Source: Caulobacter flavus (lineage in GTDB: Bacteria; Pseudomonadota; Alphaproteobacteria; Caulobacterales; Caulobacteraceae). Taken from it: a DNA stretch of 64,000 bases. Within the stretch, counting starts at the first letter, position 1. Every line of letters starts with the position of its first letter. Location of the stretch: contig NZ_CP026100.1 of assembly GCF_003722335.1 (NCBI RefSeq), forward strand, positions 3,756,001 through 3,820,000, read 5' to 3'. The position numbers and the translations under genes are program-made. Positions 1 through 64,000 of this stretch are shown here, in pieces. The notes beneath the pieces are model-generated. The model ran no database searches, had not been told where the DNA came from, and saw only the letters and a program-made list of their open reading frames with translations.

Positions 1-574
1 CATCGGTCCAGGCGTCGCCATCGGTCGCGACTGCTTCATCGGCGCCAACGCGGTCGTCGGCTTCGCCCTGGTCGGCGACCGCGTCAGCCTGCACGCCGGC
101 TCGGTGATCGGCGAGGCGGGCTTCGGCGCCGCCCCCGGCGCCAGGGGCGTGGTCGACCTGCCGCAGCTGGGCCGCGTGGTCCTGCAGGACGGCGTCACGC
201 TGGGCGCCAACAGCTGCATCGATCGCGGCGCCTTCGACGACACCACGGTGGGCGAGAACACCAAGATCGACAATCTGGTCCATGTTGCGCACAACGTGCA
301 ACTGGGCCGTAACTGCGTGCTCGCGGCCTATACCGGGCTTTCGGGCACCACCGTCGTCGGCGACGGCGTCGCCTTCGGCGGCAAGGCCGGCGTCGCCGAC
401 CACTTGACGATCGGCCCCGGCGCCAGCATCGGGGCGTCCGCCTCGGTGTTCAAGGACGTGCCGGCGGGCGAGACATGGACAGGGTTTCCCGCACGACCGA
501 TCAAACGGTGGCTGCGAGAAACCGCATGGCTGTCGCGCAGCGCGCGCAGCCGGGGGATGAAAGACGAGGCATGA
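1..574 (+). CDS. lpxD: LpxD, UDP-3-O-acylglucosamine N-acyltransferase (5' truncated by window edge)
   Basis: This is the C-terminal part of LpxD, which adds the second (N-linked) hydroxyacyl chain from acyl-ACP to UDP-3-O-acylglucosamine in lipid A synthesis in the cytoplasm. The first complete codon begins at base 2. The visible 190 or so residues are hexapeptide repeats of a left-handed beta helix, and the NLVHVAHN segment carries the histidine expected as catalytic base. A basic, helical tail follows. The stop codon overlaps the fabZ start (ATGA), so the two are translationally coupled in an lpxD-fabZ-lpxA-lpxI-lpxB operon. The N-terminal uridine-binding domain lies outside the window. 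Confidence 0.95.
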
Positions 575-1047
575 GCCAGACCGAAACCGCGGCCCCGCAG
601 ACCGACATCGACATCGCCGAGATCCTCGCCCGGATCCCGCACCGCTATCCGTTCCTGCTGGTCGACCGGGCCGAAGCCTACGAGCCCCACAAGTCGATCG
701 TCGGCATCAAGTGCGTGACGGTCAACGAGCCGTTTTTCCAGGGCCACTTCCCGGGCAATCCGGTGATGCCCGGCGTGCTGATCATCGAGGCCCTGGCCCA
801 GACGGGCGCGGTGCTGATGAGCAAGTCACTGGAAGTCGACACCGCCGGCAAGACGATCTTCTTCATGTCGGTCGACAACGCCCGCTTCCGCAACCCCGTG
901 CGCCCGGGCGACGTCCTGCGCATGGAGGTCGAGGTGCTGCGTGCGCGTTCCAGCATCTTCAAGTTCAAGGGCGTGGCCAAGATCGGCGACAAGGTCGCCG
1001 CCGAGGTCGAGTTCGCCGCCATGGTCGTGGAGACCCCGACGAAATGA
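571..1047 (+). CDS. fabZ: FabZ, (3R)-hydroxyacyl-ACP dehydratase
   Basis: A 158-residue hot-dog-fold dehydratase that removes water from beta-hydroxyacyl-ACP during fatty acid elongation. The catalytic histidine is His59 in the motif [11 protein letters not shown] and the acidic partner is Glu73 in the following helix (EALAQ). I chose the ATG that overlaps the lpxD stop by four bases; an upstream in-frame ATG would add 32 residues inside lpxD with no family similarity. The downstream end overlaps lpxA in the same way. Sitting inside the lipid A cluster is usual: FabZ and LpxA compete for the same hydroxyacyl-ACP pool. Confidence 0.97.
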
Positions 1048-1838
1048 CGAAGATCCATCCGACCGCCATCGTCGACGCCGGCGCCAAGCTGGGTGATGAC
1101 GTCGAAATCGGGCCGTTCTGCATCGTCGGCCCGGACGTGACCTTGCAGGCCCGCGTGCGCCTGCTGTCGCACGTGGTGGTCGATGGCGTCACCACCGTCG
1201 GCGAGGACACGGTCGTCCACGCCTTCTCGGCGCTGGGCGGACCGCCCCAGCACCTGGGCTACAAGGGCGAGCGCACGCAGCTGGTCATCGGCCCGCGCAA
1301 CGTCATCCGCGAGCAGGTGACGATGAACACCGGCACGGCCTCGGGCCGGGGCGTCACCACGATCGGCGCCGACGGCTTCTTCATGGCCGAGGCCCACGTG
1401 GCCCACGACTGCATGGTCGGCGACAACGTGGTGCTGGCCAAGGGCGCGACCCTGGGCGGCCATGTCGACGTCGGCAACTTCGTGTTCGTGGGCGGCCTGG
1501 CGGCTATCCACCAGTTCTCGCGCGTCGGCCGCTACAGCTTCATCGGCGGCCTGGCCGCCGTGACCAAGGACGTCATTCCCTACGGTTCGGTGTGGGGCAA
1601 CCACGCCCACCTCGAGGGGCTGAACCTGGTCGGCCTCAAGCGCCGGGGCTTCTCGCGCGAGACGATCAACGCGCTGCGCGCGGCCTATCGCCTGATGTTC
1701 GCCGACGAAGGCACGTTCCAGGAGCGCCTGGACGACGTGGTCGAGACCTATTCGGCCACGCCCGAGGTGATGGAGATCGTCGACTTCATCCGCGCCGACG
1801 GCAACCGTCCGCTGTGCCTGCCCGAGCGCGAGGTCTGA
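1044..1838 (+). CDS. lpxA: LpxA, UDP-N-acetylglucosamine acyltransferase
   Basis: A 264-residue protein catalysing the first step of lipid A synthesis, transfer of a 3-hydroxyacyl chain from ACP to UDP-GlcNAc. Almost all of it is hexapeptide-repeat beta helix; the EAHVAHD motif has His118 and His121, the latter aligning with the known catalytic base. The helical C-terminal part ([17 protein letters not shown]) is typical of the family. Its start overlaps the fabZ stop (ATGA at 1044-1047), and only two bases separate its stop from the lpxI start codon. Confidence 0.97.
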
Positions 1839-1840
1839 TC

Positions 1841-2674
1841 TTGCGCAAGCTTGGACTGATCGCCGGCGGCGGCGCCCTGCCGATCGAGCTGGCCGCCCAC
1901 TGCGAGCGCGCTGGCCGGCCGTTCTTCGTGATGCGGGTCAAGGGCTTCGCCGATGCGTCGCTGGAGCAGTACCCCGGGGCCGAGGTCGGCATCGCCGAGT
2001 TCGGCAAGGCCTTCAAGGCGCTGAAGGACGAGGGCTGCGAGGCCGTCTGCTTCGCCGGCGTCGTCGACCGCCCGGACTTCTCGGCCCTGATCCCCGACTT
2101 TCGGGGCGTGAAGGTGCTGCCGGGACTGATCAAGGCCGCGCGCGAGGGCGACGACGCCCTGCTGCGCCGCGTCCTGTCCGAGTTCGAGAAGGAAGGCTTC
2201 GTCGTCGAGGGCGCCCACGAGGTGCGCGGCGAGATGACCCTGCCGCTCGGACCGCTGGGCCGCTACGCCCCGCGCGAGCAGCACGGCGCCGACATCGATC
2301 GGGCCCTGACCGTCGCTCGCGCCATCGGCGGGCTGGACGTGGGGCAGGGGGCTGTCGTCTGCGACGGCCTCGTGTTGGCCGTCGAGGCCCAGGAGGGCAC
2401 CGACGCCATGCTGCGCCGGGTCGCCGACCTGCCGCAGGCGGTCCGCGGCTGTCCTGAAGCGCCCAAGGGCGTGCTGGCCAAGGCTCCCAAGCCGATCCAG
2501 GAGACCAAGGTCGACCTGCCCACTATCGGCGTGGCCACCATCCAGCGCGCCGCGCGCGCGGGCCTGGCCGGCGTGGTCGGCGAGGCCGGCCGCCTGCTGA
2601 TCGTCGATCGCGACCAGGTCATCGCCTGCGCCGACGACCTGGGCCTCTTCGTCTACGGCGTCGAGCCGCGCTGA
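1841..2674 (+). CDS. lpxI: LpxI, UDP-2,3-diacylglucosamine pyrophosphatase
   Basis: A 277-residue enzyme that hydrolyses UDP-2,3-diacylglucosamine to lipid X and UMP, replacing the unrelated LpxH of enterobacteria. LpxI was first characterised in Caulobacter, and this gene occupies the expected slot between lpxA and lpxB. The N-terminus KLGLIAGGGALP and the C-terminal domain with DLPTIGVATIQRA are characteristic of the family. The start is taken as the TTG at 1841, two bases after the lpxA stop, with GAGG about seven bases upstream; there is no in-frame ATG nearby. The stop overlaps the lpxB ATG by one base. Confidence 0.92.
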   Translation: MRKLGLIAGGGALPIELAAHCERAGRPFFVMRVKGFADASLEQYPGAEVGIAEFGKAFKALKDEGCEAVCFAGVVDRPDFSALIPDFRGVKVLPGLIKAAREGDDALLRRVLSEFEKEGFVVEGAHEVRGEMTLPLGPLGRYAPREQHGADIDRALTVARAIGGLDVGQGAVVCDGLVLAVEAQEGTDAMLRRVADLPQAVRGCPEAPKGVLAKAPKPIQETKVDLPTIGVATIQRAARAGLAGVVGEAGRLLIVDRDQVIACADDLGLFVYGVEPR

Positions 2675-3858
2675 TGAGCCCGGCCCGGCCGCTGACGGTC
2701 ATGCTGGTCGCGGCCGAGGCGTCGGGAGACAATCTCGGCGCCGGCCTGGCCAAGGCCCTGCGGAAGCGGCTCGGCGATCAGGTTCGTTTCGTCGGCCTCG
2801 GCGGGGCGCGGATGGCGGCCGAGGGGGTGCAAAGCCCCTTCGACATCTCCGAACTGTCGATCCTTGGCCTGTTCGAGGGCCTGAAGGCCTATCCGCGCGT
2901 GCTGCGCCGGCTGAAGGACGTCGAGGCCCTGGCGGTGCGCGAGAAGCCCGACGTGGCCGTGCTGATCGATTCCTGGGGCTTCAACATCCGCCTGGCCAGG
3001 CGGCTGCGGGCGTTGGACCCTTCGATGGCGCTGATCAAGTACGTGGCCCCTCAGGTCTGGGCCTCGCGACCGGGCCGCGCCAAGACCCTGGCCCAGGCCG
3101 TCGACCTGCTGCTGGCCACTCAGCCCATGGACAAGCCGTTCTTCGACGCCGAGGGCCTGCCCAGCGTCTTCGTCGGCAATCCGGCCCTGGCGCGGGACTT
3201 CGGCGGCGCCGACGCCGCGCGGGCCCGCGCGGCCATCGGGGCCGGGCCGGACGATCCGGTCCTCGTCGTGCTGCCGGGCAGCCGTCCGTCCGAGATCGAG
3301 CGGGTGCTGCCGGCCTTCGAGGACGCCGTGCGGATCCTCAAGGCCGACCGCCCCGGCCTGCATGTCGTCGTGCCCGCCGCTCAGACGGTGGCGGCGGCGG
3401 TGAAGGCGCGGGTGGCCGGCTGGCCGTTCCGCGCCCACGTCATCGAGGACGACCAGGCCAAGGACGACGCCATGAAGGCCGCCACCGTGGCCCTGGCCTG
3501 CAGCGGCACGGTGACCATCGAGCTGGCCCTGGCGGGCGCGCCGATGGTCGTGGGCTATAAGATCGGTGCGGTCACCTACGCCTTGCTCAAGCGCCTGATG
3601 ACGCCGCGCTGGGTGACGCTGTTCAACATCGCCGCCGATCGCGAGGTCGCCCCGGAGCTGTTGCAGCACGACTGCACCGGCGAGCGCCTGGCGGCGGCGC
3701 TGGCCGAGCGCCTCGACGATCCGGCCCTGCGCCGGCGGCAGGTGGCCGAGCAGTACGCGGCGCTCGAGCGCCTGGGACGCGGCATGCCCGATCCGGCTGA
3801 GGCCGCCGCCGACGCCATGCTCGACTTCCTGGAAAAGCGAAGCCCCAAAACGGCTTAA
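2674..3858 (+). CDS. lpxB: LpxB, lipid-A-disaccharide synthase
   Basis: A 394-residue peripheral-membrane glycosyltransferase (GT-B fold, family GT19) that joins lipid X to UDP-2,3-diacylglucosamine to make the lipid A disaccharide. Family features visible are the N-terminal AAEASGDNLGA loop, the central KYVAPQVWAS, the VLPGSRPSEI segment that begins the nucleotide-binding half, and CSGTVTIELALAGAPMVV near residue 275. It shares its first base with the lpxI stop codon and is the last gene of the lipid A operon; no strong terminator follows. Confidence 0.97.
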   Translation: MSPARPLTVMLVAAEASGDNLGAGLAKALRKRLGDQVRFVGLGGARMAAEGVQSPFDISELSILGLFEGLKAYPRVLRRLKDVEALAVREKPDVAVLIDSWGFNIRLARRLRALDPSMALIKYVAPQVWASRPGRAKTLAQAVDLLLATQPMDKPFFDAEGLPSVFVGNPALARDFGGADAARARAAIGAGPDDPVLVVLPGSRPSEIERVLPAFEDAVRILKADRPGLHVVVPAAQTVAAAVKARVAGWPFRAHVIEDDQAKDDAMKAATVALACSGTVTIELALAGAPMVVGYKIGAVTYALLKRLMTPRWVTLFNIAADREVAPELLQHDCTGERLAAALAERLDDPALRRRQVAEQYAALERLGRGMPDPAEAAADAMLDFLEKRSPKTA

Positions 3859-3915
3859 GACCCGCTTCACGCCTGTGGATTAATCTCGCGGCAACCTTGC
3901 GCGCATTGCGCCGCC

Positions 3916-5547
3916 GTGGAGTCCGCCGTGTCGGTCCTGCCGATTGGAGCCGTCGTCCCGAACCTCGCCTCGGTGCAACCGACGGCGACGATCGCGCCCG
4001 CCGGTCCCCAGGGCGGCCAGACGGGACAGTCGGGCCTTCCGCCGCCCGCCATGCTGGCCCAGCTGGCGATGGCCGAGGCGACCGAGAGCCTGGGAAAGAT
4101 CGCCGCCCAGCCGGGCGCTGCGCCCGACGCCCCCGACACGGTCGAGAGCCTGCTGAAGGGCGGGGCGACCGGCCAGGCCCGGGAGATCCTGCTCGCCAGC
4201 TCCACCGTCCAGGCCAAGGTGGTGTCCGACATGGTGAGCCGCGCCGCGCCGGCCCAGGGCGGCATGGCGCCGCTGCTGGCCGACCTGGAGCGCGTGTCGA
4301 CCTCGCCGCAGGCGCCGGCCCTGGTGCGCCAGGCCGCCGCCAACATGCTGGCCCTGCGCTCGCCGATCGACGGCTCGGTCACCGCCGGCGAGATCCGCCA
4401 GGCCTTCGGTCGCTCGGGCCTGTTCATGGAAAGCCGCCTGGCCGAGGAGGCGCCCGCGCCGGGCGCCGCGCCCCTGGCCGCCAAGGACCTGAAGGCCGCC
4501 ATGCTGGTGCTGCGCGCCGCCGTGGCCAGCTGGAGCGCCCAGGCCGGTCCCGCGCCCACGCCAAACCAGGCGCCTGCCGGCTTGCCGACGACCCAGACAA
4601 TACCGGGCGCGCCGCCCGCGCCCCTCCTTCCGACGCCGGGCGCGCCGGTTCCGCAGGCCCAGGGCCAGGCGATCGCCTCGTCGACGCCAACGTCCTCGCC
4701 GACGCCGCCGGCTGCTCGGGCCGCCGTCGAGGCCGGGGAGGCGCCGCCCGCCGCATCGATCTCCACGCTGCCCGACGAGGCCGAGTCGCCCGTCGCCCGC
4801 TTCCTGGCCGCCGTCGCGCCGCGTCCGGCCGCGCCTCAGGCGGCCCAGCCCTCCGCCGCCCTGTTCGTGCTGGCCCAGGAGGCCGCCGCCGGCTTCGAGG
4901 AGACGCCCGTCGCCCGGCAGGCCATGCCGCCGCTGGCGCCGCCGCCCGGCAAGGGCCCGCCGCCGCCTTTCGCCGGCGGTCCGGTCGTGGCCCAGCCCGC
5001 CGCGCCGTCGACCCTGGCGCCGGACGCCCATCCGGCCCTGGTCGCCCAGCAGCTGACCAAGGGAGTCGACGCCGCCCTGGCTCGCCAGGAACTGCTGCAG
5101 GCCGCCTCGCTGCCGGACCGCGCGGAAGGCGCCCGCCCGGCCGACGCCCGCGCGATCGAGGACCGGTCGGGCCCGCGCTGGGTGTTCGATGTGCCGTTCG
5201 CCACGCCGCAGGGGTCGGCCGTGGCCCAGTTCGAGATCAGCCGCGACGGCGGCGGGGGCGGGGCCGCCGGCGGCGTCGCCGAGGCTCGCACCTGGAAGGT
5301 CCGCTTCTCGCTCGACGTCGAGCCGATGGGCCGCATCGACGCCCAGCTGGCCCTGACCGGCGAGCGGGCCCGCGTCTCGCTGTGGGCCGAACGTACCGAG
5401 GCGATGGCGCGCCTGCGCGGCGGCGAGGAGATGCTGACCGCCGCCCTGCGGGAAGCCGCCCTGGAGCCGGAAGTGGCCTTCCACGCCGCGGCCCCGCCGC
5501 TCGCGCCGCCGGCCGCGCCCGGCCGCTTCCTGGACCAGGCCACATGA
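3916..5547 (+). CDS. FliK-like flagellar hook-length control protein
   Basis: A 543-residue protein. Roughly residues 1-400 are Ala/Pro/Gln-rich and look disordered, as in FliK rulers. From about residue 410 (WVFDVPFATPQG) to 520 there is a compact region with alternating hydrophobic strands (WKVRFSLDVEPMGRIDAQL, ARVSLWAE) that matches the C-terminal FliK substrate-switch domain. FliK measures hook or rod length and triggers the export switch by binding FlhB. The next gene is an FlhB-C-terminus-like protein overlapping by four bases, which supports the call. The start is a GTG at 3916; the GTG at 3928 is possible. Whether this is the main FliK or an accessory paralogue cannot be judged here. 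Confidence 0.72.
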   Translation: MESAVSVLPIGAVVPNLASVQPTATIAPAGPQGGQTGQSGLPPPAMLAQLAMAEATESLGKIAAQPGAAPDAPDTVESLLKGGATGQAREILLASSTVQAKVVSDMVSRAAPAQGGMAPLLADLERVSTSPQAPALVRQAAANMLALRSPIDGSVTAGEIRQAFGRSGLFMESRLAEEAPAPGAAPLAAKDLKAAMLVLRAAVASWSAQAGPAPTPNQAPAGLPTTQTIPGAPPAPLLPTPGAPVPQAQGQAIASSTPTSSPTPPAARAAVEAGEAPPAASISTLPDEAESPVARFLAAVAPRPAAPQAAQPSAALFVLAQEAAAGFEETPVARQAMPPLAPPPGKGPPPPFAGGPVVAQPAAPSTLAPDAHPALVAQQLTKGVDAALARQELLQAASLPDRAEGARPADARAIEDRSGPRWVFDVPFATPQGSAVAQFEISRDGGGGGAAGGVAEARTWKVRFSLDVEPMGRIDAQLALTGERARVSLWAERTEAMARLRGGEEMLTAALREAALEPEVAFHAAAPPLAPPAAPGRFLDQAT

Positions 5548-5807
5548 CCCGCGTTTCCGGCCCCCGCATTGCCGTCGCCCTGCGCTACGACGAGCCCAAC
5601 GCCCCGCGCGTGGTGGCCAGCGGTCGCGGCTGGGTGGGCGACAAGATCGTCGAGACCGCCCGCGAGCACGGCGTGCCGCTGGAGGAGAACCCGGCCCTGG
5701 CCCAGGCTCTGTCGACCATTCCGATGGAGGAGGAGATCCCCGAGGCGCTGTATGTCGCCGTCGCCGAGATCCTGGGCTTCATCCTGCGCTCGGCGCACCG
5801 TAACTGA
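5544..5807 (+). CDS. FlhB C-terminal-domain-like protein (FlhX type)
   Basis: An 87-residue protein resembling only the cytoplasmic C-terminal domain of FlhB/YscU-type export switch proteins, without the membrane domain. Recognisable are IAVALRYDEPNAPRVVASG, the helix before VPLEENPALAQAL, and the terminal EEIPEALYVAVAEILGF. The Asn-Pro-Thr-His self-cleavage motif of full FlhB is absent: the corresponding place reads DEPNAPR. Related stand-alone proteins can partly substitute for the cleaved FlhB fragment. It starts within the stop of the FliK-like gene (ATGA), so the two are probably made together. Confidence 0.8.
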   Translation: MTRVSGPRIAVALRYDEPNAPRVVASGRGWVGDKIVETAREHGVPLEENPALAQALSTIPMEEEIPEALYVAVAEILGFILRSAHRN

Positions 5808-5885
5808 CACCAAGAAAGTTACGGTAGGGGGCTGGGCCTTCCTTTCGAGGCGCCTATATCGGCTGGGACCCTTCGAGGAGCTTCC

Positions 5886-6590
5886 ATGACCGACCTCTCG
5901 GCCTTCCCGATCGCCAGCCGCTGGCCCGCCGCCCATCCCGACCGCATCCAGCTCTATTCGCTGCCCACGCCCAACGGCGTGAAGGTGTCGATCATGCTGG
6001 AGGAGGTGGGCCTGCCGTACGAGCCGCACCTGATCGACATCGGCAAGAACGAGACCTGGACCCCGGAATTCCTCAGCCTCAACCCGAACGGCAAGATCCC
6101 GGCGATCATCGATCCCGACGGTCCGGGCGGGAAGCCCTTCGGCCTGTTCGAAAGCGGCGCGATCCTCGTCTATCTGGCCGAGAAGAGCGGCAAGCTGCTG
6201 CCGACCGATCCGGCCGCGCGCTACGAGACCCTGCAGTGGGTGTTCTTCCAGATGGCCGCCGTCGGCCCGATGTTCGGCCAGCTGGGCTTCTTCCACAAGT
6301 TCGCCGGCCGCGAGTACGAGGACAAGCGCCCGCTGGAGCGCTACCGGGCCGAGAGCCAGCGCCTGCTGGGCGTGCTGGAGACCCGCCTGGAAGGCCGCGA
6401 CTGGCTGATGGGCGACGGGTACACCATCGCCGACGTCGCCACGCTGGGCTGGGTGCGCAACCTGGTCGGCTTCTACGAGGCCGGCGAACTGGTCGACTTC
6501 AAGAGCCTGAAGAACGTTCCGGCCTGGTTGGAGCGCGGCCTGGCTCGTCCGGCCGTGCAGCGCGGCCTCAACATCCCGGCTCGCCCGTAG
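5886..6590 (+). CDS. Glutathione S-transferase family protein (YghU/YfcG-like)
   Basis: A 234-residue soluble protein with a thioredoxin-like N-terminal domain beginning at IQLYSLPTPNGVKVSIMLEE, the cis-proline loop LNPNGKIPAI near residue 70, the ESGAILVYLAE glutathione gamma-Glu site near residue 93, and an all-helical C-terminal domain (YTIADVATLGW). The long N-terminal arm and the TPNG start of helix 1 fit the nu class (YghU/YfcG), which has disulfide reductase and peroxidase activity. The substrate is unknown. GAGGAG lies just upstream of the ATG. Confidence 0.88.
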   Translation: MTDLSAFPIASRWPAAHPDRIQLYSLPTPNGVKVSIMLEEVGLPYEPHLIDIGKNETWTPEFLSLNPNGKIPAIIDPDGPGGKPFGLFESGAILVYLAEKSGKLLPTDPAARYETLQWVFFQMAAVGPMFGQLGFFHKFAGREYEDKRPLERYRAESQRLLGVLETRLEGRDWLMGDGYTIADVATLGWVRNLVGFYEAGELVDFKSLKNVPAWLERGLARPAVQRGLNIPARP

Positions 6591-6672
6591 GCGACGCAAG
6601 GCGCGGGCGGCGACAGCCGTCCGCTCCGGCGCCATAAGGCTGGCCATCCTTCAACGGCCGCCGATTCTCGTC

Positions 6673-7242
6673 ATGTCGCTGTTTCCCGAACTGGACGTTC
6701 CGCCGTCCGACCGCCTGTTCTTCGGGATCTTTCCGCCGTCGCCGGTCGCCGAGGCCATCGCCGGCCGCGCTCGCGACCTGAAGGGCGGCCTTGGCCTGTC
6801 GGGCGCGCCGCTGACGCCCGACCGCTTCCACGTCACCCTGCACCACATCGGCGACTACGCCGGCCTGCCGCGCGGCATCGTCGCCCAGGCGCTGGAGGCG
6901 GGTGAAGCCGCGTCGTCGGCCGCGCCGTTCGAGGCGACCTTCGACCAGGCCGCCAGCTTCAACAATCGCGGCAACAATCCGTTCGTGCTGCAGGGCGGGG
7001 AGGGGCTTGCTGAACTGCACGCCTTCCAGAAGGCCCTGGGGCTGGCCATGGCTCACGCCGGTCTCGGCAAGCAGGTCGCCAGACAGTTCAATCCGCACGT
7101 GACACTGCTTTACGACCGCGCCCTGGCGCCCGAGACGCCGACGGCGCCGGTGTCATGGACCGTTTCGGAGTTCGTGCTGATCCACAGCCTGCTGGGCCAG
7201 ACCCGGCACGTCGTGCTCGGGCGCTGGCCCCTGAAGGGTTGA
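6673..7242 (+). CDS. 2'-5' RNA ligase family protein (2H phosphoesterase)
   Basis: A 189-residue 2H-superfamily protein. The two catalytic HxTx motifs are present as HVTL at residues 53-56 and HVTL at residues 142-145. The family includes ThpR, a 2',3'-cyclic nucleotide phosphodiesterase/RNA ligase; the natural substrate in bacteria is poorly defined. The gene stands alone after the GST gene and ends one base before the stop codon of the convergent small gene on the other strand. Confidence 0.87.
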   Translation: MSLFPELDVPPSDRLFFGIFPPSPVAEAIAGRARDLKGGLGLSGAPLTPDRFHVTLHHIGDYAGLPRGIVAQALEAGEAASSAAPFEATFDQAASFNNRGNNPFVLQGGEGLAELHAFQKALGLAMAHAGLGKQVARQFNPHVTLLYDRALAPETPTAPVSWTVSEFVLIHSLLGQTRHVVLGRWPLKG

Positions 7243-7243
7243 T

Positions 7244-7438
7244 CTAGCGGTCCTGCACGTTGCCCGAATGGGACGTGTTCTGGCGCAGGTTCCCGTGCCG
7301 GCCCTGTTCGGACAGATTGACGTCGGCGTTGCCCGGATCGGGCGACTGCAGGCCTTCGCGGCTGGCGTGGCCTTCGATGTCGGGCTTCTGGCCCTTGAAG
7401 GCGCGCTGCTCCGGCGGGATGGGCGGGGCCTTGGACAT
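7244..7438 (-). CDS. Small hydrophilic conserved-type protein of unknown function (64 aa)
   Basis: The open frame continues upstream, but the ATG at 7438 has an excellent AGGAGG ribosome-binding site seven to eight bases before it and starts a hydrophilic, Gly/Asn/Gln-rich peptide (MSKAPPIPPEQRAFKGQKPD, ending in SHSGNVQDR). It has no cysteine, signal peptide or membrane segment and is probably disordered. I do not recognise a named family and assign no function. It lies downstream of the heme oxygenase/DUF454 pair on the same strand, 71 bases after DUF454, so co-transcription is possible. Confidence 0.7.
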   Translation of the reverse strand: MSKAPPIPPEQRAFKGQKPDIEGHASREGLQSPDPGNADVNLSEQGRHGNLRQNTSHSGNVQDR

Positions 7439-7509
7439 GGCTTCCTCCTTCTGGTTGTCGAAGGAAAACCGCCGGCGCGTGCACGCCGTTCCCAGCGTGG
7501 CGCTTGGCG

Positions 7510-7956
7510 TCAGCTCGTCGGCGGGGCCGGGCGCGAGACCACGAAGGCCGCGCAGCCCGCCATGATCACGCCGACCAGCAGGCCAAGCCAAGGCTTGGGG
7601 CGCGCCGCGATCAGGAACACCGCCATGCCGCCGGCCATGCCCAGGCAGGCGAAGACCTTGGCCTTGCGCGGGATCGCGCCGTTGGCCCGCCAGGCCCGGA
7701 CCGAGGGGCCAAAGCGCGGGTGATTCAGAAGCCAGGCCTCGAGCCTCGGCGAGGAGCGCCCGAAGCAGCCGGCGGCCAGGATCAGGAAGATCGTCGTCGG
7801 CATCAGCGGCAGGAACGCCCCGATGATCCCGAGCGCCGTCAACGCCAGGCCCGCGATCAGGTAGCCGGTCCGCACGCCGCGTGACGTCGGCAGGGGCGCA
7901 GGCGCCGGAGCGTCCAGCTCGATGGCCGGCGGTTCAGCCGAAGGCGGCGTCGACAT
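7510..7956 (-). CDS. DUF454 (YbaN-like) inner membrane protein
   Basis: A 148-residue protein with a Pro/Ala-rich cytoplasmic N-terminus followed by hydrophobic segments: GYLIAGLALTALGIIGAFLP then MPTTIFLILAAGCFGRSSP, then after WLLNHPRFGP a further two helices (VFACLGMAGGMAVFLIAA, WLGLLVGVIMAGCAAFVV). The LPLMPTTIFLILAA and NHPRFGP motifs are diagnostic of DUF454. The start ATG at 7956 lies 23 bases inside the 3' end of the heme oxygenase gene. Function is unknown, though DUF454 genes recur beside heme oxygenase and iron-uptake genes. Confidence 0.85.
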   Translation of the reverse strand: MSTPPSAEPPAIELDAPAPAPLPTSRGVRTGYLIAGLALTALGIIGAFLPLMPTTIFLILAAGCFGRSSPRLEAWLLNHPRFGPSVRAWRANGAIPRKAKVFACLGMAGGMAVFLIAARPKPWLGLLVGVIMAGCAAFVVSRPAPPTS

Positions 7957-8533
7957 AGGCCTGCACCCGTGAGAAGGCGGCTTGCGCGCCGGCGAGGGCC
8001 CGCGCTTCGCCCGCTTCGTCCAGTCCGGCCGCGTCGAGGGCGGCGGTGAACTGCCGCCAGTGGGCGGCGCGACCGTCCGGATGGCCCGCAAGGTGGCGCG
8101 CGCCGAGCGTCTCGTCCAGGCCGAGCTTGGCGGCGGCCTTGAACAGGAAGGCCGCGCCCAGGTTCGAGCCCTCGGCCACGTAGAGCCAGCCCAGCGCCGT
8201 GGCCAGGTCGAGGTCGCCGCTCGCGTCGAAGGCCGGCGGCGGAAGCTCGGCGAGGGCGGCAAGGCCAAGGTCGGTCCGATCGGCGGCGATCTGCGCCAGG
8301 CGTCTGCGACCGTCCAGGTCGGGCAGTCGCTCGGCCAGTTCGGCCCGCTGGTACAGGCCGTCGATGTCGCGATGGAACCTGTACTGCACGTCGAGGAACC
8401 GGCCGTAGCGGGCGCGATCGGCGAACGGCCGGCCGGCCATGATGCTCTTGTCCAGTCGCTCGTGGGTCGCCTCGGTGCCGGCCTTGAGGCGCTTGGCGAG
8501 GGACGGGGCCTGGGCGAGGGCGAGATCGGTCAT
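7934..8533 (-). CDS. Heme oxygenase (biliverdin-producing)
   Basis: A 199-residue all-helical protein of the bacterial heme oxygenase family, which opens heme to biliverdin, CO and free iron. The proximal heme ligand is His24 in GTEATHERLD; the distal helix carries the flexible GSNLGA motif at residues 122-127 followed by FLFKAA. It could feed a bacteriophytochrome (BphO role) or release iron from heme (HmuO/HemO role); no phytochrome or heme-uptake gene is in the window, so I cannot choose. DUF454 follows with a 23-base overlap. Confidence 0.85.
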   Translation of the reverse strand: MTDLALAQAPSLAKRLKAGTEATHERLDKSIMAGRPFADRARYGRFLDVQYRFHRDIDGLYQRAELAERLPDLDGRRRLAQIAADRTDLGLAALAELPPPAFDASGDLDLATALGWLYVAEGSNLGAAFLFKAAAKLGLDETLGARHLAGHPDGRAAHWRQFTAALDAAGLDEAGEARALAGAQAAFSRVQAYVDAAFG

Positions 8534-8661
8534 GGGGGCAATGTTGTCATGCCGCGAGTGAGACGCAACTGCTCCAGGTCAAATCCGACCGCGCGCCGGG
8601 CGAAAATGCTAATCGGGTGGGGAGGGGCCGACTCGCGGCCGGAAGTTCTGGAGCGCGCCCG

Positions 8662-9009
8662 GTGACGGTGACGATCTACGGCATCAAGGCCTGCGACACG
8701 ATGAAGAAGGCCCGCGCCTGGCTCGACGAGCACGGCGTGGCCTACGCCTTCCACGACTACAAGGTCTCGGGCGCCGACCGCGCCGACGTCGAGCGCTGGG
8801 TCGCGCAACTGGGCTGGGAAACGGTGCTGAATCGCGCCGGCACGACCTTCCGCAAGCTGCCCGACGCCGACAAGGTCGGCGTCGACGCGGGCAAGGCGGT
8901 CGAACTGATGCTGGCCCAGCCCTCGATGATCAAGCGACCGATCCTCGACGTCGACGGCAAGCTGCTGGCGGGCTTCAAACCCGATCAGTATACGGCCATT
9001 CTCGCCTGA
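8662..9009 (+). CDS. ArsC/Spx-family protein (YffB-like)
   Basis: A 115-residue thioredoxin-fold protein. The single active-site cysteine is Cys11 in the motif YGIKACDTMKKAR, followed by the KLPDADK and MIKRPILD segments typical of the ArsC/YffB/Spx superfamily. The CDTMKKA variant and size fit the YffB branch, whose members bind glutathione, rather than a true arsenate reductase. The GTG at 8662 is chosen because family similarity starts there; the upstream in-frame extension is unrelated. The divergent heme oxygenase starts 128 bases away. Confidence 0.85.
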   Translation: MTVTIYGIKACDTMKKARAWLDEHGVAYAFHDYKVSGADRADVERWVAQLGWETVLNRAGTTFRKLPDADKVGVDAGKAVELMLAQPSMIKRPILDVDGKLLAGFKPDQYTAILA

Positions 9010-9126
9010 CGAGCGAAACGCCGCTTGCGCGATTGACGCGAGTTGGAGAACTTTGGGGCGACAAGGACCGCGTCCAGCGGCTAAGTCTAGAGGAAACGGC
9101 CGGTTCGTCCGGCGGCAGGGCATTGA

Positions 9127-9804
9127 GTGGGCGTGACTTCGGGGCTTCCCTACGATCTGGCGATCTTTGATTTCGACGGCACGCTGGCCGACAGCGGCGC
9201 CGTGGTGCTGAAGCTCGTCAACCCGATGGCCAGGATGTACGGCTTCAAGAGCGTCACCGACGAGGAAGTCGAGATGCTGCGCGGCCGTCCCAATCGCGAG
9301 ATCATCAAGTACCTGGGCGTCTCGGCCTGGAAGATCCCGATCATCGCCGCCCACGGCAAGAAGCTGATGGCCGCCGAGATCGGCTCGATCGGTCTGTTCC
9401 CGGGCGTTCCGGATATGCTCAAGGCCCTCTCGGCCGGCGGTGTGCGCCTGGCCGTGGTCAGCTCCAACAGCGAAGCCACGATCCGCACTGTGCTGGGTCC
9501 CGACCTGGCCAAGCTGATCGACCACTATGGCTGCGGCGCCTCGCTGTTCGGCAAGGCCAAGAAGTTCACCAAGGTCATCAAGACCGCCCGGGTGAAGCCG
9601 GGCCGGGTGATCTCGATCGGCGACGAGACCCGCGACATCGACGCGGCCAACGCCCTGGGCCTGGCCTCGGGCGCCGTCACCTGGGGTTACGCCACCCGAC
9701 AGCTGCTGGTCGACCACGCGCCGACCGTGCTGCTGGACGCCGTCGACGACATCGTCGCCAGCCTGGCCCCGCAGCGCGCCGTCGCGGCCGTCGCCACGGC
9801 CTGA
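9127..9804 (+). CDS. HAD-superfamily hydrolase, phosphoglycolate phosphatase-like
   Basis: A 225-residue HAD phosphatase. Motif I is FDFDGTLADS with nucleophile Asp15 and acid/base Asp17; motif II is VVSSNS; the lysine motif region is KTARVKPGRVISIGDETRDIDAA, which also contains motif IV (GDETRD). The helical cap sits between motifs I and II (about residues 25-95). Closest in layout to Gph/PgmB-type phosphatases; the substrate is not known. The start codon is a GTG. It is preceded by a 117-base intergenic region. Confidence 0.85.
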   Translation: MGVTSGLPYDLAIFDFDGTLADSGAVVLKLVNPMARMYGFKSVTDEEVEMLRGRPNREIIKYLGVSAWKIPIIAAHGKKLMAAEIGSIGLFPGVPDMLKALSAGGVRLAVVSSNSEATIRTVLGPDLAKLIDHYGCGASLFGKAKKFTKVIKTARVKPGRVISIGDETRDIDAANALGLASGAVTWGYATRQLLVDHAPTVLLDAVDDIVASLAPQRAVAAVATA

Positions 9805-9919
9805 TCTCCCTTACGAAAGTTTCATCTCGGCCGGCGCCTCCAAACGGCGCCGTCGAAGCCTCTTCCCTGTACGAGACGAAAGCGACAGGCTCTCGTCGGA
9901 CTTTCGAGGGGAACGAGTC

Positions 9920-10315
9920 ATGGAAGACATTCTGGTCCCGCTGGGCTTTTTCGCGATGATCGCCGCCATCGTGCTGGTGCCCACGTGGTTGAAGGCCCGC
10001 AACAAGCACGAAATGCAGGCGACGGTCCGCACCGCGATCGAGAAGGGACAGGCTCTGCCGCCCGAACTGGTCGACGCGATGACCAAGGACATCAAGCCGC
10101 CGAAGGAATCCACCGCGGTGCGCGATATCCGCGCCGGGGTGATCCTGATCGCCATCGGCGCCGGCCTGGCCGTCATGGGCCTGATTCTGGGTCAGCGCCA
10201 CGACGAGGCCTTCCACCCGCTGCTCGGCGCGGCCGCCATTCCCGCCCTGATCGGCATCGCCTACGTGGTTCTCAGCTTCTTCAACCCCAACAAGGGTTAC
10301 CGGCCGGACGCCTGA
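9920..10315 (+). CDS. DUF6249-type membrane protein
   Basis: A 131-residue protein with an N-terminal membrane helix (residues about 6-24), a cytoplasmic helical stretch rich in charged residues (RNKHEMQATVRTAIEKGQ, LPPELVDAM), and two more membrane helices (about 66-87 and 95-116). This layout matches the DUF6249 family, whose function is unknown. AGGGGAACGAG precedes the ATG. It is 33 bases upstream of an ECF sigma factor gene and most likely in the same operon, which suggests a role in sensing or controlling that sigma factor. Confidence 0.78.
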   Translation: MEDILVPLGFFAMIAAIVLVPTWLKARNKHEMQATVRTAIEKGQALPPELVDAMTKDIKPPKESTAVRDIRAGVILIAIGAGLAVMGLILGQRHDEAFHPLLGAAAIPALIGIAYVVLSFFNPNKGYRPDA

Positions 10316-10348
10316 CGCAGGCGCTTGGGGGAAGAGGGGACTTTCATC

Positions 10349-10921
10349 ATGGGCATCGAACGCCCGCCCACCACCGGTCACGATGTCGAGCTGGCGGCCC
10401 TGGCCGCCACCGGCGACCGCCGGGCCTACGGGGAGCTCGTGCGACGGCACGGCTCGTCCGTGAGAGGCCTGCTGCGTCGCCTGGGCGCCGATTCGGCCAG
10501 CGCCGACGACATCGCCCAGGACGCGTTCCTCGTCGGCTTCGAGCAGATCGCCGACTATCGCGGCGAGGGCGCCTTCGGCGGCTGGATCAAGAAGACCGCC
10601 GCGCGGCTCTACCTGCGCAAGGTCAAGCGCGACTCGCGCCTGATCTTCTCGGACGCCGCGCCGGAGGAGCCGCCGCCCGCAGTTTCCGGCGACGCCCCGG
10701 GCGACCGGCTGGATCTCGACGAGGCGCTCAAGGCGCTTTCGCATGGCGAGCGGCTTTGCGTTTCGCTCTGCTACGGCGCGGACTGGTCTCATGCGGAGGC
10801 CGCCGAGGCCTTGAACATCCCGATCGGCACGGTCAAATCCCATGTCAAACGTGGTCTGGATAAACTCAGGGCGAGGTTGGCGCCCACGGACGTTTCGGCG
10901 CGGAGGGAAGGTCATGGTTGA
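10349..10921 (+). CDS. ECF-family RNA polymerase sigma factor
   Basis: A 190-residue sigma-70 family protein of the extracytoplasmic-function type. Region 2 runs from about residue 22 (RAYGELVRRHGSSVRGLLRR) through DIAQDAFLVGF; region 4 contains LSHGERLCVSLCYGADWSHA and the recognition helix near IPIGTVKSHVKRG. The ATG at 10349 has GAGGGGAC eight bases upstream; the upstream TTG in the same frame would put that Shine-Dalgarno inside the gene. The last eight bases overlap the next gene, the usual arrangement of a sigma factor with its anti-sigma factor. Confidence 0.93.
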   Translation: MGIERPPTTGHDVELAALAATGDRRAYGELVRRHGSSVRGLLRRLGADSASADDIAQDAFLVGFEQIADYRGEGAFGGWIKKTAARLYLRKVKRDSRLIFSDAAPEEPPPAVSGDAPGDRLDLDEALKALSHGERLCVSLCYGADWSHAEAAEALNIPIGTVKSHVKRGLDKLRARLAPTDVSARREGHG

Positions 10922-11294
10922 TCGCGACTTCGATGCGCAGCTTGCTCGGCTGTTCGCAGAGCCGCCGGCGCTTGCGGACGCGGAGGCCTTTCACCAGCGG
11001 GTCGAGCGTCGGCTGGACCGGGGCTGGGCGCTGCGTCGCCTGGCGATCGGCGCGGCCGGCGGCGTCGCCGGTCTGATCGCGGTCGGGCAACTGATCGCCA
11101 GCCGTTTCGCCACCGACCTGCGGGCGGCCTCCAGCGAGGGCGTCTCGACCGTCGACCTGGGCGTCGACAGGGTGATGGACCAGGTGAATCAGTTCGTCGC
11201 CACGCCGGCCAGCGTAGAAACCCTTTGGCTCGGCGCCGCTCTTGCGGCTATCGCTCTGGCCTTCGCCGTCACCCGACTGGTCGAAGAGTTCTAA
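10914..11294 (+). CDS. Small two-helix membrane protein, candidate anti-sigma factor
   Basis: A 126-residue protein with a short cytoplasmic N-terminus (about residues 1-42, acidic start then AFHQRVERRLDRGW), a membrane helix (about 45-66), a 30-40 residue periplasmic loop and a second membrane helix (about 101-120) ending VTRLVEEF. It overlaps the ECF sigma gene by eight bases and has GGAGGGAAGG upstream. No zinc-binding anti-sigma motif is present, so the anti-sigma role rests only on position, size and topology. The ATG at 10914 is the first with a ribosome-binding site. Confidence 0.6.
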   Translation: MVDRDFDAQLARLFAEPPALADAEAFHQRVERRLDRGWALRRLAIGAAGGVAGLIAVGQLIASRFATDLRAASSEGVSTVDLGVDRVMDQVNQFVATPASVETLWLGAALAAIALAFAVTRLVEEF

Positions 11295-11348
11295 TCCGGA
11301 GGCGGCCCCGCCGCGCTCCGGGCGTCCGCAATAGAGCCGGAGCGAAGC

Positions 11349-12176
11349 TTGTCCGCCCATCGTCAGGAGACGGTCCGCCGTCTCGCCGCCCCCGATATCG
11401 CCGCCCGCAAGGGCGGCGTTCCGATCGTCTGTCTCACCGCCTACACCGCCCCGGTGGCGGCCGCCCTGGACGACGCCTGCGACGTCCTGCTGGTCGGCGA
11501 CTCGCTGGGCATGGTGGTGCACGGCCTGCCCAACACCGTCGGCGTGACCATGGAGATGATGATCCTGCACGGCCAGGCGGTCATGCGCGGCTCGAAAAAG
11601 GCCATGGTCGTGGTCGACATGCCGTTCGGCTCGTACGAGGGCGCGCCCGAGGAGGCCTACGCCAACGCCGTCCGCATCATGAAGGAGACGGGCGCCCAGG
11701 CGGTGAAGGTCGAGAGCGGCCCGACCGTGCCCGACACCATTCGCTATCTCGTCGATCGCGGGGTGCCGGTCATGGGCCATGTGGGCCTGCGTCCGCAGGC
11801 GGTGCTGGTCGACGGCGGCTTCAAGGCCAAGGGCCGCGACGAGGAAGGCCGCCAGAAGATCCTGGCCGAGGCCCGCGCCACCGCCGAGGCCGGCGCCTTC
11901 GCCGTGGTCGTCGAGGGCGTCGCCGAGGCCCTGGCCCGCGAGATCACGCAGGTCATCGCCCCGCCGACCATCGGCATCGGCGCCTCGGCCGGCTGCGACG
12001 GCCAGGTGCTGGTCAGCGACGACATGCTGGGCCTGTTCGACTGGACGCCCAAGTTCGTCCGCCGCTACGCCGACCTGAAGGGCGCGATCGAGAAGGCCGC
12101 GGCCGACTACGCCCGCGACGTCAAGGACCGCAGCTTCCCGGGACCCGCCGAGACCTACTACGCCAAGAAGGACTGA
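11349..12176 (+). CDS. panB: PanB, ketopantoate hydroxymethyltransferase
   Basis: A 275-residue TIM-barrel enzyme that transfers a hydroxymethyl group from 5,10-methylene-THF to ketoisovalerate, the first committed step of pantothenate and hence CoA and ACP synthesis. Visible family motifs are [28 protein letters not shown] (metal and substrate site), [21 protein letters not shown] and [15 protein letters not shown]. It begins at a TTG with GGAG seven bases upstream. No panC is next to it. Confidence 0.96.
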
Positions 12177-12254
12177 TCGCGGAGCGACCGAGGGGGAGGC
12201 GCTGGCGTCGGCCGATCCATTGTCGATAGCCTTTCAAACCCCGGTTCCCCGCCG

Positions 12255-12281
12255 TTGCGGCGGCGGCGGACACGCTATAGG
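12255..12281 (+). promoter_or_regulatory. Possible promoter before the TPR-bamB operon
   Basis: TTGCGG at 12255-12260 and GCTATAGG ending at 12281 resemble the Caulobacter housekeeping promoter (TTGAC-like box and GCTANAWC). The 15-base spacer is short, and the region is GC-repeat rich, so this is tentative. It would give a leader of about 110 bases before the GTG at 12399. Confidence 0.35.
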
Positions 12282-12398
12282 TTCGCCGCCTGCGTCGCGG
12301 CCCGCGCCCCGACTCCTGATGTTTTCAACCTTGCGTCGTCCGGAACCGTCCGGGAGCGGCGCCCCGGCGCCGCCGGCGCCCGTACTGGAGCCTCGTTC

Positions 12399-13148
12399 GT
12401 GGTCGATGTGTTTGACGAGGTCGAAGAGCAGCTTCGCTCCGACCGCTACAAGACCTTCGCGCTGAAGTCGCTGCCCGTCCTGGGCGCGGTCGCCGCGATC
12501 GCGGTTCTGGGCGTGGGCGGCTGGTGGGGCTGGACCGCCTACGAGAGCAACCGCGCCAACAAGGCGTCGGAAGCCGTCCAGGCGACCCTCGAGGCCTACG
12601 AGAAGGAAGGCCCCGCCAAGGCCTTCACCGAGTTCGAGAAGTTGTCGAAGGAAGGCAACGCCGCGTATCGCGCCCTGGCCTTCATGCAGATGGGCGGCAT
12701 CCGCCTGGACGAGGGCAAGACCAAGGAAGCCGTCGGTTATTTCGACGAAGCGGCCAAGATTGCTCCCGATCCTGTCATGGGTGACATAGCGCGCCTCAAA
12801 TCCGCCTTCGCGCTCATGGACACGGCTCCTTATCAGGAGATCGAGTCGAGGCTGACCCCGTTGACCGGCGAGAAGAGCCCTTACCGCGTGCAGGCCAAGG
12901 AAGCCCTGGCGTTCGCCAAGCTCCAGGCCGGCAAGACGGCCGAGGCGCGCGGCGACTTCGTCGTCCTCTCGCTGCTCTCGGACGGCTCGGACGACACCCG
13001 CCAGCGCGCCCAGGCCGCGATCCAGATGATCGATTCCGGCTCGGCCAAGGCCCTGCCGGCCGCCGTCAAGGCCGCCGCCGCGCTGCCGCCGCCGGTCCAA
13101 CTCGCGCCCGGCCAGCTGCCGCCGGGCCTGCAACCCCAAGCTCAATGA
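12399..13148 (+). CDS. YfgM-like membrane-anchored TPR protein
   Basis: A 249-residue protein with a cytoplasmic N-terminus (VVDVFDEVEEQLRSDRYKTF), one membrane helix (about residues 27-47) and a periplasmic TPR domain (AYRALAFMQMGGIRLDEGKT, EAVGYFDEAAKIAPDPV and further helices), ending in a Pro/Gln-rich tail. This matches the YfgM family, an accessory partner of the SecYEG translocon and periplasmic chaperones; it is commonly adjacent to bamB, as here. The GTG at 12399 has CTGGAG upstream; the longer upstream frame is low-complexity. Its stop overlaps bamB by four bases. Confidence 0.85.
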   Translation: MVDVFDEVEEQLRSDRYKTFALKSLPVLGAVAAIAVLGVGGWWGWTAYESNRANKASEAVQATLEAYEKEGPAKAFTEFEKLSKEGNAAYRALAFMQMGGIRLDEGKTKEAVGYFDEAAKIAPDPVMGDIARLKSAFALMDTAPYQEIESRLTPLTGEKSPYRVQAKEALAFAKLQAGKTAEARGDFVVLSLLSDGSDDTRQRAQAAIQMIDSGSAKALPAAVKAAAALPPPVQLAPGQLPPGLQPQAQ

Positions 13149-14572
13149 GCCACCGACCCATGACTCTGAAGCGTTCCCTGCTGCTCGCCGCGATGATGTC
13201 GGCCGCGGTGTCGGTGACCGGTTGCTCGACGGTGTCGAAGCTCAACCCCTTCGGCAAGGACGACAAGAACAAGGCCACCGCCAGCCAAGGCCAGCGTATC
13301 TCGGTCATCGCCTTCGACCAGAAGGTCGAGGCGGCTGACGGCCTGAAGGGCGTCGACTTCTTCCTGCCCGAACCGCAGCCCCAGGCTGATTGGCGCCTGC
13401 CGGGCGGCAGCCCCGAGCAGTCGGTCGAGCACGTCGCCGCCGGCAAGGACTTCGAGATCGCCTGGCGCAAGGGCTTCGGCCAGAAGGCCAACCGCACCTT
13501 CCACATCACCGCCAACCCGGTTTCGGCCGAGGGCAAGATCTTCGTGCTCGACGGCGAGGCCAAGGTCTCGGCGCTCGACGCCGTCACGGGCGAGACCCTG
13601 TGGCGCAAGGACCTGCGTCCGGCCCGCCAGCCGGGCAAGCGCGGCTTCATGGGCATCGGCGGCCGCAAGGACGACACCCGCGGCTTCGGCGGCGGCGTGG
13701 CCTACGCCGACGGCAAGCTCTACGTCTCGTCGGGCTTCCGCTTCGTGGCCCAGCTTGACGCGGCCACCGGCAAGGAAAACTGGCGCCAGGCCACCAGCAC
13801 GCCGGTCCACGCCGCGCCGACCGTGGCCGACGGCCGCGTCTTCGTGGTCTCGACCGACAACGAACTGCTGACCTACTCGGCCGCCGACGGCGCGCCGGGC
13901 TGGACCTATCAGGCCCTGATCGAGCCGGCCCGCATCCTGGGCGGTTCGAGCCCGGCCATCAGCGGCGACACCGTCGTCGCCGGCTTCGCCTCGGGCGAAC
14001 TGGTGGCGCTGCGCACCGGTAACGGCAACGACCTGTGGAGCGAGGCCCTCAGCCGCGCCAGCCGCACCAACGCCCTGTCGGAAATCCGCGACATCGCCGG
14101 CCGCCCGGTGATCTACAAGGGCGACGTCTACGCCGTCAGCCACTCGGGCGTGTTCGCCGCCACCGATCTGCGCACCGGCCAGGCCCGCTGGACCCTGCCG
14201 GTCACGGCCATCACCACGCCCTGGCCCGCCGGCGACGTGGTCTACGTGGTCGACAAGGCCGGCCAGGTGATCTGCGCCTCGCGCGATGGCGGCCAGGTCC
14301 ACTGGATCCGCGACCTCAACGAGACCGACAAGCTTTCCAAGAAGCAGAAGAAGAAGCTGGCCAAGCGTCCGCGCATCTGGTCCAGCCCGATCCTGGCTTC
14401 GGGCCGCCTGATCACGGTGTCCAGCTACGGCGAGGCCGTGGCCCTGAACCCCAAGACCGGCGCCACGGAAAAGACCCTGAAGATCGGCGCGCCGGTGCTG
14501 CTGGCCCCGATCGCCGTGGGCGACAAGATCTATGTCACCACCGACGACGCCGACCTGATCGCCATCCGCTGA
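13145..14572 (+). CDS. bamB: BamB-like outer membrane assembly lipoprotein
   Basis: A 475-residue lipoprotein with a lipobox SVTGC (Cys27 becomes lipidated) and a beta propeller built of PQQ-type blades, seen as repeated DAVTGETLWRKDL, DAATGKENWRQ, RTGNGNDLWSEA and RTGQARWTLPV motifs. BamB supports the BamA barrel-insertion complex. The protein is about 80 residues longer than the enterobacterial one; part of the extra length is an insert with a Lys-rich segment (KKQKKKLAKR) near residue 395. It is coupled to the YfgM-like gene, as in many proteobacteria, and followed by a terminator hairpin. Confidence 0.9.
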   Translation: MSHRPMTLKRSLLLAAMMSAAVSVTGCSTVSKLNPFGKDDKNKATASQGQRISVIAFDQKVEAADGLKGVDFFLPEPQPQADWRLPGGSPEQSVEHVAAGKDFEIAWRKGFGQKANRTFHITANPVSAEGKIFVLDGEAKVSALDAVTGETLWRKDLRPARQPGKRGFMGIGGRKDDTRGFGGGVAYADGKLYVSSGFRFVAQLDAATGKENWRQATSTPVHAAPTVADGRVFVVSTDNELLTYSAADGAPGWTYQALIEPARILGGSSPAISGDTVVAGFASGELVALRTGNGNDLWSEALSRASRTNALSEIRDIAGRPVIYKGDVYAVSHSGVFAATDLRTGQARWTLPVTAITTPWPAGDVVYVVDKAGQVICASRDGGQVHWIRDLNETDKLSKKQKKKLAKRPRIWSSPILASGRLITVSSYGEAVALNPKTGATEKTLKIGAPVLLAPIAVGDKIYVTTDDADLIAIR

Positions 14573-14622
14573 TCCGATCCGGTGCTCTTCGGAGCTCCGG
14601 CTGAACTCGTAACCTGTCCCGG

Positions 14623-14662
14623 GCCCGGGCTGGCGAATCGCCAGCCCGGGCTTGTTGCTTTG
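14623..14662 (+). terminator. Rho-independent terminator after bamB
   Basis: GCCCGGGCTGGC and its exact complement GCCAGCCCGGGC flank a five-base GAATC loop (14623-14651), followed by the T-rich stretch TTGTTGCTTT. It lies 51 bases after the bamB stop and separates it from der. Confidence 0.85.
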
Positions 14663-14693
14663 CCGGGACCCGAAAAATCGACTACTGACCCCT

Positions 14694-16493
14694 ATGCCTT
14701 TGAAACTCGCCATCGTCGGCCGCCCCAATGTGGGCAAGTCCACGCTGTTCAACCGCCTCGCCGGCAAGAAGCTGGCCCTGGTCGACGACCAGCCCGGGGT
14801 CACGCGTGACCGCCGGTTCGCGCACGGTCGCCTCGGCGACCTCGATCTGGAACTGATCGACACCGCCGGCTTCGAGGACGTCACCGACGAGAGCCTGGAG
14901 GCGCGCATGCGCGCCCAGACCGAGCTGGCCATCGACGAGGCCGACGTCGCGCTGTTCGTGTTCGACGCCCGCGAGGGCCTGACGCCGCTCGACAAGATCT
15001 TCGCCGAGATGCTGCGCCGCCGGAACAAGCCGGTCGTGGTCGCCGCCAACAAGTCGGAAGGCAAGCAGGCCGAGATCGGCGCCGCCGAGGCTCACCGCCT
15101 GGGCCTGGGAGCGCCGATCCCGATCAGCGGCGAGCACGGCGAGGGCATGGCCGACCTCTATGCGGCCCTCCTGGCGGTGACGCCGGAGGAGCTACAGGAA
15201 GAGTTCGAGGACTACGACGACGACACCAAGCCGATCAAGATCGCGATCATCGGCCGTCCGAACGCCGGCAAGTCGACCCTGGTCAACCGCCTGATCGGCG
15301 AGCAGCGTCTGCTGACCGGCCCGGAAGCCGGCATCACTCGCGATTCGATCTCGGTCGACTGGACCTGGGACGGCCGCAAGATCCGCCTGGTCGACACCGC
15401 CGGCCTGCGCAAGAAGGCCAAGGTCAACGAGAAGCTCGAGAAGCTCTCGACCCAGGACACCATCCGCTCGATGACCTTCGCCGAGGTCGTGCTGCTGGTG
15501 ATGGACGCCACCCATCCGTTCGAGACCCAGGACCTGCAGATCGCCGACCTGGCCGAGCGGGAAGGGCGCTGCGTCGTCTTCGTGCTGGCCAAGTGGGACC
15601 TGATCGAGGACCCGGGCCAGATCCTCAAGGAGTTCAACGAGCACGCCGAACGCATGCTGCCGCAGCTGCGCGGCGCGCCGGTGGTGGCCCTGTCGGGGGA
15701 AACCGGCAAGGGCGTCGAGCGCCTGATGCCGGCCGTGATCAAGACGCACCGCGACTGGTCGACCAAGGTCAAGACCCGCGACCTGAACGACTGGCTGCAG
15801 ATGGCCATGCAGCGCCACCCGCCGCCCTCGGTGGGCGGCAAGCGAGTCAAGCCGAAGTACATGGCCCAGACCAAGGCCCGTCCGCCGACGTTCGTGCTGT
15901 TCTCCAGTCGCGCCGACCAGATGCCCGACCACTACCGTCGCTATCTGGTCAACAGCCTGCGCGAAAGCTTCGACCTGCCGGGCGTGCCGCTGCGCATCAC
16001 CATCAAGTCGGGCGCCAACCCCTATGCCGAGCCCGAGCAGGGGCATGTCGTCCGCGGCAAACGAGCCTTCGAAAAGAAGGAAGCCGAGAAGGCGCGCCTG
16101 AAGGCCTCGCGCAACACGGTCAAGAAATCGGCCCAGAGGGCGGCGCTGCTGGCCGAAGCGGCGGCTGATACCGCCGCGGACGCCCCTGGCGAGGCCGGCG
16201 CGCCCAAGGCCGCTACCAGCAAGGCGGTCGCCGTGAAGGCTGGCGCCCGCAAGGCGGCCCCGGTCAAGGCGAATGCCGGCAAGGTCGAGGCGCCCAAGGC
16301 CGACCCCGGCAAGGCGGCGGTCAAGTCGGTGAAGCCGCAGGGGCCCAAGGCCCAGAAGAAGGTCTCGACCACCCCGAGCTACAAGGTCGGGAGCAAGACC
16401 GCGGGCGGCAAGGCCGGCGGTCCGCGTCGTCCGGTGGCCGGCTCGCGCGTGGTGCGCGGTAACGCGCCCGGCGGCCGCCCGAAGGGCCGCTAG
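14694..16493 (+). CDS. der: Der (EngA), double-domain ribosome assembly GTPase with long basic tail
   Basis: A 599-residue GTPase required for 50S ribosome assembly. Two Era-like G domains are present: the first has GRPNVGKS (residues 9-16), DTAG and NKSE; the second has [16 protein letters not shown] and AKWD; a KH-like domain follows ([23 protein letters not shown]). Family members are usually 440-500 residues. Here an extra tail of roughly 140 residues, almost entirely Lys/Ala/Gly/Pro with repeated KA(P/A)KA-type units, follows the KH domain. The ATG at 14694 starts directly at the first G domain. Confidence 0.95.
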
Positions 16494-16508
16494 AGCGCGC
16501 GCCAGATC

Positions 16509-16534
16509 TGGAGCCTGCTGTCAGGCAGGCTCCA
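16509..16534. other. Hairpin between convergent der and mcp
   Basis: TGGAGCCTGC and GCAGGCTCCA form a perfect 10-bp stem with a six-base loop, in the 61-base gap between the convergent der and chemoreceptor genes. No T tract follows on either strand, so it may terminate weakly or protect the RNA ends. Confidence 0.5.
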
Positions 16535-16554
16535 GGACGCACCGGGGGAGGGGT

Positions 16555-18048
16555 CTAGAACTCTTCCCAGTCCTGGCCGACGGCCGTGCCGGGACGGAAC
16601 GACTGGGCGATGCGGCTCTGGGCGGCGGCGACCGGGTTTTCGGCCGCCGGACGCTGGGCCGGCGCGGGGCGCGTGATCGCCTGGGCCGGCGGGCCGCCGG
16701 TCTCGAAGCGCGAGACCAGTTCGGCCAGCGACGAGGCCTCGTTGCGCAGGCAGGCCGCCGCGGCCGTGGCCTCCTCGACCATCGCCGCGTTGCGCTGGGT
16801 CACCTGGTCCATCTGGTTGATGGCGGTGTTCACCTGGTTGAGGCCCGTGGCCTGCTCGTGCGCAGACTGGGCGATCTCGGAGATCAGGGTGTCGATCTCG
16901 GCGATGCGGCCGACGATGCCGGTCAGCGACTGGCCGGTGTCGCCCACCAGCTTGGCGCCGCGCTCGACCTGGGCGCTGCTGTTGGCGATCAGGCTCTTGA
17001 TCTCCTTGGCCGCCTCGGCCGAGCGCTGGGCGAGAGCCCGCACTTCCTGGGCGACGACCGCGAAGCCGCGACCGGCCTCGCCGGCGCGCGCGGCCTCGAC
17101 GCCCGCATTCAGCGCCAGCAGGTTGGTCTGGAAGGCGATCTCGTCGATCACCCCGATGATCTGGCCGATCTTGCCCGAGCTCTGCTCGATCTCGCCCATG
17201 GCGGCGATGGCGTCGCGCATGATCTCGCCCGAGCGGGTGACCTCCTGGCGGGTGCTGGAGGCGGCCGTCGAGGCCGCGCGGGCGCCCTCGGCGCTGCGGC
17301 GCACCGTGGCGGTGATCTCGTCCAGGGCCGCAGCGGTTTCCTCCAGCGCGGCGGCCTGTTGCTCGGTGCGCTTGGAGAGGTCTTCGGAGGCGCCCGTGAT
17401 CTCGTTGGAGCCGTTGTGCACGCCCTGGGTCGACGAGCCGATCTCGGTCATGGCCTGGCGTAACGACTGCAGGGCGGCGTTGTAGTCGCTCTTGATCGAG
17501 GCGAAGCGGCCCTCGAAGGCGGCGGTGATGTCGGCGGTCAGGTCGCCCCCGGCCAGCCGGCGCAGGTTGTCGGCCAGGGTCAGCACCACGGCGCCCTGTT
17601 CGGCCTCGGTGCGGCGCAGGGCCTCGTTGGCCATCCGCTCCTGTTCGGCCTGGGTGATGTCGGTGCAGAACTTGATGACCTTGCAGGGCTTGCCCGCGGC
17701 GTCGAACACCGGGTTGTAGGCGCCCTGGATCCAGATCTCGACGCCGCCCTTGCCCTGGCGTTGGAACTTGCCGGCGAAGAACTCACCACGCGAGAGGTTC
17801 AGCCAGAACTGCTTGTACTCGTCGCTGCGGGCGAACTCCGGATCGGCGAACATGCTGTGATGCCGGCCGCGGATCTCGTCCAGCGAGTAGCCCACCGTTT
17901 TCAGGAAGTTGGTGTTGGCGGTCAGGATGGTGCCGTCGAGCTCGAACTCGATGACGGCTTGAGAGCGATGGATGGCCGCCACGGCGGCCTCCAGCTCGGC
18001 GAGACGCTCGTCGGCCGCGGCGCGACCACGCTTGAACGAAAACGGCAT
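16555..18048 (-). CDS. Soluble PAS-HAMP methyl-accepting chemotaxis protein with WEEF tail
   Basis: A 497-residue chemoreceptor without signal peptide or membrane helix. A PAS/PAC domain spans about residues 28-135 (VIEFELDGTILTANTNFLKT, then KVIKFCTDITQAEQE), then a HAMP segment (LADNLRRLAGGDLTADI), then a full signalling domain with the conserved tip EIAFQTNLLALNAGVEAARA. The extreme C-terminus DWEEF resembles the CheR/CheB-tethering pentapeptide (NWETF in E. coli). PAS suggests sensing of redox, oxygen or a small molecule inside the cell; the ligand is unknown. No other che gene is nearby, so it is an orphan receptor. The upstream region holds a CtrA-like site. Confidence 0.93.
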   Translation of the reverse strand: MPFSFKRGRAAADERLAELEAAVAAIHRSQAVIEFELDGTILTANTNFLKTVGYSLDEIRGRHHSMFADPEFARSDEYKQFWLNLSRGEFFAGKFQRQGKGGVEIWIQGAYNPVFDAAGKPCKVIKFCTDITQAEQERMANEALRRTEAEQGAVVLTLADNLRRLAGGDLTADITAAFEGRFASIKSDYNAALQSLRQAMTEIGSSTQGVHNGSNEITGASEDLSKRTEQQAAALEETAAALDEITATVRRSAEGARAASTAASSTRQEVTRSGEIMRDAIAAMGEIEQSSGKIGQIIGVIDEIAFQTNLLALNAGVEAARAGEAGRGFAVVAQEVRALAQRSAEAAKEIKSLIANSSAQVERGAKLVGDTGQSLTGIVGRIAEIDTLISEIAQSAHEQATGLNQVNTAINQMDQVTQRNAAMVEEATAAAACLRNEASSLAELVSRFETGGPPAQAITRPAPAQRPAAENPVAAAQSRIAQSFRPGTAVGQDWEEF

Positions 18049-18105
18049 TTGTCCAAACCCCGAGGACCGCGCCCTGGCAGCGCTGCATCCTTAGGGTGAG
18101 ACCGC

Positions 18106-18125
18106 GAGTCTTATTCCATGCTTAA
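18106..18125 (-). promoter_or_regulatory. CtrA-like binding site next to a GANTC (CcrM) site, upstream of the chemoreceptor gene
   Basis: On the plus strand TTAT-N7-TTAA occupies 18111-18125, one mismatch from the CtrA consensus TTAA-N7-TTAA, immediately beside GAGTC at 18106-18110. The pair lies 58-77 bases before the chemoreceptor start, in a stretch visibly richer in A+T than the genes around it. In Caulobacter CtrA controls chemotaxis and flagellar genes; binding here is inference. Confidence 0.45.
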
Positions 18126-18317
18126 CGAGCGATGGTTTCCGAAAGCGTAATCTGCGTCGGATTGTCGCAGTTATTGATTTTGAGGTCTTGTGTCGTGGGG
18201 CCGACCACCAGCTTGACCGCAGATAATCCGTAATATCCGTTAGGTGAGAATATTTCGCGGTTTATCTGTGTTTTGCATGTGGAAACTGGACCTGCGAATG
18301 TTTACGCGGTTCAGTTA

Positions 18318-19067
18318 TCAGCCGAGGCTTGCTGACTCTTGACCTCGTTCCTTGAAGCGAACGACGCCCTTGGGCGGCTCGCGGTCCGGGCGAGTCAGGT
18401 CCACCACGAAAGGCGCGATCTCGGCCGGATCCTGCACGGTCGACGGGTCCTCGCCCGGGAAGGCGCCGGCCCGCATCTTGGTGCGCATGGCCCCGGGGTC
18501 GATGCAGAAGGCGCGGACCTTGGTGTTCTCCATCTCGTCGGCATAGCAGTCGACGATGGTCTCCAGGCCGGCCTTTGAGGCCGCGTAGGCGCCCCAGAAC
18601 GCCCGGTGGCTCTTGGCGACGCTGCTGGTCAGGAAGACGGCCCGGCCGGCGTCGGAGGCGCGCAGCAGCGGGTCCATGGCCCGGATCAGTCGCCAGTTGG
18701 CCGTCAGGTTGGTCGACAGGATCATGTCCCAGCCCTTGGGGTCCAGGTGCCCCACTGGCGTCAGCGCGCCCAGCACGCCGGCCGCGCCGACCAGGATGTC
18801 GAGCCGGCCATAGCGCTCGTGCAGGGCCGCGCCCAGCCGATCCAGGCCGTCAGCCTCGCGCAGGTCCAGCGGGACCAGGGTGGCGCGCTGGCCCGTGGCG
18901 GCGAGGATCGCGTCGTCCAGGGCTTCGAGCGCGCCCTGGGTGCGGCCCAGGGCGATGACGTGGGCGCCGGCCTTGGCCAGGCCCAGCGCGATGGCGGCGC
19001 CGATGCCGCGCGTGGCGCCGGTCACGAGGGCGATGCGGCCGGCGAGCGGCGTGTCGATGGTGGTCAT
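18318..19067 (-). CDS. Short-chain dehydrogenase/reductase (YciK-like)
   Basis: A 249-residue Rossmann-fold oxidoreductase. The cofactor motif TGATRGIG is at residues 16-23, the NNAG-like motif reads GAAGVLG, the catalytic serine is in LTSSVAKSH, and the active site is YAASK. The asparagine of NNAG is replaced by Ala, as in some YciK relatives. The substrate is unknown. The ATG at 19067 is preferred because family similarity begins there. The SBF-type transporter gene lies 44 bases upstream on the same strand. Confidence 0.88.
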   Translation of the reverse strand: MTTIDTPLAGRIALVTGATRGIGAAIALGLAKAGAHVIALGRTQGALEALDDAILAATGQRATLVPLDLREADGLDRLGAALHERYGRLDILVGAAGVLGALTPVGHLDPKGWDMILSTNLTANWRLIRAMDPLLRASDAGRAVFLTSSVAKSHRAFWGAYAASKAGLETIVDCYADEMENTKVRAFCIDPGAMRTKMRAGAFPGEDPSTVQDPAEIAPFVVDLTRPDREPPKGVVRFKERGQESASLG

Positions 19068-19111
19068 GAGCGTTTCCTGCGCCTCTCGCGGGCGTTTGAT
19101 TGTCGGGGTGA

Positions 19112-20098
19112 TCAGGCTTCGTCGTCGGCCGGACGCGCGGCGTAGCGCTGCGCCAGGACCGAGCAGGCCATCAGCTGGATCTGGTGGAAGATCATCAGGG
19201 GCAGCACCAGCACGCCGGCGGTGGCCCCGGGGAACAGGATGCCGGCCATGGGCACGCCGGTCGCCAGGCTCTTCTTGGAGCCGCAGAACACGATCGCCAC
19301 CTCGTCGGCCTTGGAGAAGCCCAGCAGGCGCGCGCCCCACATGGTGGCCAGCATGACCAGGGTCAGCAGCACGCCGCAGACCAGCAGCAGCACGACCAGC
19401 TCCAGCGGCGAGACCTTGCGCCACAGCCCCTCGACCACGGCGGCGCTGAAGGCCGAATAGACCACCAGCAGGATCGAGCCGCGATCGACGCGGCCGACCA
19501 GTGTCTTGTGCTTCTCGATCCACTTGCCGACCAGCGGCCGGGCCAGCTGGCCGGCCACGAACGGCACGAGCAGCTGGACGATGATCGACTTGATCGAGTC
19601 CCAGCCGCCGACGTCGCCGTGGGCGTTCATCAGCAGGCCCACCAGCACCGGGGTCAGGAAGATGCCGAACAGGTTCGAGGCCGATGCCGCGCAGACGGCG
19701 GCGGCGACGTTGCCGCGCCCGATCGAGGTGAAGGCGATCGACGACTGCACCGTCGAAGGCAGGCAGGCCAGGAACACCATTCCCGCAGCCATGGTCGGCG
19801 TCAGGACCCCGACCTTGCTGATCAGCAGGCCCAGGATCGGGAACAGCACGAAGGTGAAGGCCAGGATGGTCAGGTGCAGGCGCCAGTGGGTGACGCCGGC
19901 GATCACCGCCTCGCGCGACAGCTTGGCGCCGTGCAGGAAGAACAGCAGGGCGATGGCGATCTTGACCACCCAGCCGGTGACCTCCGCCGCCTGGCCCCGC
20001 ACGGGCAGGAACGAGGCCAGCACCACCATGCCGAACAGGGCGATGATGTAGGCGTCGATCTTCAGCTTGGAGAGGACGGCGGAGACGGGATTGGCCAA
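19112..20098 (-). CDS. SBF/YfeH-like (bile acid:sodium symporter superfamily) transporter
   Basis: A 328-residue integral membrane protein with about ten hydrophobic helices. Diagnostic motifs of the YfeH/SLC10A7-type branch are LFFLHGAKLSREA, the ACLPSTVQSSIAFTSIGRGN crossover region and FCGSKKSLATGVPMAGILFP in the second half. Members move organic anions or related solutes, possibly with sodium; the substrate cannot be read from sequence. Possibly co-transcribed with the SDR gene downstream. Confidence 0.88.
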   Translation of the reverse strand: MANPVSAVLSKLKIDAYIIALFGMVVLASFLPVRGQAAEVTGWVVKIAIALLFFLHGAKLSREAVIAGVTHWRLHLTILAFTFVLFPILGLLISKVGVLTPTMAAGMVFLACLPSTVQSSIAFTSIGRGNVAAAVCAASASNLFGIFLTPVLVGLLMNAHGDVGGWDSIKSIIVQLLVPFVAGQLARPLVGKWIEKHKTLVGRVDRGSILLVVYSAFSAAVVEGLWRKVSPLELVVLLLVCGVLLTLVMLATMWGARLLGFSKADEVAIVFCGSKKSLATGVPMAGILFPGATAGVLVLPLMIFHQIQLMACSVLAQRYAARPADDEA

Positions 20099-20197
20099 GT
20101 GGCGACTCTCAACTGGGTCGTCGCCCGGTCCGTCCGGGCAGTCCGAGCGGCCGAAAGATCAAAGCGAGTTGGCCGTATACCGGGGGTAGCGCAGCTT

Positions 20198-20224
20198 GGG
20201 TCCCTCGAACAAGTCGAAGGACCC
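20198..20224. other. Imperfect hairpin downstream of purF
   Basis: GGGTCCCTCG and CGAAGGACCC form a 10-base stem with one mismatch around a seven-base loop, 17 bases beyond the purF stop. It has no T tract; it may still mark the 3' end of the radA-cvpA-purF transcript. Confidence 0.4.
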
Positions 20225-20240
20225 TCGAGCATGCGAAAGA

Positions 20241-21743
20241 CTAGGCGCTGACCAGCAGCGACAGCTGCTTTTCGGCCTGGTCGTTGCGGCCTTCGGCGAT
20301 CTCGCGATCGGTCAGGCGGGTGGGATAGTCGCCGGTGAAGTAGTGGTCGGTGAACTGCGGCGCCACCGGATCGCGGGGGGCGCAGTCGAGGGCCTCGTAC
20401 AGGCCCTCGACCGACAGGAAGCCGAGCGAGTCCACTTCCAGAAACTTGGCCATTTCCTCGAGCGACTTGGTCGCCGCCAGCAGCTGTTCGCGCTCGGGCA
20501 TGTCGATGCCGTAGAAGTCGGGCCACTTGATCGGCGGGCTGGCCGAGCGCAGGTGCACTTCCTTGGCGCCGGCCTCGCGGACCATGCGGACGATCTTCAG
20601 CGAGGTGGTGCCGCGCACGATCGAGTCGTCGATCAGGATGACGCGCTTGCCTTCCAGCACGGCGCGGTTGGGGCTGTGCTTCATGCGGACGCCCAGTTCG
20701 CGCACGCCCTGCGTCGGCTGGATGAAGGTGCGGCCCACATAGTGGTTGCGGATGATGCCCAGGTCGAAGGGCAGGCCGCTCTCGGCCGCGTAGCCGATGG
20801 CCGCCGGCACGCCGCTGTCGGGAACCGGCACCACGACGTCGGCCTCGACGCCGGTCTCGATGGCCAGGCGGCGGCCCATGCGCTTGCGCACCTCGTAGAC
20901 CGAGCGGCCGTTCACGACGCTGTCGGGGCGGGCGAAGTAGACGTATTCGAAGACGCAAGGGCGGGCGGCGGGCGCCGCGAACGGGCGCAGGGATTTGACG
21001 CCGGTGTCGCTGATGACGACCATCTCGCCGTGCTCGACGTCGCGCACGAAGCGAGCGCCGATCATGTCGAGGGCGCAGGTCTCCGACGCCAGGACCGGCT
21101 TGCCGTCCAGGTCGCCCAGCACCAGCGGGCGGATGCCCAGCGGGTCGCGCACGCCGATCATCTTCTTGTTGGTGATCGCCACCAGGGCGTAGCCGCCTTC
21201 GATCTGGCCGATGGCGTCGATGAAGCGGTCGACGATCTTGGCTTTGCGCGAGCGGGCGATCAGGTGGAGGATCACCTCGCTGTCGCTGGTCGACTGGAAG
21301 ATCGCGCCTTCCTGCACCAGGCGCTCGCGCAGGGTCAGGAAGTTGGTCAGGTTGCCGTTGTGGGCGAGGGCCAGGCCCCCGGTCTCCAGATCGGCGAACA
21401 TCGGCTGGACGTTGCGGATGAAGCTGCCGCCGGCCGTGGAGTAGCGCGTGTGGCCGATGGCCATGTTGCCCGGCAGGCGCTGGACGAGGTCGGCGCCGGT
21501 GAAGGCGTCGCCGACGTGGCCCATGTGGCGCTCGGTGTGGAAGCGGGCGCCGTCGAAGGCGGCGATGCCGCAGGCTTCCTGGCCGCGGTGCTGCAGGGCG
21601 TGCAGGCCCAGGGCGGCGATGGCGGCGGCGTCACGGGCGCCGAACACGCCGAACACGCCGCATTCCAGGCGCAGCGTGTCGTCCTCGGGATCGCGCCAGG
21701 GCGCGGACGAGAAGCGGTCGGTCGACTGGCCGATAGACGTCAT
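20241..21743 (-). CDS. purF: PurF, amidophosphoribosyltransferase
   Basis: A 500-residue enzyme making phosphoribosylamine from PRPP and glutamine, the first step of purine synthesis. The Ntn-hydrolase nucleophile is Cys28 in LECGVFGV, so the 27 residues before it should be removed as a propeptide. The PRPP site is VILIDDSIVRGTT. Although the layout resembles the Bacillus type, which holds a 4Fe-4S cluster, three cluster ligands look absent: the WPDFYGID segment has Asp where Bacillus has Cys, and no CxxC precedes TGDYPT at the C-terminus. Its ATG overlaps the cvpA stop. Confidence 0.96.
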   Translation of the reverse strand: MTSIGQSTDRFSSAPWRDPEDDTLRLECGVFGVFGARDAAAIAALGLHALQHRGQEACGIAAFDGARFHTERHMGHVGDAFTGADLVQRLPGNMAIGHTRYSTAGGSFIRNVQPMFADLETGGLALAHNGNLTNFLTLRERLVQEGAIFQSTSDSEVILHLIARSRKAKIVDRFIDAIGQIEGGYALVAITNKKMIGVRDPLGIRPLVLGDLDGKPVLASETCALDMIGARFVRDVEHGEMVVISDTGVKSLRPFAAPAARPCVFEYVYFARPDSVVNGRSVYEVRKRMGRRLAIETGVEADVVVPVPDSGVPAAIGYAAESGLPFDLGIIRNHYVGRTFIQPTQGVRELGVRMKHSPNRAVLEGKRVILIDDSIVRGTTSLKIVRMVREAGAKEVHLRSASPPIKWPDFYGIDMPEREQLLAATKSLEEMAKFLEVDSLGFLSVEGLYEALDCAPRDPVAPQFTDHYFTGDYPTRLTDREIAEGRNDQAEKQLSLLVSA

Positions 21744-22363
21744 TGCGATTTCTCCACCAGGTCGTCGAGCTTCCGACGCTGGTCCTTATCATAGCCTTCT
21801 TCGCCGCGCTCGGCGTCGGACGGTTTGTCGCTGGCCCCGTCGCGGACGGCGTCCTCGATGGCGGGCGCGAGCTTGCCGGCCAAGCCCGCGCCCTTGGGCG
21901 CGAACACCTTCAGCACCCGGGCGCTGGCGTTGGACAGCGGATAGAACATCGACTCCGACACCCAGGCCGGCACGCGGTCGCGCGGCGTGGCCATGTGGAA
22001 GACGAGGTTGAAGACGCCCAGCACGACCAGCGCGCGCAGCAGGCCAAAGCCCAGTCCGATCAGGCGGTCGAGCAGGCCCAGCGTGCCGTCGGCGTGCAGG
22101 GTCCTGGTCAACTGGCCGCCGATCAGGCGCAGGGCGACGAAGGCGATGACGAAGGTGACCAGGATGGCGGCGGCCGTCGCCGCCCAGTCCGGGTCCATGA
22201 ATTCACGGAAGAGGGGGCCGGTCAGGCGCAGGCCCAGCAGGGCGACGACGGCGGCCAGGATGAACGACAGCGCCGAGGTCAGTTCCCGCGAGGCGCCGCG
22301 GAAGAAACCGACGGCGCCGGAAACCAGCAGGATCAGTCCGGCGATGATGTCGAACGGCGTCAC
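21740..22363 (-). CDS. cvpA: CvpA family membrane protein
   Basis: A 207-residue inner membrane protein with four hydrophobic helices: TPFDIIAGLILLVSGAVGFF, a helix around FILAAVVALLGLR, one around AAAILVTFVIAFVALRLIG, and LLRALVVLGVFNLVF, followed by a charged cytoplasmic tail. CvpA is linked to colicin V production and purine metabolism, and is classically upstream of purF, as here. The GTG at 22363 overlaps the radA stop (GTGA), giving a coupled radA-cvpA-purF operon. The open frame extends far upstream, but only as a shadow of radA and alr. Confidence 0.92.
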   Translation of the reverse strand: MTPFDIIAGLILLVSGAVGFFRGASRELTSALSFILAAVVALLGLRLTGPLFREFMDPDWAATAAAILVTFVIAFVALRLIGGQLTRTLHADGTLGLLDRLIGLGFGLLRALVVLGVFNLVFHMATPRDRVPAWVSESMFYPLSNASARVLKVFAPKGAGLAGKLAPAIEDAVRDGASDKPSDAERGEEGYDKDQRRKLDDLVEKSQ

Positions 22364-23742
22364 GCGTGCGAGCTCCAGATGTCGTTCTCGATTCGGCGGA
22401 CCGCGTCGGCCAGTCGCGCCGCGCCGGCCACCGGCAGGGCGCCGCCGCCTTCGGGCAGGCCCGACAGCGGTCCCAGCGCGCGGCCGAACCCGAGCTTGGC
22501 GGCTTCCTTCAAACGCGACTCCATTCGGCTCACGGGCCGGATCTCGCCGGAGAGGCTGACCTCGCCGAACACCACGCAGTCCTGCGGCAGGGCGACGTCC
22601 ATGGCCGAGGAGGCCAGAGCGGCCGCCGCCGCGAGGTCGGCGGCGGGTTCGGTGATCCTCAGCCCGCCGGCGACGTTCAGATAGACGTCCTTGTCGCCAA
22701 AACCAAGGCCGCAGCGCGATTCCAGCACGGCCAGCACCATGGCCAGGCGTCCGGAATCCCATCCGACCACGGCGCGTCTGGGCGTTCCGTACGCGGAAGG
22801 CGCGACCAGGGCCTGGAACTCGACCAGAACGGGCCGCGATCCCTCGATGCCGGCGAACACCGCCGCCCCCGCCGCGCGCTCGCCGCCTTCGTTGAGGAAC
22901 AGGGCCGAGGGGTTCTTCACCTCGCGCAGGCCCACGTCGCCCATCTCGAACACGCCGATCTCGTCGGTGGCCCCGAAGCGGTTCTTGGCGCCGCGCAGAA
23001 TGCGGAACGGATAGCCGCGCTCGCCCTCGAAGCTCAGCACGGCGTCCACCAGGTGTTCGACCACGCGCGGGCCGGCGATCTGGCCGTCCTTGGTGACGTG
23101 ACCGACCAGCAGGATCGCCACGCCCTTCTGCTTGGCCAGCCGCACCAATTCGGTGGCGCAGGCGCGGACCTGGGTGACCGTGCCGGGACCGGCCTCGTGG
23201 GCGTCGCTCCACATGGTCTGGATCGAGTCGATGACGACCAGGTCGAACCTGTCGCGCTTCAGTCCGTCGAGGATGTCGCGCAGGCTGCTCTCGGCGGCCA
23301 GCTTCACCGGCGCGCCGGCCAGCCCCATGCGGTCGGCCCGGCCGCGGATCTGCTCGACGGCCTCTTCGCCCGAGATGTAGGCGCAGGCCACGCCCCGGCT
23401 CGAGGCGTTGGCGCAGACCTGCAGCAGCAGGGTCGACTTGCCCACGCCCGGGTCGCCGCCGATCAGGATCGCCGAGCCGGGCACCACGCCGCCGCCGCAG
23501 ACCCGGTCGAACTCGTCGACGCCGGTCAGGATGCGGGGCGGGGCGGGGGTGTCGCTCTCCAGGCCGGTGAACTGCAGGCCGCGAGACCGCGTGGCCTTGG
23601 TCGTCGACATCGCGCCGGGCGGGCGCACGCCGACCTCTTCGACGAGCGTGTTCCAGCTCTGGCAGGCGGGGCATTGCCCGGCCCACTTGGTCTGAACCGC
23701 CCCGCAGGACTGGCAGGCGTAGACGGCGCCGTCGCGGGCCAT
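22360..23742 (-). CDS. radA: RadA (Sms), DNA repair helicase
   Basis: A 460-residue hexameric ATPase that drives branch migration of recombination intermediates. It has an N-terminal C4 zinc finger (Cys10, Cys13, Cys24, Cys27), a RecA-like core with GGDPGVGKSTLLLQ, the RadA-specific KNRFG motif after RILRGA, and a Lon-protease-like C-terminal domain (DVYLNVAGGLRI, DCVVFGEVSLSGEIRPV). The start ATG follows a divergent region shared with the Yip1-family gene. Confidence 0.97.
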   Translation of the reverse strand: MARDGAVYACQSCGAVQTKWAGQCPACQSWNTLVEEVGVRPPGAMSTTKATRSRGLQFTGLESDTPAPPRILTGVDEFDRVCGGGVVPGSAILIGGDPGVGKSTLLLQVCANASSRGVACAYISGEEAVEQIRGRADRMGLAGAPVKLAAESSLRDILDGLKRDRFDLVVIDSIQTMWSDAHEAGPGTVTQVRACATELVRLAKQKGVAILLVGHVTKDGQIAGPRVVEHLVDAVLSFEGERGYPFRILRGAKNRFGATDEIGVFEMGDVGLREVKNPSALFLNEGGERAAGAAVFAGIEGSRPVLVEFQALVAPSAYGTPRRAVVGWDSGRLAMVLAVLESRCGLGFGDKDVYLNVAGGLRITEPAADLAAAAALASSAMDVALPQDCVVFGEVSLSGEIRPVSRMESRLKEAAKLGFGRALGPLSGLPEGGGALPVAGAARLADAVRRIENDIWSSHA

Positions 23743-23914
23743 GAGGTCTCCTGATTCTCGAATGTGTGGAGACTACAGGTTGGCGATCGCCTGCGCCAAA
23801 GCCGGACGCAGCCTGGCAAGCCCGTGTCTCCGAACATTGTTCCCGTTTGGAGTGTGTTGGGTGTAGACAAGCACTGGGGGGCGCAGACTCAGGATCTTGC
23901 TGGAGGCGCCTAAG

Positions 23915-25108
23915 ATGTCCGTGGTCGAACCCGGAGCCGTTTCTTCCGATCTCGTGGGCCGCGTGAAGCGGATCCTGCTGACGCCGTCGCCCGAGTGGGA
24001 GCGGATCGACACCGAGCCGGCCACCGTCAAGGGCCTCTACGTCGGCTATGTCTGCATCCTGGCGGCGATCCCGGCCGTGGCCGGCCTGGTGGGCAGCCTT
24101 GTGTTCGGCCATGGCATCCCGGGCCTGGCGACGATCCGGCCCTCGCCCGTCGGAGCGATCATCGGCGCCGTGGTGGGCTATGGCCTGTCGCTGTTGTCGG
24201 TGTTCCTGCTCAGCCTGATCATCGACGCCCTGGCCCCGTCGTTCGACGGCCAGAAGAACAGCCTGCAGGCCTTCAAGGTGGCGGCCTATTCCGGCACCGC
24301 CGGCTGGGTGGCGGGGATCTTCAGCCTGTTCCCGCCGCTGGCGATCATCGGCGGCCTGCTGGGCCTTTACGGCCTGTACCTGCTCTATACGGGCCTGCCG
24401 CGGGTGATGAAGGCGCCCAAGGAGAAGGCGATCGGCTACACGGCCGTCACCGTCATCTGCGCCATCGTGCTCTATGTCGTCGTCGGCATGATCACCGGCG
24501 CCGTCGTCGGCGCCGCCGCGATCGGCGGCGGCCTGGCGGCCTCCAAGGTCGTCGGCGCCGACACCGGTTCGGTCACCCTCGGCGGCCAGACCTACGACGT
24601 CGGCCAGATGGACGCCGCCGCCAAGAAGATGGAGGCGGCCGCCGCCTCGATCGAGGCCGGCAAGGACGTTCCCGTGACCTCGCCTGACGTGCTCAAGGGC
24701 CTGCTGCCGGCTGCCACGTCCGGCTTCAACCGTACCTCGCTGGAGGCCAGCTCCGGCGGCGCCGGCGGCATGGGCATGTCGGTGGCGCGCGGCGACTACG
24801 AACGGGACGGCAAGCGCTTCACCCTGGCCGTCACCGACCTGGGCGCGCTGGGCGGCATGACGGCCATGGCCTCGGCGATGAACGCCCAGAGCACTTCGGA
24901 GACCGATACCGGCTACGAGAAGACCAGCACGGCCGGCGGCCAGCTGACCACCGAGAAGTGGGATCGCGAGACCAAGTCCGGCGGCTACACCGTCGTGGTC
25001 GGCAACCGCTTCTCGATCGAGGCCAATGGCGACGCCGACAGCATCGACGACCTCAAGCGCGCCGTCGCCTCGGTCGACGCGGGCAAGCTGAAGAGCCTGG
25101 CGCGCTAA
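23915..25108 (+). CDS. Yip1-domain membrane protein with large C-terminal soluble domain
   Basis: A 397-residue protein. The first 210 residues are a Yip1 domain: a short N-terminal RVKRILLTPSPEWERI motif, then five hydrophobic helices. After a Gly/Ala-rich stretch (about 195-215) comes a soluble region of about 180 residues with a predicted coiled coil (MDAAAKKMEAAAASIEAG) and a compact C-terminal domain with RGDYERDGKRFTLAVTD. Bacterial Yip1 proteins have no settled function. ATG 23915 has TGGAGG upstream; the earlier TTG lacks one. It stands alone between divergent radA and convergent alr. Confidence 0.8.
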   Translation: MSVVEPGAVSSDLVGRVKRILLTPSPEWERIDTEPATVKGLYVGYVCILAAIPAVAGLVGSLVFGHGIPGLATIRPSPVGAIIGAVVGYGLSLLSVFLLSLIIDALAPSFDGQKNSLQAFKVAAYSGTAGWVAGIFSLFPPLAIIGGLLGLYGLYLLYTGLPRVMKAPKEKAIGYTAVTVICAIVLYVVVGMITGAVVGAAAIGGGLAASKVVGADTGSVTLGGQTYDVGQMDAAAKKMEAAAASIEAGKDVPVTSPDVLKGLLPAATSGFNRTSLEASSGGAGGMGMSVARGDYERDGKRFTLAVTDLGALGGMTAMASAMNAQSTSETDTGYEKTSTAGGQLTTEKWDRETKSGGYTVVVGNRFSIEANGDADSIDDLKRAVASVDAGKLKSLAR

Positions 25109-25125
25109 GCCGGACGGGCGGGGCC

Positions 25126-26208
25126 TCAGGCCTCGCCCAGCACCACCCGGCGGGCGCGACCGGCCAGGCGCACGAGCAGTTCGTAGCTGGTGGTCGCCGC
25201 GGCGGCCGCGGCCTCGTCGACCGGCAGGTTCGGGCCGATCAGTTCGACCATCGCGCCCGGGCGGGCGGCGTCGCAGTCGGTGACGTCGATGGCGATCAGG
25301 TCCATCGACACCCGGCCCAGAAGACGGCGGCGCGCGCCGTCGAACCATACGTGGCCGGCAGGACTGGAGCCGCGCAGCACGCCGTCGGCATAGCCGCAGG
25401 CCAGCACCGCCACGCGGGTTGTCTGGGTCGCGGTGAAGGCCGCGCCATAGCCGATCGACTCGCCGCGCGGCACGACCCGCACCTGCAGGATCGGCGCTTC
25501 CAGCGTCGCAACGGCCTTGATCCGGGCGTCGTGCACGTCGCGCGGGCCGCCGCCGTAGAGGGCGATGCCCGGCCGGCACTGGTCGAAATGATAGTCGCCG
25601 CCCAGGAACACGCCGGCCGAATTGGCCAGGCTCCTGCGGGCGTTCGGGAAAAGGTCGGCCGCGTCGCGGAAGCGGGTCAGCTGGCGGGCGTTCAGCGGAT
25701 GCTCCGGCTCGCCGGCGCAGGCCAGGTGGCTGATCACCAGCGAGACGTTCAAATGCTTGAGCCGGTCCATCGAGGCGGTCAGCACGGCGGCTTCCTCGTG
25801 GCGCAGGCCCAGGCGGTTCATGCCGGTGTCGACATGGATCGCCGCTTCCAGCGTTCCCTTGCCGGCCTGGCTGTTCCAGGCCTCGACCTGGGGCAGGCTG
25901 TTGAGCACCGGGATCAGCCCGGCCTGGACCAGGGTCGGCCCCGAGCCCGGCGTCGCCCCGTCCAGCACGTGGATCTTCGCCTCGCGATCGCCCAGCGCCT
26001 TGCGCAGGGCCACGCCTTCGGCGAGCCGCGCCACATAGAAACCGCGCGCGCCCTCGTCCCACAGACGGCGGGCGACGATACCCGCGCCCAGGCCGTAGCC
26101 GTCGGCCTTGACCGCCGGCGCCAGCTCGGCGCCGCCGGCCTCCGCCTTAAGCAGGGCGTAGTTGGCCGCGAGGGCGTCGAGGTCGAGGGTCAGGCGGGCG
26201 TCGGTCAC
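25126..26208 (-). CDS. alr: Alr, alanine racemase
   Basis: A 360-residue PLP enzyme interconverting L- and D-alanine for peptidoglycan. The PLP lysine is Lys34 in [11 protein letters not shown]; the catalytic tyrosine of the C-terminal domain lies in [27 protein letters not shown] and [13 protein letters not shown] are further family motifs. It is the only alr in the window and is oriented with dnaB and marC, separated from them by a plus-strand secreted protein gene. Confidence 0.96.
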
Positions 26209-26332
26209 GGGGCGGCTCTAGCATCCTTGGGGCTCAGGGGAGAAGCCGACGTACGACTGTTTTTGCACGGCCCCGATAGACAGACGCCCGCTTCGGACTA
26301 CCTTCCGACCGTTACGCAACTGGAGGTGGTTC

Positions 26333-27055
26333 GTGAAGCTCGTCGTGCTTTCGCTGGGTGCTATGCTGATGTTGGGCGCCGATGCGGCCGTCGCTCAAGA
26401 ACCGGCCCCACCGCCGCTATGGAGCGGAACCTCGGGACTCGCGCCGACTCTGGTCTCGAAGAAGGTCGGGGTCGTCCAACCCGGCGAGACCTATGAGAAG
26501 GCGATCAAGAAGCCCACGCGGACCGCCCGACTGACGGCGGAGCACAGCTTTAGCTACGGTCCCGAGACCTTCACCATACCGGCCGGTACGCCGTTCTATG
26601 GGGCGCAGTTCCTGGCTATCCCCCGGGTCGGATCGGGGCCGGCGCCCGTGCGTCGCAAGGACGACATCCATTGGTGCTCGGCCGCCAAGGAAAAGCCGGT
26701 GGTCTGTTTTCGATGGACGGCCGGCAAGGTCGAACGCGCTTCGGCCGGAGGCTTCATGATCCTGAGCCGCAGCCCCAGCGGCCAATGGATCGAGGACCGC
26801 CCACCCGCCTTGAAGGAGCAGGTCGTCGAGATCGATCCGCCTTACGAACAGAGCCAAACCCTCAAGGCGGTGACCGAAGAGGGGGTCGTGGTCGCCACGC
26901 TCATCAAGCAGGGCAGCGGCGACTGGGGCTATGACACCCCGGTCAAATGGGGTGTGAAGGCAGCCCTGGTGTCGGGCGGGTATGTCGTCTTCGAACCCGT
27001 TCGAGACGCCGCCGGCGCCCTGACCGCCGCTCGGGTGACGCCAGCCAAGCCCTGA
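26333..27055 (+). CDS. Secreted protein of unknown function
   Basis: A 240-residue protein starting at GTG with CTGGAGGTGG just upstream. It has a clear Sec signal peptide (MKLVVLSLGAMLML, cleavage likely after AVAQ) and a mature periplasmic or extracellular domain with two cysteines (WCSAA and VVCFRW) close enough to form a disulfide. Beta-rich composition is suggested (TFTIPAGTPFYGAQFLAIP). I do not recognise a family. It sits between alr and marC, convergent to marC with 13 bases between the stops. Confidence 0.75.
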   Translation: MKLVVLSLGAMLMLGADAAVAQEPAPPPLWSGTSGLAPTLVSKKVGVVQPGETYEKAIKKPTRTARLTAEHSFSYGPETFTIPAGTPFYGAQFLAIPRVGSGPAPVRRKDDIHWCSAAKEKPVVCFRWTAGKVERASAGGFMILSRSPSGQWIEDRPPALKEQVVEIDPPYEQSQTLKAVTEEGVVVATLIKQGSGDWGYDTPVKWGVKAALVSGGYVVFEPVRDAAGALTAARVTPAKP

Positions 27056-27068
27056 CGCCCGCCAGGAC

Positions 27069-27755
27069 TCACCGCGTCGCCAGGAACTGCGTCACCAGGG
27101 CTTCGACGCCGCTGGCGACGATCTGCACGCCGATGCACATCAGCAGGAACGCCATCAGCCGCGACATCACCCGCGCGCCGTTGACGCCCAGCAGCGACAG
27201 CACCCGGTCGGAAGCGCGGTAGAACACCCAGACCATCAGGGCGATCACCGCGACGGCCAGGCTCGCGCCCATGAAGAACGGGATCACCGAGTGGCCCTCG
27301 ACCGGCCGCTGGGACGACAGGGCGATGGCCACCGAGATCGCGCCCGGGCCGGTGGTGAACGGCATGGTCAGCGGGAAGAAGGCCATGTCCTCGGCCCGCG
27401 CCTTGGCCGGAGAGCTGGCCTGGTCGGCCTTGCGCTCCTCGTGCTCCTCGGGGGCCATCAAGAGCGCCCAGGCGCGGATCGCCACCACCAGGCCGCCAGC
27501 CACCCGCAGGGCGCCCAGGCTGACCCCGAAGAAGTTCAGCACGTAGCCGCCCAGCAGCAGCGAGCCCAGCAGGATGAAGAAGGCGTAGAGCGCGATGGTC
27601 GGCGCCAGGCGCTTGCGCGTCTCGGCCGGGTGGTCGGCCAGCATCTGGTGGAAGATCAGCGCCGCCCCGACCGGATTGACGATCGAGAACAGGGCCGGGA
27701 AAGCCAGCAGAAACGCCCCGACGAAGGTCGAGACGGGCAGGGGGCTGAACTCCAT
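27069..27755 (-). CDS. MarC family membrane protein
   Basis: A 228-residue protein with six membrane helices: the opening FVGAFLLAFPALFSIVNPVG is the first MarC/SNARE-like repeat and FPLTMPFTTGPGAISVAIAL begins the second, including the conserved NPVG and TGPG motifs. A charged insert of about 25 residues (EEHEERKADQ) lies between them. MarC proteins were once linked to multiple antibiotic resistance, but that role was not supported; function is unknown. Confidence 0.88.
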   Translation of the reverse strand: MEFSPLPVSTFVGAFLLAFPALFSIVNPVGAALIFHQMLADHPAETRKRLAPTIALYAFFILLGSLLLGGYVLNFFGVSLGALRVAGGLVVAIRAWALLMAPEEHEERKADQASSPAKARAEDMAFFPLTMPFTTGPGAISVAIALSSQRPVEGHSVIPFFMGASLAVAVIALMVWVFYRASDRVLSLLGVNGARVMSRLMAFLLMCIGVQIVASGVEALVTQFLATR

Positions 27756-27827
27756 GACGCGCGTCTTCCTCCTGAATCGCGCGCCGAGGGTTGCCCGACG
27801 CGCCCATGCAGGTAAAGCGCGAGACGC

Positions 27828-29348
27828 CTATTCGTCGTCGCCGCTGCGCATCTGGTGGAAATAGTGGTCGCGCGACAGGTTGCCGAAGCGGGTCGTGTCG
27901 CTGTTGAACGACAGGCGCACCGTGCCGATGGGACCGTGACGCTGCTTGGCGATGATCACCTCGGCCAGGCCTTGTAGCTTGTCCATTTCCTCTTGCCAGG
28001 TCAGGTGCTCGGGCGTGCCTTCGCGCGGCTCGGCGCGGCCGACATAGTAGCTTTCGCGGAACACGAACCAGACCATGTCGGCGTCCTGCTCGATCGAGCC
28101 GGATTCACGAAGGTCCGACAGCTGCGGGCGCTTGTCGTCGCGGCTTTCGACCTGACGCGACAGCTGCGACAGGGCGATGACCGGACAGGCCAGTTCCTTG
28201 GCCAGGGCCTTGAGGCCCATGGTGATCTGCGAGACTTCCTGCACGCGGCTGGCGTTCGAACCCAGGTCCGAGCCGGTGACCAGCTGCAGGTAGTCGACGA
28301 CGATGAGGTCCAGGCCCACCTGACGCTTCAGGCGACGGGCCCGGGCGGTCAGCTTGGCGATCGAGATACCGCCGGTGGCGTCGATATAGAGCGGCGCTTC
28401 CTGCAGCTCCATGGCCGCGTCGCGCACGCGTCCGAACTCGCTGGCGTCGATCTCGCCCTTGCGGAGCTTGTCACCCGACACGCCCGACGCGTCGGCCAGC
28501 ATACGCAGGGCCAGCTGTTCGGCGCTCATTTCCAGGGAGTAGAAGGCCACCACGCCGCCGTTGACGGTCTTGCGGCTGCCGTCGGGCTGGGGCTCCCAGG
28601 CATACTTCTTGGCGACGTTGAAGGCGATGTTGGTCGCCAGCGCCGTCTTGCCCATCGACGGACGCCCCGCCAGCACGATCAAGTCGGAGGGGTGAAGGCC
28701 GCCGATCTTCTGGTCGAGGTCGATCAGGTCCGAGGCCAGGCCCGACATGCCGCCGTCGCGCTGGAAGGCCTCGGCCGTCATCTCGACCGCGCCGCGCAGG
28801 GCGTCGCCGAAGCTGACGAAGCCGGAGCTGGCCGTGCCGCTTTCGGCCAGGGTGTAGAGCTGCTGTTCGGCCGCCTCGATCTGGTCGCGGGCGGGGCGCT
28901 TCTCGTCGCCGTGGCCGTGAGCGGCCGAGGCGATCTCGCCGCCGATGCGGATCAGGTCGCGGCGCAGGGCCAGGTCGAACACGGCGCGGGCGTAGTCGCC
29001 GACATTGGCCGCCGGCGGCGCGCGGTCGACGAGGTCGGCCAGGTAGCGGATGCCGCCCAGCTCCTCGAACGCGGGATCGCGCTTGAATTCGTCGGCCAGC
29101 AGGATCGGCTCGGCCAGCTGGCCCTTGCGGATGTGAGTCTCGATCGACTGGAACAGCCGCTGGTGGAAGGGCTCGTAGAAGTGGCGGCCCTGCAGGCTGT
29201 CTGTCAGCCGCTCGTAGGCCGAGTTGTCGTACAGCAGCACGCCCAGCAGCGCCTGTTCGGCTTCCAGGTTGTGCGGCGCGACGGCGATAGCGGGGGCGTC
29301 CTGCGCCGGCGGGCGCAGATCGAGAGCAGGTACGAGCGACATCGGCAT
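27828..29348 (-). CDS. dnaB: DnaB, replicative DNA helicase
   Basis: A 506-residue hexameric helicase. The N-terminal helical domain begins at APHNLEAEQALLGVLLYDNS; the RecA-like motor has Walker A AGRPSMGKTALA, Walker B DLIVVDYLQLV and the LSQLSRQVE motif. Length is normal and there is no intein insertion. It is preceded by a region of 144 bases containing the convergent terminator of the TonB-dependent receptor gene upstream on the same strand. Confidence 0.97.
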   Translation of the reverse strand: MPMSLVPALDLRPPAQDAPAIAVAPHNLEAEQALLGVLLYDNSAYERLTDSLQGRHFYEPFHQRLFQSIETHIRKGQLAEPILLADEFKRDPAFEELGGIRYLADLVDRAPPAANVGDYARAVFDLALRRDLIRIGGEIASAAHGHGDEKRPARDQIEAAEQQLYTLAESGTASSGFVSFGDALRGAVEMTAEAFQRDGGMSGLASDLIDLDQKIGGLHPSDLIVLAGRPSMGKTALATNIAFNVAKKYAWEPQPDGSRKTVNGGVVAFYSLEMSAEQLALRMLADASGVSGDKLRKGEIDASEFGRVRDAAMELQEAPLYIDATGGISIAKLTARARRLKRQVGLDLIVVDYLQLVTGSDLGSNASRVQEVSQITMGLKALAKELACPVIALSQLSRQVESRDDKRPQLSDLRESGSIEQDADMVWFVFRESYYVGRAEPREGTPEHLTWQEEMDKLQGLAEVIIAKQRHGPIGTVRLSFNSDTTRFGNLSRDHYFHQMRSGDDE

Positions 29349-29441
29349 AAGTTAACGCGATCGCCGTCCGGGCGCTCGGAAGAGCATCGTGAACGGCGAA
29401 GATGAATGGGGATGTTCTGTGTATATCTCTGTGAACGACAA

Positions 29442-29471
29442 AAGGGGACGCAGCCTCCGCCGCGTCCCCTT
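29442..29471 (-). terminator. Rho-independent terminator after the TonB-dependent receptor gene
   Basis: On the minus strand AAGGGGACGC and GCGTCCCCTT flank a ten-base loop and are followed by TTTTG, 22 bases after the receptor stop codon. It separates this gene from dnaB. Confidence 0.85.
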
Positions 29472-29492
29472 CGGACCTTACCTCAGGTCAGC

Positions 29493-31901
29493 TTACCAGT
29501 TGTAGCTGAGCCGGGTGTAGAGGAACCGGCCGTTGAAGCCGAACGGCGAGTAGTTCGGGAAACCGACCACGCCGCTGGTGCTGTTGACGGCCGCCGGCGT
29601 GCGGTTGGGATACTCGTCGAACAGGTTGTTGGCCCCGACCGCCCAGGTCAGCTTGTCGGCGAAGGTGCGGCGCGCCTCCAGGTCGATCACCGCCTTGCGG
29701 CCGGTCCAGTAGTCGAGCGAGGCGGTGGCGTTGGGCTGCAGCACGGTGCCGTAGCCTGTCAGCTTCAGCGTCGCGCCCCACGGCCCCTTGCTCCAGTCGC
29801 CGCTGGCCACGAACTTCGTGCGCGGGGTGCCGCGTTCGAAGGTCAGGACGTTGACGCGGGCGAACAGGGCCGGCGGGACCGGCAGCGACGACAGGGTGTT
29901 GGTCGTCGGCAGGCGGGTGACCTCGGTCTCGTTGTAGTTGCCCGCCAGGGTCAGGTCGAAGCGCCCGGCCTCGGCCGCGTCGAGGCGGTAGCGCACCACC
30001 ACGTCCACGCCCTTGGTGGTGGTGTCGACACCGTTGATGAAGAACCGCGCCGTGGTCACGCCATAGGGCTGCAACAGGGTGTAGATCGCCTGCTGGGTCG
30101 CCGTGCCGGTCGCGCTGCCCTGGATGTTCTCCGAGAGCACGATGCGGTTGTCGATGTCGATCTGGTAGGCGTCGACCGTCACCTCGAACGGGCCGCGGTG
30201 ATAGACCAGGCCCAGCGAGTAGTTCTTGCTTTCCTCGGGCTCCAGCGCCTTGGCGCCCAGCACGGCGGAGACCGGGCTGGTGGCCGGGAAGGTGCCGACC
30301 TCGGTGGCCGTGCCGCTGATGATGTTGGTCGAGGTGGCCGTGAAGTACTGTTGCTGCAGGGCCGGGGCCCGGAAGCCGGTCGACACCGCGCCGCGCACGG
30401 CGAAACCGTCGGCGATGTCGTAGCGGGCGGCGATCTTGCCGGTCGTCTTGGTGCCGAAGTCCGAATAGTCCTCGAAGCGCGCGGCCACGTCGACGTCCAG
30501 CTTGTCGGTCACCTGGCTGTCGAGGTCGACGTAGAAGCTGTAGTTGTCGCGGCTGACGTCGACGGCGTTGCTGGGACGGAAGCCTGGGAAGCCCTGGGCG
30601 CCGGCCGCCAGGCCGTTGTAGCCGCCGTTGGCCCACGAGGCCTGTTCGCCCGCGACGATGTCGTAGCTTTCCTTGCGGTACTCCGCGCCGAAGGCCAGCG
30701 TCGAGGGCTGGGCGAAGGCGGCGATGGTCACCGGGCGGGTGACGTCCAGCGAGGCCACCGCCTGGCGGTAGCGCATCGAGCCGGCCTTGAACGAGGTCGG
30801 CGAGGTCGGGCCGTACGAGGCGTTCAGGCTGTCCTTGACGCCGTAGTCGATGTCGTTCTGGCCGTAGGTGAAGCTGGCGTCGATCGTGTAGGCGCCGGCC
30901 TCGCCCTTGGCGCCGAAGGCGGCGTTGTAGTCGTCGATGTCGGTGACGATCTTGGGCAGGAAGCCGTTCGGATAGATCGACAGGATGTTGGCGGCGTTGT
31001 TGGACAGGCGTGGGAAGGCCGCGCTCTCGCCGTCGCGGTGCTGGTAGCCCAGCCAGCCATAGGCCTTCCAGGTCTCGCCGATCGGAACGCCGCCGTTGGC
31101 GAACAGCGACTTGCTCTCGATCTCGGCGTCGCCGTAGCGGCCGGTGACGACGCCCGGGCTGAAGGCCGACGAGACGTCGCTGCGGTTGGTCGGGTTGCGC
31201 TTGGACCAGTCGGCGGTGACCGTCAGGTAGCCGTCCTCGCCGATGCCGAAGCCCTGCCAGACCGAGGCGGTGTAGGTGACGCCGTCCTTGGCCTTGCGGC
31301 CGTCGGTGTCGCGCGCGGTCTTCACCTCGGTGTTGTAGAGGCCGTAGCTGGCCGTGGCGCCGCCGCCGCTGCGGGCTTCGCGCAGGCGCAGGTTGACGAC
31401 GCCGGCGATGGCGTCCGAGCCGTACTGGGCCGCGGCGCCTTCGCGCAGGATCTCGACGCGGTCGAGGGCGGCGGTCGGGATGGTGTTGAGGTCGAAGGCG
31501 GCCGAGCCGCGGCCGACCGAGCCGTTGACGTTGACCAGTGCCGCGGCGTGGCCGCGCTTGCCGTTCAGCAGCACCAGGGTCTGGTCGGGCGCCAGGCCGC
31601 GCAGCGTGGCGGGGCGCACCGAGTCGGTGCCGTCCACGGCCGACGGGCGCGGGAAGTTCAGCGACGGCGCCAGGGTCGACAGCGCCTGGGCCAGTTCGGT
31701 CGAGCCCTGGCGGGTCAGGGCCTTGCTGTCGACGACGTCGACCGGCGAGACGGTGTCGAGGCGCGAGCGCCCGGCGGTGCGGGTGCCGGTGACGACGACT
31801 TCCTCGACGGCGGTCTGGTCATCGGCGGTCTGGGCTTGGGCGACGGAGACGCTCAGCGCCGAAGCCGAGGCGGCGGCGAGCAGCAGCAGTTGAGTACGCA
31901 T
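29493..31901 (-). CDS. TonB-dependent outer membrane receptor
   Basis: An 802-residue receptor with signal peptide (MRTQLLLLAAASASALS, cleaved near AQAQ), a TonB box (VEEVVVTGTR), a plug domain (about 50-170; VRPATLRGLAPDQTLVLLNG, EILREGAAAQYGSDAIAGVV), and a 22-strand barrel ending LYTRLSYNW with the terminal aromatic expected for BamA recognition. The LNG-R-H and GAAAQYGSDAIAG motifs fit the Caulobacter type of receptor for siderophores or large organic substrates; the ligand is unknown. A promoter probably lies between 31902 and the rplI terminator. Confidence 0.92.
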   Translation of the reverse strand: MRTQLLLLAAASASALSVSVAQAQTADDQTAVEEVVVTGTRTAGRSRLDTVSPVDVVDSKALTRQGSTELAQALSTLAPSLNFPRPSAVDGTDSVRPATLRGLAPDQTLVLLNGKRGHAAALVNVNGSVGRGSAAFDLNTIPTAALDRVEILREGAAAQYGSDAIAGVVNLRLREARSGGGATASYGLYNTEVKTARDTDGRKAKDGVTYTASVWQGFGIGEDGYLTVTADWSKRNPTNRSDVSSAFSPGVVTGRYGDAEIESKSLFANGGVPIGETWKAYGWLGYQHRDGESAAFPRLSNNAANILSIYPNGFLPKIVTDIDDYNAAFGAKGEAGAYTIDASFTYGQNDIDYGVKDSLNASYGPTSPTSFKAGSMRYRQAVASLDVTRPVTIAAFAQPSTLAFGAEYRKESYDIVAGEQASWANGGYNGLAAGAQGFPGFRPSNAVDVSRDNYSFYVDLDSQVTDKLDVDVAARFEDYSDFGTKTTGKIAARYDIADGFAVRGAVSTGFRAPALQQQYFTATSTNIISGTATEVGTFPATSPVSAVLGAKALEPEESKNYSLGLVYHRGPFEVTVDAYQIDIDNRIVLSENIQGSATGTATQQAIYTLLQPYGVTTARFFINGVDTTTKGVDVVVRYRLDAAEAGRFDLTLAGNYNETEVTRLPTTNTLSSLPVPPALFARVNVLTFERGTPRTKFVASGDWSKGPWGATLKLTGYGTVLQPNATASLDYWTGRKAVIDLEARRTFADKLTWAVGANNLFDEYPNRTPAAVNSTSGVVGFPNYSPFGFNGRFLYTRLSYNW

Positions 31902-32035
31902 GGTGTAATCCCCTCGAAACGCTGTCGGTCGGGGGCGCTTTCGCGTCTGGTTCTGGCCGACAGGCGGTTAGACACCCTCAACCTGCGCGAACACGGATCG
32001 TCCTACAATCTGAGCAATTCTAGGTTTCGGCGCAG

Positions 32036-32066
32036 AAAAAAACGGCGCGGATTGCTCCGCGCCGTT
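32036..32066 (-). terminator. Rho-independent terminator of the rpsF-rpsR-rplI operon
   Basis: On the minus strand AACGGCGCGGA and TCCGCGCCGTT flank a four-base loop and are followed by seven T residues. It lies 28 bases past the rplI stop and also insulates the receptor gene downstream. Confidence 0.93.
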
Positions 32067-32094
32067 CTCATTCGTCTGCGAAGGTCCTGACGGA

Positions 32095-32676
32095 TCAGGC
32101 TTCGTAGTCGCCTTCTTGGGCGCCGGCGCCGCCTTCCAGGAGGTCCTGGGCGGCTTCGGCGTCGGCCAGACGCTCTTCCTCGAACTGCGAGGCGATGACG
32201 TTTTCGCCGCGCGCTTGGCGCTCGGCTTCGTCGGCGCTGCGCGCGATGTTGAGGGTGACCGTGACGGTCACTTCAGCGTGCAGCTTCACCTTCACTTCGT
32301 GGACGCCGAGCGTCTTGATCGGCTTGTCCAGCACGATCATCGAGCGGTCGACCTTGCCGCCTTCGGCCTTGATGGCGTCGGCGACGTCGCGGCCCGCGAC
32401 CGAACCGTACAGCTGGCCGCTTTCGCCAGCCTGACGGATCAGGACGTACTGCGTGCCGTCCAGCGACTCACCGGACTTGCCGGCGGCTTCGCGGTTGCGC
32501 AGGTTGCGGGCTTCGATCTCGGCGCGTTGCGCCTCGAAGGCCTTCAGGTTGTTCGAGTTGGCGCGGAGAGCCTTGTTGCGCGGCAGCAGGAAGTTACGGG
32601 CGAAGCCGTCCTTCACCGTCACCACGTCGCCCAGGACGCCCTTGCCTTCGACTCGTTCGAGCAGGATCACTTTCAT
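32095..32676 (-). CDS. rplI: Ribosomal protein bL9
   Basis: A 193-residue large-subunit protein. The N-terminal RNA-binding domain [19 protein letters not shown] and the [10 protein letters not shown] segment are typical, then a long connecting helix and C-terminal domain ([20 protein letters not shown]). It is about 45 residues longer than the enterobacterial form because of an acidic tail ([19 protein letters not shown]), which is usual in alphaproteobacteria. It is the last gene of the rpsF-rpsR-rplI operon, 13 bases after rpsR. Confidence 0.97.
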
Positions 32677-32689
32677 CGTGGCGTCTCCC

Positions 32690-32974
32690 TTACTTCACGA
32701 CGTAGGGGAGCAGAGCCAGGAAACGGGCGCGCTTGATGGCCTTGGCCAGTTCGCGTTGCTTCTTGGCCGACACCGCGGTGATGCGCGACGGAACGATCTT
32801 GCCGCGCTCGGAAACGTAACGCTGCAGGAGCTTCACGTCCTTGTAGTCGATCTTCGGAGCGTTGGCGCCCGAGAACGGGCAAACCTTGCGGCGACGGAAG
32901 AACGGGCGGCGAGCGCCGCCAGCGGCGGCGGCCGGAGCCGCGGCGCCGGTTTCGGGAGCAGTCGTATCGGTCAT
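32690..32974 (-). CDS. rpsR: Ribosomal protein bS18
   Basis: A 94-residue small-subunit protein that pairs with bS6 on the platform. The conserved core runs from [15 protein letters not shown] through [17 protein letters not shown] to [11 protein letters not shown]. The first 25 residues are an Ala/Pro-rich extension. Fourteen bases separate it from rpsF upstream and thirteen from rplI downstream. Confidence 0.98.
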
Positions 32975-32988
32975 GATCTATTTCTCCC

Positions 32989-33396
32989 TTACGCTTGCGG
33001 GGCGAAGTCTTCGCGCGGACGCTCGGAACGCTCAGGGCGGTCCGAACGCTCGGGGCGATCGCTGCGCTCACGGTCGCGACGGGCCAGAACCGGCGACAGT
33101 TCCAGGTCCAGCTCTTCCACGCGGATGGTCATGAAACGCAGCACGTCTTCGTTGATCGACAGCTGGCGTTCCATTTCCTTCACCGCCGGCGCCGGGGCGT
33201 CGATGGCGAGCAGGGAATAGTGGCCCTTGCGGTTCTTCTTGATGCGGTAGGTGAGGTTACGCAGACCCCAGTATTCGATCTTGGCGATGTGACCACCACC
33301 TTCTTCGATCAGGGTCTTGATTTGCTCGTTGAGAGCTTCGGCCTGTTGCGGCGAGATGTCCTGCCGCGCGATGACCACGTGTTCGTAGAACGACAT
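32989..33396 (-). CDS. rpsF: Ribosomal protein bS6
   Basis: A 135-residue protein with the S6 fold ([54 protein letters not shown]). After about residue 103 comes a charged tail with the repeated unit ERSDRP ([19 protein letters not shown]), reminiscent of the glutamate-tailed bS6 of E. coli in position but not in composition. ATG 33396 has AGAGGA upstream; the longer open frame before it is the leader. Confidence 0.97.
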
Positions 33397-33426
33397 GTTT
33401 TCCTCTTCCGTTGTGGAAAGCGGCGC

Positions 33427-33451
33427 GGTCGGCGGCGGAAGTCCGACGACC
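33427..33451 (-). promoter_or_regulatory. Hairpin in the rpsF leader, possible bS6:bS18 autoregulatory site
   Basis: On the minus strand GGTCG-T-CGG pairs with CCG-C-CGACC around the loop ACTTCCG, 31 bases before the rpsF start. Known rpsF leaders carry a stem with exposed CCG bases that binds the bS6:bS18 pair; a loop CCG is present here. The match to that motif was made by eye only. Confidence 0.4.
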
Positions 33452-33532
33452 ACGATGGATCCTGTGCGACGAGCGGGAAAATCCCGGCCCAATGAAGGGT
33501 TCGCGCAAGACCGCCTTCCGTGAGAGCGCGCG

Positions 33533-33561
33533 CTATTACAGCAAACGGCGCGGGCAGGCAA
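33533..33561 (-). promoter_or_regulatory. Probable promoter of the rpsF-rpsR-rplI operon
   Basis: Reading the minus strand, TTGCCT (33561-33556) and TAATAG (33538-33533) are separated by 17 bases, a good sigma-70-type arrangement. Transcription would begin near 33526 and give a leader of about 130 bases. Confidence 0.55.
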
Positions 33562-33689
33562 GGCTGGCCCGGGCATTCGGCCCTCGCGGCGCCCGCGTTC
33601 CAGGCGAATTCCGAAAAAGGCGAGGGCAGGGTCGCTTTCCTGACGGAAGGCAGCTTGCCGTTAATACCTAGGGTGGTTAGGGAAGGGCC

Positions 33690-34343
33690 ATGCGGGGTGC
33701 AACCGTGAAAAGCCTGATCCTGGGCGGCGCGTTCGCGCTGTCGATGACGGCTGCCCCGGTGCTGGCCCAGGCGATCAAGAAGCCCGACCTTTCGGTGTCG
33801 TCCAACGACGGCCGGTTCACGGGCTATTCGGCCGCCCTGCCGCTCGACCTGTCGTCCGACGCCGAAAGCACCACCTTCGTGGCCAAGGTCGCCGGCAGCA
33901 TCGAGCAGCCGACCTACGATTTCAATCTGAACATGACGGCCAAGGCCGAAGAGGGCCCCAGCCCGCGCGCCCTGGCGCTGGGCGCGTCGCTGAACAAGCG
34001 CGAGGCGGGCGTGCGCTCGTCGCTGTCGCGGCTGTTCGGGTTCGGCGACCTGCCCAAGTCCAACTATGTCAGCCTGGCGGTCGACATGAACGCCACGCGC
34101 TCGATGGTCATGCCGGGCTCGATCCCGGTGGCTCGCGCCAACCTCCGCTCGGCGCTGACGCTCGACGGCCGCCAGATCGCCTCGATCGGCGTCGGCGGCG
34201 GCACCATGGGCGACGAGGGCGTCGACTTCAGCCTGATCCGTCCGTTCGACATTCCGGCCGAGTTCTCGGTCAGCGTCCGCGCCGAGGACGAGCGCGTCCA
34301 GGACGGCCGCTTCATGGTCAAGCTGGTCAAGACCAACTGGTGA
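33690..34343 (+). CDS. Secreted protein of unknown function
   Basis: A 217-residue protein with a Sec signal peptide (core KSLILGGAFALSMTAAPVLA, cleavage near AQA), then a mature domain without cysteine. The mature part looks beta-rich (STTFVAKVAGSIEQ, DFNLNMTAKAEEG, IASIGVGGGTMGDEGVDFSL) and ends with VRAEDERVQDGRFMVKLVK. Such a pattern could belong to a small lipocalin-like or barrel-like periplasmic protein, but I recognise no family. GGGAAGGG precedes the ATG. It is followed, 146 bases later, by a TonB-dependent receptor gene on the same strand. Confidence 0.75.
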   Translation: MRGATVKSLILGGAFALSMTAAPVLAQAIKKPDLSVSSNDGRFTGYSAALPLDLSSDAESTTFVAKVAGSIEQPTYDFNLNMTAKAEEGPSPRALALGASLNKREAGVRSSLSRLFGFGDLPKSNYVSLAVDMNATRSMVMPGSIPVARANLRSALTLDGRQIASIGVGGGTMGDEGVDFSLIRPFDIPAEFSVSVRAEDERVQDGRFMVKLVKTNW

Positions 34344-34489
34344 CCGCCGGCGCAGCCGCGCCGCTTTCCCGACATCCGGCCCTGGGGGCTTCTCGCGTCT
34401 GTCCGCCCTGCGGGCGCCGGCGAGGCCGCGTTTGCGCGCCCGCGCGGGTCTTTCCCTGCTGAGCGCTCCACCAGAGGGGGAGCGGATAT

Positions 34490-36649
<2,160 letters not shown>

Positions 36650-36696
36650 AAGGGAAGGACGGTCCTGCGTGACCGACCTTTTGCGCTGTGAAGCGG

Positions 36697-36735
36697 CTGG
36701 ATGAGCGTTGCCCTCCGAAGGCAATGCTCATCCAG
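36697..36735. other. 16-bp hairpin between convergent genes
   Basis: CTGGATGAGCGTTGCC and GGCAATGCTCATCCAG form a 16-base stem with one G-T pair and a seven-base loop, between the convergent receptor and peroxiredoxin genes. There is no T tract, so it may be a bidirectional terminator or RNA-end stabiliser. Confidence 0.55.
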
Positions 36736-36761
36736 AAGGTCCGGCAATGAGCCTGGAGCCC

Positions 36762-37301
36762 TTACTTCTTGCCCTTGTAGGCCTTCACCGCTTCCATGGT
36801 CTTGGTCACGTGGCCCTGGAAGTTGAGGTCGCTGTAGGTCAGCAGGATCTTGCCGTCCGGCGCGATGACGTAGGAGGTGCGGTTGGACATGTTGTCCTTC
36901 AGCGGCAGCTTGACGTCGTAGCTCTTGATCAGGGCCGGATTGGCGGCGGCGACCGCGAACTTGTCGCGGCAGTGCTCCTTGGAGAAGTCCTTGATGCGGT
37001 CGACATTGCCGCCGGTGACGCCGATCACGGTCGCGCCCAGCTTCTCGAACTCGGGCGTGGCCTCGGCGAACTCGTGGGCTTCGGCCGTGCAGCCCGAGGT
37101 GTAGGCGGCCGGGAAGAAGTACAGCACCACCGGACCCTTCTTGAGAGCCTTGCTGAGCTTGAACTCGAAGTCCTTGCCGGCCAGGGCGGCGGGGGCGGTG
37201 AAGTCGGGGGCCTTGTCGCCGGGCTTCAGGGCCGCCAGGGCGGGCGCGGCGGCCGCCAGGCCGAAGACGGCCAGGGTAGCGGCGAGGGCGAGGCGTTTCA
37301 T
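36762..37301 (-). CDS. Secreted Bcp-type peroxiredoxin
   Basis: A 179-residue thiol peroxidase (AhpC/TSA, Bcp/PrxQ branch) with a Sec signal peptide (MKRLALAATLAVFGLAAAAP, cleavage near ALA), so it should act in the periplasm. The peroxidatic cysteine is Cys71 in AAYTSGCTAEAHEF. The usual Bcp partner five residues later is replaced by His76; another cysteine, Cys111 (KEHCRDKF), is placed like the resolving cysteine of atypical two-Cys Bcp proteins. The upstream in-frame extension lacks sense as protein, and ATG 37301 begins the signal peptide. Confidence 0.85.
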   Translation of the reverse strand: MKRLALAATLAVFGLAAAAPALAALKPGDKAPDFTAPAALAGKDFEFKLSKALKKGPVVLYFFPAAYTSGCTAEAHEFAEATPEFEKLGATVIGVTGGNVDRIKDFSKEHCRDKFAVAAANPALIKSYDVKLPLKDNMSNRTSYVIAPDGKILLTYSDLNFQGHVTKTMEAVKAYKGKK

Positions 37302-37472
37302 CGTGGCGACTCCGAAGGTCATGCGCTGGCCGTAGATACGGCGTGGCCAGCAATGTGGACGCGCCCCTACGGAAAGCAAGTATCGGCAAAACAGCGGTCC
37401 GGCTTGCCCAGTCACCGGCTTTCCCCTAACCCTCCGCGCCCAAGACATTGAATCTTAGAGGAGCGGGCCGTC

Positions 37473-38417
37473 ATGAGCATCGCCTTCATCTTCCCGGGAC
37501 AGGGCAGCCAATCGGTCGGCATGGGCGTCGAGCTGGCGGAGGCCTTCGCGTCCGCCCGCGAGGTGTTCCAGGAAGTCGACGACGCCCTGGGCCAGAAGCT
37601 GTTCCAACTGATGCGCGAAGGTCCCGAGGGCGACCTGACGCTGACCGAGAACGCCCAGCCGGCCCTGATGGCCGTCAGCCTGGCGGTGACCCGCACGCTG
37701 GAGAAGGAATTCGGCGTCGGCGTCGACCGCGCCGCCTTCGTGGCCGGTCACAGCCTGGGCGAATACTCGGCCCTGGCCGCCGCCGGCGCCATCAGCCTGG
37801 CCGACACCGCGCGCCTGCTGAAGCTGCGCGGCCAGGCCATGCAGCGCGCCGTGCCGGTGGGCGAGGGCGCCATGGCCTCGCTGATCGGTCCCAAGACCGA
37901 CATCGCCCTGGCCGAGGCCGCCGCCGCCGCCGGCTCGGAAGTCGGCGTCTGCGTCGTGGCCAACGACAACAACAACGGCAACGTCGTGATCTCGGGCGCC
38001 AAGGCCGCGGTCGACAAGGCCATCGAGAAGGCCAAGGAACTGGGCGCCCGCGCCATTCCGCTGAACGTCTCGGCGCCGTTCCACTGCCCGCTGATGCAGC
38101 CCGCCGCCGACGAGATGGCCGCCGCCCTGGCCAGCGCCACGATCCTGGCCCCGCGCGCCCCGCTGGTCGCCAACGTCACCGCCGCCCCGGTCCACGATCC
38201 GGACGTCATCCGCAAGCTGCTGGTCGAGCAGGTCACCGGCCGCGTCCGCTGGCGCGAGAGCATGACCTGGCTGGCCGGCGAGGGCGGCGTCACCCGCTTC
38301 GCCGAGGCCGGCGCTGGCAAGGTGCTTTCGGGCATGGCCAAGCGCATCGCCCCGGACGCCGAGGCGACCCCGCTGAACACGCCGGCGGACCTCGAAGCGT
38401 TCGCGGCTTCTCTCTAA
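37473..38417 (+). CDS. fabD: FabD, malonyl-CoA:ACP transacylase
   Basis: A 314-residue enzyme that loads malonyl groups onto ACP. The N-terminus IAFIFPGQGSQSVGMG, nucleophile Ser94 in GHSLGEYSA, and the catalytic His in NVSAPFHCPLM are all present. GAGGAGCGGG precedes the ATG. It opens a plus-strand series fabD-fabG-acpP-fabF that provides the elongation machinery also used by FabZ, LpxA and LpxD at the start of the window. Confidence 0.97.
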   Translation: MSIAFIFPGQGSQSVGMGVELAEAFASAREVFQEVDDALGQKLFQLMREGPEGDLTLTENAQPALMAVSLAVTRTLEKEFGVGVDRAAFVAGHSLGEYSALAAAGAISLADTARLLKLRGQAMQRAVPVGEGAMASLIGPKTDIALAEAAAAAGSEVGVCVVANDNNNGNVVISGAKAAVDKAIEKAKELGARAIPLNVSAPFHCPLMQPAADEMAAALASATILAPRAPLVANVTAAPVHDPDVIRKLLVEQVTGRVRWRESMTWLAGEGGVTRFAEAGAGKVLSGMAKRIAPDAEATPLNTPADLEAFAASL

Positions 38418-38435
38418 TTCGAAGGAAGGCAGACC

Positions 38436-39176
38436 ATGTTTGATCTGACCGGCAAGACCGCCCTCGTCACCGGCGCCACCGGCGGTATCGGCGGCGCCAT
38501 CGCCCGCGCCCTGCACGGCCAGGGCGCCCACGTCGTGCTCTCGGGCACTCGCGAATCGGCGCTGACCGAGCTGAAGAACGAGCTGGGCGAGCGCGCCTCG
38601 TTCGTCGTGGCGAATCTGTCCGACGCCGAAGCCGTCGACGGCCTGGTGGCCAAGGCCGAGGAAGCCGCCGGCGCCCCGCTCGACATCGTCATCGCCAACG
38701 CCGGCATCACCCGCGACGGCCTGATCGTGCGCATGAAGGACGAGGACTGGGACACCGTCATCAAGGTGAACCTGGAAGGCTATTTCCGCCTGGCCCGCGC
38801 CGCGGCCAAGGGCATGATGAAGCGCCGTGCCGGCCGCATCATCGGCATCACCTCGATCGTGGGCGTCACCGGCAACCCCGGCCAGACCAACTACGCGGCC
38901 TCCAAGGCCGGAATGATCGGGTTTTCCAAGGCCTTGGCCCAGGAACTGGCCAGCCGCGGCGTGACCGTCAACTGCGTCGCCCCCGGCTTCATCGCCAGCC
39001 CGATGACCGACGCCCTGAACGACCAGCAGAAGGCCGGCATCCTGTCGACCATTCCGGCCGGAAAGCTGGGCGAAGGGAGCGATATCGCCGCCGCCTGCGT
39101 TTACCTGGCTAGCGATCAGGGTGGTTACGTCACCGGTCAGACCTTGCACGTCAACGGCGGCATGGCCATGATCTGA
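38436..39176 (+). CDS. fabG: FabG, 3-oxoacyl-ACP reductase
   Basis: A 246-residue SDR enzyme reducing beta-ketoacyl-ACP with NADPH. TGATGGIGGAIA is the cofactor loop, NAGITRDGLI contains the Asn, and the Ser-Tyr-Lys triad appears as ITSIVGVTG and YAASKAGM. The C-terminus VTGQTLHVNGGMAM is characteristic of FabG. It follows fabD by 18 bases with AAGGAAGG upstream of the ATG. Confidence 0.97.
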   Translation: MFDLTGKTALVTGATGGIGGAIARALHGQGAHVVLSGTRESALTELKNELGERASFVVANLSDAEAVDGLVAKAEEAAGAPLDIVIANAGITRDGLIVRMKDEDWDTVIKVNLEGYFRLARAAAKGMMKRRAGRIIGITSIVGVTGNPGQTNYAASKAGMIGFSKALAQELASRGVTVNCVAPGFIASPMTDALNDQQKAGILSTIPAGKLGEGSDIAAACVYLASDQGGYVTGQTLHVNGGMAMI

Positions 39177-39272
39177 GCGAACGCCGCCTTGGTCCACAAT
39201 GGCCATGCTTCTTCGCGGCTGACCCGCTGGTCACCCGAAAAGGAACGTGATAGGCGGTGACCCGACATCTCG

Positions 39273-39320
39273 CGGACGGTGGAACAGATTTCATACCGTC
39301 CGTGGGGTAAACAGATTTCA
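39273..39320 (+). promoter_or_regulatory. acpP leader: hairpin plus 11-base direct repeat
   Basis: CGGACGGT and ACCGTCCG (39273-39280, 39295-39302) form a perfect 8-bp stem, and AACAGATTTCA occurs twice, at 39283-39293 in the loop and at 39310-39320 just before the acpP ribosome-binding site. The 27-base repeat spacing and position suggest control of acpP, at DNA or RNA level; no known regulator motif is recognised. Confidence 0.45.
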
Positions 39321-39338
39321 AAACGAGGGACTAACAGA

Positions 39339-39578
39339 ATGTCCGACATTCTCGAGCGCGTGCGTAAGATCGTCATCGAACACCTGGATGCCGATCCCGA
39401 GAAGGTCACCGAGAAGGCCAGCTTCATCGACGACCTGGGCGCCGACAGCCTCGACAACGTCGAGCTCGTGATGGCGTTCGAAGAAGAATTCGACATCGAA
39501 ATTCCGGACGACGCCGCCGAGCACATCCAGACGGTTGGCGACGCCGTGAAGTTCATCACGGAAAAGACCGGCGCCTAA
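39339..39578 (+). CDS. acpP: Acyl carrier protein
   Basis: A 79-residue acidic carrier for growing acyl chains. The phosphopantetheine attachment site is Ser37 in [13 protein letters not shown], and the helix [15 protein letters not shown] is typical. ATG 39339 has ACGAGGGA upstream; the longer open frame would translate the leader. Its 162-base upstream region contains a hairpin and direct repeats, suggesting separate control from fabG, and a terminator follows. Confidence 0.98.
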
Positions 39579-39620
39579 GGGCGTCGGGTTCGTACCCTCA
39601 CGGGCGAACAGCACTATCAG

Positions 39621-39666
39621 CCGCCGCGCAGCACGGGCTCTTGCCATCGTGCGCGCGGCGGTTTTC
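39621..39666 (+). terminator. Rho-independent terminator after acpP
   Basis: CCGCCGCGC-A-GCACG pairs with CGTGC-GCGCGGCGG (39621-39635 with 39648-39661) around a 12-base loop, followed by TTTTC. It lies 43 bases after the acpP stop and before the fabF promoter region. Confidence 0.8.
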
Positions 39667-39753
39667 GTATGTGGCCGAGATTCGCGTCGCAACCTGGCCT
39701 GAGGCTTTAGTCTTTCGTCCAGGCCGGCGCGTCGGAAGGTTTGGGAGCAATCC

Positions 39754-41034
39754 ATGCGTAGAGTCGTCGTCACCGGGCTGGGCCTGCTGACTCCTCTGGG
39801 CCAGGGCGTCGAGGTGTCCTGGAAGAACATTCTGGCCGGCAAGTCCGGCGCCGGCCGCATCACCGCCTTCGATCCGACCGACTATGCCTGCCAGGTCGCC
39901 TGCGAAGTGCCGCGGGTCGACGGTCGCGGCGGCGGCGGTCCGGACGTCGAAGGATCGTTCGATCCCGACCAGACCATGAGCCCGCGCGACCAGAAGCGCG
40001 TCGACGACTTCATCCTGTACGGCATCGCCGCCGCGGACGAAGCCGTGAAGGACTCGGGCTGGGTTCCGGAAACCGAGGAAGACAAGTGGCGCACCGGCGT
40101 CATCCTGGGCTCGGGCATCGGCGGCCTGTCGACCATCGCCGACACCGCCCTGGAGCTGGAAGCCAAGGGCCCGCGCCGCGTCAGCCCGTTCTTCATCTCC
40201 TCGGCCCTGATCAACCTGATCTCGGGCCAGGTCTCGATCCGTCACGGCTTCAAGGGCCCCAACCACGCCGTGGTCACGGCCTGCGCCACCGGCGCTCACG
40301 CCATCGGCGACGCCGCGCGCCTGATCAAGTACGGCGACGCCGACGTGATGGTCGCCGGCGGCGCGGAAGCGGCCGTCTGCAAGCTGGGCATCGCCGGCTT
40401 CATCGCCTGCCGCGCCGTGGCCACCGACTTCAACGACACGCCCGAGAAGGCCTCGCGTCCCTATGACAAGGATCGCGGCGGCTTCGTCATGGGCGAGGGC
40501 GCCGGCGTCGTCGTGCTCGAGGAGTACGAGCACGCCAAGGCGCGCGGCGCGAAGATCTACGCCGAAGTGGTCGGCTACGGCCTGTCGGGCGACGCCTATC
40601 ACATCACCGCCCCGTCGGAAGACGGCGAAGGCGGCGGCCGCGCCCTGGCGGCGGCCGTCAAGGACGCGGGCCTCCAGCCCTCGGACATCGACTACATCAA
40701 CGCCCACGGCACCTCGACCATGGCCGACGGCCTGGAAGCCGGCGCCGTGGCCCGCTTCCTTGGCGATCACGCCAAGAACGTGGTGATGTCGTCGACCAAG
40801 TCGATGACCGGCCACCTGCTGGGCGCGGCCGGCGCGATCGAGTCGATCTTCTCGATCCTGGCCATCCGCGACCAGGTGGCGCCGCCGACCATCAACCTCG
40901 ACAATCCCGACGTCGACGTGCCGATGAACCTGGCGCCCCACAAGGCCGTGCCGATGAAAATCGACGTGGCCGTGTCCAACAGCTTCGGCTTCGGCGGCAC
41001 CAACGCCTCCGTCGTGTTCCGTAAAATCTCGTGA
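39754..41034 (+). CDS. fabF: FabF, 3-oxoacyl-ACP synthase II
   Basis: A 426-residue condensing enzyme for chain elongation. The nucleophile cysteine lies in VVTACATGAHAIGDA, and the two catalytic histidines in YINAHGTSTMADG and KSMTGHLLGAAG. The N-terminus RRVVVTGLGLLTPLGQGV and the C-terminal FGFGGTNASVVF are standard. It has its own upstream region after the acpP terminator, and its stop overlaps mltG by four bases. Confidence 0.97.
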   Translation: MRRVVVTGLGLLTPLGQGVEVSWKNILAGKSGAGRITAFDPTDYACQVACEVPRVDGRGGGGPDVEGSFDPDQTMSPRDQKRVDDFILYGIAAADEAVKDSGWVPETEEDKWRTGVILGSGIGGLSTIADTALELEAKGPRRVSPFFISSALINLISGQVSIRHGFKGPNHAVVTACATGAHAIGDAARLIKYGDADVMVAGGAEAAVCKLGIAGFIACRAVATDFNDTPEKASRPYDKDRGGFVMGEGAGVVVLEEYEHAKARGAKIYAEVVGYGLSGDAYHITAPSEDGEGGGRALAAAVKDAGLQPSDIDYINAHGTSTMADGLEAGAVARFLGDHAKNVVMSSTKSMTGHLLGAAGAIESIFSILAIRDQVAPPTINLDNPDVDVPMNLAPHKAVPMKIDVAVSNSFGFGGTNASVVFRKIS

Positions 41035-42128
41035 GCCGGGCGCCGCGTCCGCAAAAGAAGGCCGCGGCGCCCAAGCGGGCGTCGAAGGCCCGCAAGCGGG
41101 AGACCGCCACCCTGGGACGTCGCCTGGCCGCCATGGCCGGCGGCGGCCTCGTGGTCGTCGCGGTCGCGGCCCTCGCCGTCGGCGGCGGGGCCGTCTGGCT
41201 CTACGGCGGGCCCGGCCCCAAGGCCAAGAACGGCGAGTACACCTCGGTGGTGCTGCGTCGCGGCGCCAGCGTCTCGGAGATCGCCGGGGCCCTGGAAGCC
41301 GGCGGGGCGATCCGCTCGTCGTCGCTGTTCCTGACCGCCGCCCAGATCACCGGCGCGGCGCGTCGGCTGAAGGCCGGCGAATACGAATTCCCCAATCGCG
41401 CTTCGCTCTCCACCGTCCTGGCCATGGTCCGCGACGGCAAGGTGGTGCGCCACCAGGTCACCGTGCCCGAGGGCGTGACCTCGGAAATGGTCGTCGAGAT
41501 CCTGCAGCGCTCGCCGGTGCTGGTCGGCGACGTGCCGACCCCGCCGGAAGGCGCCGTCCTGCCCGAGACCTACCAGGTCGAGCGCGGCGAGGAGCGGGCC
41601 GCCGTCTTGCAGCGGATGATGGACGACCGCGACAAGGTGCTGAACGCCCTCTGGGAGCAGCGCCAGCAGGGCCTGCCGTTCCAGACCAAGGACGAGGCCG
41701 TCACCCTGGCCTCGATCGTCGAGAAGGAGACGGCGCTGGCCAGCGAGCGTCCGCGCGTGGCGGCCCTGTTCACCAATCGCCTGCGCTTAGGGATGCGCCT
41801 GGATACCGACCCGACGGTGATCTACGGCATCACCCGGGGCCGGCCGCTGGGCCGGGGCCTGCGCCGGTCGGAACTGGACGCCTTCACGCCCTACAACACC
41901 TACAAGATCACCGGCCTGCCGCCGACGCCGATCGCCAACCCGGGCCGCGAGGCCCTGGCGGCGGTGATGAACCCGCCCAAGACCGACGAGCTCTACTTCG
42001 TCGCCGACGGCACCGGCGGCCACGTCTTCGCCAGGACCTACGAAGAGCACGAGCGCAACGTCGCCCAATGGCGGCAGATCGAACGCCAGGCCAAGGCCGC
42101 CACGGCCTCGGCAACCGCGGGGAACTGA
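41031..42128 (+). CDS. mltG: MltG, endolytic murein transglycosylase
   Basis: A 365-residue inner membrane protein (YceG family) proposed to release growing glycan strands. A basic cytoplasmic start (RPQKKAAAPKRASKARKRET) is followed by one membrane helix at about residues 35-58, a LysM-like region (SVVLRRGASVSEIAGALE), and the catalytic domain with Glu in LASIVEKETALASERPRVAA and the motif DTDPTVIYGIT. It overlaps fabF by four bases; fabF-mltG adjacency (with pabC elsewhere) is a common proteobacterial order. Confidence 0.95.
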   Translation: MSRAPRPQKKAAAPKRASKARKRETATLGRRLAAMAGGGLVVVAVAALAVGGGAVWLYGGPGPKAKNGEYTSVVLRRGASVSEIAGALEAGGAIRSSSLFLTAAQITGAARRLKAGEYEFPNRASLSTVLAMVRDGKVVRHQVTVPEGVTSEMVVEILQRSPVLVGDVPTPPEGAVLPETYQVERGEERAAVLQRMMDDRDKVLNALWEQRQQGLPFQTKDEAVTLASIVEKETALASERPRVAALFTNRLRLGMRLDTDPTVIYGITRGRPLGRGLRRSELDAFTPYNTYKITGLPPTPIANPGREALAAVMNPPKTDELYFVADGTGGHVFARTYEEHERNVAQWRQIERQAKAATASATAGN

Positions 42129-42130
42129 AG

Positions 42131-43012
42131 ATGGCGCTCTCGGGCATGACCGGTTTCGCGCGCGTCGAGGGCGCTCTGGGCGACTGGAGCTGGGCCGTCG
42201 AGGCGCGCAGCGTCAACGGCCGAAACCTCGAGACCCGCTTCCGGGGCCCGCCGGGTCTGGAAAGCCTCGACCGGGCCGCCCGCGACGGCGCGCAGGCCCG
42301 CTTCCAGCGCGGCCAGCTGACGCTGGGCGTCCAGGCCCGCAAGGCCGAGGCCGCCGCCGCGCCGCAGGTCAATGTCGAGGTGCTCGAGCGCTACCTGAAG
42401 GCCGGTTCGCCCTACGTCGCCACCGGCATGGTCGGCAAGCCCAGCCTGGACGGCCTGCTGGCCCTGCGCGGCGTCATCGAGGTCCGCGAGGACGACGAGG
42501 ACGCAGAAGCCCGCGCCGCCCTGGAAGCCGCCATCGCCGCCAGCATCCATCAGGCCCTCGACGGCCTGAAGGCCGCGCGGCTGGAGGAGGGCGCCTCGCT
42601 CTCGCCGGTGCTCTCGAGCCTGGTCGACCGCATCGAGACCCTCACGGGCCTCGCCGCCGCCGAGGCCGAGGGCCAGCCGGCGATCCTCAAGCAGCGCTTC
42701 GAGCGCCGCATGTCCGAACTTCTGGGCGAAAGCGCCTCGCAGGACCGCATCCTGCAGGAAGCCGCCGCCCTGGCCGTCAAGGCCGACGTCCGCGAGGAGC
42801 TTGACCGTTTGGCCGGGCACGTGGCCGCCGCGCGCACCCTGCTGTCCAGCGACGGCGCCTCGGGCCGCCGCCTGGACTTCCTCTCGCAGGAGTTCATGCG
42901 CGAGGCCAACACCCTCTGCAGCAAGTCGGCGCTCGCCGCGCTGACCGCCCACGGCCTGGAACTCAAGGCCACGATCGAACAGTTTCGCGAACAGGTTCAG
43001 AATGTCGAATAA
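42131..43012 (+). CDS. YicC family endoribonuclease-like protein
   Basis: A 293-residue protein with the YicC N-terminus (SGMTGFARVEG, then EARSVNGRNLETRFR) and C-terminal domain ending in GRRLDFLSQEFMREANTL, followed by the signature SKSALAALTAHGLELKATIE. YicC proteins are RNases involved in small RNA turnover and have long been found beside gmk. The start is the ATG at 42131, two bases after mltG; the C-terminus overlaps gmk by 11 bases. Confidence 0.94.
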   Translation: MALSGMTGFARVEGALGDWSWAVEARSVNGRNLETRFRGPPGLESLDRAARDGAQARFQRGQLTLGVQARKAEAAAAPQVNVEVLERYLKAGSPYVATGMVGKPSLDGLLALRGVIEVREDDEDAEARAALEAAIAASIHQALDGLKAARLEEGASLSPVLSSLVDRIETLTGLAAAEAEGQPAILKQRFERRMSELLGESASQDRILQEAAALAVKADVREELDRLAGHVAAARTLLSSDGASGRRLDFLSQEFMREANTLCSKSALAALTAHGLELKATIEQFREQVQNVE

Positions 43013-43658
43013 CCCGGCCGAGAAGAGCGGGCGCAAGCACCGCGGCCTCCTGCTGATGGTCGTGGCGCCGTCGGGCGTCGGCAAGACCTCGCTGACCCGC
43101 CGCCTGGTGGCCGACCACGGCGACCTGCACCTGTCGATCAGCGCCACCACCCGCGAGCCGCGCCCGGGCGAGCACGACGGCCGCGACTACCACTTCGTCT
43201 CCAAGGACAAGTTCCAGGAGATGATCGCGCAGGACGCCTTCTACGAGTGGGCCGAGGTCTACGGGAACTATTACGGCAGCCCCAAGGCCCCGATCGTGGC
43301 CTCGCTGGAGAACGGCGAGAGCGTGCTGTTCGACATCGACTTCCAGGGCGCCATGAAGGTGCACGCCCAGGCCGGTCCCGACAGCGTGCTGGTCTACATC
43401 CTGCCGCCGTCGCTGGCCGAGATGAGCCGCCGCCTGCACGCCCGCAGCCAGGACAGCGAGGAAGTCATCGCCCGGCGCCTGTCGCGCGCCAAGGACGAGG
43501 TCGCCGCCTGGGAGAAGTTCGACTACGTCGTGCTCAACGACGACTTCGACAAGGCCTATGCCGACCTCGCCCACATCTACCACGCCGAACGCCAGAAGCG
43601 CTCGCGCAACCCCTGGATCGGCGACCTGGTCGGCGACCTGCTGGCGGAAGATATCTGA
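43002..43658 (+). CDS. gmk: Gmk, guanylate kinase
   Basis: A 218-residue kinase converting GMP to GDP. The P-loop is APSGVGKTSL, followed by ISATTREPRPGEHDGRDYHF (GMP-binding), FYEWAEVYGNYYG, VLFDIDFQGA and the lid RRLHARSQDSEEVIARRL. It starts inside yicC, so the two are probably coupled. It ends the plus-strand fab-mltG-yicC-gmk run, 17 bases before the stop of a convergent response regulator. Confidence 0.97.
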   Translation: MSNNPAEKSGRKHRGLLLMVVAPSGVGKTSLTRRLVADHGDLHLSISATTREPRPGEHDGRDYHFVSKDKFQEMIAQDAFYEWAEVYGNYYGSPKAPIVASLENGESVLFDIDFQGAMKVHAQAGPDSVLVYILPPSLAEMSRRLHARSQDSEEVIARRLSRAKDEVAAWEKFDYVVLNDDFDKAYADLAHIYHAERQKRSRNPWIGDLVGDLLAEDI

Positions 43659-43675
43659 GGCCCCTTGCGGGCCCC

Positions 43676-44074
43676 TCAGTAGTGGAAGCTGCCGCTCTCG
43701 CGCGGCTGGATCAGCTCCCGGGCCCGCAGCACCAGCTGCACGGGCGTGAACGGCTTCATCATGTAGGTCGTCGCGCCCGCGCTCATGGCCTCGACCACGC
43801 GGTCCAGGCGCCGCTCGCCGGTCATGATCACCACCGGCACCTCGCGGCCCCAGTCGCTGACCCGCAGCCGGCGCAGCACCTCGATCCCCGTCTCGCCCGG
43901 CATCCGCACGTCGAGGAAGACGATCGCCGGATGACGGTCCTGCACGTCGGCCAGCAGACGCTGGGCGTCCTCCGCCGTCTCGACGTCGAAGCCGCCCTCC
44001 TCGAGCGCGGTCGACACGAATTCCAGCATCAGCGTGTCGTCGTCGATCACCAGGGCCAGGGGGCGGGACGTCAT
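43676..44074 (-). CDS. Single-domain response regulator
   Basis: A 132-residue CheY-like receiver with no output domain. The acidic pocket is VIDDD, the phosphoacceptor Asp is in IVFLDVRMPG, the switch Thr in VVIMTGE and the Lys in YMMKPF, so all active-site residues are intact. I prefer ATG 44074, which has GTGGAG seven bases upstream; a GTG at 44086 would add four residues. It follows a second receiver gene on the same strand by 19 bases. No histidine kinase is adjacent. Confidence 0.88.
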   Translation of the reverse strand: MTSRPLALVIDDDTLMLEFVSTALEEGGFDVETAEDAQRLLADVQDRHPAIVFLDVRMPGETGIEVLRRLRVSDWGREVPVVIMTGERRLDRVVEAMSAGATTYMMKPFTPVQLVLRARELIQPRESGSFHY

Positions 44075-44093
44075 CGGGAACTCCACGGACGCG

Positions 44094-44498
44094 TCACAGC
44101 CAGACGCGGGACTGATTCTTGGTCGCCGCCCGCACCCGGGCCAGCAGGTCGTCGGCGGCGAACGGCTTGAGCACGTAGCCGACGGCGCCGGCCTCCATGG
44201 CGGCCTTGACGTTCGCCCCGGCCGCCGAGGCGGTTATCATGATCGCCGGGATCGTCTTCAACCGCTTTTCCGTCCGCAGCCGCCGCAGCAGCGTCAGGCC
44301 GTTGATCTCCGGCAGGCCGACGTCGAGCAGGAACAGGTGCGGCGGCTTGCGAAGGGCCGACGCCAGGGCGTCCTCGGCGTTGTGGGCGACGTCCACGGCG
44401 AAGCCCTCCATCTCCAGCCGCAGCCGGACGAACTCGGTCACCAGCGGGTCGTCGTCGACAACCAGCACGAGATGTTGCTGCTCGGGCGCGGGCTGCAT
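44094..44498 (-). CDS. Single-domain response regulator
   Basis: A 134-residue receiver-only protein with VVDDD, the phosphoacceptor Asp in LFLLDVGLPEING, the Thr of IMITASAAGANV and the Lys in YVLKPFAADDL. It is the upstream member of a tandem pair. The pair shares only the general receiver pattern, so they seem to be old paralogues, not a recent duplication. The rsmA gene lies further along the same strand direction but on the far side of a 51-base gap, so whether they share a transcript is unclear. Confidence 0.88.
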   Translation of the reverse strand: MQPAPEQQHLVLVVDDDPLVTEFVRLRLEMEGFAVDVAHNAEDALASALRKPPHLFLLDVGLPEINGLTLLRRLRTEKRLKTIPAIMITASAAGANVKAAMEAGAVGYVLKPFAADDLLARVRAATKNQSRVWL

Positions 44499-44549
44499 GC
44501 GGTCAAGATTCCCTCGCCGGCCGCCGAATGCAAGCCGTGGTGGAGGAGA

Positions 44550-45383
44550 TCAGGCCTTCAGCAGCGCCGCGGCCAAGGCCTGGAAGCCCTCGATCGGGAT
44601 CGTCTCGGCGCGGGCGTCGGGGTCGATGCCCGCCCCCTCGCACAGCGCGCCGCCGCCGATCGGCTTGAGGCTGGAGCGCAGCATCTTGCGGCGCTGGCCG
44701 AACGCCGCGGCCGTCACCCGTTCCAGCGCCGCGACCAGGGCCTTGTCGGGCGCGGGGGCGAGCGGCACGAGGCGCGCCACCGCCGAGGCCACCTTGGGCG
44801 GCGGGGTGAAGGCGCGGGCGGGCAGGTCCATGACCACCCTGGCCGTGCAGATCGTCTGGGCCAGCACCGCCAGCCGTCCGTAGGCGTCGTCGCCGTCCTG
44901 GGCGGCGATGCGGTCGGCGACCTCCTTCTGGAACATCAGGGTCATCGACAGCGGCCGGAAGGGGCCCGTCAGCCAGTTGATCAGCAACTGGGTGCCGACG
45001 TTGTAGGGCAGGTTCGACACCATGTGCGCCGGGCCGCCCTGCGCCAGGGCCGCCATGTCGGCGCGCAGGGCGTCGCCCTCGACCAGGGTCAGGCGACCGT
45101 CGGCGGCGTCGGCCAGTTCGCCCAGCAGCGGCAGGAACCGGCTGTCCTTCTCCACCGCCACCACCTTGGCGCCGGTCTCCAGCAGCGCCCGCGTCAGGCC
45201 GCCGGGGCCGGGGCCCACCTCGATCACGGTGTCGCCTTCGCCGACCTCGGCCAGGCGCGCGATCTTGCGGGTGATGTTGAGGTCTAGCAGGAAGTGCTGG
45301 CCGAAGCTCTTGCGGGCCAGAAGGCCGTGGCGCTCGAGCGCCTCACGCAGCGGCGGCAGGTCGGCGAGGGAAGGGGACGTCAT
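44550..45383 (-). CDS. rsmA: RsmA (KsgA), 16S rRNA dimethyladenosine transferase
   Basis: A 277-residue SAM methyltransferase that dimethylates the two adenines near the 3' end of 16S rRNA. Family motifs are KSFGQHFLLDLNI, VIEVGPGPGGLTRALL (SAM site), EGDAL, and the catalytic NLPYNVGT. It is downstream of pdxA by 32 bases; the surA-pdxA-rsmA order is the same as in E. coli. Confidence 0.97.
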   Translation of the reverse strand: MTSPSLADLPPLREALERHGLLARKSFGQHFLLDLNITRKIARLAEVGEGDTVIEVGPGPGGLTRALLETGAKVVAVEKDSRFLPLLGELADAADGRLTLVEGDALRADMAALAQGGPAHMVSNLPYNVGTQLLINWLTGPFRPLSMTLMFQKEVADRIAAQDGDDAYGRLAVLAQTICTARVVMDLPARAFTPPPKVASAVARLVPLAPAPDKALVAALERVTAAAFGQRRKMLRSSLKPIGGGALCEGAGIDPDARAETIPIEGFQALAAALLKA

Positions 45384-45415
45384 GGCCCCCGTCTAGATCG
45401 AAACGCGTCGAAAGC

Positions 45416-46417
45416 CTAGGCGGCGCGCCGCGCGGCGATGTCGGCGGCCAGCCGGATGGCGGCGATCAGGCTGTCGGGCCGGGCGATCCCGCGTCCGGCG
45501 ATGTCGAAGCCGGTGCCGTGGTCGGGCGAGGTGCGCACGATCGGCAGGCCCAGGGTCACGTTCACCCCGCCCCAGAAGTCGAGCATCTTCACCGGGATCA
45601 GGGCCTGGTCGTGATACATGCACAGCACCGCGTCGTAGGTCGCGCGGGCGTCGGCGTGGAACAGGCTGTCGGCGGGCGCGGGCCCGCGGGCGTCGACGCC
45701 GCGGGCGCGCAGGGCCTCGACGGCCGGGACGATCGTCTCGATCTCCTCGCGGCCCAGGGCCCCGCCTTCGCCGGCGTGCGGGTTCAGCGCGGCCACGGCC
45801 AGGCGCGGCGCGGCGATCCCGAAGTCGGTCTTCATGGCCTGGGCGGTGACCAGGCCGGCCTCGACGATGCGCTCGACGCTCAGCGAGGCCGGCACCGAGC
45901 CCACCGACTGATGGATGGTCACCAGCGTCGCGCGCAGGTCGCCGGCGGTCAGCATCATCACCGGCCCGCGCGCGCCGTCGAAGGGAACGGGCGCGGTCAG
46001 TTCGGCGAGAAATTCGGTATGGCCGGGAAACTTGAAGCCGGCCTCGTAGAGCGGGGCCTTGGCGATCGGCGCGGTGACCAGCCCTGCCACGGCGCCCGAA
46101 AGCGCCAGGCCCACGCCGGTCTCGATGCAGCGGATGATCTGGGGGGCGTGGGCGCTGGAGGGCTTTCCGGCCACCACTGGCGACTGCAGCGGGATGTCGA
46201 GCACCGGAAGCGCGTCTGCGAAGACCTGGGCCGCTTCGACCGGACCGGTCACGGGCCGCACCTTCACCCCGCCGCCGGCGGCGGCCAGGCTCTGCAGGTC
46301 GCCGACGGCCATGAACACCGGGCCGCCCTCGCGGAGCGCGGCCCAGGCCTTGGCGATGATTTCGGGCCCGACGCCGGCGGGATCGCCGACGCTCAGGGCC
46401 AGGGTGTCTGTCTTCAC
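45416..46417 (-). CDS. pdxA: PdxA, 4-hydroxythreonine-4-phosphate dehydrogenase
   Basis: A 333-residue NAD-dependent enzyme of pyridoxal phosphate synthesis. The GDPAGVGPEI start, the FPGHTEFLAEL metal-site His, VMMLTAGDLRATLVTIHQSV with a further His, ALNPHAGEGG, and MYHDQALIPVKML are all diagnostic. Its ATG overlaps the surA stop (ATGA). Confidence 0.97.
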   Translation of the reverse strand: MKTDTLALSVGDPAGVGPEIIAKAWAALREGGPVFMAVGDLQSLAAAGGGVKVRPVTGPVEAAQVFADALPVLDIPLQSPVVAGKPSSAHAPQIIRCIETGVGLALSGAVAGLVTAPIAKAPLYEAGFKFPGHTEFLAELTAPVPFDGARGPVMMLTAGDLRATLVTIHQSVGSVPASLSVERIVEAGLVTAQAMKTDFGIAAPRLAVAALNPHAGEGGALGREEIETIVPAVEALRARGVDARGPAPADSLFHADARATYDAVLCMYHDQALIPVKMLDFWGGVNVTLGLPIVRTSPDHGTGFDIAGRGIARPDSLIAAIRLAADIAARRAA

Positions 46418-47754
46418 CGGGTCTCGATGGTGGCGGAGTTGCGCAGGTCTCGCAGGTAACGTTTGGAGATCAGCGCAAGTTGCTGACCCTTAAGGCGATT
46501 TTCGATCTGGTCGTGAGACGGCGCGCCGCCGCCCGACTGACGCTTGCCGCAGACGGCGATCAGGTGCAGGCCAGCGTCGGTGCGGATCGGATCCGACACC
46601 TGGCCGACGTTCAGGGCGTTGGCCGCCTGCTGGAACGACGGGGCCAGGTCGCCGATCTCGGCTTCGCCCAGGTCGCCGGCGACGACGCCGTCCACCTTGC
46701 CGGCCTCGGCTTCCAGGGTCTGGCAGCTGGTCAGCTTGGGCTTCAGGCCGGCCAGCAGCGCGGTGGCGGCCTGGACGTCGGCTTCCGGAGCGTCCTTGGG
46801 CAGGGCCACGGCCACCTGCTTGAGGTCGACCAGGGTCGCCTTCGCGCCCGAACGCTTGTCGCGCAGATAGACGATGTAGACGCCGTCCTTGACCGGGATC
46901 GGGGCCGACAGCTGGCCGGGACGCAGCTGTTCGAGCGCCGTGTCGACCTCGGCCGGCATTTCGCCCGGGCTGACCCAACCGGCGTCGCCGCCGTTGGCCG
47001 CCGTCGCGGCGGCCGAGAACTGGCGGGCCACGGCCGCGAACGGCGCGCCCTGCTGCATCTGGGCCACCAGCTGGCGGGCGCCGTTCAGCGCCACCTCCGG
47101 ACCGCCGACGCGCACGGCGTCGATGAACACTTCGCTGACCTGGTACTGCGGCTTGCTGGCCGAATCGGCCAGGCGGCGCTCGAAGGCCTTGATCTGGTCT
47201 TCGCCGATGCGCAGGCGCGAGCCGTAGCGGCCGCTGATCCAGTTCTGCCAGCTGCTTTCGGCGCGGATCTGGGCGCGCCAGGTGTCGGCGCTGACGCCCT
47301 GGGCCGCCAGGCTCGCCAGCAGCTGCTCGCCGGTCATCTTGTTGCCCTGGGCGATGCTGGCGATCTCCTCGTCGACTTCCTTGTCGGTCGAGATGATCGT
47401 GATCTTCTGTTCGCGCTCGACGCGACGCAGCTCCTGCATCTGCACGTGCTCGTCGATCAGCGAGCGCAGGGCTTCCTGCTCCAGCTGGGGCAGGTTTTCC
47501 TGGGTCGGCTGCAGGCCCGAGGTCACCATCAGCAGGCGCATGCGCTGCATCAGGTCGTAGGACGAGATGATGTCGTCGTTGACCACGGCCGCGACGCTTT
47601 CCGACAGCGGGTTGGCGCGCGGCTCGGCGGCGGCCGGCGGGGCGTCGACCTGCGGCACGGCCTGACGGGCCTGGGCGGGAAGGCCCGCCACGGTCAGGGC
47701 GAGGATGGACGCGGCGCTGGCCGCAAAAGTCGTCACGCTACGCGCAGACCGCAT
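46414..47754 (-). CDS. surA: SurA, periplasmic chaperone/peptidyl-prolyl isomerase
   Basis: A 446-residue periplasmic chaperone for outer membrane proteins. A Sec signal peptide is followed by a helical chaperone domain (AAVVNDDIISSYDLMQRMRL, EEALRSLIDEHVQMQELRR-like region) and two parvulin-type segments (GGDAGWVSPGEMPAEVDTAL; then QVSDPIRTDAGLHLIAVC), plus the long C-terminal helix (DQIENRLKGQQLALISKRYL). It lies 156 bases after lptD, its best-known client, and is coupled to pdxA. Confidence 0.95.
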   Translation of the reverse strand: MRSARSVTTFAASAASILALTVAGLPAQARQAVPQVDAPPAAAEPRANPLSESVAAVVNDDIISSYDLMQRMRLLMVTSGLQPTQENLPQLEQEALRSLIDEHVQMQELRRVEREQKITIISTDKEVDEEIASIAQGNKMTGEQLLASLAAQGVSADTWRAQIRAESSWQNWISGRYGSRLRIGEDQIKAFERRLADSASKPQYQVSEVFIDAVRVGGPEVALNGARQLVAQMQQGAPFAAVARQFSAAATAANGGDAGWVSPGEMPAEVDTALEQLRPGQLSAPIPVKDGVYIVYLRDKRSGAKATLVDLKQVAVALPKDAPEADVQAATALLAGLKPKLTSCQTLEAEAGKVDGVVAGDLGEAEIGDLAPSFQQAANALNVGQVSDPIRTDAGLHLIAVCGKRQSGGGAPSHDQIENRLKGQQLALISKRYLRDLRNSATIETR

Positions 47755-47910
47755 GGGTAGTGTCGTTCCTCTGGAGCCCGGCTTGGCCGGCCGGCCTCGA
47801 TTTCAATGTCTTTGACGCGGCGAGCTTCCGGCAGGCCGTCGGCGGTCGCGTCTGGTTGCGTCACGGGGACGCGTGCGGACGCCCGCACGTCCCCCCGGAC
47901 GTAGGATTGC

Positions 47911-50316
47911 TTAGTCGCTGTACCCTGTATCACCCAATGTGGCGAGCGTTAGGCGCACGACGATCGAACGGTCAGGCTGGAGCCTGAGACCCGACACCGT
48001 CGAGCTATAGCGGTCTTCGTGCTGATAGATGATGTCGATGCGGATGCAATCGTCCGTATAGGCCACGCCCAGGTCGCGACGGCGCCAGGTCTCGGCCACC
48101 AGGTCCAGCTGGCCGAAGGCCGTCAGGGCCCACTTCTTGGTCAGCTGCAGCTGGCCGCGGGTTTCGAAGTTCTCCTGGCGCTCGCCGTTGGAGTCGACGT
48201 TGTCCTTCAGGTAGCGGAACGAACCCTGGATCCGCGAGGTGTAGGCGTCGGCGCCCGTCTCCAGGCGGTTGATCTTGGTCGTGTCGGAATCCAGCCGCGT
48301 GCGGACATAGGCATAGATGCCGTGGATCGGGGTGACCGTGGCCGCGACGATCCAGTCGGACGACTTCTCCTGCAGGCCCGTGCGTTCGGGCAGCAGCGGG
48401 TCGAACTCGGTGCGGAAGCTGCGGCCGACCAGCAGGCTGCCGCCGCGACCGTCGGAGGTGTTGTAGGTCGCCCGGCCGCCCACGTTCATCCGCGTGCCGC
48501 CTTCGTAGAGGTCGAAGCCCGGCGACTTGTTGGTGCGGAAGAGGTTGGTTTCGTCGAACTCGAACGCCGAGCTGTCCTCGTTGTAGAGGTAGGTGGTGGC
48601 GCCGTTGCGGGCGACGACCACGGGCACGCGCGAGCTGTCCGAACCGGTGGCGACCTGCACCAACGGCTCGATGACCACGCTGCCGCCGTCCTTGAGGCCC
48701 TTGTAGAGCGGCAGGCTCAGGTCGACGCCGGCGACGCCCATCGTGCGCGAGTAGTTGACCTCGGCGTCGTCGCCAGCGGCCAGGGCCTCGGTCGAAAGGT
48801 AGATACCCTTGATCTTGTAGGCGTCGGCGCGGGCCTGGGCGAACGGCTGCACGCGCAGGCCCGCGCCGACCACGGCGCTGGCGCGCCAGTCGGCCTGGAA
48901 GCTGCCGCGAACGCTGTCGACGCCGTTCTCGCCGCGATAGGCGGCCAGGCCGTAAGGCGACTCGCCGAACTGAGATTCCGAGCGGCTGAGCAGCACGCTC
49001 GACCCCTGCAGGCGCAGGCGGCCGAACAGCACGGGGGATTCAGGCTCCCAGCGGCCCTCGACCATCGGCCCGATCAGCGGGAATGCGCCGCTGTTCTCGA
49101 ACTTGTTGCCGATCCCTGTGGAGGCGTCGGTGCCGACCACGCGCAGGCCCTGCACCGAGACGGCCGAGACCGAGAACCACGACCGCTCGTCCTGCCGCGA
49201 CGTGTAGATCTGCGAGGTCAGGCGGTGATCTTCGCTGGTGAACAGGCCGCGCTGCTCGTAGACGTCGTTGATGTCGTACTTGTCGAAGATGAGGGCGTCG
49301 GAGGCGCGTTCGGCGCTGAAGCCCCACTTCCACTTGTCGTTGATGTCGAACGCGCCTTTGGCCAGGATGTAGCTCCGCGTCGTGGACTCGCCGAAGCGGT
49401 GGCCGCGGTTGTCGAATTCCTTCTCGTAAGTCCCGCCGAACCGCGCCTCGAGCATGCCCGAGTAGAAGCGCTTGCGGTAATTGACGTTCAGGAACGGGTT
49501 AACTTTCGTGTTGATCTGGGGGCTTATGATCACGTCTTGAGACGGCGAGATCACTTGCAGGTAGGGCTGCTGGTAGGACAGGCCGCGCTTCTTGGACAGG
49601 CCGACCTTCGGCGTCAGGAAGCCCGAGCTGCGCGGGGTCTGCGGATCGGGGTGCCAGAACAGCGGCAGGTACAGCAGCGGCGCGCCCCACAGGCGGATCT
49701 TGGCGCCGTGATAGTAGATGATCTTCTTGGTCTTATCCTGCACCACCTTGTCGGCTTCGATCGACCAGGTCGGCGTGGGCTTTTCGGCGCAGACGTCGCA
49801 GGGCGTGTAGATCGCCTGGTTGAGCTCGGTGACCTGCTCGTTGCGGCGGATGGCGGTGGCGGCCGCGATCTTGACGTTCTGGTCCATGCGCGTGGAGAAG
49901 TTGCGCGCGAAGCCGGCGCGCATGTCCTTGTCCAGCGTCAGGTCGTCGGCGAACTGGGCCGTGCCGTCGGCGTTGATCAGTTGCACCTTGCCGTGGGCGG
50001 TGACCACGCCGGTCTTGGTGTCGTAGATCACTTCCTGGGCGCGCAGCGTGCGGCCCTGGTAGCGAACCTCGACCGAGCCGCGCGCCGTCATCGTCTGGGA
50101 CGCGTCGTCGCGGATCAGCAGGTCGGATTCGAGATAGTAGCCCTCGTCGCCCAGGCCGTCGTCGGCCGCCGCCGGCTTGGCCGGGACTTCCGGAATGGTG
50201 GCGAGCGGTTGCTGGGCGTGAGCCGCGCCGCTCGCGACGGCCACGGCCAGCCAGGCGACGCCGGCCATCAGCAGCTTGCGAACCGCCGCGCCCGGCGCTG
50301 GGCTTAGATCGATCAT
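47911..50316 (-). CDS. lptD: LptD (OstA), LPS transport outer membrane barrel
   Basis: An 801-residue outer membrane protein that inserts LPS into the outer leaflet. It has a signal peptide (core AGVAWLAVAVASGAAHAQ), an N-terminal OstA jellyroll (ESDLLIRDDASQTMTARGSV, GVVTAHGKVQLINADGTAQF) and a large C-terminal barrel. An N-terminal-domain CxxC (CDVC) and a single Cys near the C-terminus (DDCIRIDI) could supply the interdomain disulfide used in E. coli. ATG 50316 has GAGG six bases before it; the ATG at 50352, overlapping the lptG stop, has none at a workable distance but remains possible. Confidence 0.95.
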   Translation of the reverse strand: MIDLSPAPGAAVRKLLMAGVAWLAVAVASGAAHAQQPLATIPEVPAKPAAADDGLGDEGYYLESDLLIRDDASQTMTARGSVEVRYQGRTLRAQEVIYDTKTGVVTAHGKVQLINADGTAQFADDLTLDKDMRAGFARNFSTRMDQNVKIAAATAIRRNEQVTELNQAIYTPCDVCAEKPTPTWSIEADKVVQDKTKKIIYYHGAKIRLWGAPLLYLPLFWHPDPQTPRSSGFLTPKVGLSKKRGLSYQQPYLQVISPSQDVIISPQINTKVNPFLNVNYRKRFYSGMLEARFGGTYEKEFDNRGHRFGESTTRSYILAKGAFDINDKWKWGFSAERASDALIFDKYDINDVYEQRGLFTSEDHRLTSQIYTSRQDERSWFSVSAVSVQGLRVVGTDASTGIGNKFENSGAFPLIGPMVEGRWEPESPVLFGRLRLQGSSVLLSRSESQFGESPYGLAAYRGENGVDSVRGSFQADWRASAVVGAGLRVQPFAQARADAYKIKGIYLSTEALAAGDDAEVNYSRTMGVAGVDLSLPLYKGLKDGGSVVIEPLVQVATGSDSSRVPVVVARNGATTYLYNEDSSAFEFDETNLFRTNKSPGFDLYEGGTRMNVGGRATYNTSDGRGGSLLVGRSFRTEFDPLLPERTGLQEKSSDWIVAATVTPIHGIYAYVRTRLDSDTTKINRLETGADAYTSRIQGSFRYLKDNVDSNGERQENFETRGQLQLTKKWALTAFGQLDLVAETWRRRDLGVAYTDDCIRIDIIYQHEDRYSSTVSGLRLQPDRSIVVRLTLATLGDTGYSD

Positions 50317-50344
50317 CAGGGGCCTCGATGCCGGCGTCACAGAC

Positions 50345-51451
50345 TCAACCATCCTCGGTATAGCAAAGCAGGGTCAGCCCCGCCAAAAGCGCCGCGACCG
50401 GAGGAGTCCAGGCGGCCAGGATCGGCCCCAGGACGTCGGCCTTGCCGAGCGCGCCGCACAGTTCGTTGAAGAAGAAGAACCCAAAGCCCAGCGCCACGCC
50501 AGAGCCGGCGAGGGCGGCCAGGCCGCCCAGCCGCATCAGGCGCAGAGAGAACGCTGCGGCCAGCACCGACATCGCCGCGAACAGCAGCGGCGTGGCCAGC
50601 ATCTGCTGCAGGCGCATCTTGAACGGCGTCGCCGAGAAGCCGGCGGCTTCGGTGCGGGCGATGGTCTCGGGCAGGCGCCAGAAGGCCACGGCCTGCGGGT
50701 TCTTGAATCGGTCGGCCGCCGTCCGCTCGTCGAGGTCCGACGGCACCGAGGCGCTTTCCGAGCGCAGGGCGCCGGCGCCGGGCGTGGCCTCGCTGACGCC
50801 GGTCAGGCGCCAGAAGCCGGGCTCCAGGCGGGCCTCGGCCGCCTCGTAGCGGCGGGTGAAGACCAAGCTGCCGTCCGGCTTGACGTCGTAGACGAAGAAC
50901 GAGACGCCGCGCAGGCGCACCGCGCCGTCGACGGTGTCGCGCATGCGGGCGCGGATGACGATCTGGCGCTTGTCGTCGCCCTGGCGCAGCCAGGCGCCCT
51001 TGGGCGTGTTCTTCAGGTAGCCGGCCAGAAGGGCGTCGCGCTCGGTCTCGAACCGGGCGCTCATCGCCGAGGTCAGCGGATTGAGCAGGGTGACGGTGAC
51101 CACGCCCATGGCGAACGCCGCGAAGGCCGCCGGCAGGATGAAGCGCCAGGCCGAGACGCCGGCCGCTCGCATGGCGACCAGTTCGCTGCGGCGGTTCAGG
51201 CCCACGAAGGCGCCCAGGGTGCCGAACAGAAAGATGAACGGCGTCAGGGTCAGCAGCGTGGCCGGCGCCTGCAGCACGGTCAGGTACAGCAGCTGGCCAA
51301 AGCCCGCGTCTTCCGAGCGCGTGCCGACGTTGCGGGTGATGTCGACGAAGGCGATCAGCATCACCAGCGCGCCGAGCACCGCCAGGGCCGCGCCCAGCGA
51401 GGCCAGCGTCTTGCGCAGCACGTAGCGTTCGATCATGCCGACGCCGATCAC
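50345..51451 (-). CDS. lptG: LptG, LPS export ABC transporter permease
   Basis: A 368-residue inner membrane permease with six membrane helices and a large periplasmic beta-jellyroll between helices 3 and 4. MIERYVLRKTLAS starts the first helix and LNRRSELVAMRAAGVSAWR is the coupling-helix region. The GTG at 51451 overlaps the lptF stop and has GGGAGG six bases upstream, so I prefer it to the ATG at 51436, which has no ribosome-binding site. The ATPase LptB is not in the window. Confidence 0.92.
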   Translation of the reverse strand: MIGVGMIERYVLRKTLASLGAALAVLGALVMLIAFVDITRNVGTRSEDAGFGQLLYLTVLQAPATLLTLTPFIFLFGTLGAFVGLNRRSELVAMRAAGVSAWRFILPAAFAAFAMGVVTVTLLNPLTSAMSARFETERDALLAGYLKNTPKGAWLRQGDDKRQIVIRARMRDTVDGAVRLRGVSFFVYDVKPDGSLVFTRRYEAAEARLEPGFWRLTGVSEATPGAGALRSESASVPSDLDERTAADRFKNPQAVAFWRLPETIARTEAAGFSATPFKMRLQQMLATPLLFAAMSVLAAAFSLRLMRLGGLAALAGSGVALGFGFFFFNELCGALGKADVLGPILAAWTPPVAALLAGLTLLCYTEDG

Positions 51452-52578
51452 GACAGGCCTCCCAGCGGCTGGGCGCCGCCGATCGGGACGTAGCGCCGGA
51501 TCTTCTGGCGGAAGACCTGCGCCAGGCCCCACCAGGTGGCGGCGATCGGCACCAGGTACTGCATGACGTTCAGCCAGACCTGGTCGTCGCAGGCCGCCTG
51601 GACGCCGAAGCCCATGATCCGCACCACGGCGGCGGCCGCGCCGACGGCGGCGATGCGCTTGCCGTAGCCCATGCGGCTGAACGAGCCGCCGATCACGGCG
51701 GCCAGGGCCATGGCCATCATGGCGATGTTGTAGAGCGGGCTGGCCAGGCGCGAATGGCCCTCGGCCAGCATCTTGACCCGGTTATGCTGCTCCCAGTCCT
51801 GGGTCATGTCCGGGAAGAACAGCTCGTGCGGATAGCGGTCGGCGATCTTGTAGTGCAGCAGCTCGTCGCTCTGGAACAGGGTCGACAGGTCGAAGACGTA
51901 CTCCTCGAACGACAGGTAGTTCAGCACGCCCGCGCTCGAGAACTCCTGGTTGGAGCCCTTGCGCATGATCAGCACCGGCAGGTCGTTGCGCTTGGCGATC
52001 ACGCCCTCGCGCGCCGTGTAGGTGACCGAGCCGCCGTTGGGCTTTTCCTGATGGATGAACAGGTTCTTGATCAGGTTGTCGCGGTCGATCGACTGGGCGT
52101 AGACCGTCAGGCCCGGGCCGGGCTCGGTGAACTCGCCCGGCCGCACCAGGGTCGAGGCCAGGTCGGTCTTCATGTCGAAGGCGGTCTCGCGGATCAGCCG
52201 CGCCGACCACGGCTGCGCCCACAGGCCCAGCGCCAGCGAGATCAGCGCCGCGAACACCGCCAGCCGCATGGCCGGCGAGATCACCCGCCAGCGACTCATG
52301 CCGCCGGCGAAGCAGACGACGATCTCCTGCTCGGTGTGCAGACGGTTCAGCGCCACCAGGGCGGCCACGAACAGCGCCACCGGCATGATGATGTTCAGGA
52401 GCTGCGGCAGGGCCAGCAGGATCATCTTGGCGAAGATCAGCGCCGTCTGGCGCTGCTCGACCAGAATGTCGAATTCGGACAGGCTGCGGGCCAGCAGGGC
52501 CAGCGCCGCCAGGGCCGCGGTGGCCAGGATGGTCGGCCCGACCAGCTGTCGGAAAAGATAGCGTTCGATCAGGCGCAT
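51448..52578 (-). CDS. lptF: LptF, LPS export ABC transporter permease
   Basis: A 376-residue permease, partner of LptG in the LptB2FG complex that extracts LPS from the inner membrane. RLIERYLFRQLVGPTILAT is the first helix; the coupling region is LNRLHTEQEIVVCFAGGMSR, and the periplasmic domain includes NGGSVTYTAREGVIAK. It is the first gene of the lptF-lptG-lptD-surA-pdxA-rsmA run, divergent from pepA across 250 bases that should hold both promoters. Confidence 0.94.
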   Translation of the reverse strand: MRLIERYLFRQLVGPTILATAALAALALLARSLSEFDILVEQRQTALIFAKMILLALPQLLNIIMPVALFVAALVALNRLHTEQEIVVCFAGGMSRWRVISPAMRLAVFAALISLALGLWAQPWSARLIRETAFDMKTDLASTLVRPGEFTEPGPGLTVYAQSIDRDNLIKNLFIHQEKPNGGSVTYTAREGVIAKRNDLPVLIMRKGSNQEFSSAGVLNYLSFEEYVFDLSTLFQSDELLHYKIADRYPHELFFPDMTQDWEQHNRVKMLAEGHSRLASPLYNIAMMAMALAAVIGGSFSRMGYGKRIAAVGAAAAVVRIMGFGVQAACDDQVWLNVMQYLVPIAATWWGLAQVFRQKIRRYVPIGGAQPLGGLS

Positions 52579-52828
52579 GCAGGGGGCGGCTTCGGGGGCT
52601 TCACGGATTCGCGCGGCGAACCCCGGCGGTGGGCGTGTTCTACACGTCTGGCTCGGCTTGGCACAACCGAAGACATTGTAGGGCAGGGCGTGACGGGGCT
52701 GTGAACGGCGACGGTCTTTTCGCGGGAGACGGCATGGACTATGCCGGGCGTTCACGTCCTGTCGCGTCGGATCGCGGCCTTCTCAAGGCCGCGCCGCGAT
52801 CGGACCTCCCGCTTCCCAGGAGCGCTCA

Positions 52829-54310
52829 ATGCGTATCGAGTTCGTCCCCGCCGACAGCCAGGCCGGCGCCACCGCCGCTCTCGCCGTTCTCGCCTACGAG
52901 GCGGCGGCCCTTTCGCCCGAAGCCAAGGCGGTCAACGACGCCGCCGGCGGCGCGATCGTCCGCGCCGCGGCCGGCGGCCGTTTCATCGGCGCCAAGGGCC
53001 AGGTGCTCGACATCGTCGCTCCGGCCGGCCTCGACGCCGCCCGCGTGGTGGTGATCGGCGTCGACGGTTCGGGCGTCGTCGAGCCCGAGACGGTCGAGAT
53101 CGCCGCCGCCCACGCCTACAACGCCGTCAAGACCTCGGGCGTGACCGAGCTGCTGCTCAAGCTCGGCGGCGACGCCGAGACCGCCGCCCGCGTCGCCTTC
53201 GGCGTCAAGCTGGCCGCCTACCGCTTCGACAGGTACCGCACCACCGAGAAGGCCGAGAAGAAGCCCTCGGTCGCCACGGTCAAGGTCGCCGCCGCCGATC
53301 CCGCCAAGGCCCAGAAGGCCTTCGCCGCCCTCGAGCCTATCGCCGACGCCATCCTGTTTAGCCGCGACCTGGTCTCCGAACCGGCCAACATCCTGCATCC
53401 GGAAGAGTTCGCCGCCCGCGTGAAGGGTCTCGAAAGCCTGGGTCTGGAGGTCGAGATCCTCGGCGAGGCCGAGATGGCCAAGCTCGGCATGGGCAGCCTG
53501 CTCGGCGTCGGCCAGGGCAGCGTCCGCGAAAGCCAGCTGGTCGTGGCCAAATGGTACGGCGCGGCCGACAAGTCGGCCCAGCCGATCGCCTTCGTCGGCA
53601 AGGGCGTCTGCTTCGACACCGGCGGCATCTCGATCAAGCCCGCCGAGGGCATGGAAGACATGAAGTGGGACATGGGCGGCGCGGCCGCCGTGGCCGGCGT
53701 CATGCACGCCCTGGCCGGCCGCAAGGCCAAGGTCAACGCCATCGGCGTGCTCGGCCTCGTCGAGAACATGCCCGACGGTAATGCCCAGCGCCCCGGCGAC
53801 GTGGTCACCTCGATGTCGGGCCAGACCATCGAGGTCATCAACACCGACGCCGAAGGCCGCCTCGTGCTGGCCGACGCCCTCTGGTACACGCAGGACCGCT
53901 TCAAGCCGAAGTTCATGGTCGACCTGGCCACCCTGACCGGCGCGATCATCATCTCGCTGGGCAACGACTACGCAGGCCTGTTCAGCAACAACGACGGCCT
54001 TTCGGAGAAGCTGCTGGCCGCCGGCGACGCCGAGCGCGAGCCGCTGTGGCGCCTGCCGCTGCCCAAGGCCTACGAGAAGCAGATCGAAAGCCCGATCGCC
54101 GACATGAAGAACATCGGCGGCCGCCCGGCCGGCTCGATCACGGCGGGCCTGTTCCTGCAGCGCTTCGTCAACGGCGTGCCGTGGGCCCACCTCGACATCG
54201 CCTCGACCGCCTGGCGCAAGGGCTCGTCCGATCCGACCGTGCCGGACGGCGCCGTCGGCTTCGGCGTGCGCCTGCTCAACCGCCTCGTCGCCGACGCCTA
54301 CGAGGGCTAG
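52829..54310 (+). CDS. pepA: PepA, leucyl aminopeptidase (M17)
   Basis: A 493-residue dizinc aminopeptidase that trims N-terminal residues; some homologues also bind DNA. Metal ligands and catalytic residues lie in [29 protein letters not shown] and the family signature [12 protein letters not shown]. The N-terminal domain is typical. AGGAGC precedes the ATG. holC follows after eight bases, the same neighbour as in E. coli. Confidence 0.97.
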
Positions 54311-54318
54311 TTCGGCGA

Positions 54319-54777
54319 ATGACGGCCGCGCCCTGCGAGATCTGGTTCTACCACCTGGAGCGAAGCAGCGCCGAACAGGTGCTGCCCGAGCTTCTGGAAA
54401 AGACCCTGGGGCGCGGCTGGAAGGCCCTGGTCAGGGGCGGGGATCCCGCGCGCATCAACGCGCTGGACGCCCACCTCTGGACCTTTCGCGACGACAGCTT
54501 CCTGCCGCACGGCCTGGCCGAGGAGCCGCTGGCCGAGCGTCAGCCGGTGCTGCTGAGCACGGCGCTGGACAACCCGAACGGCGGCGACGCGTTGTTCCTG
54601 CTCGACGGCGCCGAGCCGGGGGATCTGAGCGGGTTCGCGCGCTGCATCCTCCTGTTCGACGGTCGCGACGAAGAGGCCCTGCGACTGGCGCGGGGCCGTT
54701 GGAAGGCGTTCAAGGGGGCCGGCCATCCGGTCTCCTACTGGCAGCAGGCCGAACGCGGATGGGAGAAGAAGGCATGA
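54319..54777 (+). CDS. holC: HolC, DNA polymerase III chi subunit
   Basis: A 152-residue chi subunit, which links the clamp loader to SSB. The start (CEIWFYHLERSSAEQVLPEL), LLEKTLGRGWKALVR, LDAHLWTFRDDSFLPHG and the QPVLLST motif match the family. ATG 54319 follows the pepA stop by eight bases; its stop overlaps the next gene by four bases. The terminal part (ARGRWKAFKGAGHPVSYWQ) is conserved in chi. Confidence 0.93.
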   Translation: MTAAPCEIWFYHLERSSAEQVLPELLEKTLGRGWKALVRGGDPARINALDAHLWTFRDDSFLPHGLAEEPLAERQPVLLSTALDNPNGGDALFLLDGAEPGDLSGFARCILLFDGRDEEALRLARGRWKAFKGAGHPVSYWQQAERGWEKKA

Positions 54778-55118
54778 CGCGGTCCCGGTTCCTGGCGGTT
54801 TTCGGCGCGGCCATGCTGCTGGCGGCCTGCTCGACGAGCACGCCCGAGCCCGCGCCGCCGCCGCCGCCCGAAACGCCGGTGGCGCCGCCGGCCATCGCCC
54901 TGCCCAAGCCGCCCGAGCCCGAGAAGGACCAGTGCGGTCTCAAGGAGGCTCAGGCCTTCGTCGGCAAGAACCGCACCCAGTTGCCGGCCCCGGTCGATCC
55001 TTCGCGCTGGCGCGTGGCCTGCACGACCTGCCCGGTTACCATGGACTATCGCGCCGACCGCCTGAACATCCTGTTCAACCCCGACACCGGCGTCGTGCAG
55101 CAGGTGAAGTGCGGGTAG
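54774..55118 (+). CDS. Lipoprotein with peptidase inhibitor I78-like domain
   Basis: A 114-residue protein with a lipobox LLAACS (Cys at about residue 21), a Pro-rich linker (PEPAPPPPPETPVAPPA), and a C-terminal domain of about 65 residues with CGLKEAQAFVGKN, TMDYRADRLNILFNPDTGVV and the terminal VKCG. This matches the I78 family of small protease inhibitors. The first Cys of the domain and the terminal VKCG Cys are placed for a disulfide, and a CTTC pair lies between. It overlaps holC by four bases but is unlikely to share its role. Confidence 0.82.
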   Translation: MTRSRFLAVFGAAMLLAACSTSTPEPAPPPPPETPVAPPAIALPKPPEPEKDQCGLKEAQAFVGKNRTQLPAPVDPSRWRVACTTCPVTMDYRADRLNILFNPDTGVVQQVKCG

Positions 55119-55150
55119 GGGCCGCGCTCTCCTCGAAACATCTAAAGCCC
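55119..55150. other. Start of a 1.2-kb gene-free repeat region (55119-56318)
   Basis: From here to 56318 I find no credible gene. Open frames exist on both strands but are Pro/Arg-rich translations of palindromic repeats, lack ribosome-binding sites and match no family. The repeats are listed separately; between about 55620 and 56160 I see no recognisable element, though a structured RNA cannot be excluded by eye. Confidence 0.6.
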
Positions 55151-55290
55151 GTTATCCCGGAAAGCGCGCAGCGCCTATCCGGGACCTAGGGAGACCGGGC
55201 GCGGCGAACACTTCGGCACCGGAGCGGTAGCCAATGCTCCGCGCCGGCCCCTGGGTCCTGGCTCTCCGCTGCGTTGCGGCCGGGATGACG
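55151..55290. repeat. Inverted-repeat intergenic element, about 140 bp
   Basis: The left arm (TTATCCCGG, then CGCAGCG, then GGACCTAGGG) and the right arm read on the other strand (TCATCCCGG, then CGCAGCG, then GGACCCAGGG) match each other in order, so the whole unit can fold into an imperfect hairpin. GC-rich elements of this sort are scattered between genes in Caulobacter. Confidence 0.65.
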
Positions 55291-55537
55291 ACGGATGAGG
55301 CGCTTCCAGCGCCCCGCAGCATTTACGCCTAACTATTTGTCTTCATGGACAAATACGGCGTCCATCTAGACGGAATCGCCAGTCCCCGGGCCAAGTCTCC
55401 GCGCGACGTCGCGGCGCTCCCAACCAGCCGCGCGCGCCTGGGGAGTTGGTGCATGAAGTTCGCCGCCATCCTGGCCGCGGCCGTTCCGCCTGCGCCGCCG
55501 CATCAAGACCGACCGCCGCAACCACCCCCAACCCCGG

Positions 55538-55607
55538 CCCTTCCCCCATTAGGGGGAAAGGGTGAGGAAGCACTTCCCACCCATAAAACCCCCGCGCACG
55601 CGGGGGT
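55538..55607. repeat. Cluster of short palindromes
   Basis: TTCCCCC-ATTAG-GGGGAA lies near 55542-55560, and CCCCCGCG-CA-CGCGGGGG at 55589-55606. On the minus strand the latter is followed by TTTTA, so it looks like a terminator; no gene upstream on that strand explains it. Confidence 0.6.
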
Positions 55608-56194
55608 ATGGAATTGGGGGCGGCTGAAGGGGATAGAGCCCCGTCCATCCTCTGCGTTCAGCGAAAACTCTCCAACCAATCCAATCCCTTGCAACTTTAT
55701 CACGCACCTGGATCAGACGGATGAAATCCCGCCGCATACTCACATGGTCCCCGCCATGGGGAGGGCTCTTGGTACCGGCCCAAGCGTGGCGAGGACCGCA
55801 TCGAGCGGGGCCGCTTGGTTCGTATCGGGGAAGGCGGGAGAGGGTCTGTCCGTGGATAGATCCGGGGCCCTACGAAGCCTTCCTGGACGAGCCTGCGGGT
55901 AGACAGGGTCGGGAACGTTCAAACCGGCCTAACAGGATCAGCCGAGGCCGCGCCGGATTACCGCGGGGCTGTCGATCCTGCCCGTCCGAGGGCTAGCCGG
56001 GCCAAGGTTGAAAGAGACCTACGCCCCCGGTCCTTCGAGCCAATGATGCGGCGGAGCGGTCGACGAAGCCGAAACGCTAAACAAAAACACGGTCTCCGGG
56101 CTTCGCCCGGCCGCTCCGCGCCTCCCCGCCAGCTTTCGTGGATGTCCACGCGAGTGCGAGAGCCTGTGCCTGCGCTGCCCCCCCCTCCGGCCCT

Positions 56195-56278
56195 CCGGGC
56201 CACCTCCCCAGAGGGGGAGGATCTTGGCGCTCCAGATGCTCCCCCTCTGGGGGAGCTGTCGCGGAGCGACTGAGGGGC
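56195..56278. repeat. Paired palindromic repeat (CCTCCCC/GCTCCCCC type)
   Basis: Two palindromes, CCTCCCC-AGA-GGGGGAGG at 56203-56220 and GCTCCCCC-TCT-GGGGGAGC at 56238-56256, flank a short spacer and are followed by TGTCGCGGAGCGACTGAGGGG. This resembles a repeat family widespread between genes in alphaproteobacteria. Confidence 0.7.
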
Positions 56279-56318
56279 CGCCGTCAGGCGGTAACGACCC
56301 AACCAACGGAGAAAGCCC

Positions 56319-56642
56319 ATGCCCAAGTCCAAGCCCCCGCGCAGCCGCCTGCGCCGCGCGCCCAACGGCAAGCCGGTGGAGCGCAGCCATCAGCGGACGA
56401 TCGCGGCCTGCGACGACATCATCGAGCGGTTGCAGAAGATTACGCGCGAGGTCGAGAGCGTCGCGCACGAGGCGCCGGCCGAGGAATTGGCCAATTTTCG
56501 CGAGGAGATGGCGGAGGGCGTCCGTTGCTGGACCAGCGTCCGCAATATCCATCTGGAAGCCATGAGTGGGGCGCGCAAGCCGGCCTGGCCAGGCATCGTC
56601 AAGGCGATGGAAGCCGCCGAAGCCCGCGCCAAGCGCCTCTAG
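56319..56642 (+). CDS. Small basic protein of unknown function
   Basis: A 107-residue protein with CGGAGAAAG upstream of its ATG. The first 25 residues are basic (MPKSKPPRSRLRRAPNGKP), followed by mostly helical sequence with a likely amphipathic helix (IIERLQKITREVESVAHEAP, FREEMAEGVRCW). There is no signal peptide or membrane segment. I do not recognise a family. Its stop overlaps the stop of the convergent gene on the other strand. Coding-type composition and the ribosome-binding site support it as real. Confidence 0.65.
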   Translation: MPKSKPPRSRLRRAPNGKPVERSHQRTIAACDDIIERLQKITREVESVAHEAPAEELANFREEMAEGVRCWTSVRNIHLEAMSGARKPAWPGIVKAMEAAEARAKRL

Positions 56643-57049
56643 CGCTTGCCCAGGCCCGGGAACATCGCCGCCTCGCCGTCGAAGACGCCCAGATAGCCCA
56701 GCTCGCCGAGCAGCGGCGTCAGGTCTTCCAGCTTGTCGGCCTGGGCGCGGGCGGTCGCCAGTTCGCTGGGGCGGCCGGTCTGGTCGTGCAGGCGATAGAC
56801 GGTCCACATCCTGCCCTTGGGCGCAGCCGCGCCCGGGGCCAGATAGCGGTGCTCCCAGCCGACCAGGGCCGGAACGCGGCCGATCTCGACGTCGAACGGA
56901 CGGTCGCGGAAGGCCAGGTCCATCTCCAGCCGCGTGGCCTCGGCCAGGCGCTGGTCCAGCCAGGTCGCGAAGGCTTCCAGCACGCTGGCGGCCGACAGCC
57001 CTTCCGGGTTGGCGACGACGTGGTTGCGACTGGCGAGAGCGGCGGTCAT
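56639..57049 (-). CDS. Protein of unknown function (136 aa)
   Basis: A 136-residue soluble-looking protein: an N-terminal helix region (AASVLEAFATWLDQRLAEAT) followed by alternating strands (LEMDLAFRDRPFDVEIGRVP, WEHRYLAPG, GRMWTVYRLHD) and a helical end. I recognise no family and assign no function. It lies downstream of the ABC-F gene on the same strand by 76 bases, so co-transcription is possible, and overlaps the stop of a convergent small gene by four bases. Confidence 0.65.
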   Translation of the reverse strand: MTAALASRNHVVANPEGLSAASVLEAFATWLDQRLAEATRLEMDLAFRDRPFDVEIGRVPALVGWEHRYLAPGAAAPKGRMWTVYRLHDQTGRPSELATARAQADKLEDLTPLLGELGYLGVFDGEAAMFPGLGKR

Positions 57050-57125
57050 GGCCGTATCGATACCCCGCGAGGTCTATCGATACGGCTAAAGCTCTTGGTT
57101 TACTGTCGTTTACCGAGAAATCCGC

Positions 57126-59000
57126 TCAGCCCTCGGCCTCGGCCAGCTGCTCGGCCAGATCCATCCACGCGGCCTCGGCCTCGTCGAGCTTGGCCTTGGC
57201 GTTGTCGCGGCGCTTCTCCAGCTCGGGCGCCTTGGCCGGCGTCTTCACGTAGAGCTGCGGGTCGGCCAGTTGGGCGTCCAGCTCGGCCAGGTCGCGGGTC
57301 CTGCGGTTCATCACCTGCTCGGCGGCCTCGACCTTGCGGCGCAGCGGCTCGACGGCCACCTTTTTCGCGGCCGGAGCGGCGGCGGTTTCCGCCTTGGCCG
57401 GCTCGCGCGCCACCTGGGTGGGCTTCACCGCCTGCTTGGCGCGGTCGAGCACGAACTTGGCGTAGTCGTCCATGTCACCGTCGAACGGCGCGACCTTGCC
57501 GTCGGCGGCCAGCCACAGGCGGTCGGCGACCAGTTCCATCAGCGAGCGGTCGTGGGTGATCAGCAGCACCGCGCCCTCGTAGTCGTTCAGGGCGTCGAGC
57601 AGGGCCCGGCGGCTGTCGATGTCGAGGTGGTTGGTCGGTTCGTCGAGGATCAGGACGTGCGGCGCATCCATGGCCACCAGGTTCAGCAGCAGGCGCGCGC
57701 GCTCGCCGCCCGACAGGTTGGCCACCGTCGTGTCCTGCTTCTCGAAGTTCAGGCCCCACTGCGCCAGGCGCGAGCGTCGCGAGGATTCGCTGGCGTCGGG
57801 CATGGCCCTGCGCACGATCTCCAGCGGCGTGTCGTTGGGGTCCATCGCCTCGATCTGGTGCTGGTGGAACCAGCCGACCTTCATCTTCTTGTCGCGGTGC
57901 AGCTCGCCGGTCTGGATGTCCAGCGCGCCGGCGATCATCTTGGCGAAGGTCGACTTGCCCGCGCCGTTGACGCCCAGGAGGCCGATGCGGTCGTCCAGGT
58001 CCATGCGCAGGTTGAGGTTCTTCAGGATCGCGCGGCCCTGCTCGTAGCCGACATTGGCCTTCTCCAGCCGGATCAGCGGCGGCGCCAGCGGGCGCGGCGG
58101 CGAGGGCAGGGTGAAGGGCGCGACGCGCTCCTCGATCGTGGTCGCCACCGGCTCCATCTTGGCCAGGCGCTTCATGCGGGATTGGGCCTGGGCGGCCTTG
58201 GAGGCCTTGGCCTTGAAGCGATCGACGAAGGACTGCAGGTGGGCCCGCTCGGCGTCCTGCTTGGCCTTGGCCGACAGTTGCAGGCGGGCCTTCTCGGCGC
58301 GCCGCTTCTCGAAGTCGTCGTAGCCGCCGGTGTAGAGCTCCAGCTTGCCGCCGGCCAGGTGCAGCATGTGCGTGCAGCTGTTGTTGAGCAGCTCGCGGTC
58401 GTGGCTGACGATCAGGGCGGTGTGCGGGTATTTCTTCAGGCGCGCTTCCAGCCAGAGGGCGCCTTCGAGGTCGAGATAGTTGGTCGGTTCGTCGAGCAGC
58501 AGCATGTCGGGCTCGGCGAACAGCGCCGCGGCCAGGGCCACGCGCATCCGCCAGCCGCCCGAGAACTCGCTCATCGGTCGCTGCAGGTCTTCCTGGGAAA
58601 AGCCAAGGCCGGCCAGGATTTCCGAGGCCCGCGACGGCGCGGAATCGGAGTCGATCTCGATCAGCCGGCCCCAGATCTCGCCCATCTCTTCGGGATCGGC
58701 GGTCTCCAGGCGGGTCAGCAGGGCGTGGCGCTCCTCGTCGGCCTCCAGCACCGTGTCGAGCAGCGAGACGGGCGTGGCCGGGTGCTCCTGGTCCACCGAG
58801 CCGACGCGGGCGTTCCTGGGCAGGCTGATCTCGTCGCCGGCGGCGGTCAGGTGGCCCAGGATCAGCTTGAACAGCGTCGACTTGCCCACGCCGTTGCGGC
58901 CGATCAGGCCCACCTTGGCTCCCGGCGGCAGGCTGACGGTGGCCTTGTCGAAGAACCGGCGTCCCCAGGCGTCGAAAGTAAGGTCGTTGATCTGCAGCAT
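57126..59000 (-). CDS. ABC-F family ATPase (YheS/Uup-like)
   Basis: A 624-residue soluble protein with two ATP-binding cassettes: first [19 protein letters not shown] and [13 protein letters not shown]; second [19 protein letters not shown] and [13 protein letters not shown]. The linker between them is the Lys/Gln-rich helical arm ([20 protein letters not shown]). A C-terminal extension from about 535 includes an Ala/Lys stretch and a coiled coil. ABC-F proteins act on ribosomes in translation, not in transport. ATG 59000 starts the first domain; upstream codons overlap the ndk promoter region. Confidence 0.93.
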
Positions 59001-59089
59001 GTTGGGAACGCGGGGTTGGCGGGGAGGAGGCGCCCGGCTATAAGCCCGCAACCTCCCAATTCACAAACTTTCTCTGTGAGATTTTCGGA

Positions 59090-59509
59090 ATGACCGAACG
59101 CACCTTCTCGATCCTGAAGCCCGACGCGACCCGCCGCAACATCACCGGCAAGATCAACGCCGTGATCGAGGAAGCCGGTCTGCGCATCGTCGCCCAGCGC
59201 CGCGTCCACCTGACCGAAGCTCAGGCCAAGAAGTTCTACGAAGTCCACGCCGAGCGCCCGTTCTACGGTGAACTCGTCGCCCAGATGACCGCCGAGCCGG
59301 TCGTCGTGCAGGTCCTGGAAGCCGAAGGCGCCGTGGCCAAGTACCGCGAAGTCATGGGCGCCACCAACCCGGACAACGCCGCCGAAGGCACCATCCGCAA
59401 GCTGTTCGCCCTGTCGATCGGCGAAAACTCGGTCCACGGTTCGGACAGCCTCGAGAACGCCGGCATCGAAATCGCCCAGTTCTTCACCGACGCCGACATC
59501 GTCGGCTAA
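59090..59509 (+). CDS. ndk: Ndk, nucleoside diphosphate kinase
   Basis: A 139-residue enzyme balancing NTP pools. [15 protein letters not shown] begins the fold and the phospho-histidine is His116 in [14 protein letters not shown]. Length and sequence are standard. The gene is monocistronic, followed 27 bases later by a strong terminator, and is divergent from the ABC-F gene with 89 bases between the starts. Confidence 0.98.
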
Positions 59510-59532
59510 GGCTTCCGGGCTTTAGAACTGCG

Positions 59533-59565
59533 AAAAGGCCGGCGGGGCGACCCGCCGGCCTTTTT
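59533..59565 (+). terminator. Rho-independent terminator after ndk
   Basis: GGCCGGCGGG and CCCGCCGGCC form a 10-bp stem around a GCGA loop, extended by AAAA/TTTT pairing, followed by a T run. Confidence 0.95.
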
Positions 59566-59617
59566 ATTTGGGGGCTCAGTCCGGCTCTGCCGGCTCCGCG
59601 CTCCCCTTTCTCGCTTT

Positions 59618-59743
59618 CCTCGCCCTTGTGGCGAGGACCCATGTCGACGCGCTCTCAGACATGGACGTTGAAGCTCGGCGGCCAGTGCTCGCCCTGAAGC
59701 ATCTGAGCAGGCCAACGCATGGATCCTCGCCACACGGGCGAGG
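59618..59743. repeat. MITE-like repeat, copy 1
   Basis: A 126-bp unit with 20-base terminal inverted repeats: CCTCGCCCTTGTGGCGAGGA at the left and TCCTCGCCACACGGGCGAGG at the right, one mismatch apart when one is reversed. Each terminus is itself palindromic. The inside shares short blocks (GCGCTCTCAG, TGAGCAGGC, GCATGG) with copy 2. Confidence 0.8.
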
Positions 59744-59781
59744 AAGGCAAAGAAGAGGAGCGTGGGCAACGGGGAGGGCGT

Positions 59782-60078
59782 CTACGCCAACCCCGGATAC
59801 AGATCATCCCAGAACGGGTTGGTCCGCTCGATTAGGTTGATCTTCCACTGGCGAGGCCATCGCTTCAGCGATTTCTCCTGCTGAAACGCGGTGGCCATAT
59901 CGTCGTGCGGCTCATACCAGACCAGCCGCTTGAGGCCGTACTTCTTCGTGAAACCTGGGATCAGGCCTTCGCGATGCTCCCAGGCGCGCCGGTTCAGATA
60001 GCCCGTCGCGCCGATGTAGAGCGTCTTCAGGCGCTCGTTGGCCATGATGTAGACGGCGATGTAGCGCTCTTCGCTCAT
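59782..60078 (-). CDS. GIY-YIG nuclease-domain protein
   Basis: A 98-residue protein consisting of one GIY-YIG domain of the UPF0213/YhbQ-like small type. The signature appears as VYIMANERLKTLYIGAT, with the catalytic Arg in NRRAWEHREG, a Tyr in FTKKYGLKRLVWYEPHDD and the metal-binding Glu in FQQEKSLKRW. Small solo GIY-YIG proteins are abundant in Caulobacter and relatives; their substrates are mostly unknown. The gene lies between two direct copies of a 126-bp repeat. Confidence 0.9.
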   Translation of the reverse strand: MSEERYIAVYIMANERLKTLYIGATGYLNRRAWEHREGLIPGFTKKYGLKRLVWYEPHDDMATAFQQEKSLKRWPRQWKINLIERTNPFWDDLYPGLA

Positions 60079-60156
60079 GCCGCTAGCGTGAGGCGCTGGT
60101 CGGAGAAAGCGCCAGCGGAAAAGCCGGTGTTTTTCAGCTTCCCCAATATCTGCCTT

Positions 60157-60283
60157 CCTCGCCCTTGCGGCGAGGATCCTGCCGGAGCGCTCTCAGAAGG
60201 CTGGTAACTCTAGCCTGGAGGCTGATGCTCATCCTGAACCAATTGAGCAGGCTGATGCATGGGTCCTCGCCACAGGGGCGAGG
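60157..60283. repeat. MITE-like repeat, copy 2
   Basis: A 127-bp unit with the same terminal inverted repeats as copy 1 (left end CCTCGCCCTTGCGGCGAGGA, right end TCCTCGCCACAGGGGCGAGG) and the same orientation. The two copies are similar at the ends and in short internal blocks, but diverged elsewhere. Confidence 0.8.
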
Positions 60284-60318
60284 AAAGCAGGGAGGGAAGG
60301 CGAGAGAAAAGGTTGGGC

Positions 60319-60899
60319 TCAAAGCCCCCGCACGAACGCCGCCAGCACCTGCGGATAGAGCCGGTGCTCTTCCCTCAGCACCCGCGCTGCCAGCGCGTGA
60401 TCGTCGTCGCCGGGCTCGATCGCCACGCGGGCCTGGCCCAGGATCGGGCCTTCGTCGACGCCGGCGGTGACGAGGTGAACCGTGCAGCCGGCCTCGGCCT
60501 CGCCCGCCGCGATGGCGCGGGCGTGGGTGTCCAGGCCCGGATACTTGGGCAGCAAGGACGGGTGGATGTTCAGCATCCGGCCTTCCCAGGCGTCGACCAG
60601 GAAGGGCGTCAGGATCCGCATGTAGCCGGCCAGGGCGACGACTTGGATCCCGCGCTCACGCAGGGCCGCGTCGACCGCGCGCTCATGAGCCTCGCGATCC
60701 TTGCCGAACGGCTTGCTCGGAACGCACAGCGCCTCGATGCCCGCCGCCTGGGCCGTGGCGAGACCGCCGGCGTCGGCCTTGTTGGCCAGCACCAGGGCGA
60801 TCTCGAACGGACAGGCCGGGTCCTGGGCGGCGCGGACCAGGGCTTCCATGTTGGAGCCCCGGCCCGAGATCAGGGCGGCGACCTTGGTCCTTGCAGTCA

Positions 60900-60900
<1 letters not shown>
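60319..60900 (-). CDS. purN: PurN, phosphoribosylglycinamide formyltransferase
   Basis: A 193-residue enzyme transferring a formyl group from 10-formyl-THF to GAR in purine synthesis. VAALISGRGSNMEALV is the phosphate-binding start, ALAGYMRILTPFLVDAW and NIHPSLLPKYPGLDTH carry the catalytic Asn and His, and VTAGVDEGPIL the catalytic Asp. ATG 60900 shares one base with the purM stop, so purM and purN are coupled. Only 26 bases separate its stop from a MITE-like repeat. Confidence 0.96.
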
Positions 60901-61949
<1,049 letters not shown>

Positions 61950-62062
61950 CTGTGGTTCCAGGCCCTTCGCGGACCCTCTCGGGCGCTTTGGGACAGAAAA
62001 GTGGCTGCTCCGCAACGCTTGACGCTTGCAGACTCGGGGGTGCGCGAGGCTATTAGCAGCCG

Positions 62063-63232
62063 ATGACGCCGATCACCACCACCGCCGAACTGGCGGAGTT
62101 CTGTAATGGTTTGAAGGGGCAGCCCTTCATCGCCGTGGACACCGAGTTCATGCGCGAGACCACCTATTGGCCCAAGCTCTGCCTGATCCAGGTCGCTTCG
62201 CCCGTCTCCGACGCGGTGATCGACCCTCTGGCGGACGGCCTCGACCTTGAGCCGCTGCTCGAGCTGATGCGCGACGAGACCCTCTTGAAGGTGTTCCACG
62301 CCGCCCGTCAGGACGTCGAGATCTTCAATAATCTGAAGGCGATGCCCACGCCTCTGTTCGACACCCAGGTGGCCGGCATGGCCGCGGGTTTCGGCGAGCA
62401 GATCGCCTATGACGCCCTCGTGCGCCAGATGCTGAAGATCGAGATCGACAAGTCGAGCCGCTTCACCGACTGGGCCCGCCGTCCGCTGACCGACGCCCAG
62501 CTGGCCTATGCCCTGGCCGACGTGACGCACCTGGCGCGCCTGTTCCCGGTGCTGCGCGACCGCCTCCAGGAATCAGGCCGCCTTGCCTGGGTCGAGGAGG
62601 AGATGAAGGCGCTCAGCGATCCGGCCGCCTACGACGTCGATCCCGAAAAGGCCTGGCGCCGCCTGCGTCCGCGCAAGACGCAAGCCAAGTACCTGGCCGT
62701 CTTCAAGTCGGTCTCGGCCTGGCGCGAACGCACCGCCCAGCAGCGCGACCAGCCGCGCGGCCGCATCCTCAAGGACGAGGCTATCGACGAGCTGGCCACC
62801 CAGGCCCCGACCTCGCTGGAGGGTCTCAACACCCTGCGCGGCGTGCCCAAGGGCTTCGGCGGCAGCAAGTTCGGTCCCGACCTGATCGCCGCGATCAAGG
62901 CCGCCCTGGCCGATCCCGAGGGCTACGCCCCCGTGGTCGACAAGCCCGGCCCGCCGCCGCCGCCGTCGGCCGGCGCCGTGGTCGAGCTGCTGAAGGTGCT
63001 GCTCAAGGCCCGCGCCGAGGAAGCCGGCGTCGCCTCCAAGCTGATCGCCACCGTTTCGGACCTCGAGAAGATCGCGGCCGATGACGAGGCCGACACCCCG
63101 GCCCTGCAGGGCTGGCGTCGCGAGGCCTTTGGCAGCGACGCCCTGAAGATCAAGCGGGGCGAGCTGGCCCTGGTGCTCGACGGGACCAAGGTCCGCGTCG
63201 TGGAAGTCCGCCGGACCCCGCGTCCGGCCTGA
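62063..63232 (+). CDS. rnd: Rnd, ribonuclease D
   Basis: A 389-residue 3'-5' exoribonuclease for tRNA and stable RNA maturation. DEDDy motifs: FIAVDTEF (Asp26, Glu28), [12 protein letters not shown], and YALADVTHL. Two HRDC-type helical domains follow; one contains [24 protein letters not shown] box just eight bases before the ATG resembles a Caulobacter -10 element, which would make the mRNA nearly leaderless. Confidence 0.94.
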
Positions 63233-63400
63233 CCGGGTCTGTCGGCGGCGCGACTCAAAAAGGGTTGCGCCGCCGAGGCTCCGGGCGCGAAGTGCAGGCG
63301 CCGTCTTTGTGCAAGACGGCACAGCCGCCTTGTGGCCGACATGTTTTGAAAGACGATTGCTTATCTCCGGGCGCTATAAGGCGTCGCGGGGACTTTGGCT

Positions 63401-64000
63401 GTGGGGACGGCCGAAAGACTGGGGAATTTGGTCGAGTTGGCGTACGCGGAACAGGAACCGTGGCTGGTCAGGGCCGCGCGCAGTTATGCAAGGCCCGCCA
63501 AGGCCCTGCGGCAGCAGATTCCGCTGCGTCTGTTCGTCATCGCGATGGTCTGCGCGGCGATCGGTCTGCAGCCGCGATTTTCCTTCATGCTTCCGTGGGC
63601 GGCGGCCTGTCTCGCGACGCAGGGGCTCCAGGCCCTGGCCCTGCGGGCTTTCGAGGGGAACCCGCGCCGCTGGGTCGCCGTCTGCCTGGGCGCCGACTTC
63701 CTGTTGGCCGTGGCCTTCGGCTGGCTGGCGGTGCCGCTCTGGCGAACGGGCCTGCCCGCCGGCGCGGCGGGCGGCGCGTTGCTGCTCGCCGGCTCGGTGA
63801 TGACCGCCCTGATGGGGGCCAAGGGATCGCGGATGGCCTTCGCCGCCACCGCCACGCCGCATCTGGCCTACCTCTTTGCTTCTCCGATTCTGGCCGCCAA
63901 TCACAACGACGTGGGCGTGAAGGCCTTCCTGATCGGAAGCGGGCTGATGGTCCTGGTCACCTCGCTGGTTTTCGGCTGGTCGCGCCAGACCCTGCTGGCC
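63401..64000 (+). CDS. Polytopic membrane protein, N-terminal part (runs off the window)
   Basis: An open frame starting at GTG 63401 continues to the end of the window: 200 residues without stop. After a soluble start (about 45 residues) there are about six hydrophobic helices (for example RLFVIAMVCAAIGL, LGADFLLAVAFGWLAVPLW, LLLAGSVMTALMG, FLIGSGLMVLVTSLVFGWS). The paired-helix layout with little loop sequence would suit the sensor region of a membrane-bound histidine kinase, but no kinase domain is within the window, so the class is open. Confidence 0.6.
   Translation, partial: MGTAERLGNLVELAYAEQEPWLVRAARSYARPAKALRQQIPLRLFVIAMVCAAIGLQPRFSFMLPWAAACLATQGLQALALRAFEGNPRRWVAVCLGADFLLAVAFGWLAVPLWRTGLPAGAAGGALLLAGSVMTALMGAKGSRMAFAATATPHLAYLFASPILAANHNDVGVKAFLIGSGLMVLVTSLVFGWSRQTLLA

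Follow-up and report, generated by a model that had tools for sequence, protein, structure and literature searches.

A small solo GIY-YIG nuclease gene of Caulobacter flavus and the matching hairpin repeats beside it very probably work as a pair, because related enzymes in many bacteria adjoin their own version of the repeat. The association of nuclease and hairpins, the match of repeat tag to nuclease clade, the selected pairing of the stems, the dispersal of the repeats and their presence or absence between relatives are matters of observation. On the best reading of these sequences, a sequence-specific, probably single-strand-specific nuclease and its cognate REPs would constitute a mobile or formerly mobile unit.

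The window, a stretch of 64,000 nucleotides (contig NZ_CP026100.1, positions 3,756,001 to 3,820,000), carries the gene on the minus strand at 59782..60078, as given by the ORF list and the PF01541 match, with its ATG at 60076-60078. The gene lies between an ORF at 59090..59509 (plus strand, from the ORF list), which we take from its sequence to be ndk, and a presumably purN-like gene at 60319..60900 (minus strand), which lies inside a longer ORF and for which the start point was chosen by us. Both neighbours served as anchors of the insertion site, and ndk also as a control gene. The encoded protein of 98 aa has one Pfam domain only, GIY-YIG (PF01541; 42.9 bits against a cut-off of 22.6), and is thus a small solo GIY-YIG protein. 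The V-Y, Y-x-G, R, E and N motif positions are conserved in its aligned homologs; V9, Y10, Y21, R31 and E68 are invariant and N87 nearly so (n=29 including the protein itself), and these are presumably the catalytic positions of the GIY-YIG fold. Its closest named orthologs, among the best 80 of 162 places, are those of Caulobacter radicis (95%) and C. endophyticus (93%). No NCBIfam family and no phage matched the protein, and the PDB returned 13 weak matches (E 0.24 or more), none named as a GIY-YIG protein. Additionally, the same genome has a second solo GIY-YIG gene (L001), approximately 52% identical to the first.

The original prediction had placed two same-orientation repeat copies around the gene, and both are present. 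REP dimer 1 (59613..59748 including tags) lies downstream of the gene and consists of a GCTT tag, a hairpin, an interior, a hairpin and a GCCT tag on the other strand; REP dimer 2 (60152..60288 including tags) lies upstream in the same orientation. Self-palindromic ends had also been proposed, correctly, but as part of a MITE-like repeat with plain 20-bp terminal inverted repeats, a description that has to be replaced: the copies each consist of two REP-like units set head to head, and in every unit a GCCT or GCTT tag is followed by a hairpin of 21 nt (TCCTCGCC stem of 8 bp, 5-nt loop of CTTGT or a variant, GGCGAGGA) and an inward CCC or TCC tail. Unit 1a (59617..59637, plus strand) reads TCCTCGCC-CTTGT-GGCGAGGA with its GCTT tag at 59613-59616, and unit 1b (59724..59744) reads TCCTCGCC-CGTGT-GGCGAGGA on the minus strand, where its GCCT tag occupies 59745-59748. 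Likewise, unit 2a (60156..60176, plus strand) reads TCCTCGCC-CTTGC-GGCGAGGA with a GCCT tag at 60152-60155, and unit 2b (60264..60284) reads TCCTCGCC-CCTGT-GGCGAGGA on the minus strand with a GCTT tag at 60285-60288 on that strand. The gaps between hairpin and gene are 37 and 77 bases. The left ends of the two dimers match at 89% over 28 nt; the interiors are diverged, as had been stated, with a match of 72% over 101 nt (59672-59772 against 60212-60312). A T run after the hairpin was absent, by eye, at all four hairpins in the window.

The exact hairpin pattern is not a product of chance, because it matched 24 places in the single-contig genome of 5,659,202 bases (5.66 Mb) and its reversed-pattern control none. 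A GCCT-tag pattern open to other stems matched 22 places, 10 of them absent from the exact-stem list. Both patterns joined, the copy count proposed in the original prediction reveals a dispersed hairpin, with at least 34 in the own genome, 4 of which lie within 210 bases of this GIY-YIG gene. A CGTC-tag pattern had 0 matches in the same genome. All 15 own-genome sites inspected have hairpin pairs, mostly with an inner inverted repeat of the CTGCTCAGA...TCTGAGCAG type, and compensated stem changes are found among them, e.g. CCCTGGGC...GCCCAGGG. Dimers are present at many sites without the gene. At one site (L009, ~1370-1590; genome C1:1548750-1548975), a GCCT-type dimer lies within a CGTAAAA-type dimer, so that the families appear nested.

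Homologs of the nuclease were picked by protein search first and their flanks examined afterwards, which leaves the association unbiased by the choice of this locus. Near is defined as within 210 bases of the gene and far as 400-610 bases. The family-wide set, from 249 genomes searched, consists of 30 loci and 80 further places among the matches listed, of which 90 belong by best match to the clade of this gene and 20 to its sister clade. After exclusion of loci with short flanks (14/90 in the clade, 4/39 in the sister clade), hairpins with an NTTGN loop were near the gene in 62 of 76 clade loci and far from it in 4 of 76, and any G+C-rich hairpin was near in 72/76 vs far in 19/76 (both among the matches listed). 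The NTTGN type is specific to this gene's clade, being near in 1/35 and far in 0/35 loci of the sister clade, where any G+C-rich hairpin was near in 29/35 vs far in 12/35. Most of the 14 clade loci (of 76) without an NTTGN-loop hairpin nearby have another CGTC- or TGTC-tagged palindrome, judged by eye or script label, and CGTCA is the tag beside most of this clade's homologs.

A detector of CGTC/TGTC-tagged units that permits larger loops was applied more widely, with shuffled sequences and ndk loci as controls. The named-genome set comprises the best 80 of 162 places. A match was present in 72 of 299 genomes of the phylum, and their best matches, with the own locus and two family loci set aside, gave the 27 phylum loci. 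Loci with short flanks were again excluded (9/80 named, 14/90 clade, 4/27 phylum, 1/30 ndk). Tagged units were near the gene in 61/71 loci of the named genomes and far in 12/71 (shuffled 3.1), and outside Caulobacterales in 54/60 vs 8/60 (shuffled 3.4), both within the best 80 of 162 places. The values were 20/23 vs 3/23 in the phylum-wide sample of best matches (shuffled 0.8) and 66/76 vs 10/76 in this clade among the matches listed (shuffled 4.6). At the ndk control they were 4/29 near and 2/29 far. Eight of the 10 clade loci missed by this detector are L048-L053, L060 and L067, which are tagged GCCT/GCTT. A loose detector with five tag types was set aside as too permissive; its near/far counts were 70/23 for the 76 clade loci (shuffled 18.0), 22/8 for 35 sister-clade loci, 22/8 for 31 more loci of the genus and 17/7 for 23 loci of the phylum sample. 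Since loci share ancestry, and many are orthologous at a single site or come several from the same genome (Mesorhizobium above all), the locus counts overstate independence. One locus (L288) has no repeat upstream, its contig ending within the gene. The original prediction had named as evidence against itself that the repeats be common at unrelated loci and no nearer to GIY-YIG genes than expected. The repeats are indeed dispersed at unrelated loci, but they lie closer to solo GIY-YIG genes than in the controls, as the clade and non-Caulobacterales counts attest, and the outcome goes against refutation.

Other nuclease groups have repeats of their own. The second gene of the own genome (L001, 1440-1840; genome C1:480993-481393) adjoins a different palindrome pair, CCGTAAAA-hairpin-CCCAGG, and its relatives have the tags GCTCA, CGTAAAA, TGTCA or others. 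Hairpins related to the CCGTAAAA-tagged ones were also seen beside own-genome sites such as L009 and L015. A third GIY-YIG group in the genus (L203, L206, L207, L219, L222) is flanked by palindromes of the GTCCTTCGA...TCAGGATGA type. Furthermore, hairpins like CGTCATTCCCGCGAA(A/G)GCGGGAATCCA, and longer ones with a CGTC tag, are found repeatedly in the phylum-wide sample, and a homolog of Neisseria gonorrhoeae, 52% identical, lies between CGTC hairpins of the CGTCATTCCCGCGAA(A/G)GCGGGAATCCA-like form. A like arrangement with own stems is found in Rhizobium sp., Shinella, Sinorhizobium, Azospirillum, Sphingobium and Aeromonas. With the gonococcal case counted, the flanking arrangement is present in 7 of the 10 records read, those of Photobacterium, Planktothrix and Rhizobium tumorigenes being less clear or different. 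Some genomes have several divergent nuclease copies with different repeat types.

The hairpin is real and its pairing is selected. Units in the clade flanks were chosen by tag and loop alone, with the stem ignored, and 173 of the 183 have 7 or 8 of 8 stem positions paired. Among distinct arm pairs, 41 of 51 reach 7-8/8 paired, vs a mean of 3.7 (maximum 9) after re-dealing the 3' arms, and the paired units have 35 different 5' arms. CCC or TCC tails are present in 155 of the 173 paired units, which form plus/minus pairs.

Moreover, nuclease clade and repeat tag change together. The nuclease tree comprises 136 proteins and 112 columns, with many forks open and single-site orthologs counted repeatedly; four loci were excluded, namely L022, which had no match, L024, with a broken frame, L046, which is the gene of L067 again, and L129, at 47 aa. 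A script assigned the tag labels, with 11 rows carrying an uncertain 'CGTC?' and 4 rows no label. On this tree the label changes 17 times, vs a mean of 49.9 for shuffled labels, and 0 of 200 shuffles were as low; the GCCT/GCTT label forms one supported six-row clade (L048-L053) plus L060/L067. Counts by genome are free of the repeated counting of single-site orthologs. Across the genus, 23 of 75 genomes have the GCCT pattern and 31 the CGTC pattern, 3 of them both (G046, G050, G062), with 0 for the reversed controls. The eight genomes with a gene at least 78% identical have 22, 30, 2, 50, 13, 68, 12 and 12 GCCT-pattern matches and 0 CGTC matches, and the other 67 have a mean of 1.6 GCCT matches (Mann-Whitney p 1.0e-7, kinship ignored). 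In 15 of these 67, all without a gene at least 78% identical, the GCCT pattern still matches 1-17 times; therefore, the repeats either persist after the gene is lost or are served by other enzymes. Three genomes with genes 65-71% identical and GCCT/GCTT-tagged neighbours (G013, G046, G050) are an exception, with 0, 1 and 2 GCCT matches and 2, 7 and 8 CGTC matches, perhaps owing to CCCT-type stems that the GCCT pattern cannot match.

The nuclease is patchily distributed, with a homolog at E <= 1e-30 in 38 of the 75 genomes of the genus. Both anchors are in range at 15 of 30 loci, and among these gene and repeats occupy the ndk-purN spacer in this genome and two close relatives; orthologs 78-87% identical occupy other chromosomal sites with repeats alongside. 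Eight relatives were examined at four repeat loci of the own genome. Loci A and D were readable in all eight; loci B and C could each be read in two relatives, which lack the dimer and have the spacer replaced. At two of the four sites a single relative of the eight has the dimer, and the same spacer in the other seven holds nothing, other repeats or a differently tagged dimer. The borders of occupied and empty sites are too diverged for a target-site duplication or an exact insertion boundary to be read. In some relatives (L113, L133, L221, L230, L247), the order of hairpin, gene and inverted hairpin has the look of a transposon with repeat ends. The mobile cassette originally proposed is supported, and 'mobile' is a reasonable word, because orthologs with repeats change site and dimers vary between close relatives. 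The comparison with relatives lacking the gene, proposed along with it, was less decisive, yielding other genes and no clean empty ndk-purN site; in one relative (G005) this spacer is 165 bases long with one degenerate hairpin. The ndk-purN spacer (window 59510-60320; L158-L166) is variable in general, and relatives have unrelated small genes or almost nothing there.

Several known repeat systems resemble this one. According to the survey by Di Nocera et al. 2013 (PMC3733652), CGTC REPs have an 8-9 bp stem, a 4-5 nt loop and an unpaired end tag (CGTC, TGTC or CCTC), with tails that are mostly CCA, and form head-to-head dimers; the survey lists C. crescentus as a CGTC-positive species and describes the repeats as apparently without a dedicated transposase. 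The window units have the same layout (8-bp stem, 5-nt loop, CCC/TCC tails, head-to-head dimers), and most clade homologs are flanked by CGTC-tagged units of this kind. However, the tag in the window and at L048-L053, L060 and L067 is GCCT/GCTT, not CGTC, TGTC or CCTC, and the family is therefore a variant and no strict member of the CGTC REPs; in a further difference, a solo nuclease is the consistent neighbour at homologous loci. We consider it likely that gene and hairpins form one functional pair, that is, a nuclease with a cognate REP-like family representing a GCCT/GCTT variant of the CGTC REP superfamily. REPtrons, in the same survey (PMC3733652), consist of a RAYT gene with adjoining REPs and dispersed copies. 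The likeness to a REPtron (GTAG repeats, RAYT of the Y1 HUH type) lies in a gene flanked by repeats with dispersed copies, but the enzyme here is GIY-YIG and not HUH, and the tag is GCCT/GCTT and not GTAG. No match to PF01797 (Y1_Tnp, RAYT-type) was found in the own genome at E <= 0.001, and a RAYT/Y1 transposase was rejected as the partner. The repeats share with MITEs a short length, inverted ends, dispersal and an intergenic location at the sites examined, but the window repeat ends are self-palindromic tagged units and no target-site duplication was seen at the diverged borders. A search of titles and abstracts, with most subscription papers beyond it, found no paper linking GIY-YIG proteins with REPs.

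The closest known system is that of the Ssn nucleases. A 2025 study in Nature Communications reportedly defined Ssn as site-specific single-stranded-DNA nucleases of the GIY-YIG superfamily, with the NTS repeat as target of the Neisseria enzyme and many homologs each having their own targets. The Neisseria Ssn is said to modulate natural transformation via a repeat present in hundreds of copies. Common features are a small solo GIY-YIG protein with a genome-repeated sequence, which is here a putative cognate. The gonococcal homolog (52% identity), putatively the Ssn of that study, lies amid CGTCATTCCCGC...GCGGGAAT hairpins. In contrast, the Caulobacter repeats have TCCTCGCC, TCCTGGGC and other stems, a CTTGT-type loop and a GCCT/GCTT tag, and their dimers lie on both sides of a gene whose site changes between species; cutting is a prediction here. 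In the likeliest rival explanation, the protein is a domesticated host nuclease and the palindromes are its address sites, which might for instance restrict or steer DNA uptake and recombination, and the pair is not selfish. We regard it as possible but unlikely. The reported effect of the Neisseria enzyme on natural transformation, the position of the gonococcal homolog amid such hairpins and the retention of key residues over large distances speak for it. However, patchiness within the genus, changing sites of orthologs and several divergent copies with different repeat types in some genomes fit a mobile unit better than a domesticated host protein.

It is improbable that an unrelated transposase moves the repeats, as MITEs or REPs, and that the GIY-YIG gene is a passenger. 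Such a history would suit the dimers at many gene-free sites and the repeats that persist in genomes without a close gene, but the own genome has no Y1_Tnp (the RAYT type being the one searched for), the tag follows the nuclease clade, and the association extends across Pseudomonadota despite different stems. We give hardly any credence to chance or site bias, i.e. ordinary intergenic hairpins of terminators or mRNA ends that share spaces with small genes: the ndk-purN interval is variable and holds other genes in relatives, and G+C-rich hairpins also occur in some far flanks, but crowding of this kind is rejected by the far-flank, shuffle and ndk controls, and the four window hairpins lack a following T run. 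CcrM-associated CIR repeats of Caulobacter exceed 100 bp, and a GANTC (CcrM) site is one of their defining features. Identity with CIR elements, to which the shared genus, the size and the strictly intergenic location given for C. crescentus in a review would point, is scarcely believable and was set aside, since no GANTC site occurs in either window copy or in 13 other own-genome stretches (15 in total), which sets the repeats apart from CIR by description.

For a nuclease paired with its own repeats, a mechanism may be proposed. The protein would recognise tag, hairpin and CC tail as single-stranded DNA, exposed during replication, repair or DNA uptake, and would nick the tagged hairpin; both cleavage and strand preference are predicted. 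Repair of the nick from other copies could keep the repeats homogeneous, and may occasionally furnish a new site with a repeat dimer or with gene and repeats together. Such putative spread would resemble that of RAYT transposases with GTAG REPs, but via a hydrolytic nuclease. GIY-YIG enzymes are, to our knowledge, not known to join DNA ends, and therefore movement would have to borrow host repair. The host might also benefit, e.g. through control of DNA uptake by analogy with Neisseria.

A wider proposal, for and against which we see the case as evenly balanced, is that the whole CGTC-type REP superfamily has its missing dedicated enzymes in the solo GIY-YIG nucleases. These would make up REPtrons of a second kind, present in Pseudomonadota and in single cases beyond, whose repeats are spread by a hydrolytic single-strand nuclease instead of a HUH transposase; specificity would have switched several times among CGTC, GCCT, GCTC, CGTA and TGTC tags, with the genome-wide repeats alongside. 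The 2013 survey (PMC3733652) left the enzyme of the CGTC repeats open, and the pairing observed here supplies a candidate for it in many bacteria. The function of a widespread class of bacterial repeats is thereby brought within reach of tests. Nuclease clades that differ in repeat tag, stem or loop provide natural matched pairs, so that recognition can be tested by oligonucleotide swaps. Should the enzymes prove to cleave single strands at selected sequences, their natural variety may be a source of laboratory tools. If Ssn is as reported, the kind of enzyme is known, and the novelty lies in the GCCT/GCTT variant, the link to CGTC REPs and a genome-wide difference in tag that parallels the nuclease.

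Some minor observations were made among distant homologs. On plasmid p1 of Planktothrix agardhii (L300, 18847-19131), a homolog has an MmeI-type restriction gene on one side and the DISARM gene drmA on the other, together with hairpin repeats of its own. Two metagenome-assembled genomes, of Candidatus Paceibacterota (L349) and Moranbacteria (L374), have homologs 53% identical, which may reflect recent transfer or mis-binning; in the former, a TGTCATCCTCGGGCTTGACCCGAGGAT hairpin lies just upstream of the homolog. NZ_CP119140.1 (Neisseria gonorrhoeae, 2.2 Mb) and NZ_AP026896.1 (Aeromonas caviae, 4.9 Mb) are labelled as plasmids but, to judge from their size, look like misfiled chromosomes. Mesorhizobium-type genomes (L244, L250, L251, L252, L254 and others) have several such nucleases each, and the CGTC-tagged repeats around some of them contain internal hairpins that are much longer.
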